Assembly (NCBI GenBank): GCA_947478805.1
Contig: CANJXQ010000002.1
Coordinates: forward strand, 1-64,000
DNA: 64,000 nt
Direction of reading: 5' to 3'
DNA from: Betaproteobacteria bacterium
GTDB lineage: Bacteria > Pseudomonadota > Gammaproteobacteria > Burkholderiales > SG8-39
Below, piece after piece: positions 1 through 64,000 of the stretch. Numbering within the stretch: position 1 is the stretch's first letter; every line of letters begins with the position of its first letter. The notes beneath the pieces were generated by a model that worked only from the letters and a program-made list of their open reading frames with translations, was not told the DNA's origin and searched no databases. The translations under genes were made by a program, and so were the position numbers.

Positions 1-1211
1 CCCGAGGTGATGCGCACGTAACCGGTGCTGTCCGGGCGCTGCTTCCATGCGCCGCAGGTCATGCCGGGGTAGTCGTCCATGCGGCCGAAGAAGCCCGCCT
101 TCATGCTGGCCGGGCCGAACAGCATGGTGAAGTCCGGTTCGTTGAGCGACGGGTCGGTCTTACCGTAGGCATGGCACACCGCGGGGCCGATGGACAGGAT
201 GCTCGGCATACCAAGCTTCCACTTGATCACTTGCAGCATCAGCGCGAAGCCGCGCGTGTAGTTGTTGATGCTGTCCGAATCGGGCGCGGCGCGGAAAGTG
301 AAGCGCGGGCTGTAGTGATCGCGCAGGCCCTCGCCCACGGCGGGGCGATCGTGCAGCACGGCAATGCCATGCTGCGACAGGAGCGCTGCCGGCCCGATGC
401 CCGACAGCTGCAGGATCTTGGGCGACTGGATGGGCCCGGCCGAGAGGATGACGCCGATCCGGGCGTTGATGGACTGCGTCTTGCCGTCACCATCGATGTA
501 GTCGATGCCCACCGCCTTCCTGCCCTCGAAGCGGATGCGGCTCACCAGCGCTTCGGTGCGGATGTGTACGTTGCCCTTTTTCACCGCGGGATGCAGGAAA
601 GCGGTTGCGGCGCTGAAGCGCCGGCCTTGGTGGATCACTGTCTGCACGCGGCCCGCGCCTTCCTGGCGCTCACCGTTGTGGTCCGGGTTGCGCGGGAAGC
701 CGCGCGCCACGGCGCTGTCGATGAAGGCATCGCACAGGGTGTTGGGAAAGTTCGGCGTGGTCACCGGCAGCTCGCCGGCATTGCCGCGATAGCGCGCGTC
801 GCCCGAGCCGCCGTGCTCGTCGATGCGCCGCTCGAAGCGCCTGAAGTACGGCAGGAGATCGGCGTAGCCCCATCCCGGGTTGCCGCGCGCAGCCCAGGTG
901 TCGTAGTCGATGCGCTGGCCGCGCACATAGAGCATGCCGTTCACCGAGCTCGAACCACCCAAGGTGCGTCCCTGCGGAATCTCCAGCTGGCGGCCGTTGA
1001 TGGTCTCGCAGGGCGCGGTCTTCAGCTGCCAGGTCACGGACGGGTCGAACAGCGTCTTCATGTAGCCGGCGGGCACATGCAGCCAGCGGTTGCTGTCCGC
1101 AGGGCCGGCTTCCAGCACGCACACGGTCCGCTTGCCGTCGGCACCGAGCCGGTTGGCGAGCAGCGATCCGGCCGAGCCGGCGCCGACGATGATGTGATCG
1201 AAAGTGTCCAT
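1..1211 (-). CDS. GMC-family FAD-dependent oxidoreductase (3' end outside window)
   Basis: The reading frame runs from ATG at 1211 off the left edge, giving 403 codons of a family usually 530-560 aa long, so the C-terminal catalytic part is missing here. The N-terminus has the Rossmann FAD-binding motif VGAGSAG. The GMC signature GRTLGGSSSVNGM follows, and later the SAGPIQSPKILQLSGIG segment. Family members oxidise alcohols, sugars or polyethylene-glycol-like substrates through FAD; the substrate here is unknown. It is a close paralogue of the gene at 2567-4204: both begin MDTFD and share many identical blocks, so this is probably an old tandem duplication. It is the last visible gene of the cluster that starts at 5909 and is separated from the solute-binding gene by 170 nt. 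Confidence 0.93.
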   Translation of the reverse strand, partial: MDTFDHIIVGAGSAGSLLANRLGADGKRTVCVLEAGPADSNRWLHVPAGYMKTLFDPSVTWQLKTAPCETINGRQLEIPQGRTLGGSSSVNGMLYVRGQRIDYDTWAARGNPGWGYADLLPYFRRFERRIDEHGGSGDARYRGNAGELPVTTPNFPNTLCDAFIDSAVARGFPRNPDHNGERQEGAGRVQTVIHQGRRFSAATAFLHPAVKKGNVHIRTEALVSRIRFEGRKAVGIDYIDGDGKTQSINARIGVILSAGPIQSPKILQLSGIGPAALLSQHGIAVLHDRPAVGEGLRDHYSPRFTFRAAPDSDSINNYTRGFALMLQVIKWKLGMPSILSIGPAVCHAYGKTDPSLNEPDFTMLFGPASMKAGFFGRMDDYPGMTCGAWKQRPDSTGYVRITS

Positions 1212-1229
1212 GAATGATCCGTTCAGATT

Positions 1230-1246
1230 ATTGTCAATTCCACAAT
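1230..1246. promoter_or_regulatory. Inverted repeat upstream of the first GMC gene, possible operator
   Basis: An interrupted palindrome ATTGT-N7-ACAAT lies 19-35 nt upstream of the ATG at 1211, in a locally AT-rich stretch. The arms are only 5 bp. TTGT/ACAA dyads of this general kind are common operators of GntR-type regulators, but no regulator gene is present in the window. It could be coincidental. Confidence 0.25.
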
Positions 1247-1381
1247 TCAAAACGGTCTTCTGTCATTCCTGCCTCGGTTACGAACTGCCGGGGCGAGCCA
1301 GAGCCATCATTGCGCGGATTGCCCAGCACCGTCCGACGGCGATAGCACTGCAGAAGGATCTGGTCAGAAGAACATGCAGTG

Positions 1382-2440
1382 CTATCTCTTGAAGATCCCT
1401 TCCATCTTTCTCTTGTAGTCGCTGATGGAATTCGCGTTATATATCGAAGGATCGAAGGCGTCGATGCTGTTGATGTCGGGGCTTCCGGGAATGTTCGGTA
1501 GTGGACTCGCAGAGTCTCCGCGTGAATGCCATGCTGCCTGTCCGCGCGGTGACATCAGGAAGTCCATCAGTACTTGGGAAGCGTTGGGGCGTTTGCTACC
1601 CGCGACTATGCCGCCTGCCCATCGTAAGCCCAGCGCAGGCTTGGGAATTATCAGTTTGATCGGCGCCCCCTTTTCAATTAGCGGGACCACGACGGTTGCT
1701 ACGCTGAACACCGCCAAAGCGATCTCGCCCGAAGCCGCCGCCTGGGCGTTGGGAACCGCGCCGGTATAGATGCGCGGGCTTTGCGCCGCAAACTTCGCCA
1801 GGAAGTCACTGCCTTGCGTTCTTTCCAGCCACTCGTACCAGGCGAGTGTAGGTAGCGACTGCACTTCGGTCGTGCCGAGTCGACCCTTGAACTCAGGCCG
1901 CAACAAGTCCTGGTAGCCAGTGACAGGTGTCTTGACGAGATTGGTGTTGTAGGCCATTACCAGCGGTTCGATCCCCAGCACGGGCACGGCATCGCGCACC
2001 AGAAACTTCGCAGGCCATGAAAGTGTGGAAGGTCCGAGGGGCTTTCTCAAGGTGCCGTCTTTGGTACGCTCTTCCAGCCAGGGAATCTCCGCGATTATGA
2101 CGATGTCGCCGCCGTCCACGTCGCCTCGGCGCTCCTGCTCGATTTTGGTTAATACGCCGAGTCCTGGCAGCCGTACGTACTCCAATGCGATCCCTGGATA
2201 AGCTTTGACGAAGTCAGCTTTGATCCGCTCGATCACAGGCGGCACTACCTGCGTATAGAGCATAACGCTACCCTCTTTGCGAGCGGCATCGACCACGGCT
2301 GGCCACGATGCATCGGTCGCCGCGTTCATACGAGCCTGCGCAAGGGCGCTCGGCGAAACGGCGAACAGCAATGCCCACAACAGTCCCTGTGCGGCAACCA
2401 TTGAGCGACCTTTTGCAACCGCTTTAATAAAAATCTTCAT
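1382..2440 (-). CDS. ABC transporter extracellular solute-binding protein (iron/polyamine type)
   Basis: This encodes 352 aa from ATG at 2440, which has a strong GGAGG ribosome site just upstream; an in-frame ATG at 2467 lacks one. The N-terminus is a Sec signal peptide (positive start, hydrophobic core, SALAQA cleavage region near residue 35). The mature part has the layout of family 1 / Fe(III)-type periplasmic binding proteins, including EGSVMLYTQ near the start, VMAYNTNLV in the hinge and a C-terminal SPRGQAAWHSRG segment. No permease or ATPase gene is adjacent, so it is an orphan component in this window. It sits between two GMC oxidoreductase genes and probably delivers or senses a substrate of that cluster; this is inference. 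Confidence 0.85.
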   Translation of the reverse strand: MKIFIKAVAKGRSMVAAQGLLWALLFAVSPSALAQARMNAATDASWPAVVDAARKEGSVMLYTQVVPPVIERIKADFVKAYPGIALEYVRLPGLGVLTKIEQERRGDVDGGDIVIIAEIPWLEERTKDGTLRKPLGPSTLSWPAKFLVRDAVPVLGIEPLVMAYNTNLVKTPVTGYQDLLRPEFKGRLGTTEVQSLPTLAWYEWLERTQGSDFLAKFAAQSPRIYTGAVPNAQAAASGEIALAVFSVATVVVPLIEKGAPIKLIIPKPALGLRWAGGIVAGSKRPNASQVLMDFLMSPRGQAAWHSRGDSASPLPNIPGSPDINSIDAFDPSIYNANSISDYKRKMEGIFKR

Positions 2441-2566
2441 ATGAAACCTCCTTGCCATCAACACCAATAAATGCTCCTGATTGGGCAGAGGAGAACATCC
2501 GGACGACCCAACTCATGGTTCTCCAGAGATTCCCCAAGTACTTGAGAAAGATATCCGGCACAACGA

Positions 2567-4204
2567 TCACAGCACGGCCCGCGGCAGTGCCGGCTTGCCG
2601 AGGATCAGGTCCGAACCCTTCTCGCCGATCATCAGCGAAGCGGCATAGGTATTGGCCGACGGGATGGTCGGCATGACCGACGAATCCACCACGTGAAGCC
2701 CTTCGACGCCGTGCACCTTGAGGTCGGGCCCCACCACGGTGGAGGGGTCGCTCGCCTGCCCCATGCGGCAGCTGCCGACGGGATGGTAGGACGTGCCGCC
2801 GAAGCGCCGCGCGAAGTCCAGCCACTCGTCGTCGCTTTGCACCTGTGAGCCGGGCAGCGTTTCCATTTCCACATAGCGCGCGATGGGCTGCGTGGCAAAC
2901 AGCTGGCGCGCCTGCTTCAGCGCCGCGACCAGGATGCGCCGGTCCTCGGCATGGCTCATGTACATCGGGTTGACGATCGGCAGGGCGCGCGCGTCCTTGG
3001 AAGTGATGCGCACATAACCGGTGCTCTCCGGGCGCTGGCGCCACACGCCGCAGGTCATGCCGGGGAAATCGTCCATCACGCCAACCGCGCCGAGCTTCCA
3101 GCTCGCCGGCGCGAAGATGAAGGTGGCGTCGGGTTCGGCCAGCGACGGGTCGGTCTTGCCATAGGCGTGGCAGATCCCTGGCGACAGGCCGAGGAAGCTC
3201 GGCTGGCCGGTGAGCCACTTGAGGAACTGGACACCGAGCCTGAAAGCGCCCATGTGGTTGTTGATGCTGTCGGCGCCCTTGGCGCGGAACACCACGCGCG
3301 GGCTGTAGTGGTCGCGCAGCCCTTCGCCCACGGCGGGGAGGTCGTGCACGACGGCGATGCCGTGCTGCTGCAGCAGGGACGCCCGACCGATGCCCGAGAG
3401 CTGCAACAGTTTGGGCGAGTTGATCACGCCGGCCGATACCACGACGCCATTGCGCGCATTGAGCGACCTCGTCTGGCCGCCGGCATCGATGTAGTCCACG
3501 CCGACGGCTCTCTTGCCCTCGAAGCGGATGCGCGTGACTTGGGCATTGGTGCGCAGGTCCACCTTGCCCCCCTTGAGCGCCGGGCGCAGGAACGCGCGCG
3601 CGGCACTCACGCGCTTGCCGTCGAGAATGGCCGTCTGGAAGCGGCCCGTGCCCAGTTGCGCACGGCCGTTGTAATCCGGGTTGCGCGGCATGCCGCACTT
3701 CGCCGCCGTTTCCATGAAGGCGTCGCACAGCTCATCGGGGAATGGCTGGATGGTGACCGGCAATTCGCCGCTGCGGCCGCGAAAGCCTTCATCCCCCTTG
3801 TAGCCGTTGCCATCGATCCGGTTCTCGAAGCGCTTGAAGTAGGGCAGCACGTCGGCATAGCTCCAGCCCGGATTGCCGCGCTCGGCCCAGGTGTCGAAAT
3901 CGATCGGCTGGCCGCGCACGATCAACATGCCGTTGACCGCGCTCGAGCCGCCAAGGGTGCGCCCCTGCACCAGCGGAATCTCCCGTCCTGCGATGTGCTC
4001 GGAGGCTTCGGTCTTGAACTGCCAGGTCACGCTGGGATCGAACAGCGTTTTCATGAACCCGGCGGGAATGCGGATGTAGGGGTTGGTGTCCGGCGGGCCC
4101 GCCTCCAGCACGCACAGGGAGCGCTTGCCGTCCTCTGAGAGACGCGCGGCGACGACGGATGCGGCAGAGCCGGCACCAACGATGATGGTATCGAATGTAT
4201 CCAT
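2567..4204 (-). CDS. GMC-family FAD-dependent oxidoreductase
   Basis: This is a 545-aa protein of full family length. The start ATG at 4204 is chosen because GGAG lies 6-8 nt upstream and the protein then begins MDTFD like its paralogue. It has an N-terminal FAD-binding motif, the GMC signature GRTLGGSSAVNGMLIVRG, the second signature VVSAGVINSPKLLQLSGIG, and the C-terminal domain with YHPVGSCRMG (His474) and SANTYA (Asn518), the usual catalytic His-Asn pair. The Rossmann motif reads GAGSAA, so the third glycine of GxGxxG is Ala. It starts 8 nt after the UGSC selenoprotein gene, which implies cotranscription. The substrate is unknown; choline dehydrogenase is only a family-level label. Confidence 0.94.
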   Translation of the reverse strand: MDTFDTIIVGAGSAASVVAARLSEDGKRSLCVLEAGPPDTNPYIRIPAGFMKTLFDPSVTWQFKTEASEHIAGREIPLVQGRTLGGSSAVNGMLIVRGQPIDFDTWAERGNPGWSYADVLPYFKRFENRIDGNGYKGDEGFRGRSGELPVTIQPFPDELCDAFMETAAKCGMPRNPDYNGRAQLGTGRFQTAILDGKRVSAARAFLRPALKGGKVDLRTNAQVTRIRFEGKRAVGVDYIDAGGQTRSLNARNGVVVSAGVINSPKLLQLSGIGRASLLQQHGIAVVHDLPAVGEGLRDHYSPRVVFRAKGADSINNHMGAFRLGVQFLKWLTGQPSFLGLSPGICHAYGKTDPSLAEPDATFIFAPASWKLGAVGVMDDFPGMTCGVWRQRPESTGYVRITSKDARALPIVNPMYMSHAEDRRILVAALKQARQLFATQPIARYVEMETLPGSQVQSDDEWLDFARRFGGTSYHPVGSCRMGQASDPSTVVGPDLKVHGVEGLHVVDSSVMPTIPSANTYAASLMIGEKGSDLILGKPALPRAVL

Positions 4205-4212
4205 GAAACTCC

Positions 4213-4746
4213 TTAAAGACCGAAGACCTTGCGCACCGACTCGGCCAGTTTCTCCGCCTGTGCTTCCAGCCACGCGTCATCGCGCGTCCAGATCGGATGG
4301 TCAGCCACCACGCACTGGAAATCGGCGAGGCCAACGTTGGACGACGTCATGCCCGCCAGCTTGCGAAATGGCGTGGTGATCAGCGCCGTCGACGGCAGGC
4401 CGTCTTCGGAGCAGTAGATGGCGTCGAGCAAACTGCACGACGTGCAGGCCCCTCAGTCCCCGACGCCGCTGACGATGACATGGGCGCGCGCCAGCAGGTC
4501 GGCACGCTGTTCGGCATTGATCGGCTCGGAAGCCGAGCCCTTGCGCACGGTGAAGTGCGAACCGATCACGCCCTGGCGCTCGAGCACGCGGGCCAGCGCC
4601 GACAGCAGGTCGCCTGCGCGCGGCTTGGCATTGTCGATCAGCCCGAGCACGGGCTTGTCGGGGATGCCCTTCCACGTATGGCGGATGCTGCCCTGTACTT
4701 TGGCTGTGTGGGCGCGCGGCGCCGGCAGAATCACGTCGATGCTCAT
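4213..4746 (-). CDS. UGSC-family selenoprotein, UGA read as selenocysteine at residue 98
   Basis: Two ORF pieces (4456-4746 and 4213-4452) are in the same frame and separated by one TGA. Reading through gives 177 aa. Around the TGA the protein is VSGVGD-U-GACTSCS. As I recall the UGSC family, its members carry GVGD followed by C or U, then GSCTSCS, so the stop falls exactly on the redox residue. Conserved family features continue on both sides: GLIDNAKPRAGDLL before it and a C-terminal helix after it. The motif here is U-G-A-C rather than U-G-S-C, with Cys101 and Cys104 downstream. Start ATG 4746 has GAAGGAGC upstream. It lies 41 nt after the partner gene and 8 nt before the GMC gene. The biochemical role of the family is not established. 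An automatic caller would split it or call a pseudogene. Confidence 0.85.
4426..4454 (-). promoter_or_regulatory. Candidate bacterial SECIS hairpin at the UGA codon
   Basis: The UGA is at 4455-4453 on the minus strand. Five nt after it comes a perfect 6-bp stem CUGCAC/GUGCAG (4447-4442 with 4438-4433) closed by the loop GUC. Outside it, GAG (4454-4452) can pair with CUC (4428-4426) across a 4x4 internal region. Bacterial SECIS elements are short hairpins directly downstream of the UGA, usually with a G in the apical loop. This one places the loop about 12 nt after UGA, slightly closer than usual, so it is a candidate only. Confidence 0.5.
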
Positions 4747-4787
4747 CGCTGCTCCTTCAGGTTGGGTCTGTTCACGATGGGGGCTCT

Positions 4788-5909
4788 TCACACGAAATCG
4801 AGGTCGGCCTCGGCCCGCGCTGCGTCGCGCACCGGCACCGGCTGGCCCGGCAGGCAGACCGGGCGGGTGATCGGATGACCGTCATCCACCCAGCTCCAGG
4901 ATGGTATGTAGGCGCTCCACCCCGCGCCCGGGCCGCCCGAGGGCACAACGAGGATATGGCCGGCGCTGGCACCCGCGATGTTCCCCTCGGCGTCGGGCGC
5001 GTTGTAGCGGTTGCCCGGATAGTCATATCGGAATCCGGCTGCGGCAAGCGCGTCGATGCTGGTGCGCGCGCGGCGCGCGAATTCGCGCCGCAGCTCGCCA
5101 GGCATCATGCCGGCATCAGCGAAGATGGACGCGTGCTCCGGCCCCAGCACCAGCATGCTGCAGGTATCGGTGCCGGTGCCGTTCTGTGCCGGGTCGCGCA
5201 TGGTGTGGCCAATGGCCTTGAACATGTCCTCGGCCGTGGGCTGGAAGCGGTGCATGATCTGGCGCGGCGCTTCAGCGGGAATGATGGACACCGTGGTCGC
5301 CGACGCGGCATAGCCGAACTGTTCGCGGATGCTGGGCCACGTCGTTGATCCCGACGATGGCAGGTCGCCCTCGGCAAAATGGAACGTGTACTTGCCGGCG
5401 TGGCCGAAGGAGCTGGCATCCAGTTCCCCGGTGATGGCCTTCAGCGCGGTGAAGGCGCCCAGGCGGATGGCGCGGCCGATGGTCGCGTTGGCGCGATTGC
5501 CCGGGCCGAACACGCCCATGCCAGAACGCATGCCGATTTTTTCGGCATACGGTCCCGACACCACGGCGGCAATGGCCACGCCACCGGTGGAGCTGAGCAC
5601 GGTATGCAGGGAGAAGCGCGGGTCGAGCATGGCTTCCCAGGTGGCCAGCACCACCGGAAAGTACGCCGGCTTGCAGCCCGCCATCACGGCGCAGGTCGCC
5701 GCCTGCCACACGTACAGGGGCAGGTCGCGACGCGGCACGATACCCAGGCACTCGTCCATGCCGCGCGCCCCGGCCGCGACCATGCGCTCCACCAGCTCCG
5801 GCGTCGGCGGGATAACCGGCAGGCCATCGGACCAGGGTTCGTCGAGGAAAGCCTCGACGGCCGTGAGGTACGAGTCGAAACGCTCCAGTTTGCGCTCTGG
5901 CGTTGTCAT
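4788..5909 (-). CDS. Conserved UGSC-associated protein of unknown function
   Basis: This encodes 373 aa from ATG 5909. I do not know a function. Visible features are an N-terminal DGLPVIPPTPELVERM block, the segment ATCAVMAGCKPAYFPVVLAT with two cysteines, a glycine-rich GMGVFGPGNRANATIGRA stretch and a C-terminal HPITRPVCLPGQPVPV. There is no signal peptide or clear membrane helix. I recall the PVxPPT and AVMAGCxPxYFPVV patterns from proteins encoded beside UGSC-family genes, which fits its place as the first gene of this cluster, 41 nt ahead of the selenoprotein. A joint role with the UGSC protein is likely, but no reaction can be assigned. The upstream ribosome site is weak. Confidence 0.8.
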   Translation of the reverse strand: MTTPERKLERFDSYLTAVEAFLDEPWSDGLPVIPPTPELVERMVAAGARGMDECLGIVPRRDLPLYVWQAATCAVMAGCKPAYFPVVLATWEAMLDPRFSLHTVLSSTGGVAIAAVVSGPYAEKIGMRSGMGVFGPGNRANATIGRAIRLGAFTALKAITGELDASSFGHAGKYTFHFAEGDLPSSGSTTWPSIREQFGYAASATTVSIIPAEAPRQIMHRFQPTAEDMFKAIGHTMRDPAQNGTGTDTCSMLVLGPEHASIFADAGMMPGELRREFARRARTSIDALAAAGFRYDYPGNRYNAPDAEGNIAGASAGHILVVPSGGPGAGWSAYIPSWSWVDDGHPITRPVCLPGQPVPVRDAARAEADLDFV

Positions 5910-5961
5910 GCGAGCTTGCCTTGCGTCAGTCGATGCGGATTACTTGTAGCATTGCCCGCAA

Positions 5962-6123
5962 TCAGGCCGCAGGCTTGTCGGCTTCCGGTGTCGCCTGAGG
6001 CTCACCGGCTTCTGGTGCGGCATCCTCGGCCTTCCCGAGCTTGCGCTTGAGCTTTTCTTCCTTCTTCGCCTTCTTGGCGAGTTCCTTCTGGCGCTTCTCG
6101 TACGAGTAGTTGGGTTTGGCCAT
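5962..6123 (-). CDS. Small lysine-rich conserved protein
   Basis: A 53-aa protein starts MAKPNYSYEKRQKELAKK and ends in an acidic, Ala/Pro-rich tail (AEDAAPEAG onward). The ATG at 6123 has AAGGA about 8 nt upstream. Very short proteins opening with MAKPNY and a charged Lys/Glu helix are common in Betaproteobacteria and have no known function. The gene lies upstream of, and in the same direction as, the UGSC cluster, with 52 nt between them, so it may share a transcript. The strongly charged helix suggests a nucleic-acid or ribosome contact, but that is a guess. Confidence 0.8.
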   Translation of the reverse strand: MAKPNYSYEKRQKELAKKAKKEEKLKRKLGKAEDAAPEAGEPQATPEADKPAA

Positions 6124-6212
6124 GAGCCGTCCTTCGCGTTGATTGCAAAATGAGGGGATCCCTCCCCTCGCAGTCCCTTGGTGCTTCTCTCGTGCGCCCC
6201 TGCTTCACCTGC

Positions 6213-6235
6213 CCCTGACGAATGTTCCGTCAGGG
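6213..6235 (-). terminator. Hairpin downstream of the DUF1993 gene
   Basis: A perfect 8-bp stem CCCTGACG/CGTCAGGG (6213-6220 with 6228-6235) with a 7-nt loop lies 7 nt after the DUF1993 stop codon. A second 6-bp stem GAGGGG/CCCCTC occurs at 6152-6169. Neither has a clear T-run, so they may be weak terminators or mRNA-stabilising hairpins. Confidence 0.5.
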
Positions 6236-6242
6236 TTCTGCA

Positions 6243-6749
6243 TCACGGCTTGCCCAGATAGTCGCGCTTGCCCAGTTCCACGCCGTTGTTGCGCAGGATG
6301 TCGTAGGTCGTCGTGACATGGAAATAGAAATTGGGGTGCACGAAATTCAGCAGGTAGTTCAGCCCCTTGAAACTCACGGGGCCGGCGCGCATTTCCAGCG
6401 TGATGGTCTTGTCTTCGGTGCCGTCGATCTGCGCGGGCTTGAGCGACTCGAGGAACGCCACCGTCTTCTTGCAGCGCGCGATGAGATCGGCAAAGGTCTT
6501 CTCCGTATCTTCATAGACCGGGATGTCCACCCCGGCCAGGCGCGCGGCGCCGCCCTTGGCGCCGTCGGTTGCGATCTGCACCTGGCGCGACAGCGGGAAC
6601 ATGTCCGGAAAGAGCCGGCTGCCCGTCAGCACCGTGGGATCGATGTTCTTTGCCTGCGCGTGGGCGTCGGCCTTTTCCAGCACGCCGACCAGGTTGTTCA
6701 ACATGCGAACGAACACCGGCACCGACGCCGAATACATGGAAATGCTCAT
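6243..6749 (-). CDS. DUF1993 family protein
   Basis: This is 168 aa from ATG 6749, with a good GGAGG ribosome site. The sequence matches the DUF1993 pattern: MSISMYSASVPVFVRMLNNL at the start, ARLAGVDIPVYEDTE in the middle and LNFVHPNFYFHVTTTYDILR near the end. The family is a helical DinB-like fold of unknown function, often with a conserved His in the FYFHV segment. No signal peptide is present, so it is cytoplasmic. It is isolated by a hairpin downstream and 168 nt upstream, and is probably a single-gene unit. Confidence 0.9.
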   Translation of the reverse strand: MSISMYSASVPVFVRMLNNLVGVLEKADAHAQAKNIDPTVLTGSRLFPDMFPLSRQVQIATDGAKGGAARLAGVDIPVYEDTEKTFADLIARCKKTVAFLESLKPAQIDGTEDKTITLEMRAGPVSFKGLNYLLNFVHPNFYFHVTTTYDILRNNGVELGKRDYLGKP

Positions 6750-6917
6750 GAATCCTCCTTATGACACAACGTTAAAAGCCCGGAACCAGCCCGGAAATCT
6801 ACCACTTTCAAATTTGGAGATGCCCGAAGGTCGGACATCCACACGATGTTGTTATATCGATAACAGTATATGCACCGGGCTGTGCCGACACCGGATCCCC
6901 GCGCCGCTGTGCGGCCC

Positions 6918-7820
6918 TCACTCCTGCGTTCGCGTGAGTCGGATCACGTAACCACCGGATTTCTCGTCGCGCTCCAACACCAGTAACTTGCGCTTCTCCG
7001 CCTCTTCCAGCACGTCGCTGAAGGCGCGAAAGCCGTAGTAGGACTCGTTGAACCCCGGATTCCTGCGCTTGAGTGTCTGCTTGACCATGGAGCCCCAGAG
7101 CTTCTCGCCCTCGCCGCGCTCGGCAACCAGCGCCTCCACCGTGCCGACGATGAGATCGATCGCCACCTGCTTGCGGTCTTCCACCGAGCCAGCGTCTGCA
7201 GGCGCCTCGGCTGCTGCATCCCCTGAAGTCTCTCCCGATGGCTCGCCCACGATAGCCGGCGCATCTGCTGCAGGCGCCCCTGCCTTGGCGGGCGCGGCAC
7301 GCTTGGTGGTGCGCTTCTTCGTCACCCGGCGCTTTACCTCGTCTTCACGCACCAAGTCGTCGTAAAAGATGAATTCATCGCAGTTGGCGATCAACAAGTC
7401 GGAGGAGGAGTTCTTCACCCCGACACCGATCACCACCTTGGCGTTCTCGCGCAGCTTGGACACCAGCGGCGAGAAATCCGAATCGCCGCTGATGATGACG
7501 AAGGTATCCACATGCGACTTGGTGTAGCAAAGGTCGAGCGCGTCCACCACCATGCGGATGTCCGCCGAATTCTTGCCCGACTGGCGCAGGTGCGGGATTT
7601 CGATCAGCTCGAAGGACGCCCCGTGCATCACCGCCTTGAAGTCCTTGTAACGCTCCCAGTCGCAGTAGGCCTTCTTCACCACGATGCTGCCCTTCAAGAG
7701 CAGCTTTTCCAGCACGCGGTTGATGTTGAAGTGGGCGTACTTGGCATCGCGCACGCCGAGCGCGACATTCTCGAAATCGCAGAACAACGCCATGCTGCGG
7801 GTTTCCTGCGGTGCGGCCAT
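6918..7820 (-). CDS. NYN-domain (PIN-like) protein with C-terminal OST-HTH/LOTUS domain
   Basis: This is a 300-aa protein. Residues 9-160 are an NYN/LabA domain with the acidic residues of PIN-like nucleases: ALFCDFENVALG, ADIRMVVDALDL and TFVIISGDSDFSPLV. A low-complexity Lys/Ala/Pro linker (about 165-215) joins a C-terminal domain of about 80 aa (VAIDLIVGTVEALVAERG to GYVIRLTR) of the OST-HTH/LOTUS type. Proteins with this architecture bind RNA or G-quadruplexes and may cut RNA; the bacterial role is poorly known. ATG 7820 is preceded by GGAGAG. It stands alone, with no obvious operon partner. Confidence 0.9.
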   Translation of the reverse strand: MAAPQETRSMALFCDFENVALGVRDAKYAHFNINRVLEKLLLKGSIVVKKAYCDWERYKDFKAVMHGASFELIEIPHLRQSGKNSADIRMVVDALDLCYTKSHVDTFVIISGDSDFSPLVSKLRENAKVVIGVGVKNSSSDLLIANCDEFIFYDDLVREDEVKRRVTKKRTTKRAAPAKAGAPAADAPAIVGEPSGETSGDAAAEAPADAGSVEDRKQVAIDLIVGTVEALVAERGEGEKLWGSMVKQTLKRRNPGFNESYYGFRAFSDVLEEAEKRKLLVLERDEKSGGYVIRLTRTQE

Positions 7821-8030
7821 TCAACTCTCCAGATGAAAATCCTGTGCGCCTGCGGTGGGGAATGACGGCTTCAGGCTCTTGTGAGCAATCCTCGTCTGAT
7901 CGTAGCAGAAACAGGGGGGCTCAACGCGGGGCCAACGCAGGGGGCAAGGGCGGGACCCACGCGGAGGAGCAACGCCAAGGGCGGGCGTGATTTGCCGCCT
8001 CCCTCGTCTGCACCTGAAACCGGCCGGCCG

Positions 8031-9305
8031 TCAGGCGGCGGCGAGCGCCTGCTCGAGGTCCGCCTTGAGGTCGTCGATATGCTCGATCCCCAGCGACAGC
8101 CGCAGCATGTCCTCGCTTACGCCGGAATTGGCCAGTTCCTCGGCGTTGAGCTGGCGGTGGGTGGTGGATGCCGGGTGGGTCGCCAGCGACTTGGCATCGC
8201 CGATATTGACCAGCCGGGTGAACAGCTTGAACGCATCGAGCACGCGGGCGCCGGCCTCACGCCCTCCGGTTTTCAGGCCAAACGAGAGAATCCCCGAAGC
8301 CTTGCCACCCATGTACTTCTTGACCAGCGCGTGGTCCGGGTGGTCCGTCAAGCCAGCGTAGTTCACCCACGCCACCTTGCGATGGTTCTTGAGGTGCTGG
8401 GCGATGGCCAGCGCGTTATCGCAGATGCGGTCCATCCTTAGGGCGAGCGTCTCGATCCCCTGCAGGATCAGGAAAGCGTTCATCGGGCTGATCGCCGCGC
8501 CCATGTTGCGCAACGGCACGACGCGCGCGCGACCGATGTAGGCCGCCGGTCCCAGCGCCTCCGTGTACACCACGCCGTGGTACGACACGTCGGGCTCGTT
8601 CAAGCGGCGAAAACGCGCCTTGTGCTCGGCCCAGGGAAACTTGCCGCTGTCGACGATGGCCCCGCCCACGCTGTTGCCATGCCCGCCCAGGTACTTGGTG
8701 AGCGAGTGCACCACGATGTCGGCGCCGTGCTCGAAGGGCCGGCACAGGTAGGGCGATGGCACCGTGTTATCGACGATGAGCGGAACGCCGGCCTTGTGCG
8801 CGATCTCGGCCAATGCCGCGAAATCGGTGACATTGCCCAGCGGGTTGCCGATGGACTCGCAGAAGATCGCCTTGGTCTTCGCATCGATGAGCGGCCGGAA
8901 GGTCTCCGGCTTGCGCGGGTCGGCAAAGCGGGTCTGGATGCCCTGCTGCGGAAAGGTATGTGCAAACAGGTTGTAGGTTCCCCCATAGAGGGTGCTGGCC
9001 GAGACGATGTTGTCGCCCGCCTCGGCGATAGTCTGGATGGCATAGGTCGTTGCGGCCATGCCCGAGGCGAGCGCGAGCGAGGCGAGGCCGCCTTCCAACG
9101 CTGCGACGCGCTTTTCCAGCACATCCTGGGTGGGATTCATGATCCGGGTGTAGATGTTGCCGGGGACCTTCAGGTCGAACAGATCGGCACCGTGTTGCGC
9201 ATTGTCGAAGGCGTAGGCCACCGTCTGGTAGACCGGGACTGCGACCGCCTTGGTGGTGGGGTCCGGGGAGTAGCCGGCGTGTACTGCCATGGTTTCCAGT
9301 TTCAT
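8031..9305 (-). CDS. metY: O-acetylhomoserine aminocarboxypropyltransferase (sulfhydrylase)
   Basis: This is a 424-aa PLP enzyme of the Cys/Met metabolism family. It joins O-acetylhomoserine with sulfide (or a thiol) to make homocysteine for methionine synthesis. The PLP lysine is Lys204 in VVHSLTKYLGGHGN. Other family blocks are YTRIMNPTQDVLEKR, ASGMAATTYAI, LYGGTYNLF and ATHPASTTHRQL. The length and the YTRIMNPT motif favour MetY over the shorter cystathionine synthases. ATG 9305 has AAGGAA upstream. I looked for a SAM or SAH riboswitch in the 168-nt spacer upstream and found no convincing match. Confidence 0.93.
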   Translation of the reverse strand: MKLETMAVHAGYSPDPTTKAVAVPVYQTVAYAFDNAQHGADLFDLKVPGNIYTRIMNPTQDVLEKRVAALEGGLASLALASGMAATTYAIQTIAEAGDNIVSASTLYGGTYNLFAHTFPQQGIQTRFADPRKPETFRPLIDAKTKAIFCESIGNPLGNVTDFAALAEIAHKAGVPLIVDNTVPSPYLCRPFEHGADIVVHSLTKYLGGHGNSVGGAIVDSGKFPWAEHKARFRRLNEPDVSYHGVVYTEALGPAAYIGRARVVPLRNMGAAISPMNAFLILQGIETLALRMDRICDNALAIAQHLKNHRKVAWVNYAGLTDHPDHALVKKYMGGKASGILSFGLKTGGREAGARVLDAFKLFTRLVNIGDAKSLATHPASTTHRQLNAEELANSGVSEDMLRLSLGIEHIDDLKADLEQALAAA

Positions 9306-9473
9306 CGGCGTTCCTTCTTGAAAATGTTCAGTGGACGGAAAGATGAAAAACGGTGTGCTGTCACCGCGGACAATATGAGCCTTGCGCGGTTTTCAGGCAG
9401 CGGATGATACCGGATGGTCATCAATCGCCGCTCAGGAGGAAAGAGAGTGGGGGACGAGGGCCGGGGACTGCGC

Positions 9474-9926
9474 TCAAGCCTGCAACAAGCGTTGCAGCAA
9501 TCGATCCAGCTGGTCGGCGAAGGCCTTCTGGTCGCGCGAACTGAAGGGCGCCGGGCCGCCGGTCTGCACGCCCGTCGAGCGCAGCTCTTCCATGAAGCCG
9601 CGCAGGGCGAGGCGCTCCTGGATGTTGTTGTCGGTGAGGCGCTCGCCGCGCGGATCGAGCACATGCGCGCCTTTCTCGATGGCCGCCGCCGCGAGCGGAA
9701 TGTCCGCGGTGATCACCAGGTCTCCCGGCTGCAATTCCGAGGCGATGCGATCGTCTGCCACGTCGAACCCGGTGGGCACCTGGATGGCACGGATCCACTG
9801 CGATGGCGGCGTGCGCAGCATCTGATTGGCCACCAGCGTCAGGTGAACCTTCACGCGCTCGGCCGCCCGGAACAGGATGTCCTTGATCGCACCCGGGCAG
9901 GCGTCGGCATCGACCCAGATCTTCAT
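9474..9926 (-). CDS. YaiI/YqxD family protein (UPF0178, DUF188)
   Basis: This is 150 aa beginning [18 protein letters not shown], the diagnostic start of UPF0178, followed by [31 protein letters not shown] and a C-terminal [19 protein letters not shown]. The fold is PIN-like with conserved aspartates, but no activity is proven for the family. It lies 12 nt after the glutathione peroxidase gene on the same strand, so the two are probably cotranscribed. Confidence 0.92.
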
Positions 9927-9938
9927 CGGGCTCGGCGT

Positions 9939-10421
9939 TCAGGCGAGCAGTGCCTCGATGTCTGCAGCGAGGGCTTCGGGCTTGATCGTGGCCTTGTATC
10001 GGCGCACCACGTGGCCGTCGGCTCCTACCAGGAATTTGGCAAAGTTCCACTCGATGTCTTCCGGACTCCCCGATCCGGCCGCCTCCTTTTTCAGCCACTG
10101 GTACAGCGGGTGCGCGCCGGCGCCGTTCACATCGATCTTGTCGAACATCTGGAAGCTAACGCCATAGTTCTTCTGGCAGAAGGCGCCGATCTCGGCCGCC
10201 GTGCCCGGCTCCTGCGCGCCGAATTGGTTGCACGGGAAGCCGAGCACGGCCAGCCCCTTGCCCTGGAATTTCTTGTGCAATGCTTCCAGCCCGGCGTACT
10301 GCGGCGTGAGCCCGCATTCGCTCGCCGTATTGACCAGCAGCGCGAGCTTGCCCTTGTATGCCGACAGGTCGCAGGGTTTTCCATCCAGCGTCTTCGCCGT
10401 GAAATCGTGCAGTGTGCTCAT
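9939..10421 (-). CDS. Glutathione peroxidase family thiol peroxidase
   Basis: This is a 160-aa cytoplasmic peroxidase that reduces peroxides at Cys36 in NTASECGLTPQ. It also has FPCNQFGAQEPG and WNFAKFLVG, which supply the Gln and Trp/Asn of the catalytic tetrad. The catalytic residue is Cys (TGC), not selenocysteine, unlike the UGSC protein nearby. Bacterial members are usually reduced by thioredoxin rather than glutathione. ATG 10421 follows AAGGAA. It is cotranscribed with the downstream UPF0178 gene. Confidence 0.94.
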   Translation of the reverse strand: MSTLHDFTAKTLDGKPCDLSAYKGKLALLVNTASECGLTPQYAGLEALHKKFQGKGLAVLGFPCNQFGAQEPGTAAEIGAFCQKNYGVSFQMFDKIDVNGAGAHPLYQWLKKEAAGSGSPEDIEWNFAKFLVGADGHVVRRYKATIKPEALAADIEALLA

Positions 10422-10475
10422 GTGCGGCTTCCTTTCAGGATGCGTTGTTCCGTCGTTGCAATGCGGGTTGAAGCA

Positions 10476-10925
10476 TCATGCGCCCCATTCGGCCGTATCC
10501 CCGACCGCGATGCGGCCGCCCAACAGCACGCCGGCAAATGCGCCGCCGCGCCAATCGTCGTAGAGCGCTGCCTGCAGCCCCGGCAGCACCTCGTCCATGC
10601 GCTCGCACGGCTTGGTCTCGCCGTAAATCTGCAATCGGCAACCCCCGATCAACAAGATGCGGTTGCGCGTGTAGGCCAGCGCCAGCCCGCGCACCAGCAG
10701 GTTGGCGCGCCTCGCTGCGGGGTGGGGTGTGAACAACAGCTCTTTGCCCAGCGCCGCGACGGTCGATTCCCAGACCTCGGCCTCCAGCAGTGTCACCTGC
10801 CGCCTTCCGCCCTGGTTGGCGCTGCCCACGATGCCCTGGTCGGTGACGAGCTCAGCAGCATCCACGGCATCCATCACGCCACGCTTGGCCCGTTTGACCC
10901 AGATCGCTTCAATCACACCAGCCAT
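10476..10925 (-). CDS. MOSC-domain protein
   Basis: This is 149 aa from ATG 10925, preceded by GGGAGG; an upstream in-frame start at 11018 lacks a ribosome site. It is a compact stand-alone MOSC (molybdenum cofactor sulfurase C-terminal) domain. Typical blocks are [37 protein letters not shown] and [15 protein letters not shown], the last with the conserved Cys that carries sulfur. MOSC proteins bind Moco or transfer sulfur; single-domain forms have no defined substrate. It is separated by 54 nt from the glutathione peroxidase gene and may head that operon. Confidence 0.88.
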
Positions 10926-11093
10926 GCCCGCCTCCCGAAACAACAAGGGCGCCCTGGATATCGGCGCCCTCAATGACTGCTCCCATTTCAACATCGTCGC
11001 GCATCGCGCCGCGCGCAATGAACGGCGTCAGGCCGTTCCTCAGTTTCGTCATGGCGCACATTGTGCAACCGGACGCGGCATAGCCGCGCCGGG

Positions 11094-12230
11094 TCACACG
11101 ATGTTGAGGTGCTCGATCCCCTTGGTGATGTCCTTGTCCTTCGATTCCTTGGAATTGAGCTTGGTCATCAGCCGCAGGTCGTTGACCGAGTCGGCGTTGC
11201 GCAGCGCATCCTCATAGGAAATCCGCCCCTCCTCGTACAGGTCGAACAGCGCCTGGTCGAAGGTCTGCATGCCCAGTTCGCGCGACTTCTTCATGATTTC
11301 CTTGATCTCGTGCACGTCGCCCTTGAAGATCAGGTCGGCGATGAGCGGCGAGTTGAGCATGATTTCCACCGCGGCCGCGCGCCCTTTGCCCTCCTTCAAC
11401 GGGATGAGCCGCTGCGCCACCAGTGCACGCAGGTTGAGCGACAGGTCCATGCGCAGCTGCGCACGGCGCTCTTCGGGGAAGAAGTTGATGATGCGGTCAA
11501 GCGCCTGGTTGGCGCTGTTGGCGTGAAGGGTGCCCAGCGCCAAGTGGCCGGTTTCGGCGAACGCCACCGCGTGTTCCATGGTTTCCTTGGCGCGGATCTC
11601 GCCGATCAGGATCACGTCGGGGGCCTGGCGCAGCGTGTTGTGCAGGGCGTTTTCCCAGGAGTCGGTGTCCACGCCGACTTCGCGCTGCGTGATCAGGCTC
11701 TTGATGTGCGGATGGGTGTATTCGATCGGGTCCTCGATGGTGATGATGTGCCCGTAGTGGTTCTCGTTGCGGTAGCCGATCATCGCCGCGAGCGTCGTCG
11801 ACTTGCCCGAGCCCGTGCCGCCCACCATGATCACCAGGCCGCGCTTGGTCATGATCACGTCCTTCAGCACCGGCGGAATCTTCAGGTCCTCGAACTTCGG
11901 GATCGACGTGGTGATCACGCGCAGCACCAGGCCCACATAGGTCTGCTGGATGAAGGCATTGACGCGAAAACGCCCGATGCCGGCCGGCGCGATGGCGAAA
12001 TTGCACTCCTTGGAGGCCTCGAACTGGGAGGACTGCTTGTCGTTCATGATCGAGCGCGCCAGGTCCGCGGTGTGCTGCTGCGTCAGCGGCTGGTTGGACA
12101 CCGGCGTCATCTTGCCGTCGATCTTCATGGCCGGAGGGAATCCGACCGTGATGAACAGGTCCGAGCCCTTCTTCTGGATCAGAAGGCGCAACAGGTCGTA
12201 CATGAATTTTGTTGCCTGTTCTTTTTCCAT
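11094..12230 (-). CDS. pilU: Type IV pilus retraction ATPase PilU
   Basis: This is a 378-aa PilT/GspE-family hexameric ATPase. The Walker A motif GGTGSGKST is at residues 137-145, then ITIEDPIEY (Asp box), APDVILIGEIRA (Walker B) and the His box TGHLALGTLHA. The C-terminal tail after MQTFDQALFDLYEEG is longer than in PilT and ends IEHLNIV, typical for PilU. PilU assists PilT in pilus retraction at the inner membrane. It lies 68 nt downstream of pilT on the same strand, the usual order in Betaproteobacteria. Confidence 0.95.
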   Translation of the reverse strand: MEKEQATKFMYDLLRLLIQKKGSDLFITVGFPPAMKIDGKMTPVSNQPLTQQHTADLARSIMNDKQSSQFEASKECNFAIAPAGIGRFRVNAFIQQTYVGLVLRVITTSIPKFEDLKIPPVLKDVIMTKRGLVIMVGGTGSGKSTTLAAMIGYRNENHYGHIITIEDPIEYTHPHIKSLITQREVGVDTDSWENALHNTLRQAPDVILIGEIRAKETMEHAVAFAETGHLALGTLHANSANQALDRIINFFPEERRAQLRMDLSLNLRALVAQRLIPLKEGKGRAAAVEIMLNSPLIADLIFKGDVHEIKEIMKKSRELGMQTFDQALFDLYEEGRISYEDALRNADSVNDLRLMTKLNSKESKDKDITKGIEHLNIV

Positions 12231-12298
12231 GGCATGACTCCTGAATTAACTGCTGACAGGGCGCATGCGCTGCGCCCGCCGTGACGACTTGAAACCGA

Positions 12299-13339
12299 TT
12301 ACTTGAACGTGTCCTTGTTGGCGGCCTTGGAGCGCGCCTCTTCCACCGCAATGACGTTGCGCCTCACCAGCTCCTGCAGGTTCTGGTCCAGCGTCTGCAT
12401 GCCGTATTGCTGGCCGGTCTGGATGGCCGAATACATCTGCGCGATCTTGGCTTCACGGATCAGGTTGTTGATGGCCGGCGTGCCGATCATGATTTCATGT
12501 GCCGCCACGCGGCCGCTGCCGTCCTTGGTGCGCAGCAGCGTCTGCGAAATGATGGCCCGCAGCGATGTGGAAATCATGGCGCGGATCATGTCCTTTTCCG
12601 CCGCCGGGAACACGTCGACGATCCGGTCGATGGTCTTGGCCGCAGAAGACGTGTGCAGTGTGCCGAACACCAGGTGGCCGGTCTCGGCGCCCGACAGCGC
12701 CAGGCGGATGGTCTCCAGGTCGCGCATTTCGCCCACGAGGATGACGTCCGGGTCTTCGCGCAGCGCGGATCGCAACGCATTGTTGAACGAAAGCGTATGC
12801 GGCCCGACCTCGCGCTGGTTGATCAGGCACTTCTTGGATTCGTGCACGAACTCGATCGGATCCTCGATGGTGAGGATATGGCCTTCCTCGACGTTGTTCT
12901 TGTGGTCCACCATGGCTGCCAGCGTGGTGGACTTGCCCGAGCCCGTGGGCCCGGTCACCAGCACCACGCCGCGTGGCTGGTCGGAAATCTCCTCGAATAT
13001 CTTCGGCGCCTTGAGATCCGCCAGCGACAGGATCTTGGAGGGAATGGTCCGCAGCACCGCTGCCGCGCCGCGATTCTGCACGAAGGCATTGACGCGAAAA
13101 CGCGCGAGGCCCGGGATTGCGAACGAGAAATCGCACTCCAGCGTCTCTTCGTAGTGCTTGCGCTGGCCGTCGTTCATGATGTCGTAGATCATGCCGTGGA
13201 CATCCTTGTGATCCATGGCCGGCAGGTTGATGCGCTTCATGTTGCCGTGCACGCGGATCATCGGCGGCACGCCCGCCGACAGATGCAGGTCGGATGCCTT
13301 GTTCTTGACGACAAAGGCCAGGAGTTCGGAGATGTCCAT
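12299..13339 (-). CDS. pilT: Type IV pilus retraction ATPase PilT
   Basis: This is a 346-aa hexameric motor ATPase that depolymerises pili for twitching and DNA uptake. It has Walker A GPTGSGKST (130-138), ILTIEDPIEFVH, Walker B DPDVILVGEMRD, the His box TGHLVFGTLHTSSA and the PilT-specific C-terminal motif AINNLIRE (canonical AIRNLIRE, one substitution). It is transcribed away from yggS with a shared 136-nt divergent promoter region and is followed by pilU. Confidence 0.96.
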   Translation of the reverse strand: MDISELLAFVVKNKASDLHLSAGVPPMIRVHGNMKRINLPAMDHKDVHGMIYDIMNDGQRKHYEETLECDFSFAIPGLARFRVNAFVQNRGAAAVLRTIPSKILSLADLKAPKIFEEISDQPRGVVLVTGPTGSGKSTTLAAMVDHKNNVEEGHILTIEDPIEFVHESKKCLINQREVGPHTLSFNNALRSALREDPDVILVGEMRDLETIRLALSGAETGHLVFGTLHTSSAAKTIDRIVDVFPAAEKDMIRAMISTSLRAIISQTLLRTKDGSGRVAAHEIMIGTPAINNLIREAKIAQMYSAIQTGQQYGMQTLDQNLQELVRRNVIAVEEARSKAANKDTFK

Positions 13340-13475
13340 ATATAATTGCCTCGCTATTCATTGATTCTGCGGAACGACACTGCGCGGAATAACGCCGTGA
13401 ATTTGCCAGCCTCGAAGGAAGCCCACGCTCTCGGTGAACCACGGAGCGCTTCTAAATCTTTGTTGTTTCAGGATT

Positions 13476-14189
13476 ATGGCAACAATCCCGACCGGCATGC
13501 AAGCAAGGAGACACGCTGTGCGCGAGCGCATTGCGCAAGCCTGCGCTGCGACGCATCGGCCTGCCGATTCAGTGCGCCTGCTTGCCGCCAGCAAGACCTT
13601 TTCGGCCGATCGCGTGCGTGAAGCAGCAGCAGCGGGCCAGCATGATTTTGGCGAGAGTTATGCGCAGGAAGGCGTCGAAAAGATCAATGCGACGCGTGAT
13701 CTGCCGTTGACTTGGCATTTTATCGGCCCGATCCAGAGCAACAAGACACGGCCCATCGCCGAACGCTTCGACTGGGTGCATTCGGTGGACCGGGAGAAAA
13801 TCGCGCGCAGGCTGTCCGAGCAACGACCCGCCGGACAGGAACCGCTGCAGACCTGCATCGAAGTCAACATCAGCGGCGAGGCGAGCAAAAGCGGCGTTGC
13901 CCCCGCCGATCTCCTCGCCCTCGCGAAAAGCATCGCCAGCCTGCCCGGACTCAGGTTGCGCGGGCTGATGGCCATTCCCGAGCCCACCGACGACATGGCG
14001 CTGCAGCGGCGTCGCTTCGCGCATTTGCGTGAACTTCTGCACCAATTGAAGGAGGCACTGGCGCAAGAGGGCCTGGTGCTTGATACTTTATCCATGGGCA
14101 TGTCGGCGGACCTCGAAGCCGCCATTGCCGAAGGGGCGACGATAGTGCGTGTGGGGACGGCGATTTTTGGCGAACGGACTAAAGCATGA
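13476..14189 (+). CDS. yggS: Pyridoxal phosphate homeostasis protein (YggS/PLPBP)
   Basis: This is 237 aa from ATG 13476. It is a single-domain TIM-barrel PLP carrier that buffers free PLP. The PLP lysine is Lys40 in LLAASKTF; FGESYAQEG, WHFIGPIQSNK and LSMGMSADLEAAI are family signatures. The start is not certain: 13476 has AGGA very close to the codon and an ATG at 13497 is also possible. It is first in yggS-proC-yggT-yggU, and its stop overlaps the proC start by 4 nt (ATGA), indicating translational coupling. Confidence 0.93.
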   Translation: MATIPTGMQARRHAVRERIAQACAATHRPADSVRLLAASKTFSADRVREAAAAGQHDFGESYAQEGVEKINATRDLPLTWHFIGPIQSNKTRPIAERFDWVHSVDREKIARRLSEQRPAGQEPLQTCIEVNISGEASKSGVAPADLLALAKSIASLPGLRLRGLMAIPEPTDDMALQRRRFAHLRELLHQLKEALAQEGLVLDTLSMGMSADLEAAIAEGATIVRVGTAIFGERTKA

Positions 14190-15013
14190 ACATCACATTT
14201 ATCGGCGGTGGAAACATGGCCCAGGCCATCATTGGCGGCCTGAAGGCGAGCGGCTTCAACGCCGCCGACATCGGCGTGGTGGAGCCCGTGGCCGAGCAGC
14301 GCGCGCGGCTCACGGCGCAGTTCGGCGTGAAGACCTGCGGCACGGCCGGCGAGGCGGCGCCGCTGGGCGAACTCGTCGTGATGGCGGTCAAGCCGCAGCA
14401 GATGCGCGAGGCGGCAGCGGCAGTCGCGCCGCTCCTGGCAAAGAACGCGCTGGTGTTGTCCATTGCCGCCGGCATTCGCATCGATGACCTTTCCCGCTGG
14501 CTGGGCGGACATGCGCTCATCGCGCGCTGCATGCCCAACACGCCGGCATTGATCGGCGCCGGCATGACTGCGGCCTGTGCCACGCCCTCGGTGAGCGCCG
14601 CGCAACGCGCGAACGTCGATCGCGTGCTCGCGGCCATGGGCAAATCGATCTGGGTGGACAAAGAGGCACTGCTCGATCCGGTCACGGCCATCTCGGGCAG
14701 CGGACCGGCTTACGTGTTCTATTTCATCGAGTCCCTGGAAGCCTCGGCAAGGGAACTGGGCCTTTCGCCCGATGATGCGCGCCTGCTGGCCCTGGAGACC
14801 TTTCTTGGCGCGGCAAAGCTTGCCGCCGGATCGACCGACGACCCGGCGACGCTGCGCGCCAAAGTCACCTCCAAGGGCGGCACTACCGAGGCGGCGCTGG
14901 CCTCCATGGAGGCCAGCGGCGTGAAGGCGGCCATCGCGACGGCAACGCGCGCTGCCAACGCGCGCTCCATCGAACTTGGCGACGAGTTGGGCAAAGAGCG
15001 GGGAAAAAACTGA
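14186..15013 (+). CDS. proC: Pyrroline-5-carboxylate reductase
   Basis: This is 275 aa. It catalyses the last step of proline synthesis, reducing pyrroline-5-carboxylate with NAD(P)H. The nucleotide-binding start is MNITFIGGGNMAQAIIGGL, followed by VMAVKPQQM, RCMPNTPALIGAGMTA and the C-terminal ProC signature region AVTAISGSGPAYVFYFIESL with VTSKGGTTEAAL. The ATG overlaps the yggS stop (ATGA). The length is normal. Confidence 0.96.
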   Translation: MNITFIGGGNMAQAIIGGLKASGFNAADIGVVEPVAEQRARLTAQFGVKTCGTAGEAAPLGELVVMAVKPQQMREAAAAVAPLLAKNALVLSIAAGIRIDDLSRWLGGHALIARCMPNTPALIGAGMTAACATPSVSAAQRANVDRVLAAMGKSIWVDKEALLDPVTAISGSGPAYVFYFIESLEASARELGLSPDDARLLALETFLGAAKLAAGSTDDPATLRAKVTSKGGTTEAALASMEASGVKAAIATATRAANARSIELGDELGKERGKN

Positions 15014-15014
15014 C

Positions 15015-15587
15015 ATGCTCTCCCAGATCGGCACGCTCCTCATCGATTCGCTGGGCAGCCTGTTCGTCTACGTCTTGCTGCTGCGCTTTCACATGCAGTG
15101 GCTGCGCGCGCCGTTTCGCAATCCCATCGGCGAATTCGTCGCGGCACTCACCAACTGGATCGTCGTGCCGGTACGCCGTGTCGTGCCCGGCCTGTTCGGG
15201 CTGGACCTCGCGACCCTGGTCCTCGCCTGGCTGGCACAGGCGCTGGTGATGGCGCTCCTGATGTCCCTGCGCGGCTATGCGTTTGCCAGCGCGCCAGGCA
15301 CCGCCTTCCTGGTGCTGGCCGCGGTCTCAGCCATTGAACTGGCGCGCATGTCGGTGAACCTGCTCATTGGCGCCGCCATCCTGCAGGCCGTGCTCAGCTT
15401 CGTCGGCCCGTATTCACCGCTGGCACCCGTGCTCGACGTGCTGACGCGCCGCTTCTATGCTCCGTTTCGCCGCTTCATCCCGCCCATCGGCAGTATTGAT
15501 CTCTCGCCGCTGTTCCTCGTCATCGCCGCGCAAGTGGTCATCATCATGCTCGAGTGGCTGCGCCGCCTGGTGGCCGCGCCGTTTTGA
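15015..15587 (+). CDS. yggT: YggT family integral membrane protein
   Basis: This is 190 aa from ATG 15015, one base after the proC stop; an upstream ATG at 14976 would overlap proC. It has two copies of a hydrophobic hairpin: around IDSLGSLFVYVLLLRFHMQW with FRNPIGEFVAALTNWIVVPV, and SVNLLIGAAILQAVLSFVGP with FYAPFRRFIPPIGSIDLSPL. This duplicated YggT layout gives about four membrane segments. The function is unknown; links to osmotic stress and cell envelope are reported for the family. Confidence 0.92.
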   Translation: MLSQIGTLLIDSLGSLFVYVLLLRFHMQWLRAPFRNPIGEFVAALTNWIVVPVRRVVPGLFGLDLATLVLAWLAQALVMALLMSLRGYAFASAPGTAFLVLAAVSAIELARMSVNLLIGAAILQAVLSFVGPYSPLAPVLDVLTRRFYAPFRRFIPPIGSIDLSPLFLVIAAQVVIIMLEWLRRLVAAPF

Positions 15588-15594
15588 AGTCGCC

Positions 15595-15885
15595 TTGAGC
15601 TGGTACCGGGCCGTTGATGGCGGCTGGTTGCTGGACCTGCATATCCAGCCCGGCGCAAAGAAGAGCGAAGTGGTCGGACTGCACGGCGAAGCGCTCAAGC
15701 TGCGTATCGCCTCCCCGCCCGTGGACGGTCGCGCCAACGCTGCGTTGATCGCATTTCTCGCCGATGCGCTCGAGGTGCCGAAGCAGTCCCTTGCCGTGGT
15801 GAGAGGAGAAACATCGCGACGCAAGACGGTGCGGATAGCGCAACCAGGGGCCGATCCAGGCCGGCTGCAGATTCCTGAAAAGTAA
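15595..15885 (+). CDS. yggU: YggU family protein (DUF167, UPF0235)
   Basis: This is 96 aa from a probable TTG start at 15595; no in-frame ATG exists between here and a point well inside yggT. The core LHIQPGAKKSEVVGLHGEAL, LRIASPPVDGRANAALIAFL and VVRGETSRRKTVRI is the DUF167 signature. The function is unknown. It starts 7 nt after the yggT stop, so it is the last gene of the operon. Two hairpins follow at 15926-15970. Confidence 0.9.
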   Translation: MSWYRAVDGGWLLDLHIQPGAKKSEVVGLHGEALKLRIASPPVDGRANAALIAFLADALEVPKQSLAVVRGETSRRKTVRIAQPGADPGRLQIPEK

Positions 15886-15925
15886 TCAAATCAAGAAGCA
15901 GCGACCCATTGCTCTTGGCTGCATA

Positions 15926-15970
15926 GACTGATTATTATCAGTCGATAGGTTTGGGCTGGCTACACCAGCC
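15926..15970. terminator. Two hairpins between convergent yggU and pyrX
   Basis: The first hairpin is a perfect 7-bp stem GACTGAT/ATCAGTC with loop TATT (15926-15943). The second is GGCTGG/CCAGCC with a 5-nt loop (15954-15970), ending 5 nt from the pyrX stop. Their place between two convergent transcription units suggests bidirectional termination. No long T-run is present. Confidence 0.55.
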
Positions 15971-15974
15971 AGCT

Positions 15975-17249
15975 TCAGCCCTCGTACACCACCCGCCCGC
16001 CCACCAGCGTGCAGCGCACGCGCCCGGGCAGCTCGATGCCCAGATAAGGCGTGTTCCTGCCCTGGCTCTTGAGCGTGTCGGCGCTGATGCGCACCATGGC
16101 GTGGGGATCGAACAGGCACAGGTCGGCGGGCTGGCCGATGGCGAGCTGACCGGCTTCGGCGCCCAGGATGCGTGCCGGGCGATCGGTCACCGTGCCCAGC
16201 GTTCTTGCCAGCGGCAGTTTCATTTCGGTGCCCCACTTCAACGCCAGCGGTAGCAGCAGCTCGAGTCCGGTGGCACCGGGTTCGGCTTCGGCAAAGGGCA
16301 GCAGCTTGGCGTCCTCGTCAACCGGCGCGTGGTCCGAACACAGCGCGTCCAGCGTGCCGTCGGCGAGCGCGGCGCGCAGGGCATCGCGATCGCGCGCGGA
16401 ACGAAACGGCGGAATGACGCGGCAGTGCGAATCGAAGTAGCCGATGTCCATCTCGGACAGGTGAACGTGGTGGGCCGATACATCGCCCGTCACCGGCAGG
16501 CCTTCGGCCTTGGCATCGCGCAGCAGTTCCACGCCGCGCGCCGTCGACAGGCGCTGGAAGTGCACGCGCGCGCCGGTGTCGCGCACCAGGGCGAGCATGG
16601 TCTCCATGGCGATGGTTTCGGCAAAAGACGGGATGCCGGGCAAGCCGAGTCGGGTCGCCACCTCGCCATCGTGCGCCACGCCGTCTCGCGCAAGAAATTC
16701 ATCCTGCGGGCGCAGCCACAGGGCAAAGCCGAAGGTGGCGGCGTACTGCATGGCGCGCCACAACACCTGCGTATCGGGCATGGCCACATCGGCCTGCGAG
16801 AACGCCACGCAGCCGGCCTCGGTCAACAGCACCATTTCCGTGAGCCGTTTGCCCGCGAGCTGCGCGGTCAATGCGCCCACCGGATGCACATGCGCGAGGT
16901 CCAGGCTGCGCGCGCTATGGCGCAGCATCTCCACCAGTCCTGGCTCATCCAGCGGCGGGTCGGTGTCCGGCGGACAGGCCAGGCTGGTGACGCCACCCGC
17001 GACGGCTGCCGCAAGTTCCGTTTCCAGCGTGGCCTTGTATTCGAAGCCGGGCTCGCGCAGGCGCGCGGATAAATCAACGAGTCCCGGCGCGACCACGAGC
17101 CCGGCGGCGTCAATGACCCGCCCCGCCTTGAACCCGGCGGGCGCCGCGCCGACGCCGGTAATGCGCCCGGCCTCGATAAAGACGTCCTGCTTGGCGTCGC
17201 TGCCGCTTTTCGGGTCGACGACCCGACCATGGGCGATATGGATCTTCAT
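15975..17249 (-). CDS. pyrX: Catalytically inactive dihydroorotase homologue (PyrC'/PyrX), partner of PyrB
   Basis: This is a 424-aa amidohydrolase-fold protein of dihydroorotase length. The metal-binding DxHxHxREPG of active enzymes reads DLSARLREPG, so both histidines are gone. Other metal sites are changed too: CVAFSQADVA instead of an FSDDG type, and FQRLST instead of CHVST. Only the late CSDHAP aspartate remains. It should therefore not bind the zinc pair or catalyse the reaction. In Pseudomonas and many Betaproteobacteria such a protein is a structural subunit needed by aspartate carbamoyltransferase. It lies 16 nt after pyrB. A true pyrC must be elsewhere in the genome. Confidence 0.9.
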   Translation of the reverse strand: MKIHIAHGRVVDPKSGSDAKQDVFIEAGRITGVGAAPAGFKAGRVIDAAGLVVAPGLVDLSARLREPGFEYKATLETELAAAVAGGVTSLACPPDTDPPLDEPGLVEMLRHSARSLDLAHVHPVGALTAQLAGKRLTEMVLLTEAGCVAFSQADVAMPDTQVLWRAMQYAATFGFALWLRPQDEFLARDGVAHDGEVATRLGLPGIPSFAETIAMETMLALVRDTGARVHFQRLSTARGVELLRDAKAEGLPVTGDVSAHHVHLSEMDIGYFDSHCRVIPPFRSARDRDALRAALADGTLDALCSDHAPVDEDAKLLPFAEAEPGATGLELLLPLALKWGTEMKLPLARTLGTVTDRPARILGAEAGQLAIGQPADLCLFDPHAMVRISADTLKSQGRNTPYLGIELPGRVRCTLVGGRVVYEG

Positions 17250-17265
17250 GTCAGTTCCCCGCCAC

Positions 17266-18219
17266 TCATTGACCAGCCAGGATGGCCATCACCGCCATGC
17301 GCACGGCGATGCCGAAGGTAACCTGCGGCAGGATCACCGAGCGCGGCCCGTCGGCCACCGCCGAATCGATTTCCACGCCACGGTTCATCGGCCCCGGATG
17401 CATGACGATGGCGTCGGGCTTGGCCAGCGCGAGTTTTTCCGCGGTCAGGCCGTAACTCTTGAAGAACTCCTGCGCCGAGGGCAGCAGCGGGCCCTTCATG
17501 CGTTCGTTCTGCAGCCTGAGCATGACGATGGCGTCGCAGCCGCGCAACCCCTCGTTCATGTCGTTGAACACGCGCACGCCCAGCTTCTCCACGCCCTCGG
17601 GCAGCAGGGTCTTGGGGCCGATCACGCGCACGTCCGGCGTGCCCATGGTGGTGAGGCCGTGGATCAGCGAGCGCGCCACGCGCGAATGCAGCACGTCGCC
17701 CACCACGGCAACCGACAGCCGGGTGAAGTCCTGCTTGTAGTGTCGCAGGGTGTAGAGGTCGAGCAGGCCCTGCGTGGGGTGCGCGTGACGCCCGTCGCCG
17801 GCGTTCACCACGTGCAGGTGCGGATGCGCCTCGACGTGGCGCGCGATCAGGTGCGGCGCTCCGCTCGAGGCGTGGCGCACCACGAACATGTCGGCGTGCA
17901 TGGCCGAGAGGTTGTCGATGGTATCGAGCAGGGACTCGCCCTTGGCCGCCGACGAGGTGTTGATGTTGAGGTTGATGACGTCGGCCGAGAGCCGCTTGGC
18001 AGCGATCTCGAATGTGGTGCGGGTGCGAGTGGAATTCTCGAAGAACAGGTTGAACACCGACTTGCCGCGCAATATCGGCACCTTCTTGACGTCGCGTTCG
18101 GTGATGCCGACGAAGGAACCCGCGGTATCGAGGATGTGCACGATCACCTCGCGCGGCAGGCCTTCGATGGTCAGCAGGTGCTGCAGCTCGCCGTGCGCGT
18201 TGAGTTGCGGATTTCTCAT
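17266..18219 (-). CDS. pyrB: Aspartate carbamoyltransferase catalytic chain
   Basis: This is 317 aa. It condenses aspartate with carbamoyl phosphate, the committed step of pyrimidine synthesis. The carbamoyl-phosphate loop [15 protein letters not shown] is intact, as are [33 protein letters not shown] and [14 protein letters not shown]. The ATG at 18219 has no clear Shine-Dalgarno but overlaps the stop of a 15-codon upstream ORF (ATGA), so translation may be coupled to it. It is followed by pyrX, with which it should form a dodecamer-type complex. Confidence 0.96.
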
Positions 18220-18263
18220 CGAAGCCCGTTCATGTAGTCAGTCCTCATGTCGTACTTCCTCAT
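18216..18263 (-). CDS. Possible 15-codon leader ORF coupled to pyrB
   Basis: ATG at 18263 opens the peptide [15 protein letters not shown], whose TGA overlaps the pyrB ATG (CGATGAG). Internal ATGs at 18248 and 18233 are in the same frame, each preceded by AGGA-like sequence. Two thirds of it lies in a 15-bp repeat. The clear ribosome signals are here rather than at pyrB. Whether it is translated is unknown. Confidence 0.4.
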
Positions 18264-18275
18264 GTCGTCTTTCTC
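18231..18275. repeat. Three imperfect 15-bp tandem repeats before pyrB
   Basis: The units are at 18231-18245, 18246-18260 and 18261-18275, based on CATGTCGTACTTCCT on the plus strand. The unit length is five codons, so the repeat is in frame within the leader ORF on the minus strand, and each unit repeats an AGGA plus ATG arrangement. Confidence 0.7.
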
Positions 18276-18323
18276 ACCCCGCGCCCATCAAACGGACTTC
18301 CCCCATTCACGCATGCTTGCCTG

Positions 18324-18860
18324 TCATTTTCCTGACCCCTTGGCCGAAGATGGCTTGCGTCGCTGCGCGGACAGCTGCAGTACGAGCTTGCCGCCCGCCG
18401 CTTCGTCGCGCTCGAGCACCAGCACCTTGCCGGCGGGCACATCGAGCCGCGCGCCGCAAAACTGCGCGGCAATCGGTAACTCGCGCCCGCCGCGATCCAC
18501 CAACACGGCGAGGTCGATGCGCGCGGGGCGCCCGTAGTCGAACAACTCGTTCATCGCCGCGCGGATAGTGCGTCCGGTGTAGAGCACATCGTCCACCAGC
18601 AACAGCGGCCGCCCCTCGACTTCGAACGGTACCTGCGAAGGAAGCACCTGCTTCTTCAGGCCCGACTTGCCCAGGTCGTCGCGATAGAACGAGACATCGA
18701 GCGTCCCCATCGGGGTCTTCAGTCCCAGTTCGCGATGCAGTCGCTCGGCCAGCCAGGCACCGCCGGTGACGATGCCGACGATGGCGGTGTCGGGCGTCAC
18801 CTGGGCGCGCAGCTGCGACACCAGGCTCGTGCACAGCTGCTCTGCGTCAGGCAGTTGCAT
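18324..18860 (-). CDS. pyrR: PyrR: pyrimidine operon regulator / uracil phosphoribosyltransferase-like
   Basis: This is 178 aa from ATG 18860, with GGAG 6 nt upstream. It is a type I phosphoribosyltransferase fold: the PRPP loop is LLLVDDVLYTGRTIRAAMNE, with IVGIVTGGAWLAERL and DVSFYRDDLG before it, the last being typical of PyrR. In Gram-positives PyrR is an RNA-binding attenuator; in Proteobacteria its regulatory mode is unclear. The start overlaps the ruvX stop by 14 nt, and it is 104 nt upstream of pyrB, so it is part of the algH-ruvX-pyrR-pyrB-pyrX unit. Confidence 0.94.
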   Translation of the reverse strand: MQLPDAEQLCTSLVSQLRAQVTPDTAIVGIVTGGAWLAERLHRELGLKTPMGTLDVSFYRDDLGKSGLKKQVLPSQVPFEVEGRPLLLVDDVLYTGRTIRAAMNELFDYGRPARIDLAVLVDRGGRELPIAAQFCGARLDVPAGKVLVLERDEAAGGKLVLQLSAQRRKPSSAKGSGK

Positions 18861-19386
18861 TCGAATCTCCATTGTCGTCCGAGCGGCGGCTGCCTCGGGC
18901 CTGCTCATCCAGATAGCCCTGCAGAATGATCTGCGCCGCCAGCGCATGGCTGTCGTGCTTGTGCGCGCGTCCGCCGCGCCCCATGTTGCGAAGCGACTCT
19001 TCGGCTACCGCGGAGGACAGGCGCTCATCCACCAGCACCACCGGCTTGCCAAACCGGCCTTCGAGCTGCCGCGCGAACTTGCGCGCGCGCCGCGTCTGGT
19101 CATGTTCGCTACCGTCCATCGACAACGGCAGGCCGACCGCCAGGCACCCCGGCCGCCATTCGGCAATCAATGCTTCGATGCGGCCAAAGCGCAGCGCATT
19201 GGCTTCGCCTTCGATGAGGGCCAGTGGATGGGCCAATCCGGTTTCGCAATCACCCACCGCGACGCCGATGTACTTTTCACCAAAGTCGAAGGCAAGGATT
19301 GCCGGTGATGGACGCGGAACAGCATCCGAAATCGCCGCAGTGGAAGGGGCGGCCTGCGGCAATGGTTTTTCGGCGGCCACGATCAC
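18847..19386 (-). CDS. ruvX: Holliday junction resolvase-like protein RuvX/YqgF
   Basis: This is 179 aa from GTG 19386, which overlaps the algH stop (GTGA). It is an RNase H-fold nuclease implicated in 16S rRNA 5' processing and anti-termination. Conserved acidic motifs are [40 protein letters not shown] and the terminal [17 protein letters not shown]. About 28 residues before the core (Ala/Pro-rich) are extra compared with the usual 140-150 aa, so the true start may be further downstream. Confidence 0.92.
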
Positions 19387-19943
19387 GCATGCCCCGCGCT
19401 GTCGGACAAGAGCGCATAGTCGACCCCGAGCAGCCCCATCGCCGCGTTCAATCGTTCCGCGGCCGGAATGTCGAACAGGATGGCGTCCTTTGCCTCGACG
19501 GTCAGCCAGGCGTTCTGCTTGATTTCGCTCTCCAACTGGCCGGCACCCCAACCCGAGTAGCCCAGCGAGACCAGCAGCTTGGGCGGCCCCTCGCCCTTGC
19601 CCACCGCCTCGAGGATGTCCTTGGACGTAGTTAGCCCGACACGATCCTGGACGGCGAGCGTGGCGCCCCACGAGCCCACCGGTTGATGCAGCACGAAACC
19701 ATGATCGGTTTGCACCGGGCCACCGTAATACACCGGTTCGCGGCCCACCTCGGCTACGTCGAGCGACACCTTGATGCGCTCGAACAGCCCGGAGAGCGTG
19801 AGTTCCGTGGGGCGATTGACCACGATACCCACCGCCCCCTGGGCGTTGTGCTCGCAGATGTACGTCAAAGTGCGGGAAAAATGCGGGTCGGCCATGCTGG
19901 GCATGGCGATGAGGAAGTGATTGGTGAGATTGACTGGGTTCAC
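19383..19943 (-). CDS. algH: AlgH/YqgE family protein (UPF0301, DUF179)
   Basis: This is 186 aa with the UPF0301 pattern: [57 protein letters not shown] and [15 protein letters not shown]. The function is not established; the Pseudomonas gene affects alginate regulation. It is the first gene of algH-ruvX-pyrR-pyrB-pyrX, transcribed away from the photolyase gene with a spacer of about 70 nt. Confidence 0.94.
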
Positions 19944-20015
19944 CGGGTGTTATTGTACTGGCTGGGGCGGCGCTGCACAATTTTCCCGCCGATTTTGCAC
20001 TCAACCCGGGACACG

Positions 20016-21479
20016 TTGCCAAACACCCGTCAATTCGAGCGCGCGCTGGTGTGGTTCCGGCGTGACCTGCGCTTTACCGACCACGCCGCCTTGAGCCAGG
20101 CACTCACCCGTGCCAATCAGGTGTGGTGCGTGTTCGTCCATGACACCGAAATCCTCGATGCGCTGCCGACCCGATGCGACCGGCGCGTGGAGTTCATCTG
20201 GCATTGCCTGGCCGATCTCAACGCCCAACTGAACAAGCACGGTGGCGGGTTGATCGTCCGTCACGGGCGCGCCCGCGAGCTCATCCCGGCGCTGGCAGCC
20301 GAACTGGCGGTCGAGGCGGTCTTCGCCAATCGCGACTATGAACCCGCAGCCGTGTCGCGCGACGAGGAGGTCGCATCGCGACTCGCCCTTGCGGGCACTC
20401 GGCTGGAGACCTTCAAGGACCAGGTGATCTTCGAGCGCGACGAGGTCATGACCGGGGCAGGCACACCCTATTCCGTGTTCACGCCCTACAAGAATGCCTG
20501 GTTGAAACGCCTGGCCGGGAACGCGCTGCGCGCGCATGCCACAGAGGCGCATGCGGGCGCGCTGGCCGCGCCGCCTGACAAGAGAAACAACCTCCCTTCG
20601 CTCCAGGCCATCGGGTTTTCCCGGACCAACCTGCGCGAACTTGCCCTCCCGACCGGATTGTCGGGTGCGCAGGCGCTGCTGCGCGAATTCATGCGCCGTA
20701 TTGACCGGTACGACCGCGCGCGCGACTTTCCGTCGCTCAAAGGGCCGTCCTACCTGTCGGTGCATCTGCGCTTTGGCACCATCTCGATTCGCGAACTGGT
20801 CGGCAAGGCCAACGCCCTGGCCAGCCCTGGCGCCCGCACCTGGCTCTCCGAGCTCATCTGGCGCGAGTTCTATTTCCAGATCCTGCACCATCATCCGCGC
20901 GTGCTCGGCCATGCCTTCAAGCCGGAGTTCGAGACGCTGCCTTTCGACAACGACCCTGCCCTGTTTTCGGCCTGGTGCGAAGGGCGCACCGGCTACCCGC
21001 TGGTGGACGCCGCCATGCGGCAGTTGAAACGTACCGGATACATGCACAATCGCCTGCGCATGGTGGCAGCCAGTTTTCTGGTCAAGGACCTGCACGTCGA
21101 CTGGCGCTGGGGCGAGCGCTATTTCGCCGAACACCTGAATGACTTCGACCTCGCAGCCAACAATGGCGGGTGGCAATGGGCAGCCTCCACGGGATGCGAC
21201 GCGCAGCCGTATTTCCGCATTTTCAACCCGGTGTCGCAGTCGGAAAAGTTCGACGCCGAGGGCGCATTCATCCGCCGCTATGTGCCGGAACTGGCCAAAG
21301 TCCCGGCGAAATTCATCCACGCGCCCTGGCTCATGGCCGAGGAGGTGCAACGAGAGGCCCACTGCGTCGTCGGCACCCACTACCCGGCACCCATCGTCGA
21401 TCATGATGAGGCCCGGCGCGTCACGTTGACCCGCTACCAGGAAGCGCGGGCGGGCGTGAAGCCGAAATCCGATGCCTGA
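20016..21479 (+). CDS. phrB: Deoxyribodipyrimidine photolyase (class I CPD photolyase)
   Basis: This is 487 aa from a probable TTG at 20016 with GGGA upstream. The open frame extends further 5' but overlaps the algH region; a GTG at 20049 is an alternative. It repairs cyclobutane pyrimidine dimers with blue light, using FAD and an antenna cofactor. The N-terminal domain begins LVWFRRDLRFTDHAAL. The FAD domain has FPSLKGPSYLSVHLRFGTIS, TGYPLVDAAMRQLKRTGYMH and NDFDLAANNGGWQWAASTGC, which contains the photoreduction Trp. It is divergent from algH. Confidence 0.95.
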   Translation: MPNTRQFERALVWFRRDLRFTDHAALSQALTRANQVWCVFVHDTEILDALPTRCDRRVEFIWHCLADLNAQLNKHGGGLIVRHGRARELIPALAAELAVEAVFANRDYEPAAVSRDEEVASRLALAGTRLETFKDQVIFERDEVMTGAGTPYSVFTPYKNAWLKRLAGNALRAHATEAHAGALAAPPDKRNNLPSLQAIGFSRTNLRELALPTGLSGAQALLREFMRRIDRYDRARDFPSLKGPSYLSVHLRFGTISIRELVGKANALASPGARTWLSELIWREFYFQILHHHPRVLGHAFKPEFETLPFDNDPALFSAWCEGRTGYPLVDAAMRQLKRTGYMHNRLRMVAASFLVKDLHVDWRWGERYFAEHLNDFDLAANNGGWQWAASTGCDAQPYFRIFNPVSQSEKFDAEGAFIRRYVPELAKVPAKFIHAPWLMAEEVQREAHCVVGTHYPAPIVDHDEARRVTLTRYQEARAGVKPKSDA

Positions 21480-21516
21480 ATGACGCGGGGGCGCGGCGAA
21501 TCTGCCGCGCCAAAAG

Positions 21517-21551
21517 CAAACGGCCCGCAACATCGCTGTCCGGGCCGTTTG
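21517..21551. terminator. Perfect inverted repeat between phrB and the cold-shock gene
   Basis: An 11-bp perfect stem CAAACGGCCCG/CGGGCCGTTTG (21517-21527 with 21541-21551) with a 13-nt loop lies between the convergent phrB and csp genes. On the minus strand it is followed by CTTTTGG, giving a short T-run for csp. It is probably bidirectional. Confidence 0.75.
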
Positions 21552-21601
21552 GGCAGGAGAGGCAGTGCGCCCCTCCACCACAGGAAAAATCAGGGACGGG
21601 T

Positions 21602-21805
21602 TTAGGCCGCCTTGAGATTGCCCGCGGACTGCTTGCCGCGCTCGGTGACGATGTCGAAGCTGACGCGCTGGCCTTCATTCAGCGTGCCCAGCCCGGACTT
21701 CTCCACCGCGCTGATGTGAACGAACACATCCTTTGATCCGCCTTCGGGCTGGATGAATCCGAAACCCTTGGTGGCGTTGAACCACTTTACTGTACCTGTA
21801 GCCAT
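21602..21805 (-). CDS. Cold-shock-domain protein (CspA family)
   Basis: This is 67 aa from ATG 21805, with GGAGG 6 nt upstream; the upstream in-frame ATG at 21829 is less likely. It is a single OB-fold with RNP1 KGFGFIQPE and RNP2 VFVHISAV, starting [17 protein letters not shown]. It acts as a cytoplasmic RNA chaperone that melts mRNA structure. The long 5' spacer (21806-22096) could hold a structured leader as in other csp genes. Confidence 0.96.
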
Positions 21806-22096
21806 TCTGGCCTCCGTATGAATACACACCCGGGAGTCACTAAGTCACTGCGACACCAGGTGTTGATCCGCGCACAACTCGGGCGCGGTAGCGAACAACC
21901 TTTTCGTGGTGGGTGACTTGGTAGTGGACCGTCCGGAACCGGACGGGTAGCTGAAGAAGGCAGGCCAGAACGTAGATTGCGGATGGGACTCTGCGCCCAA
22001 TCGCCAATGTTGTCAAACAGGCGAAATCAGCCCTTTTGCACCTGCCCCGGAGACGCAATCGTTATCGCGCATCGCCGAACCGGTCGCGACCCAGCC
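21806..22096. other. Intergenic spacer between chpA and the cold-shock gene
   Basis: There are 291 nt without a coding frame I would support. They contain the palindrome CCGTCCGG-AA-CCGGACGG (21929-21946) and a small dyad ACACC-A-GGTGT near 21853. The region is downstream of chpA and upstream of csp on the same strand, so it may combine a chpA terminator with the csp promoter and leader. I could not identify a clear -35/-10 pair. Confidence 0.5.
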
Positions 22097-25000
22097 TCAG
22101 GCAGTAGCCCGCTTCACAAAGCCGGCAATGAGCGCCAGCAATTCGTCCTCGGGGTAAGGTTTGCCGAGGAAGGCGTCCACGCCGATTTCACTGGCGTGAT
22201 TGCGGTGCTTCTCGGCGGTGCGCGAGGAGATGATGACGATGGGGATATGCGCGAGCCGCGGGTCGGCACGCACATTGCGCGTCAGCTCGAAGCCGTCCAT
22301 GCGCGGCATTTCGATGTCCACCAGCATCACGTCGGGGAGCGTCTCCTGGAGTTTCTCCAGCGCCTCGACGCCATCGCGGGCCACCATCAGTGTGTAGCCC
22401 TGGCGCTCGATGAGTCGCCCGGTGAACTTGCGCACGGTGAGCGAATCGTCGACCACCATCACGGTCGGGGGCGCTGCGGGCTCCGGTTGCGGCGCCACCG
22501 CCGCTGCGGGCGGCGCGGCGAGCAGTGCCGCGCGGCGCAACTCCATCTGCTGCGCGAGCAGGACCGGATTGATGATGAGTGCGATCTCGCCGGATCCGAG
22601 TACCGTGGCCCCGGTGATGCCGGGCAGGCGCTGCAATTGCGGGCCGACCGCCTTCACCACCACCTCCTGGTTGCTGCCGGTGATGTCATCCACATGCAAC
22701 GCAATGGCGTTGCTGCCGCTCTTGAGGAACAGCACCGGCGATGAGCGCTTGTGCTCGGGCACGGCATCGTCCTGGCCGATCAGGTGCGGCAGGTAATGGA
22801 ACGTCAGACGTCTTTCCTGCCACGCAGCGGCGCGATCCCGCCACGCCGCCTCGATCTGGTCCGGACCGAATTGCGACACGTGCTCGACCATCACTGCCGG
22901 CACGGCGAAGGTGCGCGTGCCCACGCGCACCAGCACGGCCTGGGTCACTGCCAGTGTCAGGGGCAGGTAGATGGTGAAGCGCGATCCGGCGCCCGGTGTA
23001 AAGCTGACTTCCACGCGCCCGCCCAGCGCTGCAGTCTCGGTGCGCACCACGTCCATGCCGACACCGCGGCCGGAGACTTCGGTAAGGGTTTTCGCCGTCG
23101 ACAGCCCGGGATGGAAAATCAGGTCGGCCACCTCGGCATCACTGGGCGTGTCCCCCGCTTTCAGGGCGCCGATCTCCAGCGCCTTGGCGCGAATGCGCGC
23201 AAGGTCGAGCCCCGCGCCGTCATCGGCCAGCGCTAGCCGGACTTCGTTGCCTTCCTGCGAAACTTCCAGGCGGATGTCCCCCATCTCGGGCTTCCCCGCG
23301 GCGGCTCGTCCTTCCGGCGACTCGATGCCGTGGCTCACGGCGTTCCGCAGCAAGTGCTCGAAGGGCCCGGTGATGCGCTCGAGTACCGCGCGATCGAGTT
23401 CCGTCGTCCCGCCGCGAATGTCCAGGTTGGCACGCTTTCCCAGGTCCTTGGCGGTCTGCCGCACGATCCGATAGAGGCGCTCGGCCAGGCTGGCGAAGGG
23501 CACCATGCGCACGCGCATCAGGTCCTGCTGCAGGTCGCGATTCAGGCGCGCCTGCGTCGCCAGCGCAGTCTCCGTGCTGTTGGTGGCGTGCAGCAGGCTC
23601 TGGTGGACGGTCTGCACGTCGTTCACCGACTCGGCCATCAGCCGGGTCAGCTCCTGGAAGCGCGTGAACCGATCGAACTCCAGCGGGTCGAATCCTTCCT
23701 TGCCGCGCGTGTCGGCCGCGCGCGCCTGCATCTGCGACTCGGCCTGGATCTCGATTTCGCGCAGCTGGCCGCGCAGCTTCACGACGTTGTCGGTCAGTTC
23801 GTTCATCGCGGCCTTCAGCGCGCGCATCTCGGCCTCGATGCGGCTGCGGGCGATCGACACTTCGCCCGCCTGGTTGACCAGGCGGTCGATCATGTCGGCG
23901 CGCACCCGCAGCATTGGCCGCGCGGCATCGCCTTCCCGGACCAGCGGCATGCCTGCTTCGGCAAGCGGCTGCGCGGGCGCGGCCTTGCCCGCAAGCGGGG
24001 CAACCCTCACCGGCGCCGCCGGTACCCCGGATGCACCGGCAACCTCGCCCGCAGCGAGCTGGTCATACAGGTTGCCGACGCGATCGATCGCCCCCTCGAG
24101 CTCATCGAACAGGCTCGCCGGGAGATCTTTCAATGCAAGGGCTTTTTCGATGCGCGACTCGGTGGCATGCGTGAGCTCGCCGAGGCCCATGGCGCCGGCC
24201 ATGCGCGCGCCGCCCTTGAAGGTATGCAGCAGTCGCTGCAGGGAACGCGCGGTTTCGCGATTGTCGGGCGCCGCGCGCCACTCGCGGAACGCGGCACCGA
24301 TGGCGGGCATGAGTTCGGCCGCCTCTTCGACGAAGACCTCGAGCAGTTGCGGATCGATCTCGTCATCGGGGCGCTGCCGGCGTTTTTCGATCACAGCATT
24401 GTCGACCACGGCATCCGCGCCCCCGCTCGGGGCGGCGCCGGCGGGAACGACCAGCGCGATGCGCGGCGCCTCCGCGCCGGGAGTCGCGTCATCGGCCCGC
24501 GGCAGGATCGCCTCTTCCTCGGGTAGCAGACCGGTGGACGCGTCGCGATGAAACTCGACAGGCGCCGGCGCAGACGCAGGCGCACCGGAGACCGCCGCGA
24601 GCCGATCCATCAACACGGGCTGCGGCGCCGGCACACGCAACATCACCGCCGCCGAGACCATGGTATCGAGCGCCTCGATGGCGTCGCTGACAAGCTGCTC
24701 TTCGTCGCTAGACAAGGACTCCGTCGAAAGGCGTGACAGCGCCGATTCAAACGCGCGCGCAAGCTCGCGCAGCACCCCGAGCTGCACCGTGCCCGCGATG
24801 CCGGCGAGGGTATGCGTTGCCCGCAACATGGCATCGCTGATGACGCCGTGATTCTTCAGCGTCTCATGCTCCTCGTGGATCGTGCTCAGCAAGGCGTGCG
24901 CCTCGCCGCTGAAGAGCGTGAATAATGTGGCAGACACGCTGTTCTCGCCGAGCATGACGCTCGCTTCGTCGGACGGGGCAGGCGCCTCGGGAGCCGGGAC

Positions 25001-27544
25001 GGCCAGAGGTGGCGCAACGGGTAGCGCAACGGGCGGCGCAACGGCAGCCGCCGGGACAGTCTCCGTCGCCGCTGCCTGCCCTGTGGCTGCGGCGGGCGCC
25101 GAATCGTTCTTCAATGCCTCCACGATGGCAAGCAACTCGCCTTCGTCGGCGGCGACGCCGCCCGCCTGCAGCTTGGCGACCGCGTCAGTGAAGTAGGCAT
25201 GCGCGCGCGCCACCATGTCGAGCAATGCCTGCGTGGCGACGCGTTCTTCCTGGAGCCAGCGGTTGAGCGTCTTCTCGACCGCCCATGCCGTCTCGCCCAG
25301 CCGCATGAGGCCCACCATGCGGCCGCTGCCTTTGAGCGTATGGAAACCGCGCCGCACCGCCGTGAGCACGCCCGCGTCATTGGTCCGCTCGCGCAGCAAG
25401 GCGAGATTTTCCGCGATGGCGGAGAGCACTTCGCCGGCCTCCTCCAGGTAGACCGACAACAGTTCTGCATCCACCGACTCGGTGCTGGCCTGGAGAAGCC
25501 GCGCCGCTTCCGGAGAGGTTTCGGCGCTTGCCGCGGCCGCGGGTGCGATGCCTTGCACTGCCTGCGCGAGTTCCGGCGCCATGGGCAAGGATGTGCCCTC
25601 GATCAATTTGAGCGCTTCAGTGGCCCGTTGTTCGAGCGCAGCGTCGGCTATCAACCCGGCATCGGCGCGAATGGCCTCCAGGTCCTTCTTGAGCTCGGCC
25701 TTCAATTGCACATCGTCGGGAGTGCGCTTCCACTGCTCGAACAGCGCCTGTGCCTTTTCCTGCTGGGTCGCGAGTTGCACCTCGATGGACGCCGTCGCGT
25801 TTGACATGGAAGGCGCCGATTCGGCGCCCGCCTCGCCGTCGTGCTTGGTCATTTTCAGGATCGGCGCCATGATGGCGTCGAAATCGGCTTCGCCGCGCGC
25901 CAGCGCCTCGATGTAGAAGCCCAGCCCCGACAGGGGCTGCGCAATGGCTTCGAATTCCGACTGTTTGGGCGTGTAGGCCGGTTCGGCGATGCGCGCAATT
26001 TCGCTCACCGCCGAGTCGAGCGTTGCGCGCGCCCGCGACTCCCCCAGCACGTCAAGCGCACTGTCCAGCTGGGTCAGCGGCCGGTCCAGCGTCGCCAGCC
26101 TGGCGCGTTTCGCGACGCTCGGGTCGCGGAAGAACTCGTCCAGGACCGATTCGACTTCGCGCAGGTTCTGCTGCATCTCGGCGACGACCTGGTTCACCAT
26201 CAGTCGCTGCTGCGCGTGCCGCGACATGTCGTCGAGCAAGGCCACGCCCGGCGCCGTGCGCAGCAGCTTGCCCTGCATCCCGGTGGCGAGGCGCTCACAC
26301 ACGAATGCGCTGTTGCGCGCAAAATCGGCATCGTCGCCAGACAGGGTGCCCTCGGACATTCGATCCAGCGCGTGTTCGGCCAGGAGCAGCGCCACCGCCT
26401 GCTCGAGCGCAACCGCCTCGTTCATGCTCCCCGCCTCGCGACCCGCCCATTCGCCCGTCTCCACGATGCGCGCAACCAGCTTGATCAGGGCTGGCTGGCC
26501 CAGGTCGATGCTGCGCGTCGCCAGCGCCTGCGCGGCGCTGTTGAAGGCGGGCAGCGCCGAGGGGTGCCCCGCGGCAAAGCGGTTCCAGGATTCCTTGGCC
26601 TGCAGCAGCAAGTCGTGCGCAGGTTTGATCGCGGCCGGGGGCGCGGCCTGCGCCGCCGCGTCGGCGGCCGGCAGGGTGGTCTGCAGGTGAAACGTCTCCT
26701 GCACCTGACGCACGAGATCACTGACAGGATGCGCCTGCGCCACGTAGTAAAGCGTTTCGCGCAACAGGCGTTCGGCAACATTCTGCGAGCCCTCGCCAAG
26801 GCGGCGTATCTGCGTCTCGATGCGATTGCACAGGCGACGCGCATCCAGCGCTGGCGGCAGGCCGTTGCGCGCCAACGCATCGAAATAGGCCAACGCGGCC
26901 CACCAGAAGGTCCGCTGCGGCGTCGGTCCCTGCGTGCGTTCGATCGCATCGACCGCGCCATGCATGTCGGCGATGCCACCGGGATCCTTCTTCAGCCAAC
27001 TGACGAAGCCGCGCTGGAAGCGCACGCGCTGCTCTCGAAAATAATTCGCGGCCTCCTCGGGATGCAGTGCCACCGGCACCTTCTCGCGCCGCGGTGGTCG
27101 GTAAGTCATGTTGGGGCAATACAAGTCCACCGGATCGGGGACGCGGGCCGGATCGCGCGCGGCCAGCAATTCACCGTACACCGGGAAGAGGCGTAGCGGC
27201 TGGTTGTTGGCCCCCGCCATCAGCTGGTCGAGATAGGTGGCAATGGCGGCAACGCCGCGCGCAGCCGTCGCCAGGTTCTCCTCGCTCTTGGGCAGCGCCG
27301 CCTTTGCCATGTCGGCCAACAGGGCTTCGAGCTCCTCCATGACGCGCGTGACGCCGTCCAGGCCGACGATCTGCAGGGCGCCCGCCGCCTGATGCAGGTT
27401 GGACAGCGCGTCCTTCGCCGAACCACCCTCCAGGGACTTGAGGGTTCGCTGCAGCGCGAGATCGATCTCGCTCTTCACCCAGGAGAGCGGACCGGTGTCG
27501 AATGCGGTGCGCGTGGCGGTGGCAGGAGTCATGGCGGGGATCAT
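22097..27544 (-). CDS. chpA: ChpA/PilL hybrid chemosensory histidine kinase of the Pil-Chp system
   Basis: This is a 1815-aa CheA-like kinase controlling type IV pilus motility. The N-terminal third contains degenerate Hpt-like helical bundles. Three intact Hpt motifs follow: FHTLKGSGRM (His735), THTLAGIAGT (His911) and LHTFKGGARM (His1107), separated by Ala/Pro/Glu-rich linkers. Then come the dimerisation and HATPase region with HLLRNAVSHGIESPEG and SGRGVGMDVVR, a CheW-like domain, and a C-terminal receiver (about 1693-1815) with phospho-acceptor Asp1743 in VMLVDIEMP. Pseudomonas ChpA is larger and has more phosphotransfer sites. It is last in the pilG-H-I-J-chpA operon, 21 nt after pilJ. 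Confidence 0.95.
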   Translation of the reverse strand: MIPAMTPATATRTAFDTGPLSWVKSEIDLALQRTLKSLEGGSAKDALSNLHQAAGALQIVGLDGVTRVMEELEALLADMAKAALPKSEENLATAARGVAAIATYLDQLMAGANNQPLRLFPVYGELLAARDPARVPDPVDLYCPNMTYRPPRREKVPVALHPEEAANYFREQRVRFQRGFVSWLKKDPGGIADMHGAVDAIERTQGPTPQRTFWWAALAYFDALARNGLPPALDARRLCNRIETQIRRLGEGSQNVAERLLRETLYYVAQAHPVSDLVRQVQETFHLQTTLPAADAAAQAAPPAAIKPAHDLLLQAKESWNRFAAGHPSALPAFNSAAQALATRSIDLGQPALIKLVARIVETGEWAGREAGSMNEAVALEQAVALLLAEHALDRMSEGTLSGDDADFARNSAFVCERLATGMQGKLLRTAPGVALLDDMSRHAQQRLMVNQVVAEMQQNLREVESVLDEFFRDPSVAKRARLATLDRPLTQLDSALDVLGESRARATLDSAVSEIARIAEPAYTPKQSEFEAIAQPLSGLGFYIEALARGEADFDAIMAPILKMTKHDGEAGAESAPSMSNATASIEVQLATQQEKAQALFEQWKRTPDDVQLKAELKKDLEAIRADAGLIADAALEQRATEALKLIEGTSLPMAPELAQAVQGIAPAAAASAETSPEAARLLQASTESVDAELLSVYLEEAGEVLSAIAENLALLRERTNDAGVLTAVRRGFHTLKGSGRMVGLMRLGETAWAVEKTLNRWLQEERVATQALLDMVARAHAYFTDAVAKLQAGGVAADEGELLAIVEALKNDSAPAAATGQAAATETVPAAAVAPPVALPVAPPLAVPAPEAPAPSDEASVMLGENSVSATLFTLFSGEAHALLSTIHEEHETLKNHGVISDAMLRATHTLAGIAGTVQLGVLRELARAFESALSRLSTESLSSDEEQLVSDAIEALDTMVSAAVMLRVPAPQPVLMDRLAAVSGAPASAPAPVEFHRDASTGLLPEEEAILPRADDATPGAEAPRIALVVPAGAAPSGGADAVVDNAVIEKRRQRPDDEIDPQLLEVFVEEAAELMPAIGAAFREWRAAPDNRETARSLQRLLHTFKGGARMAGAMGLGELTHATESRIEKALALKDLPASLFDELEGAIDRVGNLYDQLAAGEVAGASGVPAAPVRVAPLAGKAAPAQPLAEAGMPLVREGDAARPMLRVRADMIDRLVNQAGEVSIARSRIEAEMRALKAAMNELTDNVVKLRGQLREIEIQAESQMQARAADTRGKEGFDPLEFDRFTRFQELTRLMAESVNDVQTVHQSLLHATNSTETALATQARLNRDLQQDLMRVRMVPFASLAERLYRIVRQTAKDLGKRANLDIRGGTTELDRAVLERITGPFEHLLRNAVSHGIESPEGRAAAGKPEMGDIRLEVSQEGNEVRLALADDGAGLDLARIRAKALEIGALKAGDTPSDAEVADLIFHPGLSTAKTLTEVSGRGVGMDVVRTETAALGGRVEVSFTPGAGSRFTIYLPLTLAVTQAVLVRVGTRTFAVPAVMVEHVSQFGPDQIEAAWRDRAAAWQERRLTFHYLPHLIGQDDAVPEHKRSSPVLFLKSGSNAIALHVDDITGSNQEVVVKAVGPQLQRLPGITGATVLGSGEIALIINPVLLAQQMELRRAALLAAPPAAAVAPQPEPAAPPTVMVVDDSLTVRKFTGRLIERQGYTLMVARDGVEALEKLQETLPDVMLVDIEMPRMDGFELTRNVRADPRLAHIPIVIISSRTAEKHRNHASEIGVDAFLGKPYPEDELLALIAGFVKRATA

Positions 27545-27565
27545 GGCGCGGTCAGCTGCGCGCGC

Positions 27566-29794
27566 CTAACCGATCTTGAAGTTGGAGACGGATTCCTTGA
27601 GCGCCGCGGCGAGCGCCGAGAGCTGCGCAATGGCGTTGGCTGTGCGCTGCGTGCCCTCCGATGCCTGCTGCGTGATCCGCAGGATGTCGCCCATGCTGCC
27701 GGCCGCCGCAGTGGCCGACCGGGCCTGCGCGTCCGTGGTGGTGGCGATTTCCGCGATCAGCGCCGCGAGCTTCTTCGACACTTCCTCGATCTCGGCCAGC
27801 GCGCGACCCGCCGCATCGGAGAGCCGCGCGCCCTCGACCACGCCCTGGGTGCTGCGCTCCATGGCACCCACCGCATCGTGGGTGTCGGTCTGGATGATCT
27901 TGACGATGGCGCCGATCTGCTTGGTTGCCTCGGCGGAGCGTTCCGCAAGCCGCTGGACTTCCTCCGCAACCACGGAAAACCCGCGCCCTGCTTCGCCGGC
28001 GCTGGCCGCCTGGATGGCCGCGTTCAACGCCAGCACGTTGGTCTGCTCGGTGATATCGGCGATGAGGTCCACGATCTCGCCGATCTCCTGCGAGGATTCG
28101 CCCAGCCGCTTGATGCGCTTGGACGTTTCCTGGATCTGGTCGCGGATCTCGTTCATACCAGAGATGGCGTCATGCACGGCCTGCGCGCCCTTGCCCGCGG
28201 CATTCAGCGACTGTTTGGCCACTTGCGCCGATTGGTTGGCGCTGGCCGTCATCTTGTTCATCGCGCGCGCCGTATTGAGCACCGAGGCGCTGGTCTGCTT
28301 GATTTCACGCGACTGGTAGTCGGCGGCCGCCAGGAGCTGCGTCGAGGTGATCTGCGCGCCTGCCGCCGCAGTGGACACCTGTTCGGCGGTGTCGTTGATG
28401 CGGCCCACCAGCTTGGCCAGTTCCTCCACGGTGAAGTTCACCGAGTCCGCGATGGCACCGGTGATGTCCTCATTGACAGTCGCCCGAACACTCAGGTCGC
28501 CGTCGGCGATGCTGCCCATTTCATTCATCAGGCGCAGGATGGCGTCCTGGTTGGCCTGGTTCTGCATGTCGGCCTTGACGCGCTGGCGCTCGGCCTCCTC
28601 GCTGCGCAGGCGCTCATCGGTGACGTACACCCGCACCATCGCCCAGACGATGCCTGCCGACAACAGCAACACCAGCGCCAGCACGATGAAGTTGGCCGCG
28701 CGACCGGCAAGTTCCTGCTCGTAGACTTCGACCATCTTTTGCGTGGTGGCAAGCAGCGCCTCGGATTCGTCCACCACGCGGCGCGACGCGATCCTGGCGT
28801 TCACCAGCGGCTGCAGGTTGCCGACGATCGAATTCATTGCCGCCTGAAATGCACCGTAGGCGCCCTCCAGGTCGACCAGACGCTGTTGCGCCTGGGCGTC
28901 GGCGGGCTTGCGCGCGCCCTCGCTGCCTTTCTGCAACCCCGAGAGCAATTCACCGAAGGCCGCAGCATCGCGGTCGATCAGCGAGGCAATCTGCGGATCG
29001 ATGACGTCCCCGCCCATCAAGGCATTGGCATTCTTGGCCAGCCGCTGCGTCAGCGTCACCATGCGCGCCGATGCCGAGATCTCGCGTGCCGGCGCATTGG
29101 CCTGGACCTTGGCAGCCTGCACCTGCTCGGCAAGGTCCATCAGGGCCGGATTGCTGCTGTTGATGGAGCGCACCGCGGCGCCAAGGCCGACGAGGTTCTT
29201 TTGCTGCGCCAGCACCACGCTCACGCTGCGCTCGGTCTGGTCCCAGCCATTTTTCAGCACATCGAGCACCGGCTGCACCACATCGGAGCTGGGAGGAACA
29301 TTGACGCCCGAGGCAATGCCGCCTTGCGTCAGCAAGCTCATGCCGGACACGAATTGCTCGCGCGATTCCTGCAGCTGGCGGAACGCGGCCGCGTTGCCGG
29401 TGAGCGCGTCCTGGGTGGACTTGGCGATGCGCTGCGTCAGCATGCGCATGTTGGCCCCGGTTGAAAGGTAGATGGCACTGTGCGTCGCCTGGCGGTTGTC
29501 GACCACGATGGTGACGACCGCGATGAAGATCATCGCGAGCAGTACCGTTCCCAGCAGGATGTATTGCCGCAGCACCGGCAGCTTGCCGATCAACGGCAGC
29601 GGCCGCGCGGAGGCGCGTGTCGCGGCGGGCTTGCCTTTGGCCGAAGGCCCACTTGTGGAAGGCTTGCCTTGCGCCGTTTCGGCAGGAGCGACCGCCTTCC
29701 TGTCGCCGGCCGCGACACTGCCCTGCGCCGCTTTCACGTTACCCGCCGCGGGCTTCTTCCCCTTGCTGAACCAACCGGGAATCTTCAACGCCAT
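27566..29794 (-). CDS. pilJ: Methyl-accepting chemotaxis protein PilJ
   Basis: This is 742 aa from ATG 29794, preceded by GGGGAGG. A Lys/Pro/Ala-rich cytoplasmic N-terminus (1-75) comes first, then membrane segment 1 (about 78-98), a periplasmic region with two PilJ-type modules ([18 protein letters not shown] and [20 protein letters not shown]), and membrane segment 2 (about 368-390). The cytoplasmic signalling domain follows, with hairpin tip [18 protein letters not shown] and [18 protein letters not shown]. It senses pilus tension or signals and passes them to ChpA through PilI. It is the fourth gene of the operon. Confidence 0.95.
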
Positions 29795-29849
29795 GACTGC
29801 CTCCCCATGCGCAGCATCGCCTGCGCCAACCATTCGACGCCTGCGCGCA

Positions 29850-30377
29850 TCACGACACGCCTGCCTGCAAGAATTCTTCGCTCGTGACAAGGCGCTGCAT
29901 TTCCAGTTCCGTCCAGCACCGCCCGTCTGCATCCAGCAAATCTGCGCCCGCCCACGCCGGCCTTGCGCCCGCGCCCGCCACGTCCGCCTGGCCCGGCTTC
30001 ATGTGCTCGATCACGCGCAGGCCCAGCATGCGGTCCACCAGTATGCCGGCCCTTGCCTGGTAGCGATCGGCCGCCAGCACGATGCGCGCTTCGGGCGTGC
30101 GTACCGTCGCGGGGCCCCCGGCAAAGCGCGACAGGTCCACCACGCTCACCAGCACGCCACGCACGTTGGCCAGGCCGAGGAACCACGGCTTGGTCAGCGG
30201 CACCGGGGTGACATCGGGCACCGGCACGATCTCACCGGCATCCTCCAGCTTCAGCATCCAGTTGCGCGCGCCCGACTGCAAGCCGAGCCGGGACGTCGAC
30301 ACCGGCTCTCCCGCCGCTTCGCGCAATCGGGCGGCGAGCGACTCCTGGAACTTGCGCAGGCTTGGTCTTGTTTCCAT
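29850..30377 (-). CDS. pilI: CheW-like adaptor PilI
   Basis: This is 175 aa from ATG 30377. It is a CheW domain with [19 protein letters not shown] and [20 protein letters not shown]. An N-terminal helix of about 35 aa precedes it ([15 protein letters not shown]). It couples PilJ to the ChpA kinase. The position between pilH and pilJ is the standard one. Confidence 0.93.
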
Positions 30378-30415
30378 GACGATACCGGCATGCGCCGCAG
30401 CTGGGCCCAACTCAA

Positions 30416-30811
30416 TCAGGGCAGCGCGACGATCTTGGCCAGCAGCTCCTTTGCGTTGATGGGTTCGACCAGGTAATCCTTGGCGCCCTGGCGCATGCCC
30501 CAGACCTTGTCGGTCTCCTGGGACTTGCTGGTGCACATGATGACCGGAATATGTTTGGTGCTGGGCTCGCGCGCGATGGTGCGCGTGGCCTGGTAGCCAT
30601 TGGTGCCGGGCATCACGACATCCATCAGGATCACATCCGGCATCTCGGTGCGCGACTTCGACACGGCTTCCTCGCCGCTTCCGGCGACGATGCACTGGTA
30701 GCCGCACTTGGACAGGGTTTCCAGCAGGAATTGCCGCTCCGTGGGGGAGTCGTCGACGATGAGAATCTTCTTGGCGGCCCCCGCATTTGCCGCGGTGGAG
30801 GCGGCCATCAT
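30416..30811 (-). CDS. pilH: Response regulator PilH (single receiver domain)
   Basis: This is a 131-aa stand-alone CheY-like receiver. The acidic pocket is [15 protein letters not shown], the phosphorylation site is Asp64 in [18 protein letters not shown], the switch residues lie in [17 protein letters not shown] and the conserved-Lys region is [14 protein letters not shown]. It has Glu-Pro where most receivers have Lys-Pro, a feature seen in PilH proteins. It acts with PilG on the PilT/PilB motors. It overlaps the pilG stop by 4 nt (ATGA). Confidence 0.93.
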
Positions 30812-31284
30812 GCGCGCATCGGCACGTGCTTGCCGACCACCTTGAGCAGCGCTTCCTTGTCGAAAGGCTTGGTGAGGTATTCGTCGGATCCCACCATGAG
30901 TCCGCGCGCGCGATCGAACAGGCCGTCCTTCGAGGACAGCATCACCACCGGGGTACCCGCGAAGCGCGGGTTCTTCTTGATCAGGGAACAGGTCTGGTAG
31001 CCATCCAGCCTCGGCATGAGGATGTCGCAGAACACCAGGTCGGGCTGATGATCTGCAATCTTCGACAAGGCATCGAAGCCATCTTCGGCCAGGATCACGG
31101 AACAGCCGGCCTGAACGAGGAAGATTTCGGCGCTGCGGCGGATGGTGTTCGAGTCGTCGATCACCATCACCTTGATGCCGTGCAGGTCCCTGACTCCGAG
31201 GGCTTCCTCCTGCACCGCCTCATTTGCCGCTGGTTTCGCCGTTTCGGTCACAGTCTTTGCCCAAGGGGATCGACAAGCGGCCAC
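30808..31284 (-). CDS. pilG: Response regulator PilG (single receiver domain)
   Basis: This is up to 158 aa if GTG 31284 is used. The receiver begins near residue 38 (IKVMVIDDSNTIRRSAEIFL), with the phospho-site Asp87 in DLVFCDILMPRLDGYQT and the lysine in YLTKPFDKEALL. The SNTIRRSAEIFL block is specific for PilG. The 37-residue N-terminal extension is unusual and no good ribosome site was found at 31284 or at GTG 31251, so the start is uncertain. It is the first gene of the Pil-Chp set after rubredoxin. Confidence 0.9.
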   Translation of the reverse strand: MAACRSPWAKTVTETAKPAANEAVQEEALGVRDLHGIKVMVIDDSNTIRRSAEIFLVQAGCSVILAEDGFDALSKIADHQPDLVFCDILMPRLDGYQTCSLIKKNPRFAGTPVVMLSSKDGLFDRARGLMVGSDEYLTKPFDKEALLKVVGKHVPMRA

Positions 31285-31544
31285 GGGACGGAACTGTCAT
31301 AGCGGCGCTGCCTTAGCCGTGGACTATACCGCCAACCCCTGAGAAAACAAAGTGTTGCGCATATTCTGACGGCATAAAACAAGGCCTGCAAAGGCCCGAT
31401 CACCGGCAACGGCGAATCCTCGCGCTCGACGCGGGAAGTGTAGGGAAGGCTGCTGGCGTTACGGCGAAGATGCGAGGGAACGGCGATTGCGCCAATCGTC
31501 GCACGTCTTGCGCGAGGAATAGGACCTCGCGCCGGGCGATGGAT

Positions 31545-31730
31545 TTACACCGCCACCATTTCGAAATCTTCCTTGCGGGCGCCGCACTCGGGGCAGGTCC
31601 AGTTGATGGGCACATCCGCCCATCGCGTGCCAGGGGCGATCCCCTCTTCCGGCGAACCGGCCGCCTCGTCATATATGTATCCGCAAATCAGGCACATCCA
31701 CGTCTGGTAGTTCTGGGCAGCGTCGGTCAT
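31545..31730 (-). CDS. rubA: Rubredoxin
   Basis: This is 61 aa from ATG 31730. The four iron-ligating cysteines are in two pairs, MCLICGYIYDE and NWTCPECGARKEDFE, with GSPEEGIAPGT between them. It is a small Fe(Cys)4 electron carrier. It lies 260 nt upstream of pilG on the same strand; rubredoxin ahead of pilG is a recurring arrangement in Betaproteobacteria, although the functional link is unknown. The region 31285-31544 contains no gene I can support. Confidence 0.96.
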   Translation of the reverse strand: MTDAAQNYQTWMCLICGYIYDEAAGSPEEGIAPGTRWADVPINWTCPECGARKEDFEMVAV

Positions 31731-31864
31731 CGGAAAAAATGCATGGGTTACAATGGGAAGCCGCATCTTACCCGGTTGCCCCATGCGCCGCCACCGTTGG
31801 TCACCGCAAGAATGGGGCAGTCGTCATTGAGCCGCCATCCGGCTCGTCCACCCCACCGGAAAAC

Positions 31865-32818
31865 ATGGCCTCTTCCGCCCCCCCGCCCATCGTGCTCGTC
31901 TTTGCCGGCACGGACCCGACCGGAGGCGCCGGCATTCAAGCCGACCTGCTGACCCTGGCATCCATGGGCTGCCACGCCCTGACCGTGGTCACCGCCATCA
32001 CCATCCAGGATACGGCAGGCGTGGACGGCGTCCTCGCCATCGACTCGGACTGGGTCGTCGACCAGGCGCGGCTGGTGCTGGAAGACATGCCCGTGGTGGC
32101 TTTCAAGGTCGGCATGGTCGGCAGCGTGGAAAACATTGCCGCCATCGCCGAGGTCGTCGCCGACTATCCGGACATCCCGCTGATCCTCGACCCCGTGCTG
32201 GCATCCGGGCGCGGCGATGAACTGGCATCCGAGGACATGGTGTCGGCGCTGTGCGAGCTGCTGTTGCCGCAAACCACCATCATCACCCCCAACAGCCAGG
32301 AAGCACGTCGCCTTGCCCGGGCCGCCGTCATGCAGGCATCGGACGATGATGAGGAGGACGGAAGCAGCGCGCCCGATCCTTCGGAAGATGCCGATGACGA
32401 TCCCGATCTTGCCGAATGCGCGCGGCGCATCCTGGCGATGGGCTGCGAATACGTGCTCATTACCGGCACCCATGAAAACACGCCGCAGGTGATCAATACC
32501 CTGTATGGCGAAGAAGGCGTGATCCGCACCGACACCTGGGAGCGGCTGCCGGGCACCTATCACGGCTCGGGCTGCACGCTGGCCTCCGCCATCGCGGCCA
32601 CCCTGGCCAACGGCCTGGACATGGCCGAGGCGGTGCGCGAAGCGCAGGAATACACCTGGCAGTCGCTGGCGGCCGGCTTTCGGCCCGGCATGGGCCAATT
32701 GATCCCCGACCGATTTTTCTGGGCGCGCGAAATCAATGGCGGCACCGACGATGGCGAAGGCAACGGCGGGCCGAATGGTGAACGCGGCGACGGGCTCAGC
32801 GATGGGCGCAACGATTAA
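31865..32818 (+). CDS. thiD: Hydroxymethylpyrimidine/phosphomethylpyrimidine kinase
   Basis: This is 317 aa from ATG 31865. It phosphorylates HMP and HMP-P for thiamine synthesis (ribokinase fold). Motifs are LVFAGTDPTGGAGIQADL, ITIQDTAGV, FKVGMVGS, LDPVLASGRGD and YHGSGCTLASAIAATLANG with the catalytic Cys/Asp region. Two oddities are a strongly acidic insert at residues 158-183 (SDDDEEDGSS then EDADDDPD) and a Gly/Asn/Asp-rich C-terminal tail. The usual length is about 265-280 aa. No TPP riboswitch consensus was found upstream. It overlaps thiE. Confidence 0.92.
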   Translation: MASSAPPPIVLVFAGTDPTGGAGIQADLLTLASMGCHALTVVTAITIQDTAGVDGVLAIDSDWVVDQARLVLEDMPVVAFKVGMVGSVENIAAIAEVVADYPDIPLILDPVLASGRGDELASEDMVSALCELLLPQTTIITPNSQEARRLARAAVMQASDDDEEDGSSAPDPSEDADDDPDLAECARRILAMGCEYVLITGTHENTPQVINTLYGEEGVIRTDTWERLPGTYHGSGCTLASAIAATLANGLDMAEAVREAQEYTWQSLAAGFRPGMGQLIPDRFFWAREINGGTDDGEGNGGPNGERGDGLSDGRND

Positions 32819-33437
32819 AGGCCTTTACGCGGTCACGCCCGACGAAGCCGATACAGCCACACTCTGCGCGATGGTGCATGCAGCCCTCGAAGGCGGCGCC
32901 TCCGCGATCCAGTATCGAAACAAGGTTGCCGACCACGCCCTGCGCCGTGAACAGGCGCTCGCGCTTGCCGCACCGTGCCGGCAGCACGGCGTCCCGCTCA
33001 TCATCAACGATCACCTGGATCTGGCGCTCGACATCGGCGCCGACGGCCTGCACCTCGGTGCGGAAGACGGGGACATCGCGGCGGCACGCCGCGCACTGGG
33101 CCCCAGCAGGCTGCTCGGCGCCTCCTGCTACAACCGCTTCGAGCTCGCGCTCGCGGCACGTGATGCAGGGGCCGACCACATGGCCTTCGGCGCTGCATTC
33201 GCCTCGACCACAAAGCCTGATGCGGTGAGTGCGCCGCTCGCGCTCTACGCACGCGCGCATGAGACGCTGGGCGTGCCGGTGGTCGCGATCGGCGGCATCA
33301 CCGAAACCAATGCAGCACCGCTCATCGCGGCCGGCGTCGATGCCCTCGCCGTGATCACGGCGCTGTTCGGCGCCCCCGACATCACCGCGGCGGCACGCCG
33401 CTTCATTTCCTTGTTCAAAGAGAACCGACACCCATGA
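32802..33437 (+). CDS. thiE: Thiamine-phosphate synthase
   Basis: This is 211 aa from ATG 32802, overlapping thiD by 17 nt; ATG 32775 is an alternative start. It joins HMP-PP and thiazole phosphate into thiamine phosphate (TIM barrel). Family blocks are [58 protein letters not shown] and [19 protein letters not shown]. Its stop overlaps the hemL start (ATGA), so thiD-thiE-hemL are translated as a coupled unit. Confidence 0.95.
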
Positions 33438-34723
33438 CATCGCGCAACGAAACCTTGTTTGCCCGCGCCCAGAAGAGCATCCCCGGCGGCGTGAATTCAC
33501 CCGTACGAGCGTTCAAATCGGTCGGCGGCACGCCGCGCTTCATCACCCGCGGCGAGGGCGCGCGCATCTGGGATGCGGACGATCGCTCCTATATCGACTA
33601 CGTCGGCTCCTGGGGCCCGCTGCTGCTCGGCCATGCCCATCCGGACGTGGTGCACGCGGTGCGCAAGGTCGCCAAGTCGGGGCTCTCGTTCGGCGCGCCC
33701 ACCGAGCTCGAAATCGAGATGGCGGAAACGCTGATCAAGATGGTGCCCAACATGGAGCTGGTGCGGCTGGTCAGCTCGGGAACCGAGGCCACCATGAGCG
33801 CATTGCGGCTTGCGCGCGGCTTCACCGGGCGCAGCCTCATCGTGAAGTTCGAAGGCTGCTACCACGGCCACGCCGACAGCCTGCTGGTCAAGGCGGGCTC
33901 GGGAGCGTTGACGCTGGGCCAACCTTCCTCATCGGGCGTGCCGGCCGAAGTGGCGCAACACACCGTGGTGCTCAGCTACAACGACACCGAGGAACTGCGC
34001 CGCACCTTCAAGGAAATCGGCGACCGCATCGCCTGCGTCATCGTCGAGCCCGTTGCCGGCAACATGAACCTCGTTGCGCCCGACCCGGCCTTCCTCGCCG
34101 AGATGCGCGCGCTGTGCACGCAGCATGGCGCGGTGCTGATCTTCGATGAAGTGATGACCGGATTTCGCGTCGGGCCGCAGGGCGCGCAGGGCCTCTACGG
34201 CATCCGCGCCGATCTCATCACGCTGGGCAAGGTCATCGGCGGCGGCATGCCGGTGGGCGCCTTCGGCGGCCGGCGCGACATCATGAATCACATCGCCCCC
34301 CTGGGCGGCGTGTACCAGGCGGGCACGCTCTCCGGCAATCCGGTGGCCGTGGCCGCGGGCCTCGCCACCTTGCGCGCGCTGCAGGCGCCGGGATTCTTCG
34401 ACCGCGTGACCTACACCGCAAAGCTGCTCGTCGACGGCCTCATGGGCGCGGCCGCCCATCACGACATCGCGTTCTCGGCGCAAAGCGTGGGCAGCATGTT
34501 CGGCCTGTACTTTCGCGAGCAGGTGCCCGCCAGCTTCACCGAGGTCATGCAATGCGACAAGGAGCGCTTCAACCGCTTCTTCCACGCAATGCTCGGGCGC
34601 GGCATCTACCTTGCGCCCTCGGCCTATGAAGCGGGCTTCGTCGGCGCCGCGCATGGCGAGGCGGAGATCCGCGAGACGCTCAGCGCGGCCGAAGCCGCAT
34701 TCGCCGCCATCGCGAAAAATTAA
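33434..34723 (+). CDS. hemL: Glutamate-1-semialdehyde 2,1-aminomutase
   Basis: This is a 429-aa PLP enzyme making 5-aminolevulinate in the C5 heme pathway. The PLP lysine is Lys266 in [19 protein letters not shown]. Other signatures are [52 protein letters not shown] and [11 protein letters not shown]. The length is normal. It is the third gene of thiD-thiE-hemL, with a 4-nt ATGA overlap. Confidence 0.97.
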
Positions 34724-34789
34724 ACCCCTGATAATGATTCGGTTGGCAAGCCAAGCAGGATGGGGCTTATCACACAGGATTGATAGTAA

Positions 34790-35215
34790 TTATTTTTTCA
34801 GCGAGTCGCGGATCTCGCGCAGCAACTTGACTTCCTCGGGCGGCTCGGCGGGTGCGGCGGGCGCCGGCGGCTCCGCGCGGTTCAACTTGTTCATCGCCTT
34901 GATCATCAGGAACACCGCCCAGGCGACGATGATGAACGAGATCGCGGTGTTGAAGAACAGGCCGTAGTTGAGCGTCACCGCACCCGCCTTCTGCGCCGCA
35001 TCAACGCTCATGTAGGGACCGGGCGTCGCGCCGTCCCTCATCACGAGAAATAGGTTGGAAAAATCCACCTTGCCGAGGATGAGGCCGATCGGCGGCATGA
35101 TGATGTCCTTCACCAGCGAATCGACGATCTTGCCGAACGCCGCGCCGATGATGACGCCGACCGCCAGGTCGACCACGTTGCCGCGCATGGCGAATTGCTT
35201 GAACTCGTTGAGCAT
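34790..35215 (-). CDS. mscL: Large-conductance mechanosensitive channel
   Basis: This is 141 aa from ATG 35215, with GGGAGG upstream. It begins [20 protein letters not shown], with the pore helix [20 protein letters not shown] and PPIGLILG. A second helix is at [20 protein letters not shown], and the C-terminal cytoplasmic helix ends [15 protein letters not shown]. It forms a homopentamer that opens under osmotic downshock. The Pro/Ala linker before the last helix is somewhat longer than in E. coli. Confidence 0.96.
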
Positions 35216-35271
35216 GTTGCCTCCCTCTGGATAAAAACGTTCGCAGTGTAGCCGATCTCGGGTGCCGGGCT

Positions 35272-36717
35272 TCACAACAGGAAGAAAGTGGCCAGCCCCA
35301 GAAAAATGAAGAACCCGCCGCTGTCGGTGCAGGCGGTGATCATCACCGAGGAGCCCACCGCCGGGTCGTGGCCGAGCTTGACCATGGTCACCGGAATCAG
35401 CACGCCCATGCTGGCGGCGAGCAGGAGGTTGAGCACCATGGCCGAGGTCATCACCAGGCCGAGCGGCACGCTGCTGTACAGGTACCACGCGAGAAGCCCC
35501 AGGAGGCTGCCCCAGATGAGCCCGTTGACCAGCGCCACGCTCAATTCCTTGCGGTAGAGTTTCTTCGCATGCTCGGGCTGTATCTGACCGAGCGCCGCCG
35601 CGCGCACGATCATGGTGATGGTCTGGTTGCCCGAGTTGCCACCGATGCCGGCAACGATGGGCATGAGCGCGGCGAGCGCCACCAGTCGCTCGATCGAGCC
35701 TTCGAACGCGCCGATGACGCGCGAAGCGATGAAGGCTGTCACCAGATTCACCGCCAGCCAGGCCCAGCGGTTCTTCACGCTGTCCCACACCGAGGCAAAA
35801 ATATCCTCTTCCTCGCGCAGGCCGGCCTGGGCCAGCGCTTCGCTCTCGGACTTGTCGCGGATGTAGTCCACTACCGTGTCGATGGTCAGTCGCCCGACCA
35901 GTTTCCCCGCTTCATCGACCACGGCGGCGGATACAAGGTCGTAGCGCTCGAAGGCCTGCGCCGCCTCCTGCGCCTTGTCATCGGGGTAGAGCGTGACCAT
36001 GTCGGTCTTCATGACCTTGGCCACCGAGGCCTCCAGGTCGGTGACGATGAGCAGGCTGAGCGGCAGCACGCCCTTCAGGCGCTGGTCATCGTCGACCACG
36101 AAGACCTGGTCGGTGTGGCCCGGCAGCTCGTCGAATCGGCGCATGTAGCGCGTGACTACTTCCAGCGTTACGTCATCGCGCACCGATACCACATCAAAGT
36201 CCATCAACGCGCCCACGGCATCCTCGGGATAGGACATGGCGGCGCGCAGCTGCTCGCGCTCTTCCACCGGCAGCGCCTTGTACACGTCGGCCATGACGTC
36301 ATCGGGCAGGTCGGGCGCAAGGTCGGCGATCTCGTCAGCTTCGAGCTGCTCGGTGGCCGCGACCAGTTCGTCCGGGTCCATGCTGCGAATGAGCGACTCG
36401 CGCACCGCGTCGGACACTTCGAGCAGGATTTCGCCGTCACGCTCGGCCTTGACCAGGTCCCAGACGATGATCCGCTCATCGAGCGGCAGCGACTCCAGGA
36501 TGAAGGCGACATCCGCCGGGTGCATGTGGTCGAGCTTGGCCCGCAGCTCGGCGCCGTTCTGCCTTTGCACCAGCGACTCGACCAGTTCGTGGCGCGTCAT
36601 CTCCTGGCGCTCAACCAGGCCCTCGACCAGCTGATGGCGACGCAGCAGCTCCTGGACCTCGCGCAGGTCTTCCTGCAGGTCTTCGAGTTCCTTCTTGGGG
36701 TCGACGACGGCGTTCAT
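35272..36717 (-). CDS. mgtE: Magnesium transporter MgtE
   Basis: This is 481 aa from ATG 36717; the longer frame to 36873 lacks support. An N-terminal MgtE domain of acidic helices ([20 protein letters not shown]) is followed by two CBS domains (about 150-270, containing [14 protein letters not shown] and [14 protein letters not shown]). The membrane part has the signature [20 protein letters not shown] and the [19 protein letters not shown] end, with five helices expected. It is a Mg2+-gated Mg2+ channel. The 5' region shows no Mg-sensing riboswitch that I could recognise. Confidence 0.95.
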
Positions 36718-36875
36718 GTCCGGTGGCGCGTCCGCGGGGTGTTGGATGGAGCGCCACTGCCGATGCATCGACGTTTGCCGGTGTGTGCACGGGCCGCGCG
36801 CGGCTGCGGCGATTCTAACGCCCGGCTGTATCATCGGGAGGGAAATCCTCCAGCCCTCACGAAAAATTTCCACGC

Positions 36876-36995
36876 ATGAGCTCCCGCAATCAACTCGCCG
36901 CCGACGTGCGCCCTAGAGCCTGTTGGTACAAGGGGGCTGCGCGCCCCCTTGCATATCCCCCGACTCCAGTGCGCGCACGTCACCCAGCCGCATGA
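36876..36995 (+). CDS. Short upstream ORF coupled to the MFS gene, partly duplicated from its 5' end
   Basis: This is a 39-codon frame, MSSRNQLAADVRPRA onward, whose TGA overlaps the MFS ATG (ATGA at 36992-36995). Its LAADVRPR matches LADDVRPR at MFS residues 7-14. At DNA level 36894-36918 equals 37010-37034 in 24 of 25 positions. The rest reads through the hairpin element at 36925-36969. It may be a relic of the original gene start rather than a real peptide. Confidence 0.35.
   Translation: MSSRNQLAADVRPRACWYKGAARPLAYPPTPVRARHPAA
36925..36969. repeat. GC-rich hairpin element, copy A
   Basis: This is a 45-bp element with a perfect 8-bp stem CAAGGGGG/CCCCCTTG (36929-36936 with 36944-36951), followed by ATCCCCCGACTCCAG. 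It resembles the stretch at 53124-53168, with shared ACAAGGGGG at the left and CCCCCGACTYCAG at the right. It is probably a small dispersed intergenic repeat. It lies between the duplicated segments in front of the MFS gene. Confidence 0.55.
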
Positions 36996-38293
36996 GCACT
37001 GATTCGCATCTCGCCGACGACGTGCGCCCTAGAGAGGTGGTCGGTTGGGCCATGTACGACTTCGCGAATTCGGGTTACACGACGGTGGTGATCACCGCCA
37101 TCTACAACGCCTGGTTCGTCTCCGGCATCGCGGGCCGTGCGGCGTGGGCAACCTTCGCGTGGACTGCGGCGCTGTCGATTTCCTATGCGGCCATCCTGGT
37201 TTCGGCTCCGTTCATCGGCGCCTGGGCCGACGCGCATGCGGCGAAGAAACGCATCCTTGCCATCACCACGGCCGGCTGCATCGTCTTCACCGCCGCGCTG
37301 TCGCTGGCCGGGCCAGGCGACGTGGCGCTGGCCATGCTGTTCATCGTGCTATCGAACTTCTTTTTCGGCACCGGTGAAAACATCGTCGCCGCATTCCTGC
37401 CGGAACTGGCGCGTGGGGAGGCCCTGGGCAAGGTGTCGGGCTGGGGTTGGAGCCTCGGCTACCTGGGCGGAATCGTTTCGCTGGGCGCGGCACTCGCTTG
37501 GGTGAACCACGCGCGCGCGCTGGGCCAGACGGGCGCCGAATTCGTGCCGACCATCATGCTGATTACCGCGGTGCTGTTCCTCCTCGCCAGCCTGCCGACC
37601 TTTCTGTTCCTGCGCGAGCGCGGCTCAGCGCGACCCGCGGCAGGGGGGGCAATGCGCGAGGCGTATGCGCGCGTGAGCGAGACCCTGCGCCACGCGGCGC
37701 GTTACCGCGACCTGCGCCGCTTCCTGCTGTGCCTCGTGTTCTACCAGGCCGGCATCCAGACCGTCATCGCGCTGGCCGCCATCTATGCCGAACAGGCGCT
37801 GGGATTCTCCACCGGCGACACCATCGTGCTGATCCTGCTGGTCAACCTGACGGCAGCGCTGGGCGCCTTCGCCTTCGGCTATGTGCAGGACCGCATCGGG
37901 CATGTGGCCGCCATCGCCTGGACCCTCGTGGGCTGGATCGCCATGACGCTGATCGCCTGGCAGTCGGAGACGCGCGCATCGTTCTGGGTCGCAGCAAACA
38001 TCGCCGGCATCTGCCTGGGTTCATCGCAATCGGCCGGGCGCGCACTGGTGGGCTGGCTCAGCCCGGCGGACCGGCATGCCGAGTTCTTCGGCCTGTGGGG
38101 ATTGGCGGTCAAGCTCTCGTCCATCCTCGGACCACTGACCTACGGCACGGTGACCTGGGTGTCCGCGGGCAACCATCGCCTTGCCATGCTCGTCACCGGC
38201 GCGTTCTTTCTGGTGGGTTTGGCACTGCTCTTCGGCGTGGACGCGCGGCGCGGGCGCGAGGCGGCCGCGCCGCGCGCGCAAATCGTCAGCTGA
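36992..38293 (+). CDS. MFS transporter, UMF1 (Atg22-like) family
   Basis: This is 433 aa from ATG 36992. About 12 hydrophobic segments are visible. The opening VGWAMYDFANSGYTTVVITA and the later FFFGTGENIVAAFLPELA and GWGWSLGYLGGIVSLGAALA fit the UMF1 family. The substrate is unknown; the family includes putative amino-acid or drug effluxers. A longer in-frame start at 36923 would run through the hairpin element and is rejected. An upstream ORF overlaps the start. Confidence 0.88.
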   Translation: MSTDSHLADDVRPREVVGWAMYDFANSGYTTVVITAIYNAWFVSGIAGRAAWATFAWTAALSISYAAILVSAPFIGAWADAHAAKKRILAITTAGCIVFTAALSLAGPGDVALAMLFIVLSNFFFGTGENIVAAFLPELARGEALGKVSGWGWSLGYLGGIVSLGAALAWVNHARALGQTGAEFVPTIMLITAVLFLLASLPTFLFLRERGSARPAAGGAMREAYARVSETLRHAARYRDLRRFLLCLVFYQAGIQTVIALAAIYAEQALGFSTGDTIVLILLVNLTAALGAFAFGYVQDRIGHVAAIAWTLVGWIAMTLIAWQSETRASFWVAANIAGICLGSSQSAGRALVGWLSPADRHAEFFGLWGLAVKLSSILGPLTYGTVTWVSAGNHRLAMLVTGAFFLVGLALLFGVDARRGREAAAPRAQIVS

Positions 38294-38332
38294 CCCTAGA
38301 ATCCCCGCTACTTGCACCATAGGCCTCGCACC

Positions 38333-39481
38333 ATGACACCGCACATATCCTCACGCCTCCCGGAAGTCGGGACCACCATCTTCACGGTGATGTCGCAACT
38401 TGCGACGCAGCACGGCGCCATCAACCTCGGGCAGGGGTTCCCCGATTTCGACAGCGATCCGCGCCTGCACGCGCTGGTCACCGAGGCGATGCGCGCCGGG
38501 CACAACCAGTACGCGCCGATGACCGGCATCCCGGCGCTGCGCGAAGCCATTGCGGCCAAGGTAGAGCGCAGCTATGGCCACGCCTACGACCCGAATACCG
38601 AGATCACGGTCACCGCCGGAGCGACGCAGGCGCTGCTCACCGCCATCCTGTGCGCGGTGCATCCGGGCGACGAAGTCATCGTGCTCGAACCCGTCTACGA
38701 CAGCTACGTGCCGGCCATCCGCCTTGCGGGCGGGCGCGCGGTGCCCGTGGCGCTCAATCCCGCCGACTACAGCGTGCCATGGGACCGGGTGCGCGCTGCG
38801 ATCACGCCGCGCACGCGCATGATCATGCTCAACTCGCCGCACAATCCGAGCGGCGCGGTGTTCTCGGCCGCGGACCTGGATGCGCTGGAAGCCATTGTCC
38901 GCGACACCAGCATCCTGATCGTGTCCGACGAAGTCTACGAACACATCATCTTCGACGGCCTGGCGCACCAGAGCGTGGCGCGACGCCCGGCGCTCGCCGA
39001 GCGCTCGTTCGTGGTGTCCTCGTTCGGCAAGACCTTCCATGTCACCGGCTGGAAGATCGGCTATTGCTGCGCGCCGGCGGCCTTGAGCGCGGAGTTTCGC
39101 AAGGTGCACCAATTCAATGTGTTCTCCGTGTCCACGCCCATGCAGCATGCGCTGGCGGGGTTCCTGCGCGATCCGGCACCCTACGAGACCCTGCCCGCCT
39201 TCTACCAGGCCAAGCGCGACCGCTTCCGCGCCGGCCTCGCGCAATCGCGCTTCCGGCTACTGCCCTGCCCGGGCACCTACTTCCAGGTGGTCGACTATTC
39301 GGCCATCAGCGAAGAAAGCGAGGAGGCCTTCGCGCGCCGCCTCACGGTCGAGCTGAAGGTCGCAGCAATCCCGGTAGCGGCGTTCTATGACAAGCCGGTG
39401 GAGCGGCGCGTGGTGCGCTTTTGCTTTGCCAAGAAGGACGAGACGCTGGATCTGGCGACGGCGCGACTGCGCGCGCTGTAA
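38333..39481 (+). CDS. Class I/II PLP aminotransferase, methionine aminotransferase (YbdL-like)
   Basis: This is 382 aa from ATG 38333. It is a fold-type I aminotransferase with AINLGQGFPDFDSDPRLHAL, AGHNQYAPMTGIPALREAIA, VTAGATQALLTAI and LEPVYDSYVPAIRLAGG. The PLP lysine lies in VVSSFGKTFHVTGWKIGY and the carboxylate-binding Arg in RVVRFCFAKKDETL. The close similarity to YbdL/kynurenine aminotransferase-like enzymes suggests methionine or aromatic amino acids as donors. It lies 39 nt after the MFS gene on the same strand and may be cotranscribed with it. Confidence 0.9.
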   Translation: MTPHISSRLPEVGTTIFTVMSQLATQHGAINLGQGFPDFDSDPRLHALVTEAMRAGHNQYAPMTGIPALREAIAAKVERSYGHAYDPNTEITVTAGATQALLTAILCAVHPGDEVIVLEPVYDSYVPAIRLAGGRAVPVALNPADYSVPWDRVRAAITPRTRMIMLNSPHNPSGAVFSAADLDALEAIVRDTSILIVSDEVYEHIIFDGLAHQSVARRPALAERSFVVSSFGKTFHVTGWKIGYCCAPAALSAEFRKVHQFNVFSVSTPMQHALAGFLRDPAPYETLPAFYQAKRDRFRAGLAQSRFRLLPCPGTYFQVVDYSAISEESEEAFARRLTVELKVAAIPVAAFYDKPVERRVVRFCFAKKDETLDLATARLRAL

Positions 39482-39580
39482 GGCGTTATATCTCCGGCAT
39501 AGCGGCCGAAATTGGACAGCAAGCCGCGCGGGTCTCTCCAACTGCACGGCCGAGCCCGCGCAGCAGGCCGCGCGATCCAG

Positions 39581-40834
39581 CTAGCGCGCGTTCGCTGGCG
39601 CGTTCAAGCTCCACACCGCCGCGCGCCAGCGCAGGGTGATCAGCAGAATGGCCAGGATGCCGATCACGGCATACAGGCTGGCGATGGCGGCGAAACCAAA
39701 CCGGCCGATCAGCGGCCCGATCGCAAACAAGCCGATCGGCAACCCATAGATCATCAGCATGCGCAGCCCCATGACACGGCCGCGGTACTGCTCGCCGGCA
39801 CAACGCAGCATCACCACGGCGATCGGCGTCACGCAGATGCTTTGGACCATTCCGCAAAGCATCAGCAATGCAATGCCCAGCGGCAGATTCTGCACATTGG
39901 CGAACACCAGCAGGAGCAGGTGCCAGACAAGGCCGGCGATAATCATGACACGCGCCGTTCGAGCCGCAATATGGGTTCCTCCCAGCACCACGGAACCGAT
40001 CAGGCTGCCGAATCCGAAGCTCGCAGCCATGTAGCCCAGTTCGGTCTGGCCCACGCCGTATACATTCTTCGCCACGTAGGGCAGCAGCCCGAAGAACACC
40101 GGATAGGCACTGAGGTTGACCAGGAAGGCGAGTGACGTGGCTGCCAGCAGCGCCGGCTGGGTGCGCACGTAGGCGGCTGCCTCGCGCAGTTCGCGCCATG
40201 GGGAGGCCCGCACCGTCGCAGGGGCGCCACCCTGCACCGCACCGACCCGGCTTTGGGGCGCGATGCGGCCTTCGCGCACGCCCAGCGTCAGAAGAAAACT
40301 CGCGGCATAGAAACAGGCGATCACCACATAGGCAGGGCCCATGCCGAATGCGGCCACCGCGCCTGCGCCTGCCAGGGCGCCCGCAACGCGGGCCGAATCC
40401 ACGTTGGCGCGCGAAATGCCCATTGCACCCATTAGCAGTCCCGGCGGCATGATCTCGCCACTGAGCGCATACCGGGTAACCAGGTCCGCGACGCGCAAGA
40501 CGCTGACCAGGGTGGCCACCGCCAGCACCAGGATTGCGTTGAGCTGATGGGTGAACGACAGCGTCATCACCGTAAGTGCCAGCATCACTGCGCAAGCGCG
40601 CGTGAAGCACAACAAGTTGCGGTGGCCGATACGGTCTCCCAAGAGGCCGAACACCGGCGAGAGCAGCGCGCCGAAATACATCAGCCCACCGAACACGGCG
40701 AGCAGCATCACCGACCCGGTCTCGACCAGCACGTACCAGCCAAGGATGATCGTTTCCATCTCCAGCGCCCAGGAGGACGCCAGCTCCGCGGGCCACAGGA
40801 AGCGGAAGCTGCGCACCTGGAATGGCGCGAGCAT
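39581..40834 (-). CDS. MFS transporter (EntS-like, MFS_3 type)
   Basis: This is 417 aa from ATG 40834. It begins MLAPFQVRSFRFLWPAELAS, the usual start of EntS/MFS_3 exporters, and shows about 12 hydrophobic helices plus the loop FGLLGDRIGHRNLL (the MFS motif between helices 2 and 3). The second half has YRGRVMGLRMLMIYGLPIG. It is a probable proton-driven exporter; the substrate is unknown. There is no clear ribosome site. It is convergent with the aminotransferase gene and 164 nt downstream of the HDOD gene. Confidence 0.87.
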   Translation of the reverse strand: MLAPFQVRSFRFLWPAELASSWALEMETIILGWYVLVETGSVMLLAVFGGLMYFGALLSPVFGLLGDRIGHRNLLCFTRACAVMLALTVMTLSFTHQLNAILVLAVATLVSVLRVADLVTRYALSGEIMPPGLLMGAMGISRANVDSARVAGALAGAGAVAAFGMGPAYVVIACFYAASFLLTLGVREGRIAPQSRVGAVQGGAPATVRASPWRELREAAAYVRTQPALLAATSLAFLVNLSAYPVFFGLLPYVAKNVYGVGQTELGYMAASFGFGSLIGSVVLGGTHIAARTARVMIIAGLVWHLLLLVFANVQNLPLGIALLMLCGMVQSICVTPIAVVMLRCAGEQYRGRVMGLRMLMIYGLPIGLFAIGPLIGRFGFAAIASLYAVIGILAILLITLRWRAAVWSLNAPANAR

Positions 40835-40998
40835 GGCAATGCGCTTTGGGGTGGTCAACGGAAGCTGCCGGTCACGCCCGGAATGCGGTGCTCCGGGCAA
40901 ACTGCGGGATGGGGACGATGTGCACGCGCTGGCATGCGCGCAAGAGTATCAGCAACAGTCGCTTGCACCGCACCTGCCCCAACGGTGCTTCAGCCGCA

Positions 40999-41883
40999 TT
41001 ACGCCGCGGCAAGGGACTCTTCCGCGACGAGCGCAACGATGTCCTCGGGCTGCAGCCGCAATGTCTCGAGGACGAATTGCTCCTGCGGCGCCCAATCCGG
41101 GCACAGGCCGCCGCCCGCGCGCAACGCCAGCACCTGGTCTGCCAGGAGGCCGAAGGCAATGAGCTTGTGATTGACCGTGCCGTAGTCCGGCAAGTCATCG
41201 CCCAGCATCCCGAAGTCGTGGTGATGCAGGATGGACAGGCACAGGGCGTCCGGCAGCATCCAGTTGCGCGTGAACGAGTACCCGACGCGCGCATGATGGT
41301 ATCGATAGCGGTTGAGCTCGGCCGCGGTGACGCGAGCACCGGGTTGGTCCCGGAACAGATCGACGATGTCGCCGTAATCGGGAAACTGCCCGATCATGGC
41401 GGCGATACCGCAGTCGCGAAACAGGATGTAGGTATGCGCCTCGTCCGGCGTGATGCCCTCGACCCGCGAGGCCAGCCCCGCGGCGCATTGGGCCAGCGCG
41501 GTCGTGCTGTCCCAGAAACGCCGCAACAGCGGGTTCGCCCCGACCGGAAAAGCCTCTCGCAGCAACAATCCTGCCACCAGGTTGGCGCTGGCGCGCAACC
41601 CCAGGACGGCCAGTGCCTGCTGCACGGTGGCGGCCCGCGCCGTCAGCCGGTAGAACGCGGTATTCACGGTTTTCAGCAGCGATGCGGACAAGGCGACATC
41701 GCTGCCGATGAGCGCGGACAGGCGTCGCAGGTCCGGTGCCGGCGCAGCCATTTCCCGGGCGAAACGCAGCAGGATGTCCGGGCAGGGAGGGATGCGGATT
41801 TCCCGTGCGTGGGGCTCCGCCCGATCCACCAGTTCGTCGTGATCCATCATCGCCAGGTCGCTATTGTCGTCGTCCACATACAT
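40999..41883 (-). CDS. HDOD-domain signalling protein
   Basis: This is 294 aa from ATG 41883 (GGGGA upstream). An HDOD domain spans about residues 28-240: IPPCPDILLRFAREMA, IGSDVALSASLLKTVNTAFY, VQQALAVLGLRASANLVAGL and HHARVGYSFTRNWMLPDALC with LSILHHHDFG. HDOD is an HD-related fold without the complete metal-binding residues, found in proteins that tune c-di-GMP, chemotaxis or stress signalling. A short C-terminal helix region follows. There is no signalling partner next to it. Confidence 0.9.
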   Translation of the reverse strand: MYVDDDNSDLAMMDHDELVDRAEPHAREIRIPPCPDILLRFAREMAAPAPDLRRLSALIGSDVALSASLLKTVNTAFYRLTARAATVQQALAVLGLRASANLVAGLLLREAFPVGANPLLRRFWDSTTALAQCAAGLASRVEGITPDEAHTYILFRDCGIAAMIGQFPDYGDIVDLFRDQPGARVTAAELNRYRYHHARVGYSFTRNWMLPDALCLSILHHHDFGMLGDDLPDYGTVNHKLIAFGLLADQVLALRAGGGLCPDWAPQEQFVLETLRLQPEDIVALVAEESLAAA

Positions 41884-42082
41884 GCCAGTCCCCGCAAAGT
41901 TGTATGCCGCCCTCCTGAATATCGGCAGCCGCCGAGAAAACCTGAATCAATCAGATAGAAAGGGACAAGCCCGGGCTGCACATCGGCGCTTGAGTTCAGT
42001 AGAAATGGCAGTAATCGATGGATTAATATAATACAGACAAGGCGTACTAATTACATTTGGCAGTATTTACTGTCGCGACGTC

Positions 42083-42787
42083 CTAGGGAATCTGCGATGC
42101 ACCCATGCGCCCCAGGATGCGTTCCGCATACCCCGCCAGATAGGCCGATTCGCGGTTGCGGTCGTAGAACTGGGGGCGCGGCAGCATCGCCGCGAGGCGC
42201 GCCGATTGCTCGGCGCCGATGAACGCCGCCCCCTGCCCGTAGTAGTGGCGCGCCGCGGCCTCGGCACCGAACACGCCCACGCCCCATTCCGCCACGTTGA
42301 GATAGAGCTCGAGGATGCGCCGCTTGTCGAGCACAGCCTCGAGCATCAGCGTGATGATCGCCTCTTCGCCTTTGCGCAGGTAGCTGCGCTCGCCGGACAG
42401 GAAAAGGTTCTTGGCCAACTGTTGGGTGATGGTGGAGCCGCCTGCCACCGCCTTGCCCTTCTTCTGGTTCTTCTCCAGCGCGCGCTGGATGCCGTCCCAA
42501 TCGAAGCCTTCATGGTCGACGAACTTCATGTCCTCGGCGGCGACGATGGCGCGCTTGAGCTGCCCGGAAACGTTGGCGTAATCCACCCAGACGTACTTCA
42601 GCGTCGCGCGCGGATCCTTTTCGCGCAACTGCTCGAGACGCGCGTCCATGAAGCTGGTGCTGCCCGGCGGGCGGTACTTCAGGTAGACGATGTGCAGGAA
42701 AAACCAGGTTTGCAGCACCGCAAAGGCGATGACCAGTGCACCCACCACAATGCCCAACGCCCGCCACATCCACGCGAGGGCCTTCAC
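42083..42787 (-). CDS. mtgA: Monofunctional peptidoglycan glycosyltransferase
   Basis: This is 234 aa from GTG 42787 with AGGA just upstream. One N-terminal membrane anchor (about 11-35) is followed by a GT51 domain with catalytic Glu85 in VAAEDMKFVDHEGFDW, then KGKAVAGGSTITQQLAKNLF, RSYLRKGEEAIITLMLE and LELYLNVAEWGVGVFGAEAA. It polymerises lipid II into glycan strands in the periplasm, without a transpeptidase domain. It starts 7 nt after the aroE stop codon. Confidence 0.95.
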   Translation of the reverse strand: MKALAWMWRALGIVVGALVIAFAVLQTWFFLHIVYLKYRPPGSTSFMDARLEQLREKDPRATLKYVWVDYANVSGQLKRAIVAAEDMKFVDHEGFDWDGIQRALEKNQKKGKAVAGGSTITQQLAKNLFLSGERSYLRKGEEAIITLMLEAVLDKRRILELYLNVAEWGVGVFGAEAAARHYYGQGAAFIGAEQSARLAAMLPRPQFYDRNRESAYLAGYAERILGRMGASQIP

Positions 42788-42794
42788 GCAGGTC

Positions 42795-43631
42795 CTAGCC
42801 GCGCAGCATGGCAAGCACCGGCGCCGTGGCCGGACGCACGCCACGCCAGACGAAAAATGCTTCGGCTGCCTGCTCGACCAGCATGCCCAGGCCATCCGCA
42901 CCGGCCGATGCGCCGTGGGTTCGCGCCCAGGCAAGGAAAGCGGTGCGATCCGCGCCTGCGCCCTTGCCGTACATCATGTCGTAGGCCATGGCACCCGCGG
43001 TGAACAGGCCATCGGGGAGCGGCGGCACTTCGCCGGCAATGCCGGCTGATGTCGAGTTGATCACGATGTCGAAACGGGCCCCGGCCAGCGCCTCCAGGGT
43101 CGAAGCCCGCACCAGCGCCCCACCCAATGCCGCCAGCGCCTGGGCACGCGCCACGGTGCGGTTCGCGATGACAAGGCCTGCGGGGTTCTCGGCGAGCAGC
43201 GGTTGCAGCACGCCGCGCGCAGCGCCCCCCGCGCCGACGAGGAGCACACGGCGCCCCGCGATGGGCACGCCGAGATTGCTGCGCAGATCGGCCACCAGGC
43301 CGCAGCCGTCGGTGTTGTCGCCGAAAATGCCATCCGGATCGAAGCGCAGCGTATTGACCGCGCCCGCCGCAGTGGCGCGCGCACTCAAGCGCGTGGCGCA
43401 GCGAAAGGCATCCTCCTTGAAAGGCACCGTGACGTTGGCGCCGCGAAATCCATCGGCCCGCAATGTCGCCACCGCCTGCGCGAAGCCGTCCAGCGGGACG
43501 AGGAGGCGCGCGTAGTCGATGTCCTGTCCCGTGGCGCGGGCAAATTCGGCATGGATGCGCGGCGACAGCGAGTGCGCCACCGGATTGCCCAGCACAAGGT
43601 AGCGATCGGTCACGATGCCCTTGGAGGCCAT
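42795..43631 (-). CDS. aroE: Shikimate dehydrogenase (NADP+)
   Basis: This is 278 aa. It reduces 3-dehydroshikimate in the aromatic pathway. The substrate site has GNPVAHSLSPRIHAEFA and NVTVPFKEDAF with catalytic Lys72; the nucleotide site is VLLVGAGGAARGVLQPLL with NRTVARA downstream, and GLGMLVEQAAEAFFVWRG is near the end. It is between tonB and mtgA on the same strand. The aroQ gene of the same pathway is 7 kb away. Confidence 0.96.
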   Translation of the reverse strand: MASKGIVTDRYLVLGNPVAHSLSPRIHAEFARATGQDIDYARLLVPLDGFAQAVATLRADGFRGANVTVPFKEDAFRCATRLSARATAAGAVNTLRFDPDGIFGDNTDGCGLVADLRSNLGVPIAGRRVLLVGAGGAARGVLQPLLAENPAGLVIANRTVARAQALAALGGALVRASTLEALAGARFDIVINSTSAGIAGEVPPLPDGLFTAGAMAYDMMYGKGAGADRTAFLAWARTHGASAGADGLGMLVEQAAEAFFVWRGVRPATAPVLAMLRG

Positions 43632-43704
43632 TCCGGAATTACCGAAATGGCCCCTGAAGTAGGAGAGTTGGAAGGGAGTATCCCCTCAATCGTGTTTGGC
43701 ACCT

Positions 43705-44637
43705 CTATTCGCCGAACAAGCGGTCACCCTGGGCGAAGTGCCAGGTGCGGGTAATGACCAGGATGTCGGTGTCCTTGCGAACATCGGGCGGGAAAGGCGA
43801 ATAGGGCGCGGCCATGCGCACGATGCGCTCGGCGGCGCGGTCGAGCAACTGGAACCCCGAGCTGCGCATGACCGCAAGCGACTCAATTTCTCCGTCGGGC
43901 TTGAGGCTCACCTCCAGCACCAGGCTGCCGTACATCTTGCCGCGGGCACCCTCCGGGTAATTGATGTTGCCGATGCGCTCCACCTTCTGGCGCCAATCGT
44001 CCACGTACTGTGCAAAGCGGTATTCGCTGGCGCGCGCGCCGACGAAATTCTTGCGCGGGCGCTTGTTGTATTCGTCGATGTTGCGCGATACCTGCGCTTC
44101 CAGCCGCGCAATGGCCAGCGTCCGGGCGGCCAGGTCGGCGCCGCTCAGCAGCGCCTTGGGCTCGGGCGCGACGGGAACAGGGACCGGTTCGGCACTGGCG
44201 GCAGGCTTGGGCTGGGTCTGCGTGAGTACCTGCCGCTGCTGGGCTTCAAGTTCCTGGATGCGTCGCTGCGCCTGGGTCACATCGGCACCGGGTGCAGTAT
44301 TGGGCAGCACGGGTAACGGGGTCTTGGCGCGCCGGTTCTCATCGGTATTCCCGCCTCCGTCCAGGTTGGCCTGGGCCAGCACGTCGGGCTTGACCGGGCG
44401 TGTGCGCGACTTCGAATTCACCAGCACGACTTCGAGCGTCTGGTTGCTCATTTGGCGCATGGCGTCGGGAAGCTTGAAATGAATGGCCAGCAGCACCGCG
44501 TGCAGCACCACCGACACCGTGATGGCGACTGCCAGTACGCGTTGGGACGGCGCCAGCGTTGCCAGGGGCCCACGGTTCCAGCCTTGCCAGCGGTCGGGCC
44601 AGCGCAAGGGGGCGAGCACGCCGCGCAGCCGCGCCAT
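43705..44637 (-). CDS. TonB-family protein
   Basis: This is 310 aa from ATG 44637; a TTG at 44745 would add 36 aa, and neither start has a strong ribosome site. One membrane anchor lies near residues 33-54 (VLAVAITVSVVLHAVLLAI). A Pro/Gln-rich periplasmic region with a coiled-coil stretch (TQAQRRIQELEAQQRQVLT) follows, then a C-terminal TonB domain (NINYPEGARGKMYGSLVLEV, GFQLLDRAAERIVRMAAPYS). It would transmit proton-motive force to outer-membrane receptors, but exbB/exbD are not present here. It is located between the RNB nuclease gene and aroE, a conserved setting in Betaproteobacteria. Confidence 0.88.
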   Translation of the reverse strand: MARLRGVLAPLRWPDRWQGWNRGPLATLAPSQRVLAVAITVSVVLHAVLLAIHFKLPDAMRQMSNQTLEVVLVNSKSRTRPVKPDVLAQANLDGGGNTDENRRAKTPLPVLPNTAPGADVTQAQRRIQELEAQQRQVLTQTQPKPAASAEPVPVPVAPEPKALLSGADLAARTLAIARLEAQVSRNIDEYNKRPRKNFVGARASEYRFAQYVDDWRQKVERIGNINYPEGARGKMYGSLVLEVSLKPDGEIESLAVMRSSGFQLLDRAAERIVRMAAPYSPFPPDVRKDTDILVITRTWHFAQGDRLFGE

Positions 44638-44854
44638 GCCGGGGATGTTGTTCAAACGGCCGCTCGCTGCCTGAATAATGCCCAGCCATTGCCGCAGCCG
44701 TCGCTCCGCGGCGCTGTCCCGTCGCGAGTAGCCGCGCAGGCTCAAATCAGCGCACCCCGCTCGAATCTGCCAGTGCGCATCGCACGGCGAGCGCAGGATT
44801 GATTGCAGCGTGCAGGTTCTCCCTGTGCATGACGGATCTGGTCATCCTCATTCT

Positions 44855-46711
44855 TCATGTCGTTGCAACCACACCGCGAAACTGGCATTTCAATTCGGCA
44901 TCCAGCAGATCGATCCCGGTGATGCTGAGCTCCACGCGCGTGCCCGGAGGCGTTTCCGGCAACGACGGCACCCGGATCACCATCGGGACATTGGCGAGGC
45001 GCACCAGATTGTCCCGCAGCACTTCGCCGCTCGCAACGTCCAGGCCCTCCTGCAGGAACCAGCGCAGGCACCAGTAGTTCTCCATGCGACGCTGGAATTC
45101 GTCGTAGGCCGAGTAAGTTACCTCGAAATCGGAGACCGCCGACAGCAGTTCCGAGGAGTTCTCACCGAAGGGAGCGGGCCTGCCTTCGACCAAGGCCAGC
45201 AGCTGCCACTGGTTCACGAGGTCGACGTAACGGCGCAGCGGCGAACTCGACCACGCGTAGTGACTCACGCCAAGGCCCTGGTGCGCGCCTGCGCCGGTGG
45301 TCATGCGCACCTTGCCATTGCCCTGTACCCGGTACACGCCGGGCACGCCATTGTCGTCGAGGAGCTTTCCCCAGGTGCTGTTGGCGAGGATCATCAATTC
45401 GGCCACCAGCTTGTCGATGGGCTGGCCACGACGGCGCACCACGATGTCGACATGCTCCCCATCGATGTTGAAGAGGTATTCCGCGCGCTCGGGCTGGTTC
45501 GGTTGCTTGCCACGCCCGGCCTCCAGCGCCAGGGCAAAGCGCCACAGGAAATGCAACTCAGTCGCGTAGGGTACGTCGTCGGGGACCCGGCCCTCGGGAA
45601 ACGCCTCGTCCAGGCGCTCGGTGCCCTGGTGGCGAAGGTTGGCCGCGATCGGAACGCTCTCGATCACGGTGTGCCGGTTGAGAATTTCGAATCCTTCCTC
45701 GGCGACATCGAGGTAGAGCGACAGTGCCGGGCGCGCGCCGCCCTCGGCCAGCGAAAACACCTGGATTGCAGCCGGCGGCAGCATGGTGAGCTTCTGTCCC
45801 GGGAAATACACCGTCGACAATCGTGTCCGCGCAATGGCGTCGAGCGACGAGCCCGGCTCAAAGCCCAGGCCCGGGGCAGCAATGTGGATGCCGACACGCA
45901 CGCGCCCTTCCCCGAGCGGCGTCACCGAGAAGGCATCATCGATTTCCGTGGTGCTCGCATCGTCCAGGCTGAAAGCGCTGACCGCGGCCAACGGCAGATT
46001 GGCCGGCAGGTTCGCATCGAGCTCCGGGGGAAATCCCGACCCCTTGGGGAAATGCTCGAACATGAAGCGACCGAGGTGGAAGTCGTGCGTGGAGGGCAAG
46101 GCCCCGCAACGCTCAAGCAACCGCGCCGGAGTCAGTCCTGCATCGATGCAGGCCTTTTCGAGCGCCTTGGTCTCCGGCTTGTTGCGATCGGGCTTGTACA
46201 ACAGTTCGGGCAACAGGGGCCGAAATGACTCGGGCAAGCGGTTGGCCAGCAGGTCGGCGGTCCAGGATTCGATCTGCTCCTGCACCTTGCGCTTTTTTTC
46301 CAGGCCGGCCAGCGCCGCCTGCAAGGTTTCGGCGGGCGCTGCGCGGTAGCGCCCCTTGCCCTTGCGGTAGAAGTACATGGGGGCCGAATGCAGTTTCAGC
46401 AGGATGCCGGCGGCTTCCGCAGCCGCCGGTTCGTGGCCGCAATACTCGCGTGCCATGTCGGTAAACACGAATTCGTCCGCAAACACCGCGCCGGAACATT
46501 CCCACAGGAACCCGGTGTCGATCTCGGCGGCGCGCGACTCGGCATCACGCATCAACTCGGCGGCCCCGGGATTTTCAAAGCGCAGCAGCACCGCGTTGGT
46601 TTTCACCTTGCTGCGCTTGCCATGCGGCGCCTCGATCTGCAGGGCGCTGTCGGTTGCAGCGAGCACCGTACCAACCTTGAATCCGCCGTCTTCTTCGTAG
46701 AGTACGTGCAT
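44855..46711 (-). CDS. rnb: RNB-domain 3'-5' exoribonuclease (RNase II family)
   Basis: This is 618 aa from ATG 46711. The N-terminal part is a divergent, SH3/winged-helix-like region instead of classic cold-shock domains. The RNB catalytic domain starts near residue 240 with SLDDASTTEIDDAFSV (249-262, metal-binding aspartates) and continues with STVYFPGQKLTMLPPAAIQV and YAWSSSPLRRYVDLVNQWQL, which holds the conserved Arg pair. The C-terminal S1-like barrel is short. It degrades single-stranded RNA. The gene symbol is by family; the shortened RNA-binding ends resemble other betaproteobacterial copies. Confidence 0.9.
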   Translation of the reverse strand: MHVLYEEDGGFKVGTVLAATDSALQIEAPHGKRSKVKTNAVLLRFENPGAAELMRDAESRAAEIDTGFLWECSGAVFADEFVFTDMAREYCGHEPAAAEAAGILLKLHSAPMYFYRKGKGRYRAAPAETLQAALAGLEKKRKVQEQIESWTADLLANRLPESFRPLLPELLYKPDRNKPETKALEKACIDAGLTPARLLERCGALPSTHDFHLGRFMFEHFPKGSGFPPELDANLPANLPLAAVSAFSLDDASTTEIDDAFSVTPLGEGRVRVGIHIAAPGLGFEPGSSLDAIARTRLSTVYFPGQKLTMLPPAAIQVFSLAEGGARPALSLYLDVAEEGFEILNRHTVIESVPIAANLRHQGTERLDEAFPEGRVPDDVPYATELHFLWRFALALEAGRGKQPNQPERAEYLFNIDGEHVDIVVRRRGQPIDKLVAELMILANSTWGKLLDDNGVPGVYRVQGNGKVRMTTGAGAHQGLGVSHYAWSSSPLRRYVDLVNQWQLLALVEGRPAPFGENSSELLSAVSDFEVTYSAYDEFQRRMENYWCLRWFLQEGLDVASGEVLRDNLVRLANVPMVIRVPSLPETPPGTRVELSITGIDLLDAELKCQFRGVVATT

Positions 46712-47029
46712 GGGCTCGCGAGAAAAAGAAACCGGTTTCGGATGCCGCCCCGGACATGCGGCAGGACCTGCACGATTCCAGGATGTTGAACGGACTGGGG
46801 ATGGGCGATGCGCGGGGCCGTTCCAGCGCGGCGCAATTATATCCCGCCGCCATCGCACTTTCGCCCTTGCGCACCCTGGTACTTCCGGTTGCGCGGTCGC
46901 GATGCAGCGTGTCTGAAAGGTCAGTTCGCAATTGGGGGCGCAGTGACGCAACTGAGACGCAACTGAGACGCAACTGAGCCCCTCGAATGCCCTCCCATCG
47001 GAGGCGTGTCGGTCATTCCGAACCGGCGT
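46712..47029. other. 318-nt spacer upstream of the RNB gene
   Basis: No credible gene is seen. The spacer separates the RNB start (46711) from the yqiA stop (47030), both on the minus strand, and should hold the RNB promoter. It contains three 11-bp tandem repeats at 46945-46977. I did not find a convincing promoter pair. Confidence 0.6.
46945..46977. repeat. Three perfect 11-bp tandem repeats
   Basis: The unit GACGCAACTGA occurs three times in a row with no mismatch (46945-46955, 46956-46966, 46967-46977), in the spacer between yqiA and the RNB gene. The 11-bp period is close to one helical turn. Confidence 0.9.
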
Positions 47030-47605
47030 CTACGGGGTGAATCCTGCAAAGCGAAGGATCAGCTCCACATGCTGCGAAAAGCTGCGGAATTGGTGGTCGC
47101 CACCTTCGACCACCACCTGTTGCGCGCCGGCATAGTGTTGCAGGGCGACGCGATAGTCGAGTACTTCATCCCCGGTTTCAAGCAAGAGCAGGTAACGCGA
47201 GGGAGTGACGGTTTCGCAGTAGAGGCCTTGCCATTGTCGCAGGTGGTCTTCGGTCAACTGATAGGCCTTCCCCGTGTACAGGTTCTGCTGCGGACCCAGG
47301 TAGGCACGCAGACCCACATGCGGCAGTACCGCCGGGTTGATCAGCACGGCACGGCAGGCATGTTTTTCCGCGAGCCAGGTGGCGTAGAAACCGCCCAGTG
47401 AACTGCCGACCAGCGTGACCTGCCCGCCGGCCCCGGCCATTTCAGCTTCGATCAACGCAATGGCGTCGAGCGGCGCGGGGGGCAGTTCCGGGCAGGCGTA
47501 ACGATCGCGCTCCCCGCGCGCGGCCAACACGTCGCCAAGATGGCGCGCCTTGGTCGACTGGGGCGAGGAATTGAACCCATGCAGATAGATGATGCGCGTG
47601 CTCAT
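47030..47605 (-). CDS. YqiA/YcfP family alpha/beta-fold esterase
   Basis: This is 191 aa beginning MSTRIIYLHGFNSSPQSTKA. The nucleophile elbow is LVGSSLGGFYATWLAEKH and the C-terminal acid/base region is ETGDEVLDYR with VEGGDHQFRSF, a full Ser-Asp-His triad. The family (UPF0227) has esterase activity on short substrates; the natural substrate is unknown. It starts 31 nt after the mpl stop, so the two are probably cotranscribed. Confidence 0.92.
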   Translation of the reverse strand: MSTRIIYLHGFNSSPQSTKARHLGDVLAARGERDRYACPELPPAPLDAIALIEAEMAGAGGQVTLVGSSLGGFYATWLAEKHACRAVLINPAVLPHVGLRAYLGPQQNLYTGKAYQLTEDHLRQWQGLYCETVTPSRYLLLLETGDEVLDYRVALQHYAGAQQVVVEGGDHQFRSFSQHVELILRFAGFTP

Positions 47606-47636
47606 TCGGCGGATCCGCCCTCGGCCGGCAGCGCGA

Positions 47637-49007
47637 TCAGCGCTGCGTGCCCGGTGTCGGCGCCCGCGCGTTGAGCGCCGCCAGGAGTTTGGCGTGCAGG
47701 CCGCCGAAGCTGCCGTTGGACATGGCTAGGATATGGTCGCCTGCGCGGGACTCTGAAGCCAGGGCAGCGATCAATGTCTCGAGATCGGCGTGGCAGGTTA
47801 CCTTGCTCCCCAGCGGCGCCAGCGCCGCTGGGGCGTCCCATTCCAGCCCACCGGTGTAGCAATGAACGCGATCTGCAGCGGTCAGGCTCGCGGCAAGGAG
47901 ATCCTTCATGACGCCACGCTTCATGGTATTGGAGCGCGGCTCGAGCACGGCAACCAGGCGGGCGTTACCCACCTTGCTGCGCAATCCTGCAATCGTCGTT
48001 GCGATCGCCGTCGGGTGGTGGGCAAAATCGTCGTACACCGTGACGCCGCCGACGATCCCCCTCACCTCCATGCGTCGCTTGACGTTGCGGAACGAAGACA
48101 ATGCCGCAATCGCGGTTTCAGGCGCCACCCCGGCATGTCGCGCCGCCGCGATCGCGGCCAGCGCGTTCATCCGGTTGTGCTCGCCAAGCAGGTCCCAGCA
48201 GACCCGGCCGAGGGAGCGTTCTTTTAGATGAACGTCGAACTCGGTTGGGCTCCTTACTTGCGCCCGCCAACCCGAATTTGCGCCAAACCGCTCTATGGGC
48301 GTCCAGCACCCCCGCTCCAGAACACGCTCCAGGGATGGCTCCTGGCCATTTGACACGATAAGGCCCGTTCGAGGCACGATACGAACAAAATGATGAAATT
48401 GGGTCTCGATAGCAGCCAGATCAGGGAAGATGTCTGCATGATCGAACTCGAGGTTGTTCAAAACGGCGGTGCGAGCGCCGTAATGCACAAATTTTGATCG
48501 TTTGTCGAAAAATGCAGTGTCGTATTCGTCAGCCTCGATCACGAAATGAGGGCGGTCCGTAAGCCGCGCAGAGACCCCGAAGTTCTCCGGCACCCCTCCA
48601 ATCAGGAATCCTGGCGATTGGCCAGCAGCCTCCAGGATCCAGGCAAGCATGGATGACGTGCTTGTTTTGCCATGGGTTCCTGCGACAGCTAGCACCCACT
48701 TACCTTGAAGAATATTGTTCGCCAGCCACTGCGGACCGGAGACGTAAGGCAGGCCGCGATCAAGGATTGCTTCCATCAAGGGCGTGCCACGTTTCACCAC
48801 GTTCCCGATGACCCACAGGTCCGGCGCCATTGCTAGCTGCGCCTCCTCGAACCCCTCCACCAGTTCGATGCCTTCCCGTTCCAACTGGGTACTCATCGGT
48901 GGATAGACGTTGGCGTCACACCCCGTTACCCGGTGGCCTGCGGCGCGAGCGAGCAACGCCAGCCCCCCCATGAAGGTCCCACAGATGCCTAGGATGTGAA
49001 TATGCAC
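47637..49007 (-). CDS. mpl: UDP-N-acetylmuramate:tripeptide ligase (murein peptide ligase)
   Basis: This is a 456-aa Mur-ligase that attaches recycled L-Ala-gamma-D-Glu-meso-DAP to UDP-MurNAc. It starts MHIHILGICGTFMGGLALLA, which is Mpl-like rather than MurC. The P-loop is AVAGTHGKTSTSS (about 108-117), with FVIEADEYDTAFFDKRSKF, NLEFDHADIFPDLAAI and YDDFAHHPTAIATTI. All three Mur domains are present. The N-terminal half and the upstream spacer look less GC-rich than most neighbours. It is divergent from the nucleotidyltransferase gene. Confidence 0.96.
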   Translation of the reverse strand: MHIHILGICGTFMGGLALLARAAGHRVTGCDANVYPPMSTQLEREGIELVEGFEEAQLAMAPDLWVIGNVVKRGTPLMEAILDRGLPYVSGPQWLANNILQGKWVLAVAGTHGKTSTSSMLAWILEAAGQSPGFLIGGVPENFGVSARLTDRPHFVIEADEYDTAFFDKRSKFVHYGARTAVLNNLEFDHADIFPDLAAIETQFHHFVRIVPRTGLIVSNGQEPSLERVLERGCWTPIERFGANSGWRAQVRSPTEFDVHLKERSLGRVCWDLLGEHNRMNALAAIAAARHAGVAPETAIAALSSFRNVKRRMEVRGIVGGVTVYDDFAHHPTAIATTIAGLRSKVGNARLVAVLEPRSNTMKRGVMKDLLAASLTAADRVHCYTGGLEWDAPAALAPLGSKVTCHADLETLIAALASESRAGDHILAMSNGSFGGLHAKLLAALNARAPTPGTQR

Positions 49008-49329
49008 CGAAAAATCTTCTTTATGTCTTTATCTATATCGAAAATAGTTCTATTTTCTTCTAACTTAGCGAATTTCGTCTTCTTGAATTCCCGCTGGACT
49101 GTTCAGGTCCGCCTGTGTCTGCCGGTTCTCCGACAAGGTGTGCCAAGGCGCGCCTTCATCTGCCGTTTCTCCGAAAGAATGACTAACGGGAGCATGCAAC
49201 CGAAGGTTGCTGGTGACAGCCTGTTAGAATTTTAGCCTACTTCCCTGGCCCGACATGGAACGGCCCCTGTGCCGCTATACCTCGTCTGTCGAGCAGCCGC
49301 CGAGCTGGATGCAACCGACACCAAGCGCC
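49008..49329. other. 322-nt divergent spacer between mpl and the nucleotidyltransferase gene
   Basis: The part next to mpl (about 49010-49085) is clearly AT-rich compared with the window and is a good place for divergent promoters. An imperfect direct repeat based on TCTGCCG-TTCTCCGA occurs near 49119 and 49159. A longer start for the downstream gene at 49255 is possible. No other gene is supported. Confidence 0.55.
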
Positions 49330-49950
49330 ATGCCCAAAGAGAACCGACAAAAACTCCAGTTGATGCGCGCCCGAATTGCGGCAGCCGCGGCGCGACTCAT
49401 GGCCGAAGACGGCATCGACGACTACGCGCTGGCCAAGCGCAAGGCGGCGCGACAACTGGGGGCCGCCTCCACGCACGCCTTGCCGGACAATTCCGAGATC
49501 GAAGACGCGTTGCGCAGCTACCAGTCCTTGTACCAGGGCGAGGAACAGCGCGAGCGCATCGGCTTGCTCCGGGAACTTGCCCTGGATGCGATGCAAGCCT
49601 TTGCGGACTTCCGTCCCTACCTGTGTGGATCGATACTCAATGGCACCGCCGGTCGCTATAGCGATATCGACTTGCAACTGTTCACGGACGACGCCAAGTT
49701 GGTGGAACTGTTTCTGCTGAATCGCAAGCTCTCCTACGAGGTGGTCGATGAACGCCGACGCGTTGGCGACCAGGTGCGCGACATTCCGGTGCTTCGCCTC
49801 GACTGGGAGGGGGTCGCCCTCAACCTGGCCGTGTACCCATCCAAGAACGAACGCGTCGCCTTGCGCAACGTGTCCGGCGATCGGGTGATCGAACGCGCCG
49901 ACATCGATGCCGTGAGCGAACTCCTAGCCGCGGACTGGACGGCAAAGTGA
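49330..49950 (+). CDS. Nucleotidyltransferase-domain protein
   Basis: This is 206 aa from ATG 49330 (49255 would add 25 residues without family support). An N-terminal helical part of about 90 aa (MRARIAAAAARLMAEDGIDD, AKRKAARQLGA) precedes a minimal nucleotidyltransferase core: LCGSILNGTAGRYSDIDLQL has the GS and D-x-D metal residues, with a third acidic residue expected in LRLDWEGVALNL. Similar proteins are conserved in Betaproteobacteria, but the substrate is unknown. Its stop overlaps the start of the TlpA-like gene (GTGA). Confidence 0.85.
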   Translation: MPKENRQKLQLMRARIAAAAARLMAEDGIDDYALAKRKAARQLGAASTHALPDNSEIEDALRSYQSLYQGEEQRERIGLLRELALDAMQAFADFRPYLCGSILNGTAGRYSDIDLQLFTDDAKLVELFLLNRKLSYEVVDERRRVGDQVRDIPVLRLDWEGVALNLAVYPSKNERVALRNVSGDRVIERADIDAVSELLAADWTAK

Positions 49951-50483
49951 ATCGCGGACGCCGCGCGGCAATCCTTGGGCTGGCGGCCATGGCAGCCGGC
50001 GCAGCGGGTTATGCGCTGCAGCGCGTCTGGCGCGCCGGCCTAACGGACGGGCATGCCTCGGCCGCAGCCTTGATGCGCTTGAGCCTCTTGGACGTGGCGG
50101 GGAAATCGCAGGCCCTGTCCCAATGGAGCAGCCGGCTGCTTCTGGTCAATTTCTGGGCCACTTGGTGCGAGCCCTGCCGCGAGGAAATCCCGGCATTGAT
50201 TCGTGCCCAAAAGATTTTCGTTGGGAAAAATCTTCAAACAGTCGGTATCGCCATCGATTCGGTAGATAAAGTTTCGGAATTTTCGACAAAATACGGAATT
50301 AACTATCCTGTGCTGATGGGCGGTTTAGAGTCGATTGACCTGACGCGTCAATTGGGCAATCGCGCCGGGGCTTTGCCATTCACCGTACTGGTTTCGCCGC
50401 AAGGTGAGCTGCTGGCATCGCATTTGGGCGCACTCAACGACACTTCCTTGGAACAGTACCTGCAGCCTCACCTGGCCAGCTAG
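49947..50483 (+). CDS. TlpA-like thiol-disulfide oxidoreductase
   Basis: This is 178 aa from GTG 49947, overlapping the upstream stop. An N-terminal signal or anchor (RRAAILGLAAMAAGAAGYAL) is followed by a thioredoxin fold with VNFWATWCEPCREEIPALIR (Cys74 and Cys77) and a cis-Pro region GALPFTVLVSPQGELLASHL. It is expected in the periplasm, reducing disulfides, for example in cytochrome c maturation or redox repair. The stretch coding for residues 90-130 is noticeably more AT-rich than its surroundings. Confidence 0.92.
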   Translation: MNRGRRAAILGLAAMAAGAAGYALQRVWRAGLTDGHASAAALMRLSLLDVAGKSQALSQWSSRLLLVNFWATWCEPCREEIPALIRAQKIFVGKNLQTVGIAIDSVDKVSEFSTKYGINYPVLMGGLESIDLTRQLGNRAGALPFTVLVSPQGELLASHLGALNDTSLEQYLQPHLAS

Positions 50484-50570
50484 GTTTTGGCGGATTGAAG
50501 TGGCATTCCCTGCCTATTACTGTCGCTAAAATTGGACAAATAGCCTTGAATTGCGGCAAACTTGCGCCCT

Positions 50571-51059
50571 ATGACCTCGACAAAACCCCTTGACCGCGGC
50601 TCGACGGCACGTAAAGTCAGCCTGCGTACCGTATTGGTCTTGCACGGCCCCAATCTGAACTTGCTCGGAACACGCGAGCCTGAGATCTACGGCACGGAAA
50701 CACTGGACGAGATCAACCAGCGCTTGGTGCGCTTGGCCAAAGGCTTTGGCGCAGTGGTTGAATCCTTCCAGAGCAATCACGAAGGCGCACTGATTGAGCG
50801 CGTACATGCAGCGAAAACGCAGCGTATTGCGCACATCATCATCAATCCTGCTGGCCTGACGCACACCAGCGTATCGCTCCGGGACGCCTTGGCCGGCGTG
50901 GCAATCCCGTTTATCGAAGTGCACTTGTCAAACATTCATCGGCGCGAGCCGTTTCGCCATCATTCCTATTTTTCCGATCTGGCGGTCGGAACCATTTGCG
51001 GACTCGGCAGCCGGGGTTACGACCTCGCGCTACAGTCGGTATTGCAACCCGACAATTGA
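50571..51059 (+). CDS. aroQ: Type II 3-dehydroquinate dehydratase
   Basis: This is 162 aa from ATG 50571. The enzyme core begins [20 protein letters not shown], with the catalytic Tyr in [33 protein letters not shown] and [16 protein letters not shown] complete the active site. A 20-residue N-terminal extension is longer than usual. It dehydrates dehydroquinate in the shikimate pathway. It stands 60 nt upstream of accB, a typical betaproteobacterial arrangement. Confidence 0.95.
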
Positions 51060-51119
51060 CCGCCGGCTTGCGGGGGCGGTCGATGCGCCCGTCCGCACCA
51101 CGGCAAGGAGCTGTTCAGC

Positions 51120-51578
51120 ATGGATCTGAGAAAACTCAAGAAACTGATCGACCTGGTAGAGGAGTCCGGCATTGCCGAACTCGAAGTGACCGAGGGCGAA
51201 GAAAAAGTACGCATCGTCAAGAGCGGTCGCATTGCCAGTGATACCGCGGTGATGCTCGCAGCAGCGGCACCCGCCGTGCCATTGGCAGCGCCCGCCCCGG
51301 TGGCCGCTGCACCCGCTGTGCCTGCCGCACCAGCGCAACCCGACGGGCAGGAGCTCAAATCCCCCATGGTCGGCACCTTCTATCGTTCAGCATCGCCCGG
51401 TGCCAAGCCTTTCGTCGAGGTTGGCGACACGGTGAAGAAAGGCCAGACCGTTTGCATCATCGAGGCCATGAAGCTGATGAACGAGATTGAGGCCGACCAC
51501 GACGGCGTGGTCAAGGCGGTCCTGGTCGAGAACGGCCAGCCGGTCGAGTACGGCGAACCGCTGCTGATCATTGGCTAG
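51120..51578 (+). CDS. accB: Biotin carboxyl carrier protein of acetyl-CoA carboxylase
   Basis: This is 152 aa. The N-terminal helix domain ([20 protein letters not shown]) and an Ala/Pro linker (45-75) precede the biotinyl domain, where Lys118 in [15 protein letters not shown] is biotinylated and the thumb ASPGAKPFV is present. It carries CO2 from AccC to the transferase. The order accB-accC is conserved; 51579-51745 between them holds tandem repeats. Confidence 0.97.
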
Positions 51579-51608
51579 CGGGTCGGCGGCAGACTGGCGT
51601 GCCTGTTC

Positions 51609-51653
51609 AGTTGTCAATTCAGCAGTTGTCAATTCAGCAGTTGTCCATTCGGC
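51609..51653. repeat. Three 15-bp tandem repeats between accB and accC
   Basis: The unit CAGTTGTCAATTCAG is at 51609-51623 and 51624-51638 (identical), and a third copy at 51639-51653 has three changes. They occupy the centre of an unusually long accB-accC spacer (about 160 nt). Confidence 0.9.
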
Positions 51654-51745
51654 TGTTCAGGCGACCGCTCGCGCCGGGCAATCCGGCCGTGCCGACAACG
51701 CCCTGCGTCTAAACAGAACATTCACATAACCGGCCCCCAATGCCC

Positions 51746-53110
51746 ATGTTCCAGAAGATTCTCATTGCCAACCGCGGCGAAATCGCCTTGCGCATCCAGC
51801 GCGCCTGCCGCGACCTGGGAATTCGCACCGTGGTGGTCCACTCCGAGGCCGACAGCGAAGCGAAATACGTCAAGCTCGCCGACGAATCGGTTTGCATCGG
51901 CCCCGCGGCCTCCAGCCTCAGTTACCTCAATATCCCGGCCATCATCAGCGCCGCCGAAGTCACCGACGCCGAGGCCATCCACCCGGGCTACGGGTTCCTG
52001 TCCGAGAACGCCGATTTCGCCGAGCGCGTGGAGAAAAGCGGCTTCGTCTTCATCGGCCCGCGGCCCGACACCATCCGCCTGATGGGCGACAAGGTCAGCG
52101 CCAAGCAAACCATGATCAAGGCTGGCGTTCCCTGCGTGCCGGGCTCCGAGGGCGCCTTGCCGCCGGAGCCGGAAGAACTGATCAAGCTGGGCCGCAAGAT
52201 CGGCTACCCGGTCATCGTCAAGGCCTCCGGCGGCGGCGGCGGGCGCGGCATGCGCGTGGTGCACACCGAAGCGGCGCTCAAGCACGCGGTCGCGCTCACC
52301 CGCAGCGAGGCGGAGGCGGCCTTCGGCAACCCGATGCTCTACATGGAGAAATACCTGGAGAACCCGCGCCACATCGAGGTCCAGGTGCTGGCCGACGAGC
52401 ACAAGAACGTGGTGTACCTGGGCGAGCGCGACTGTTCCATGCAGCGCCGCCACCAGAAAATCATGGAGGAGGCGCCGGCCCCGGACATCACGCCGCGCCT
52501 GCGGACGCGCATCGGCGATCGATGCGTCGAGGCCTGCAAGAAAATCGGCTATCGCGGCGCGGGAACCTTCGAATTCCTGTTCGAGAACGGCGAGTTCTAT
52601 TTCATCGAGATGAACACCCGCCTGCAGGTCGAGCACCCGGTCACCGAAATGATCACCGGCATCGACATCGTGCAGCAGCAGATTCGCATCGCTGCCGGCG
52701 AGAAGCTGCCATTCCGCCAGCGCGACGTGCAATTTCGCGGCCACGCCGTCGAGTGCCGGATCAACGCGGAACACCCGTTCACGTTCGTGCCTTCGCCCGG
52801 CAAGATCACGTCTTACCACCCCCCGGGCGGGCCGGGGATCCGCGTGGACTCACACATCTACCAGGGCTATGCGGTTCCCCCGAACTACGATTCGATGATC
52901 GGCAAGATCATCGCCTATGGCGACGATCGCGACCAGGCCATCCGGCGCATGCGCATCGCGCTCTCGGAAATGGTGGTCGGCGGCATCCAGACCAACATCG
53001 CGCTGCACCAGGAACTGCTCAGCGACAACCGTGTCATCAAGGGCGGGGTGAGCATCCATTACGTGGAGCAGCGGTTGGCGCAGCAGAAGAAGCAGCTCGC
53101 GGAAGGTTGA
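51746..53110 (+). CDS. accC: Biotin carboxylase subunit of acetyl-CoA carboxylase
   Basis: This is 454 aa from ATG 51746 (ATG 51740 adds two residues). The N-terminal domain is [20 protein letters not shown]. The ATP-grasp has the Gly-rich loop [35 protein letters not shown] and [20 protein letters not shown] with the catalytic Glu/Arg. The C-terminal domain is [20 protein letters not shown]. It carboxylates biotin on AccB. It has no strong ribosome site. Confidence 0.97.
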
Positions 53111-53123
53111 CCTTGGTCGGTCA

Positions 53124-53168
53124 GGAACAAGGGGGGGGCGCCACCTTTGTAAATCCCCCCGACTTCAG
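53124..53168. repeat. GC-rich hairpin-like element, copy B
   Basis: This 45-bp stretch after accC resembles 36925-36969: ACAAGGGGG at the left, an imperfect returning arm CACCTTTGT, then TCCCCCCGACTTCAG. The stem is less perfect than in copy A. Together they suggest a small dispersed intergenic repeat. Confidence 0.45.
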
Positions 53169-53170
53169 GG

Positions 53171-53201
53171 AAGCCCCGTTGGAATATCCGAGGCGGGGCT
53201 T
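53171..53201 (+). terminator. Hairpin between accC and prmA, near the prmA start
   Basis: A perfect 8-bp stem AAGCCCCG/CGGGGCTT (53171-53178 with 53194-53201) with a 15-nt loop ends 3 nt before the proposed prmA start. It may terminate or attenuate accC transcription and would also cover the GGGG that could serve as the prmA ribosome site. Confidence 0.5.
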
Positions 53202-53203
53202 GC

Positions 53204-54100
53204 TTGTCGTTGAATAGCCTCGTCCTGGAGTTGGAAGCAAGCGACGCCATGGCCTTGTCGGATGCGCTGATGGAGGCGGGCGCACTGTCGGTGAGTGCGG
53301 AGGATGCGCAGGCCGGCACGCCTGAGGAAATCCCGATGTACGACGAATTCGACAGCGAGTTGCTCGATGCAGCCTTCTGGCCGCTGATGCGCCTGCGCGT
53401 GCTGATTGATGCAGGCACTCCGGTGCAGGACTTGCTGGCGAGGGCCGCTGCAGCCTGTGGCATGACGGCGGTACCGGACCACATCGTCGAGGCTGTCGAT
53501 GACGCCGACTGGGTTCGCCGCACGCAGGCGCAGTTCTCGCCCATCAGGATTTCGCAACGCCTGTGGATCGTCCCGACCTGGCACCAGCCGCCCGACCCCT
53601 CGGCGATCAACATCGAACTGGATCCGGGCATTGCCTTCGGCACTGGCAGTCACCCCACCACCCAGTTATGCCTGCGCTGGCTGGATGCGCATGTTCAAGC
53701 CGGGCGGACGGTGCTCGACTATGGCTGCGGCTCCGGTATATTGGCCATTGCGGCAGCACGCCTTGGCGCCGGACGCACGCTGGGGGTGGATATCGATCCG
53801 GCAGCCGTGGCGGCTGCTCGCGACAATGCGCAGCGCAACCGGGTGCCCGGCGAGTTCATCGACGCCACTGCACCTTTTGACTTCGTCGCCGACCTGATCG
53901 TGGCCAATATTCTTTCCAACCCGCTCAAAGTGCTCGCTCCCATGCTGGCGTCGCACGCGCGAAGCGGCACCCGCATCGCGCTGTCCGGGGTATTGGTTCC
54001 CCAGGCCGATGAAGTGAGCGCGGCCTACGCGCCCTGGTTCGATTTCGAACCGGGCGCCGAAGAAGAAGGCTGGGTATGCCTGTCGGGAACACGGCGGTGA
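53204..54100 (+). CDS. prmA: Ribosomal protein L11 methyltransferase
   Basis: This is 298 aa from a probable TTG at 53204 (TTG 53210 is possible). An N-terminal substrate-recognition domain has ALSDALMEAGALSVSAEDA, and the SAM-binding domain has GIAFGTGSHPTTQLCLRWL, VLDYGCGSGILAIAAARLGA and LIVANILSNPLKVLAPML. It trimethylates L11. The start lies against a hairpin, so expression may be structure-controlled. Its stop overlaps the next gene (GTGA). Confidence 0.95.
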   Translation: MSLNSLVLELEASDAMALSDALMEAGALSVSAEDAQAGTPEEIPMYDEFDSELLDAAFWPLMRLRVLIDAGTPVQDLLARAAAACGMTAVPDHIVEAVDDADWVRRTQAQFSPIRISQRLWIVPTWHQPPDPSAINIELDPGIAFGTGSHPTTQLCLRWLDAHVQAGRTVLDYGCGSGILAIAAARLGAGRTLGVDIDPAAVAAARDNAQRNRVPGEFIDATAPFDFVADLIVANILSNPLKVLAPMLASHARSGTRIALSGVLVPQADEVSAAYAPWFDFEPGAEEEGWVCLSGTRR

Positions 54101-55050
54101 TCACGCGTTGCCCGGATTGCCTTACCTCTTTCCGCGCGACGGCCGAGCAACTCGCGGTGCGCGAAGGCATGGTGCGCTGTGGCCACTGTGGCATCGTGTT
54201 CGATGCCCGCGCCAATGCCACGGACCAGGAAGCCTCCCCCACGCCATTGGCTGCGGCAGACACGCATGAAGCAGGCCGGGCCGAACAAGCACCGGCCGAA
54301 GCGCAGTATGAAAAAAGCCTTGATGTGGAGGCAACTCCGGAGCAACTCGATGAACTGAATTTCTCGGCTCGCGAGGTCACGGATGCAGCCGTTCCACCGG
54401 CGGCCGAAACCGGCGCCGACACGCCGACGCCCGAGCACGAGGCTTCTGCCACGGTGCAGGAACAAGCGCCCCCCGACGCACCCGCGATACCTTTGGCGCC
54501 GGCAATCACGACAGGCCGTACGGATTTCGGTTTCGGACGAAAAGAGCGTCCTGCGAGATCGCGGATATCACCCTGGCTCGCCTGGCCGGGTGCGATGGTG
54601 TTGCTCCTCGTGCTCGTGGCGCAGGGTGCTTTTCATTTTCGCGGCGACCTCGCCTTGCTGTTTCCTGCGATAAAACCGCACGCTGAGGCCTTGTGTGCCG
54701 AATTGGGCTGCCAGGTCCCGCTGCCGCGACGCGCCGAGTTGATGAGCATCGAGACTTCCGACCTTCAGGCCGACAGCACCAATCCAGGGGTCATGGTGCT
54801 ATCGGCGATCCTGCGCAACCGCGCGCCATTCGCGCAGACACCCCCGGCGCTCGAGCTGACGCTCACCGATACGCAGGACCAGCCTGTCGCGCGACGCGTG
54901 CTCACCGCCGCGGACTATTTCACGCGCGGCGCCACGACCAATCTTGCCGACGCCCTGTTTCCAGCCGGAAGCGAAGTCCCGGTGAAGGTGTTTTTCGATG
55001 CATCGGCCGTCAAGGCCACCGGTTATCGCTTGTATCTGTTCTATCCCTGA
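54097..55050 (+). CDS. Zinc-ribbon and DUF3426 membrane protein
   Basis: This is 317 aa from GTG 54097, overlapping the prmA stop; ATG 54076 is an alternative. The N-terminus is an MJ0042-type zinc ribbon with two CxxC pairs: TRCPDCLTSFRATAEQL and MVRCGHCGIVFDA. An acidic Ala/Pro/Glu-rich region follows (about 40-140), then one membrane helix (WPGAMVLLLVLVAQGAFHF) and a periplasmic DUF3426 domain. The function is unknown. The gene order prmA-this gene-PfkB kinase is conserved in Betaproteobacteria. Confidence 0.92.
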   Translation: MITRCPDCLTSFRATAEQLAVREGMVRCGHCGIVFDARANATDQEASPTPLAAADTHEAGRAEQAPAEAQYEKSLDVEATPEQLDELNFSAREVTDAAVPPAAETGADTPTPEHEASATVQEQAPPDAPAIPLAPAITTGRTDFGFGRKERPARSRISPWLAWPGAMVLLLVLVAQGAFHFRGDLALLFPAIKPHAEALCAELGCQVPLPRRAELMSIETSDLQADSTNPGVMVLSAILRNRAPFAQTPPALELTLTDTQDQPVARRVLTAADYFTRGATTNLADALFPAGSEVPVKVFFDASAVKATGYRLYLFYP

Positions 55051-55243
55051 TCCCATTGGCCTGCGGTTAGCCATGCACACGGCTGACCGCACACAACTGC
55101 GCCGGGACTCGCCGGACTCGTTCCGGGGCATGGGTTTTCCGCTATCCTTCGCTGCTCTGATGAAAGCTCCCACTATGCTCGCGTCCCGGGGTAATCCCTG
55201 ATGCGCGGCATCCAACACCAGCCTTAGCGGAACACCACCACCC

Positions 55244-56176
55244 ATGCGCACACTGATTTGCGGTTCCATTGCCTACGACAACATCATGGTCTTCCAGGGA
55301 CGCTTCAAGGACCACATCCTCCCCGAGCAGATCCATATCCTCAACGTCGCCTTCCTGGTGCCCGAGCTGCGGCGCGAATTCGGCGGCTGCGCCGGCAACA
55401 TCGCCTATAACCTCAAGCTGCTGGGGGGCGATCCGCTGATCATGGCGACGGTGGGCACGGACGCGACGCCGTACTACGAACGCATGACGCGCCTGGGCAT
55501 CACCCGCGACTGCGTGCGTGAAATCCCGGAGACGCTCACCGCACAGGCCTTCATCACCACGGACCTGGACGACAACCAGATCACCGCGTTCCATCCCGGG
55601 GCGATGAACCAGTCGAACCTCAATACGATCTCGGAGAAGCTGGGCGCCAAGCTGGCCATCGTGGCGCCCGACGGGCGCGAAGGCATGCTGCAGCACGCCA
55701 GGGAACTGGCGTCGCTTGGCATCCCGTTCATGTTCGATCCCGGCCAGGGCCTGCCAATGTTCTCCGGCGACGAACTGCTCGACTTCATCGACAAGGCGAC
55801 CTACGTCGCCGTCAACGATTACGAGGGCAAGCTGCTGGAGGAAAAGACCGGGCAGTCGCTGACGGCGCTGGCGGCCCGCGTGGACGCGCTGATCGCGACG
55901 CGCGGCGCGCAAGGATCCATCATCTATGCCAAGGGTCAACGCATCGACATCCCCTGCGTTAAAGCAAGCAAGATCGTCGATCCCACCGGATGCGGCGACG
56001 CTTACCGCGCCGGCCTGCTGTACGGAATCGCCAACGGCCGTGACTGGCGCGCCACGGGCCAGATCGCCTCGCTCATGGGCTCGTTGAAAATCGCTTCGCG
56101 CGGCGGGCAGAACCACCAGATCGACCGCGCCGGCATTGCGGCCTTGTACCAGCAGCAGTTCGGCACCAGCCTTTGA
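55244..56176 (+). CDS. PfkB-family carbohydrate/nucleoside kinase (adenosine-kinase-like)
   Basis: This is a 310-aa ribokinase-fold enzyme. It starts MRTLICGSIAYDNIMVFQGR, has the GG switch REFGGCAGNIAYNLKLLGG and the catalytic C-terminal motif VDPTGCGDAYRAGLLYG (Asp252 as base). Such genes beside prmA/DUF3426 in Betaproteobacteria are usually annotated as carbohydrate or adenosine kinase. The phosphate acceptor cannot be read from the sequence. It is followed by a lipoprotein gene. Confidence 0.92.
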   Translation: MRTLICGSIAYDNIMVFQGRFKDHILPEQIHILNVAFLVPELRREFGGCAGNIAYNLKLLGGDPLIMATVGTDATPYYERMTRLGITRDCVREIPETLTAQAFITTDLDDNQITAFHPGAMNQSNLNTISEKLGAKLAIVAPDGREGMLQHARELASLGIPFMFDPGQGLPMFSGDELLDFIDKATYVAVNDYEGKLLEEKTGQSLTALAARVDALIATRGAQGSIIYAKGQRIDIPCVKASKIVDPTGCGDAYRAGLLYGIANGRDWRATGQIASLMGSLKIASRGGQNHQIDRAGIAALYQQQFGTSL

Positions 56177-56187
56177 GAAAGCTTTCA

Positions 56188-56661
56188 ATGAAACCATTGC
56201 GCACTGGCAGCATCCAAATCGCACTCCTTGCAGCCGCTTGCACGCTGCTCGTGTCGGGCTGTGCCACCAACAGCAGTTCGGGCAGCGTCTATTCCTCAGG
56301 GCAGACGCGCAACGAGCAGACCGTGCGCTTCGCCACCGTTGAGTCGGTTCGCGAAGTCACCATCGAAGGCGCGCGCGGCCCCGTAGGGGCGGTTGCCGGC
56401 GGCGCCATCGGCGGCGTGGCAGGGTCCAACGTCGGCGGCGGCAAGGGTTCCACTATCGGGTCGATTCTTGGTGCCGTGGCGGGCGGCGTCGCGGGCCAGG
56501 CCATCGAGCGGCGCGTCACGGAAAAGAAGGGACTCGAAATCACTGTCCGGCTGGAGAACGGCGAACTGCGCGCCATCACCCAGGAATCCGACGAGGTCTT
56601 CCGCGTCGGCGAGCGCGTGCGCCTCTTGTCGGGCAGCGGCACGACCCGGGTCACGCACTGA
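56188..56661 (+). CDS. Glycine-zipper outer-membrane lipoprotein (SlyB/Pcp-like)
   Basis: This is 157 aa from ATG 56188. A lipoprotein signal peptide ends in the lipobox LVSGC, so Cys25 should be lipidated. The middle has a glycine-zipper 2TM segment (GAVAGGAIGGVAGSNVGGGK and ILGAVAGGVAGQAIERR), followed by a small beta-domain (EITVRLENGELRAITQES, VGERVRLLSGSGTTRV). It resembles SlyB/Pcp 17-kDa surface lipoproteins. It starts 11 nt after the kinase gene and is probably cotranscribed. Confidence 0.93.
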   Translation: MKPLRTGSIQIALLAAACTLLVSGCATNSSSGSVYSSGQTRNEQTVRFATVESVREVTIEGARGPVGAVAGGAIGGVAGSNVGGGKGSTIGSILGAVAGGVAGQAIERRVTEKKGLEITVRLENGELRAITQESDEVFRVGERVRLLSGSGTTRVTH

Positions 56662-56677
56662 GCTGTCGCTTCCCACG

Positions 56678-56693
56678 ATATCAGTACTGATAT
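56678..56693. promoter_or_regulatory. Perfect 16-bp palindrome
   Basis: ATATCAGTACTGATAT is a perfect uninterrupted dyad in the spacer between the lipoprotein gene and the acyltransferase gene, 75 nt upstream of the latter. Its symmetry fits a dimeric repressor site. No regulator is nearby to name it. Confidence 0.45.
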
Positions 56694-56767
56694 AGCTATC
56701 TCACGTTGATGCACGTCACTCGGGCATCTACGAAAATAAAAGTACAAAAATTCGGCGTCGCTTCGGC

Positions 56768-57538
56768 ATGACCTCCCCGGCACCGATGCTGTCGCGCCTT
56801 GCGCGCATCGCCCATCTTGCCGGCCTGCTGGTACGCGGCCTCGCAACCGCAGCCCTCCTGTACGGCCGGATGAATGCCACAGCGCAACGCCACACCGTGC
56901 GCCGCTGGGCGCGCGACACGCTGACGGCGCTCGGGATCACCGTGCGCGTGCACGGGTTGGCGACACCGCACGCCGAAGCCCTGCCACCGCACTGCCTGAT
57001 GGTCGGCAACCACATCTCGTGGCTGGACATCCTGGTCCTCTTGTCGGTGTGTCCGGCGACCTTCGTGGCCAAATCGGAAATCCGCGGCTGGCCGCTGGTG
57101 GGCTGGCTGTGCGCGCGCGTGGGCACGCTGTTCATCGAGCGCGGACGACGAACATCGGCCCGGCGCACCAGCAAGACCATGTCCGACGCCCTGAGGCTCG
57201 GGACGCTGGTCTGCATCTTTCCCGAAGGCACGACCAGCGAAGGTCTCGGCGTGGCGCGCTTTCATTCGGCGCTGTTCCAGCCCGCCATCGATACCGGGGC
57301 CGCCGTGCAGCCATTTGCCCTGCGCTATGCCTTTCACAACGGCCAATACTGTGCCGCGCCGAACTATGTCGGCGAGACCTCGTTCATGGCATCCCTGTGG
57401 ACGGCGACATCGGCGCGGCGCATGGTGGCGGACCTCGAATTTCTTGCACCCTTCGATGCCACGGCGCAAGACCGCCGCCAGCTTGCACGCACTGCCGAAT
57501 CCAGCATTGCGGCCGCGCTGGCCAGGAGCCGGGCCTAG
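56768..57538 (+). CDS. 1-acyl-sn-glycerol-3-phosphate acyltransferase (PlsC family)
   Basis: This is 256 aa. An N-terminal hydrophobic helix (RIAHLAGLLVRGLATAALLY) precedes the acyltransferase motif I GNHISWLD (His82 to Asp87), motif II GTLFIERGRR and motif III CIFPEGTTSEGLGVARF. It acylates lysophosphatidic acid or a related lysolipid at the inner membrane. Which of several PlsC paralogues it is cannot be decided. A palindromic site lies just upstream. It is convergent with apaH. Confidence 0.92.
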   Translation: MTSPAPMLSRLARIAHLAGLLVRGLATAALLYGRMNATAQRHTVRRWARDTLTALGITVRVHGLATPHAEALPPHCLMVGNHISWLDILVLLSVCPATFVAKSEIRGWPLVGWLCARVGTLFIERGRRTSARRTSKTMSDALRLGTLVCIFPEGTTSEGLGVARFHSALFQPAIDTGAAVQPFALRYAFHNGQYCAAPNYVGETSFMASLWTATSARRMVADLEFLAPFDATAQDRRQLARTAESSIAAALARSRA

Positions 57539-57548
57539 GCCCCGCGCG

Positions 57549-58376
57549 TCATGCAGGCCGCGCCCCCGGCGCTCGGGCGTCGCAACCCACCTGAAACAGG
57601 CGACGATCCTCCAATCGGATTGCGGTAAGGCTGCGTCCCCACACGCATCCGGAATCGAGCATCAACAGTTTGGGCGTGAGTTTGACGCCAAGCGCCGACC
57701 AATGCCCGCAGATGATGGTCGATCGCGCGGCCGCTCGCCCCGGCACTTCGAACCAGGGCCGATACCCGGCGGGCGCGGCCGCGGTTTCGCCCTTGGTCTG
57801 GAACTCCATGATCCCGGCGCTGTCGCAAAATCGCATGCGCGTCATCGCATTGACGATCACGCGTGTGCGGTCCGCACCTGTCAGATCATCCGACCAGCGA
57901 TCAGGCTTGCTGCCATAGAGGTGGCGCAGGAAATCGCGATACCCCGGTCCGCGCAGCAGCTCTTCCACCTCACGCGCCAGTTGCTCCGCGCACGACTCGT
58001 CCCACGCCGGCAGCAGGCCGGCGTGCACCATCAGGTGATCGCCCTCTCGATGCAGCATGGGTCGCTTGCGCAGCCAGTCCAGCAGTTCGGCACGATCCGG
58101 CGCCGCCAGTACATCGCCAATCGTGTCATCGTGCCTCGACTTGCCCAGGCCCTCGGCAACAACCAGGAGATGCAGGTCATGATTCCCCAGCACGACAACC
58201 GCGCGCTCTCCCAGGGAACGCACATACCGGAGCACATCGAGAGACTTGGGTCCGCGATTGACCAGGTCGCCGACGAACCAGATGCGATCTCGCGCGGGGT
58301 TGAAGGCGAAGGAATCCACCAGCCTGCGCAGTTCGTCAAAGCAGCCCTGGATGTCGCCGATTGCGTATGTAGCCAT
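57549..58376 (-). CDS. apaH: Bis(5'-nucleosyl)-tetraphosphatase, symmetrical
   Basis: This is 275 aa from ATG 58376; a longer frame upstream to 58961 runs into the next gene in another frame. It is a metallophosphatase with MATYAIGDIQGCFDELRRLV, WFVGDLVNRGPKSLDVLRYV and VVVLGNHDLHLLVVAEG, and later HAGLLPAWD and WSALGVKLTPKLLMLDSGCV. It hydrolyses Ap4A to ADP and removes NpnN RNA caps. The upstream spacer holds five 13-bp repeats. Confidence 0.96.
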   Translation of the reverse strand: MATYAIGDIQGCFDELRRLVDSFAFNPARDRIWFVGDLVNRGPKSLDVLRYVRSLGERAVVVLGNHDLHLLVVAEGLGKSRHDDTIGDVLAAPDRAELLDWLRKRPMLHREGDHLMVHAGLLPAWDESCAEQLAREVEELLRGPGYRDFLRHLYGSKPDRWSDDLTGADRTRVIVNAMTRMRFCDSAGIMEFQTKGETAAAPAGYRPWFEVPGRAAARSTIICGHWSALGVKLTPKLLMLDSGCVWGRSLTAIRLEDRRLFQVGCDARAPGARPA

Positions 58377-58446
58377 GCCTGAAATGGAAAACCGAAAGGG
58401 TGAGTTTACCGGCTTCGCGACGCGCGCAGCCATGCGCCGCCAAATC

Positions 58447-58511
58447 GTATGCACATCGCGTATGCACATCGCGCATGCACATCGCGTATGCACATTGCGC
58501 ATGCACATCGA
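58447..58511. repeat. Five 13-bp tandem repeats upstream of apaH
   Basis: The unit GTATGCACATCGC is repeated five times without gaps (58447-58511); units 3 to 5 have one to two substitutions. The block lies between the hydrolase stop (58543) and the apaH start (58376). The repeat contains ATGCACAT and its complement ATGTGCAT on the gene strand. Confidence 0.92.
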
Positions 58512-58542
58512 CCAATCACGCCAAGCGCGGCTGCGGGACAGC

Positions 58543-59388
58543 TCAGTCGTCGCTGCCGGCGAGGAACCGCTCCACGAGGCTGAATTGCGCGGGCACGTTG
58601 AGTGCCGGCGCATGGCCGCAGCCCGGAATGGTGACCACCACCGCCCGCGGACCGCGCTTGCGCATTTCATCGGCCGTTTCCTGCAGCAACAGGTCTGAGT
58701 CCGCGCCGCGCAGGCACAGGGTGGGAATGGCGATGCTGTCGTAGGCATCCCACTGGTCATAGTCAGCGGGGTGGTGCGTGAATTGCAGCACCATGCGCGG
58801 GTCATAGTGCGGGGTGAAGCTGCCATCGGCCAGCCTGCGCACCGAGGTTTCGGCGAGGCGCCGCCACTGTGCATCGGACAGATGGCCAAACGGCTTGTAG
58901 ATGGTGCGGAAATACGCCTCGAGTGCACTGGCGCGGCGGAACTGCGGGGGCTTTCCGGCATAGGACTTGATGCGTTCCACGGCAGGCTCGGCCAGCCTGG
59001 GCCCGATGTCGTTCAGGACCAGCCTGCGCATGCGCCCGCGGAACGCGCCCGCGGCAAGGCGGATCCCCAATGCCCCGCCCATGGAGGTGCCCAGCCAGTG
59101 AAAGGACCCCAAGCCCAGCCGGTCGACCAGCGACTGCGCCGTCTGGGCATAGAACGCCAGGCAATACTCTTCTTCGGGGGCATCGCTCCATTCGGACAGG
59201 CCGCGCCCCACGGTGTCCGGACAGATCACGCGATAGCGCGATGACAGATGGGCGGCGATGTCGTCCATGTCGCGGCCGGTGCGCGCCAACCCATGCCAGG
59301 CAATCACCGTTTCGGCGTTGTGTGCACCCCATTCGGTATAGTGGATTTCGCGTCCCTGGCAGACCAGATAGTTCGAGGTGAAGTTCAT
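58543..59388 (-). CDS. Alpha/beta hydrolase
   Basis: This is 281 aa from ATG 59388. It is an alpha/beta-hydrolase with oxyanion region IAWHGLARTGRDMDDIAAHL, nucleophile elbow HWLGTSMGGALGIRLA, and acid and His in LCLRGADSDLLLQE and IPGCGHAPALNVPAQ. The substrate is unknown; esterase or haloperoxidase-like activity is possible. It starts 4 nt after the livM stop, so it appears to be the last gene of the Liv transporter operon, which may hint at processing an imported amide or ester. Confidence 0.9.
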   Translation of the reverse strand: MNFTSNYLVCQGREIHYTEWGAHNAETVIAWHGLARTGRDMDDIAAHLSSRYRVICPDTVGRGLSEWSDAPEEEYCLAFYAQTAQSLVDRLGLGSFHWLGTSMGGALGIRLAAGAFRGRMRRLVLNDIGPRLAEPAVERIKSYAGKPPQFRRASALEAYFRTIYKPFGHLSDAQWRRLAETSVRRLADGSFTPHYDPRMVLQFTHHPADYDQWDAYDSIAIPTLCLRGADSDLLLQETADEMRKRGPRAVVVTIPGCGHAPALNVPAQFSLVERFLAGSDD

Positions 59389-59392
59389 GGCG

Positions 59393-60472
59393 TCACGTCC
59401 GGGTCTTGCGCAGTCGCCCGACAATGCCGTTCGGGAAGTAGTACACGCACAGAATGAACAGGATGCCCAGCCACAGCAGCCAACGATCCGGATGCAGCAG
59501 GGCTGGCAGCAACGGAACACCCGCCAGCCCGTCGCTCGCCAGCTTCATCAGGTCCTGCAGGTAGTTCTGCGCCACGACGAACAGCGTTGCTCCCAGCACC
59601 GCACCGTACAAGGTGCCCATGCCACCGATCACCACCATCAACAGGATGTCGATCATGATGTTGAACGAGAGCGTGGTGTCGGGACCGGTGTAGCGCAGCC
59701 ACAGGGCATAGAGCACGCCGGCACAGGTGGCGCCGAGTGCTGCCACGCAATTGGCGACGCTGCGATAGACGACCGTGCGGTAGCCGAGCGCCTCGGCGCG
59801 GAACTCGTTTTCTCGGATCGCCAGCAGCACACGGCCGAAAGGCGAGTTGACCACGCGCAACAGGACGAGGAACAGGCCCAGCGCGCACAGGAACACCAGG
59901 TAGTAGCTCAGGATGCGCCCGGTCACGTCGACCCCGAACAGCGGCGCCTCGAACAGGCGCGTGGACGGCAACAGCATCGGCGGCAGCTTGAAGTTCAGCC
60001 CGTCCTCGCCACCGGTGAACCACGACAACTGCGAGGCGAGGATCTGGAAGAACGAGGCCACCGCCAGCGTGATCATGGTGAAGAAGATGGCGCGCACACG
60101 CAGGCTCAGGAGGCCGATGGCGAAAGCCAGCACGGTCGCCGCCACCAGCGCGATCGCCACACCCAGTGCCAGCGATCCCCATCCTGCACCCAGCTTGCCC
60201 ATGGCAATGCCGACGCCGTAGCCACCGATGCCGAAGAACATGGTGTGCGCAAACGACACGATGCCGGTGTAGCCCAGCAGCAGGTCGTAGCTCGCCACCA
60301 GCACGATGAACACTGCGACCTTCGCAGCCACGTTGAGCGAGCGCGTGCCTGGAAACAGGAACGGCGCGGCTGCCAATGCGATCAACACTGCCACCAGCAG
60401 CACCGCCAGCACGCGGCTGCGCGGGCGGTCGCCGGAAAGCAGTTCACCCAGAAATGACACGGGCGCGCTCAT
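59393..60472 (-). CDS. livM: Branched-chain amino-acid/amide ABC transporter permease LivM
   Basis: This is 359 aa from ATG 60472, overlapping the livH stop (ATGA). About 9-10 hydrophobic helices are visible; LLGYTGIVSFAHTMFFGIGG and VGLLAIREN-type sequence (RVLLAIRENEFRAEALGYR) are LivM signatures. With LivH it forms the membrane channel of a HAAT-family importer. The substrate is not decided by sequence: branched-chain amino acids, urea, amides and aromatic acids are all known for the family. Confidence 0.93.
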   Translation of the reverse strand: MSAPVSFLGELLSGDRPRSRVLAVLLVAVLIALAAAPFLFPGTRSLNVAAKVAVFIVLVASYDLLLGYTGIVSFAHTMFFGIGGYGVGIAMGKLGAGWGSLALGVAIALVAATVLAFAIGLLSLRVRAIFFTMITLAVASFFQILASQLSWFTGGEDGLNFKLPPMLLPSTRLFEAPLFGVDVTGRILSYYLVFLCALGLFLVLLRVVNSPFGRVLLAIRENEFRAEALGYRTVVYRSVANCVAALGATCAGVLYALWLRYTGPDTTLSFNIMIDILLMVVIGGMGTLYGAVLGATLFVVAQNYLQDLMKLASDGLAGVPLLPALLHPDRWLLWLGILFILCVYYFPNGIVGRLRKTRT

Positions 60473-61473
60473 GCCTTGCCCACGGGATACAGGCCACGCG
60501 GCCGCCAGAGCAGGATCAGCACCATGAGCAGGATGTTGGAACCGAGCGCGAGCTTGGGCAGCACATAGCCGGTGTAATTGGCCAGCAACCCGACCAGCAG
60601 TGCGCCAGCGAAACAACCGCCCACCGAGCCAAGCCCGCCGATGATGATGACGATGAAGATCAGTACCATGACCTGCATGCCCATCTGGGCGTTGACCGCT
60701 TCCTGGTACATGGCCCATATCACGCCGCCCAGTCCAGCGAGGCCGGACCCCGCGACGAAAACGCCGACGAACAGCCGCCGGATGCGGTATCCCAGCGCCT
60801 CGACCATCTCGGGATTTTCGACACCCGCCCGCACCAGGAGGCCGACGCGAGTGCGGTTCAGCACCAGCCACATGGCTAGAAACACCGCCAGACCGAGCAG
60901 TACCGCGAATATCCGGTAGCGCTCGACGGCGACATCGCCGAAAGTCAGCGCGCCGCTGAAGTTGGCGGGCCGCGGCACCGCAATGGACTCCGCGCCCCAG
61001 ACAACGTGGATGAGTTGTTCGCAGACGATGAGGCCACCCATGGTCACCAGGATCTGCTTCAGGTGATCGCCATAGACGGGGCGGATCACGACGCGCTCGA
61101 AGAACCAGCCGAGCGCGCCCGCCAGCACAATGGCGGCCAGCATGGCGGGGAGCATGGCCGACAGGTTCTCCAGCATGCTTGCCGACTGCATCGCGGGTTT
61201 CATGGCAAGCAGCACCGTCACCGCCCCGTAGGCGCCCACGGAGATGAATGCGCCGTGGGCGAAATTCATCACGTCCATCAGGCCGAACACCAGCGTCAGG
61301 CCGGAGGCCATGATGAAGATCATCATCCCCATGGCCAGGCCCGCGACGGTCAGCGTCACCCAGGTCGGCAGGCTGGGGATGAAGGGCAGGGCGATCACGA
61401 TCACGCCGAGCACCAGCGCCACCGGCACCCAGTCGATGCGCTGTTTGGCGATGACCGTAGTGTCAGCGCTCAT
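60469..61473 (-). CDS. livH: Branched-chain amino-acid/amide ABC transporter permease LivH
   Basis: This is 334 aa. Hydrophobic helices run throughout, with the family segments LTLVFGLMDVMNFAHGAFI, TMGGLIVCEQLIHVVWGAES and IFIVIIIGGLGSVGGCFAGA. It has a longer N-terminus than E. coli LivH. It overlaps livF upstream (ATGA at 61470-61473) and livM downstream in the same way, so the whole operon is translationally coupled. Confidence 0.93.
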   Translation of the reverse strand: MSADTTVIAKQRIDWVPVALVLGVIVIALPFIPSLPTWVTLTVAGLAMGMMIFIMASGLTLVFGLMDVMNFAHGAFISVGAYGAVTVLLAMKPAMQSASMLENLSAMLPAMLAAIVLAGALGWFFERVVIRPVYGDHLKQILVTMGGLIVCEQLIHVVWGAESIAVPRPANFSGALTFGDVAVERYRIFAVLLGLAVFLAMWLVLNRTRVGLLVRAGVENPEMVEALGYRIRRLFVGVFVAGSGLAGLGGVIWAMYQEAVNAQMGMQVMVLIFIVIIIGGLGSVGGCFAGALLVGLLANYTGYVLPKLALGSNILLMVLILLWRPRGLYPVGKA

Positions 61474-62225
61474 TGGTGCGACTCCAGCGACAGGCCCAGG
61501 AGGCGCGTCTGCAACGCCTCGTCGGCGGCGAGCGCATCCATGCGCCCGCTGTGCACGATGCGTCCGGCGTCCATCACCGCCACGTTGTCGCCGAGCGCGC
61601 GCGCGAAATGGAAATTCTGTTCCACCACCAGCAGCGTGGTGTCCGTGCGCTTGAGCTCACGGAACGCTTCGATCATGTTGGCGATAATGGCCGGTGCCAG
61701 TCCCTTGCTCGGCTCATCCACAAGGATGAGCGCGCGCGGCTCGACGATGGCACGGCAAATCGCCAACATCTGCTTTTGCCCGCCCGACAGGTTGCCGGCG
61801 ACACCATTCCAGAATTTTTTCATAGCGGGAAACAGGCCGAAAATCCAGTCGAGGCGTACCTCGTCCGGCGGACCCGATCGCGCCGCAAGCAGCATGTTCT
61901 CGCGCACCGTCAAGCCGGCGAAGATGCCCATGTTCTCCGGCACGTACGCGACGCCGCGCCGGGCGAGATCGGGCGTCTGCAGCCGCGTGATGTCCTTCCC
62001 ATTGAAGTGAATGCTTCCGCGGGACGCGCGCCACAGGCCCATGATGGTGCGCAGGCAAGTGGTCTTGCCGGCGCCGTTGCGTCCCAGCAGCATGGTGAGG
62101 CCGCCGCGCGGCACGGCGAAGTCCACGCCCTGCAGGATGTGGTACTGGCCAATATGCGTGTGCACGCCCTCCAATACCAGCATCGATGCACTCGGAGCAG
62201 CTCGGTCATTCCTGCTGTCAGCCAT
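61470..62225 (-). CDS. livF: Branched-chain amino-acid/amide ABC transporter ATP-binding protein LivF
   Basis: This is 251 aa from ATG 62225 with GAGGG upstream; it overlaps the livG stop by 8 nt. Walker A is LLGRNGAGKTTCLRTIMGL, with the Q-loop region RRGVAYVPENMGIFAGLTV, ABC signature NLSGGQKQMLAICRAI and Walker B ALILVDEPSKGLAP. It drives import with LivG by ATP hydrolysis. A GTG at 62234 would add three residues. Confidence 0.94.
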   Translation of the reverse strand: MADSRNDRAAPSASMLVLEGVHTHIGQYHILQGVDFAVPRGGLTMLLGRNGAGKTTCLRTIMGLWRASRGSIHFNGKDITRLQTPDLARRGVAYVPENMGIFAGLTVRENMLLAARSGPPDEVRLDWIFGLFPAMKKFWNGVAGNLSGGQKQMLAICRAIVEPRALILVDEPSKGLAPAIIANMIEAFRELKRTDTTLLVVEQNFHFARALGDNVAVMDAGRIVHSGRMDALAADEALQTRLLGLSLESHQ

Positions 62226-63069
62226 GCGCGGCACCCTCGGTCATGGCGTGTTCAGGTGGACTTGCGCTTGCAATTCCCAGATAGGCCTCTTGAACGATGG
62301 GCGAGGCGATCACCGTAGCCGGATCGCCGTCGGCAACCAGCCGACCCTGGTGCAGCACGATGATGCGGTCGGCAAGCGAGCGCACCACATCCATCTTGTG
62401 TTCGACCAGCAGCACGGTCTTGTCGCCCTGCGCCTTGATCTGGCGAATCAGCTCGAGAATCACCGGGACCTCGTCGACACTCATGCCGGCAGTGGGCTCG
62501 TCGAACATGAACACTTCGGGCTCCAGCGCCAGCAGGATGGCGACCTCGAGCTTGCGCTGGTCCCCATGCGGCAGCGTCGATGCAACGCGATCGGCCTTGT
62601 CCGCGAGCGACACGCGATGCAGGCAGTGCTCGGCCTTTTCCGCGAGCTCGACATGCCGGTTCCACATCGACCAGAGCTCGAGGCCGATCCCGGCGCGCGA
62701 CTGCACGGCAAGCCGCACGTTTTCACGTACCGTCAACCGCGGAAAAAGCTGCGTCAGCTGGAAGGCTCTGCCGATGCCGCGCCGTGCCCTTTGCGGCGCG
62801 GACAGACCGGAAATGTCTTCCCCGAACAATGCGACCCGACCGGAGGTGGGCGCGAGCTGGCCGGAGATGAGATTGAAATACGTTGTTTTGCCCGCGCCGT
62901 TCGGCCCGACGATGGCGGTCAGGGTGCCGCGCGCAAAGGCGCAGGACACGCGATCGACGGCAAGGTGTCCGCCAAAGCGAATGCCGAGGTCGCGTGTCTC
63001 CAGGACCGGGTGTTCGGCCGGATGCCTCGACCGACGATTCCCCGCATGTTGTTCGGCCAATGTGCGCAA
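62218..63069 (-). CDS. livG: Branched-chain amino-acid/amide ABC transporter ATP-binding protein LivG
   Basis: This is 283 aa from TTG 63069, supported by GGAGG 7 nt upstream, which decides this unusual start. Walker A is IVGPNGAGKTTYFNLISGQL, with GRAFQLTQLFPRLTVRENVR, a signature region LPHGDQRKLEVAILLA (a LivG-type variant of LSGGQ) and Walker B VFMFDEPTAGMSVDE. About 20 residues precede the usual LivG start. It lies 112 nt after the binding-protein gene with a hairpin in between. Confidence 0.94.
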   Translation of the reverse strand: MRTLAEQHAGNRRSRHPAEHPVLETRDLGIRFGGHLAVDRVSCAFARGTLTAIVGPNGAGKTTYFNLISGQLAPTSGRVALFGEDISGLSAPQRARRGIGRAFQLTQLFPRLTVRENVRLAVQSRAGIGLELWSMWNRHVELAEKAEHCLHRVSLADKADRVASTLPHGDQRKLEVAILLALEPEVFMFDEPTAGMSVDEVPVILELIRQIKAQGDKTVLLVEHKMDVVRSLADRIIVLHQGRLVADGDPATVIASPIVQEAYLGIASASPPEHAMTEGAAHG

Positions 63070-63131
63070 GATAAAGCCTCCGCGGCCCGACGCGTGCGCG
63101 CGGGCGGATCAATTCGTCGCTGCGTTGGCGG

Positions 63132-63160
63132 CACGTTGCGACGGGGCTCGCCGCAACGTG
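63132..63160 (-). terminator. Intercistronic hairpin between the binding-protein gene and livG
   Basis: A perfect 9-bp stem CACGTTGCG/CGCAACGTG (63132-63140 with 63152-63160) with an 11-nt loop lies 22 nt after the binding-protein stop and before livG. There is no T-run. Such hairpins often protect the upstream mRNA, keeping binding protein in excess over the membrane parts. Confidence 0.55.
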
Positions 63161-63181
63161 AAACGCCTCAACTGCGGCTGC

Positions 63182-64000
63182 CTAGCGCGGCACCTTGACC
63201 GGAACCTTCATGTCCTCGGGCTTGATTTCGCGCACGAGTTCCGGGACGGCCCAGTCGACCTTCGGGTCCACCTTGATCTTGAAGTGGTACATGGACTGCA
63301 TGGCCTGGTGGTCCTCCTTGCGGAAGGTCATGCGGCCCTTGGGTGTCTCGAACGACAGGCCTTCCATGGCCGTGATCAGCTTCTCGGTGTCGGTGCCGCC
63401 GGCCTTCTTGATGCTCTCGACCAGCGCAATGCCGGCGGCCATCCCGCCCGCGGTGAAGAAATCCGGCGGCGACTTGAAGCGCTTCATGTGCTCGGCGACG
63501 AACCACTGGTTGACCTTGTTCTTGGGAATCTCGTAGTAGTAGTAGGTTGCGCCCTCCATGCCGGGCATCGACTTGTAGCCCGCCATGGCCGGCAGGATGT
63601 TGCCGCCGGTGGACACTTCGATGCCGAAGCGCTTCGGATCGAGTTCGTTGACCTTGGCCGCCGCGTTGACTCCCGCCCAGATGACGAAAATGATTTTTCG
63701 CCCGGGCTTGTCCTTGAGCGCGTTGAACAGGCGCTCGGCGGAGGCGGTGAAATCGGTGGTGGCCTGGGCCGCGTACTCCTCATGCACGAGCGTGGCACCG
63801 GTGCCGGCAAGCGCCTCCTTGAAGGCGGCAACGCCATCGCGGCCGAAGGCGTAATCCTGCGCCAGCGTGGCGATGTTCACACCCTTCTTGCCGATGGCCA
63901 CTGCGTTCGAGATCGCGTCCTGCATGGAGCTTCGACCGGTGCGGAAAATATAGCGATTCCATTTCTCGCCGGTAATCGAGTCGGCCACCGCCGGTTCGAC
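63182..64000 (-). CDS. Type 1 periplasmic substrate-binding protein of the Liv transporter (5' end outside window)
   Basis: The C-terminal 272 aa are visible; the frame continues off the right edge, so the signal peptide is not seen. Features are NVATLAQDY-like text (GVNIATLAQDYAFGRDGVAA), a FTASAERLFNALKDKPGRK stretch, and C-terminal TPKGRMTFRKEDHQAMQSMY, as in family 5 HAAT binding proteins. It should capture the ligand in the periplasm for LivHMGF encoded directly downstream. Ligand identity is not readable; this branch is often found with aromatic or amide substrates. Confidence 0.92.
   Translation of the reverse strand, partial: VEPAVADSITGEKWNRYIFRTGRSSMQDAISNAVAIGKKGVNIATLAQDYAFGRDGVAAFKEALAGTGATLVHEEYAAQATTDFTASAERLFNALKDKPGRKIIFVIWAGVNAAAKVNELDPKRFGIEVSTGGNILPAMAGYKSMPGMEGATYYYYEIPKNKVNQWFVAEHMKRFKSPPDFFTAGGMAAGIALVESIKKAGGTDTEKLITAMEGLSFETPKGRMTFRKEDHQAMQSMYHFKIKVDPKVDWAVPELVREIKPEDMKVPVKVPR

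Follow-up and report, generated by a model that had tools for sequence, protein, structure and literature searches.

An in-frame UGA codon, very probably read as selenocysteine, in a UGSC-family gene of a betaproteobacterium, and the partner gene that usually adjoins it

Introduction

Selenocysteine (Sec) in the UGSC family (Pfam PF24696, NCBIfam NF041046) had already been described by 2008 at the latest (PMC2398784). Members of this family carry a UxxC motif in which the first residue is either Sec or Cys. The same article notes the fusion of UGSC with a domain called 'Unknown_1', considers a thioredoxin-like fold likely for UGSC, and also describes a fusion type that joins Ndh to SelD. The other systems against which UGSC has to be compared are GrdB, PrdB and FarB (PF07355), from the glycine, proline and fluoroacetate reductases, which like UGSC have Sec in a UxxC motif and which work with a second subunit, as we propose below for UGSC. 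These systems occur as several substrate-specific copies per genome (PMC10838667, PMC13188914), and in those of the glycine-reductase type it is the Sec subunits that are substrate-specific and present as several paralogues (PMC10838667). Large selenoproteomes, of 57 and 63 genes, are also known (PMC13188914). Among the papers listed on selenoproteins and selenoproteomes in Burkholderiales, with most subscription journals outside this scope, we found no UGSC expansion comparable to the one reported here.

We describe a UGSC gene in the window, that is, the whole stretch of 64,000 nucleotides that was analysed, from a genome called here G000. The family and its selenocysteine being already published (PMC2398784), the points of interest are the partner gene and the number of paralogues. 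Relative to the known UGSC selenoproteins, the protein of the window belongs to the same Pfam family, has Ala in place of Ser in the motif (a replacement common in Cys homologues too) and has its partner as a separate protein instead of a fused one, and its genus includes genomes that hold as many as 20 UGSC matches.

The UGSC gene and its interrupted frame

The features of the gene are the following.

4213..4746, minus strand: UGSC-family gene of 177 aa, a putative selenoprotein gene with one UGA read through
4453..4455, minus strand: in-frame UGA codon at residue 98 (putative Sec), motif GD-U-GACTSC
4752..4757, minus strand: AAGGAG, resembling a ribosome-binding site, ahead of the UGSC ATG

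The frame starts with an ATG at 4746-4744 and ends with a TAA stop at 4215-4213, and the TGA at 4455-4453 is the sole interruption of its 177 codons, in the context VSGVGDUGACTSCS. A mechanical ORF caller returns the gene as two pieces, of 112 aa (4453-4791) and 72 aa (4213-4431). A preliminary description of this DNA had reported two same-frame pieces separated by a single TGA; both are there, on the minus strand, which it did not mention. It had also assigned the 177-aa read-through protein to the UGSC family, and a database profile search agrees: PF24696 matches residues 30-175 with an E-value of 1.7e-35 and 123.1 bits, for a gathering cut-off of 25. The window gene is a new member of this known family. 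It is a divergent one, since its score with the NCBIfam equivalog model UGSC_fam (NF041046) is 99.9 bits, under the cut-off of 125; with the same model, two fused paralogues from the genus fall on either side of the cut-off, with 127.4 and 111.7 bits.

UGA and Cys in the relatives

Matches to UGSC are present in 39 of the 98 genomes of the same taxonomic family, and there are 126 of them. Exactly one internal stop, always TGA, interrupts 121 of these matches, and the five without any stop carry Cys at the motif (GHCSTC). When 30 loci of the family were read directly, the TGA was at the motif in every one. The preliminary description had placed the TGA at the Cys/Sec position of the family and had judged a chance nonsense mutation unlikely at this residue, and both statements fit these counts and the Cys found there in homologues.

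To collect homologues beyond the family, species genomes of GTDB were scanned with a pattern that required Cys, which gave 32 loci in other bacteria, many of them Actinobacteria and some Proteobacteria, Binatia and Myxococcales; under this Cys-requiring pattern, each of the 32 has a DCG[AS]C-bearing gene. The 32 Cys genes collected divide into 16 with DCGAC and 16 with DCGSC (at locus L120 the collected gene is a second copy, and the matched copy reads DCGAC). The 'UGAC' variant, which had been singled out earlier as notable, is thus ordinary. Cultured bacteria with such Cys homologues include Nocardioides, Actinomadura and Luminiphilus.

Sec and Cys paralogues stand side by side at one myxococcal locus (L148, from the metagenome-assembled genome 'Baikal-deep'): the best-matching copy there is a UGSC gene with UGA (6001-6420, SDUGACTSW) that adjoins a partner gene, and a Cys copy of UGSC and partner lies on the same stretch.

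The partner, the paralogues and the neighbourhood

Around the UGSC gene, the window contains the following genes.

4788..5909, minus strand: partner gene of 373 aa ('PART'), next to or fused with UGSC in relatives
2567..4204, minus strand: GMC oxidoreductase, starting 8 nt past the UGSC stop, with GGAG ahead of its ATG
1382..2467, minus strand: solute-binding protein, weakly PhnS-like and far under the PhnS family cut-off
3..1250, minus strand: second GMC oxidoreductase, running to the contig end

The 373-aa partner belongs to no family in Pfam or NCBIfam. In all 32 loci of other bacteria, a member of its family adjoins UGSC; within the same taxonomic family, 29 of 30 loci contain one, the exception (L031) being a short stretch. 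Some copies in G000 and in the congeners G031, G032 and G035 are fused, with UGSC and partner in one chain of ~540-600 aa that has a single UGA (L019 and L159 are examples). The partner is probably the 'Unknown_1' domain of PMC2398784. Given the adjacency and the fusions, both of them observed, it is likely that UGSC and the 373-aa protein form a two-component unit, presumably as a complex, and the functional unit is probably this pair and not one protein.

The partner in the window has a histidine, His177, at the position of a near-invariant Cys (KYTFHFAE versus KYSxCFAE in the family). His replaces this Cys in the partners of the window, of G034 and of G030, and all three pair with UGSC proteins of the UGAC type.

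The genus holds UGSC in many copies. G000 has 9 UGSC matches and 14 partner matches, and its congeners have 1 (G033), 6 (G030), 6 (G032), 13 (G034), 16 (G031) and 20 (G035) UGSC matches. A second UGSC-partner pair lies on the minus strand at G000:C2:77597-78924, beyond the window on the same 89.7-kb contig; it has its own UGA, with the motif GNUGSCTSW, and is near binding-protein genes. Two other loci of G000, L114:1887-3725 (G000:C73) and L115:7567-9192 (G000:C27), encode fused UGSC-like and partner proteins whose UGSC halves have lost the U/CxxC motif, with neither UGA nor Cys there, and which are possible non-redox paralogues. A very divergent UGSC-like gene, with a partner gene and the UGA motif NAAUGRCSTEC, was found in G031 (L150, ~5860-6260, G031:C164, minus strand), where the two genes adjoin the selA-selB-tRNA-Sec cluster of that genome.

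All five genes at the locus are on the minus strand, in the order partner, UGSC, GMC oxidoreductase, binding protein and GMC oxidoreductase, and the succession of UGSC and GMC oxidoreductase is kept in the sister genome G034. Across the genus (16 stretches of four genomes), an uncontrolled count gave 23 TctC receptors among 97 neighbouring genes scanned, together with 7 amidohydrolases, 3 hydroxyacid dehydrogenases and 3 FMN dehydrogenases; further binding proteins and catabolic enzymes also occur there. The 97 were taken from 116 genes, and those left aside were chiefly short frames, including pieces of UGSC, with a small number of long ones. Since these genomes abound in TctC receptors, with at least 121 in G000, this signal is partly background. 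At least 121 such receptors are present in five of the seven genomes formed by G000 and its congeners, and G035 has 701 first-look candidates. This abundance, together with the gene order, makes the genus probably betaproteobacterial. In the loci of other bacteria, where 92 of 184 genes were scanned, the neighbours are mixed: FAD-dependent oxidoreductases are the commonest (6 of 92), followed by MaoC dehydratases (4) and IclR regulators (4).

Predicted fold and relation to the glycine and proline reductases

The structure model of the UGSC protein (pLDDT 87.7) consists of five alternating strand-helix units, residue 98 immediately preceding helix 3 (99-114). It predicts an alternating alpha/beta domain with five strands, of a flavodoxin-like kind. 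Its listed solved neighbours, from Foldseek and VIA-align, have various other alpha/beta folds, and the best VIA-align match is a designed protein (Z 10.5, rmsd 3.1 over 124 residues). This bears on the proposal that UGSC is a general thiol-redox protein, a thioredoxin-like helper, and not a substrate-specific catalytic subunit, as the UxxC motif and the fold suggested in PMC2398784 would lead one to expect. In the model, the strand-helix unit is repeated five times, an order that is not that of thioredoxin, and there is no thioredoxin among the 50 Foldseek matches listed. The up to 20 paralogues, the catabolic neighbourhoods and the constant large partner also favour substrate-specific enzymes, and we regard a general helper role as rather unlikely.

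For the model of the partner (pLDDT 86.5), there is no convincing solved relative: the best Foldseek match has an E-value of 0.008 at a TM of 0.2, and the best VIA-align match has a Z of 6.1 and an rmsd of 3.2 over 84 residues. A PDB sequence match to the ATPase ArsA1 (E 5e-5) was rejected, as it falls apart into three weak pieces.

Concerning the glycine and proline reductases, the Pfam model GRDB (PF07355) gave no match to the window UGSC protein up to an E-value of 10. Comparison of UGSC with GRDB-like profiles by hhalign gave weak matches, with probabilities of 33% and 26% (P 0.0005-0.0007), in which the Sec/Cys columns are aligned, and no resemblance was seen between the partner and the GRDB-like set A9. 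The same taxonomic family has its own GRDB/PrdB-like proteins (25 matches), and among the 17 that were read the motif has UGA in 15 and Cys in 2. At L163-L184 (G085, G084, G036, G035, G034, G031 and others), the GRDB/PrdB-like frames continue past the UGA of a U-P-x-C motif, and the genes of this second family of selenoproteins would be cut by callers.

A hairpin after the UGA and selection beyond it

The stretch that follows the UGA contains one further feature.

4423..4441, minus strand: hairpin of SECIS type, 11-29 nt after the UGA, with one U-U stem mismatch in the window copy

For its study, 47 UGA genes were collected from 45 loci scanned (L116, L117 and L150 gave none); the search pattern contains U, so the U motif in all 47 is given by construction. 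Across the 43 distinct UGA genes, 94.2% of the cells of the 8-pair hairpin are paired and seven of the eight pairs have changed on both sides. Covariation reaches 0.356, versus 0.109 for shuffled alignments (0/500) and at most 0.167 for slid controls, in a comparison where kinship among sequences can outscore shuffles without any structure. In 31 distinct Cys genes, the same columns pair at the shuffled level (65.3% versus 64.9%), and the mean folding z is -1.92 for the 47 UGA genes versus 0.00 for the 32 Cys genes, two sets of differing ancestry, the first from one family and the second mostly from Actinobacteria. The 48-nt fold of the window gene is by itself unremarkable (z -0.28), and the support for a SECIS element is comparative. 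On this comparative sequence evidence, we take it that the hairpin is a SECIS element.

The sister genome G034 has the same TGA, with 94% protein identity, and against it the dN/dS of the UGSC gene is 0.14 before the TGA and 0.09 after, where 15 differences are synonymous and 5 non-synonymous. These ratios indicate purifying selection before as well as after the UGA, in line with the conservation on both sides that had been claimed for this gene.

Selenocysteine machinery in an incomplete assembly

The assembly of G000 has 4.42 Mb in 263 contigs and is 89.8% complete. The preliminary description had proposed a search of this genome for selA, selB, selC and selD, whose absence it would have counted against Sec, and the outcome is divided: selD is present, and neither SelA, SelB above the cut-off nor tRNA-Sec was found in the assembly. 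The selD gene (L103:274-2541, G000:C9) encodes a fusion protein of ~755 aa in the Cys form (VCGGCAAK) that belongs to the known Ndh-SelD type; it supplies selenophosphate and is distinct from the UGSC gene. The best match to the tRNA-Sec model, at 48.2 bits (cut-off 47), was discarded, being a tRNA-Ser according to ARAGORN. SelB above the cut-off was found in all six congeners, SelA in five of them and tRNA-Sec in four, so that none lacks all three, and ARAGORN named the anticodon UCA in all four of these tRNAs.

Among the 30 tRNA matches of G000, of which ARAGORN typed 28 and visual inspection of the loops the other two (one with the anticodon UGA, one with GUU and lying at the edge of a contig), there is none for Trp, Tyr, Ile or Glu. 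These tRNAs being essential to life, the assembly must miss genes of this kind, and the absence of tRNA-Sec from it is weak evidence. In the sister genome G034, selB and a cut-off selA stand alone on a 3.1-kb contig, which suggests that the sel region assembles badly. A comparison of the 13-kb sel region of a congener with G000 gave only paralogous or partial flanking matches and no sel genes (40 of 239 first-look candidates scored); this comparison does not place the gap, and synteny was set aside as its proof. We conclude that the missing selA, selB and tRNA-Sec are most likely an assembly gap.

The alternative is that the machinery has truly been lost, so that the genes split by UGA are recent pseudogenes or yield only a short N-terminal piece, as the failure to find selA, selB and tRNA-Sec in the assembly of G000 would suggest. 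Yet selD is retained, the ratio of 0.09 beyond the UGA is low, and all nine UGSC matches of G000 have the TGA at the motif and stay open past it (a further copy beside a partner gene, L110, outside the nine listed matches, has the motif TGA as well). The four other tRNAs not found in the assembly and the isolated contig of G034 also speak against a loss, which we consider very improbable. Suppressor tRNAs that read UGA occur in some bacteria, and one inserting Cys or another residue would suit an assembly in which tRNA-Sec was not found, but no UCA anticodon appears among the 30 tRNA matches of G000, tRNA-Sec and SelB occur among the congeners, and a SECIS hairpin would not be retained for plain suppression, which leaves this explanation with hardly any credit.

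Across the taxonomic family, some Sec machinery was counted in 35 of 39 genomes with UGSC versus 15 of 59 without it (Fisher p 1.5e-10), the four UGSC-bearing genomes without counted machinery being G000, G052, G066 and G072. For this count, tRNA-Sec had to reach at least 60 bits, SelA an E-value of 2e-11 or better and SelB its cut-off; the 60-bit threshold, which drops hits of 48-56 bits, was chosen because the 48.2-bit match of G000 is a tRNA-Ser. The exchange of Cys and Sec, the covarying hairpin, the selection past the UGA and this co-occurrence uphold the claim that the UGA encodes selenocysteine, and for the codon in the window we hold this reading with high confidence. That it is correct together with the two-component unit also seems to us a good bet.

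Proposed mechanism

The UGA at codon 98 would be read as Sec because the SECIS hairpin directly 3' of it would recruit SelB and tRNA-Sec, whose genes, in G000, would sit in the unassembled part of the genome. The Sec residue would lie at the start of helix 3, with the invariant Cys three residues on (UxxC), and UGSC would be one half of a two-component enzyme completed by the 373-aa partner. The partner might then hold a small organic substrate for the Sec to attack or reduce, with Cys101 resolving the intermediate. By analogy with proteins of the GrdB/PrdB type, the paralogues may serve different substrates, delivered by the neighbouring binding proteins. A reductase-like chemistry with Sec as nucleophile is a tentative proposal, one we would not yet back against its opposite. 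A wider hypothesis is more speculative still: UGSC and its partner could together represent a widespread but unrecognised class of two-component enzymes with specific substrates and a remote kinship to the glycine and proline reductase selenoproteins. In a TctC-rich, probably betaproteobacterial genus, this class would have expanded to as many as 20 paralogues per genome, mostly Sec-dependent and each coupled to an uptake system of its own, and would form a selenium-dependent catabolic superfamily.

Significance

UGSC is a known family that is biochemically uncharacterised, and the genus studied here holds many copies of it, usually with the same unnamed partner adjoining. Because a standard caller either splits such genes or stops at the UGA, a genus whose genomes hold as many as 20 UGSC matches takes on the look of one with many gene fragments. 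The Cys homologues of cultured bacteria permit work without selenium. With its constant partner, its fusions and its paralogues near binding proteins, a family without a known function becomes a testable two-subunit enzyme.
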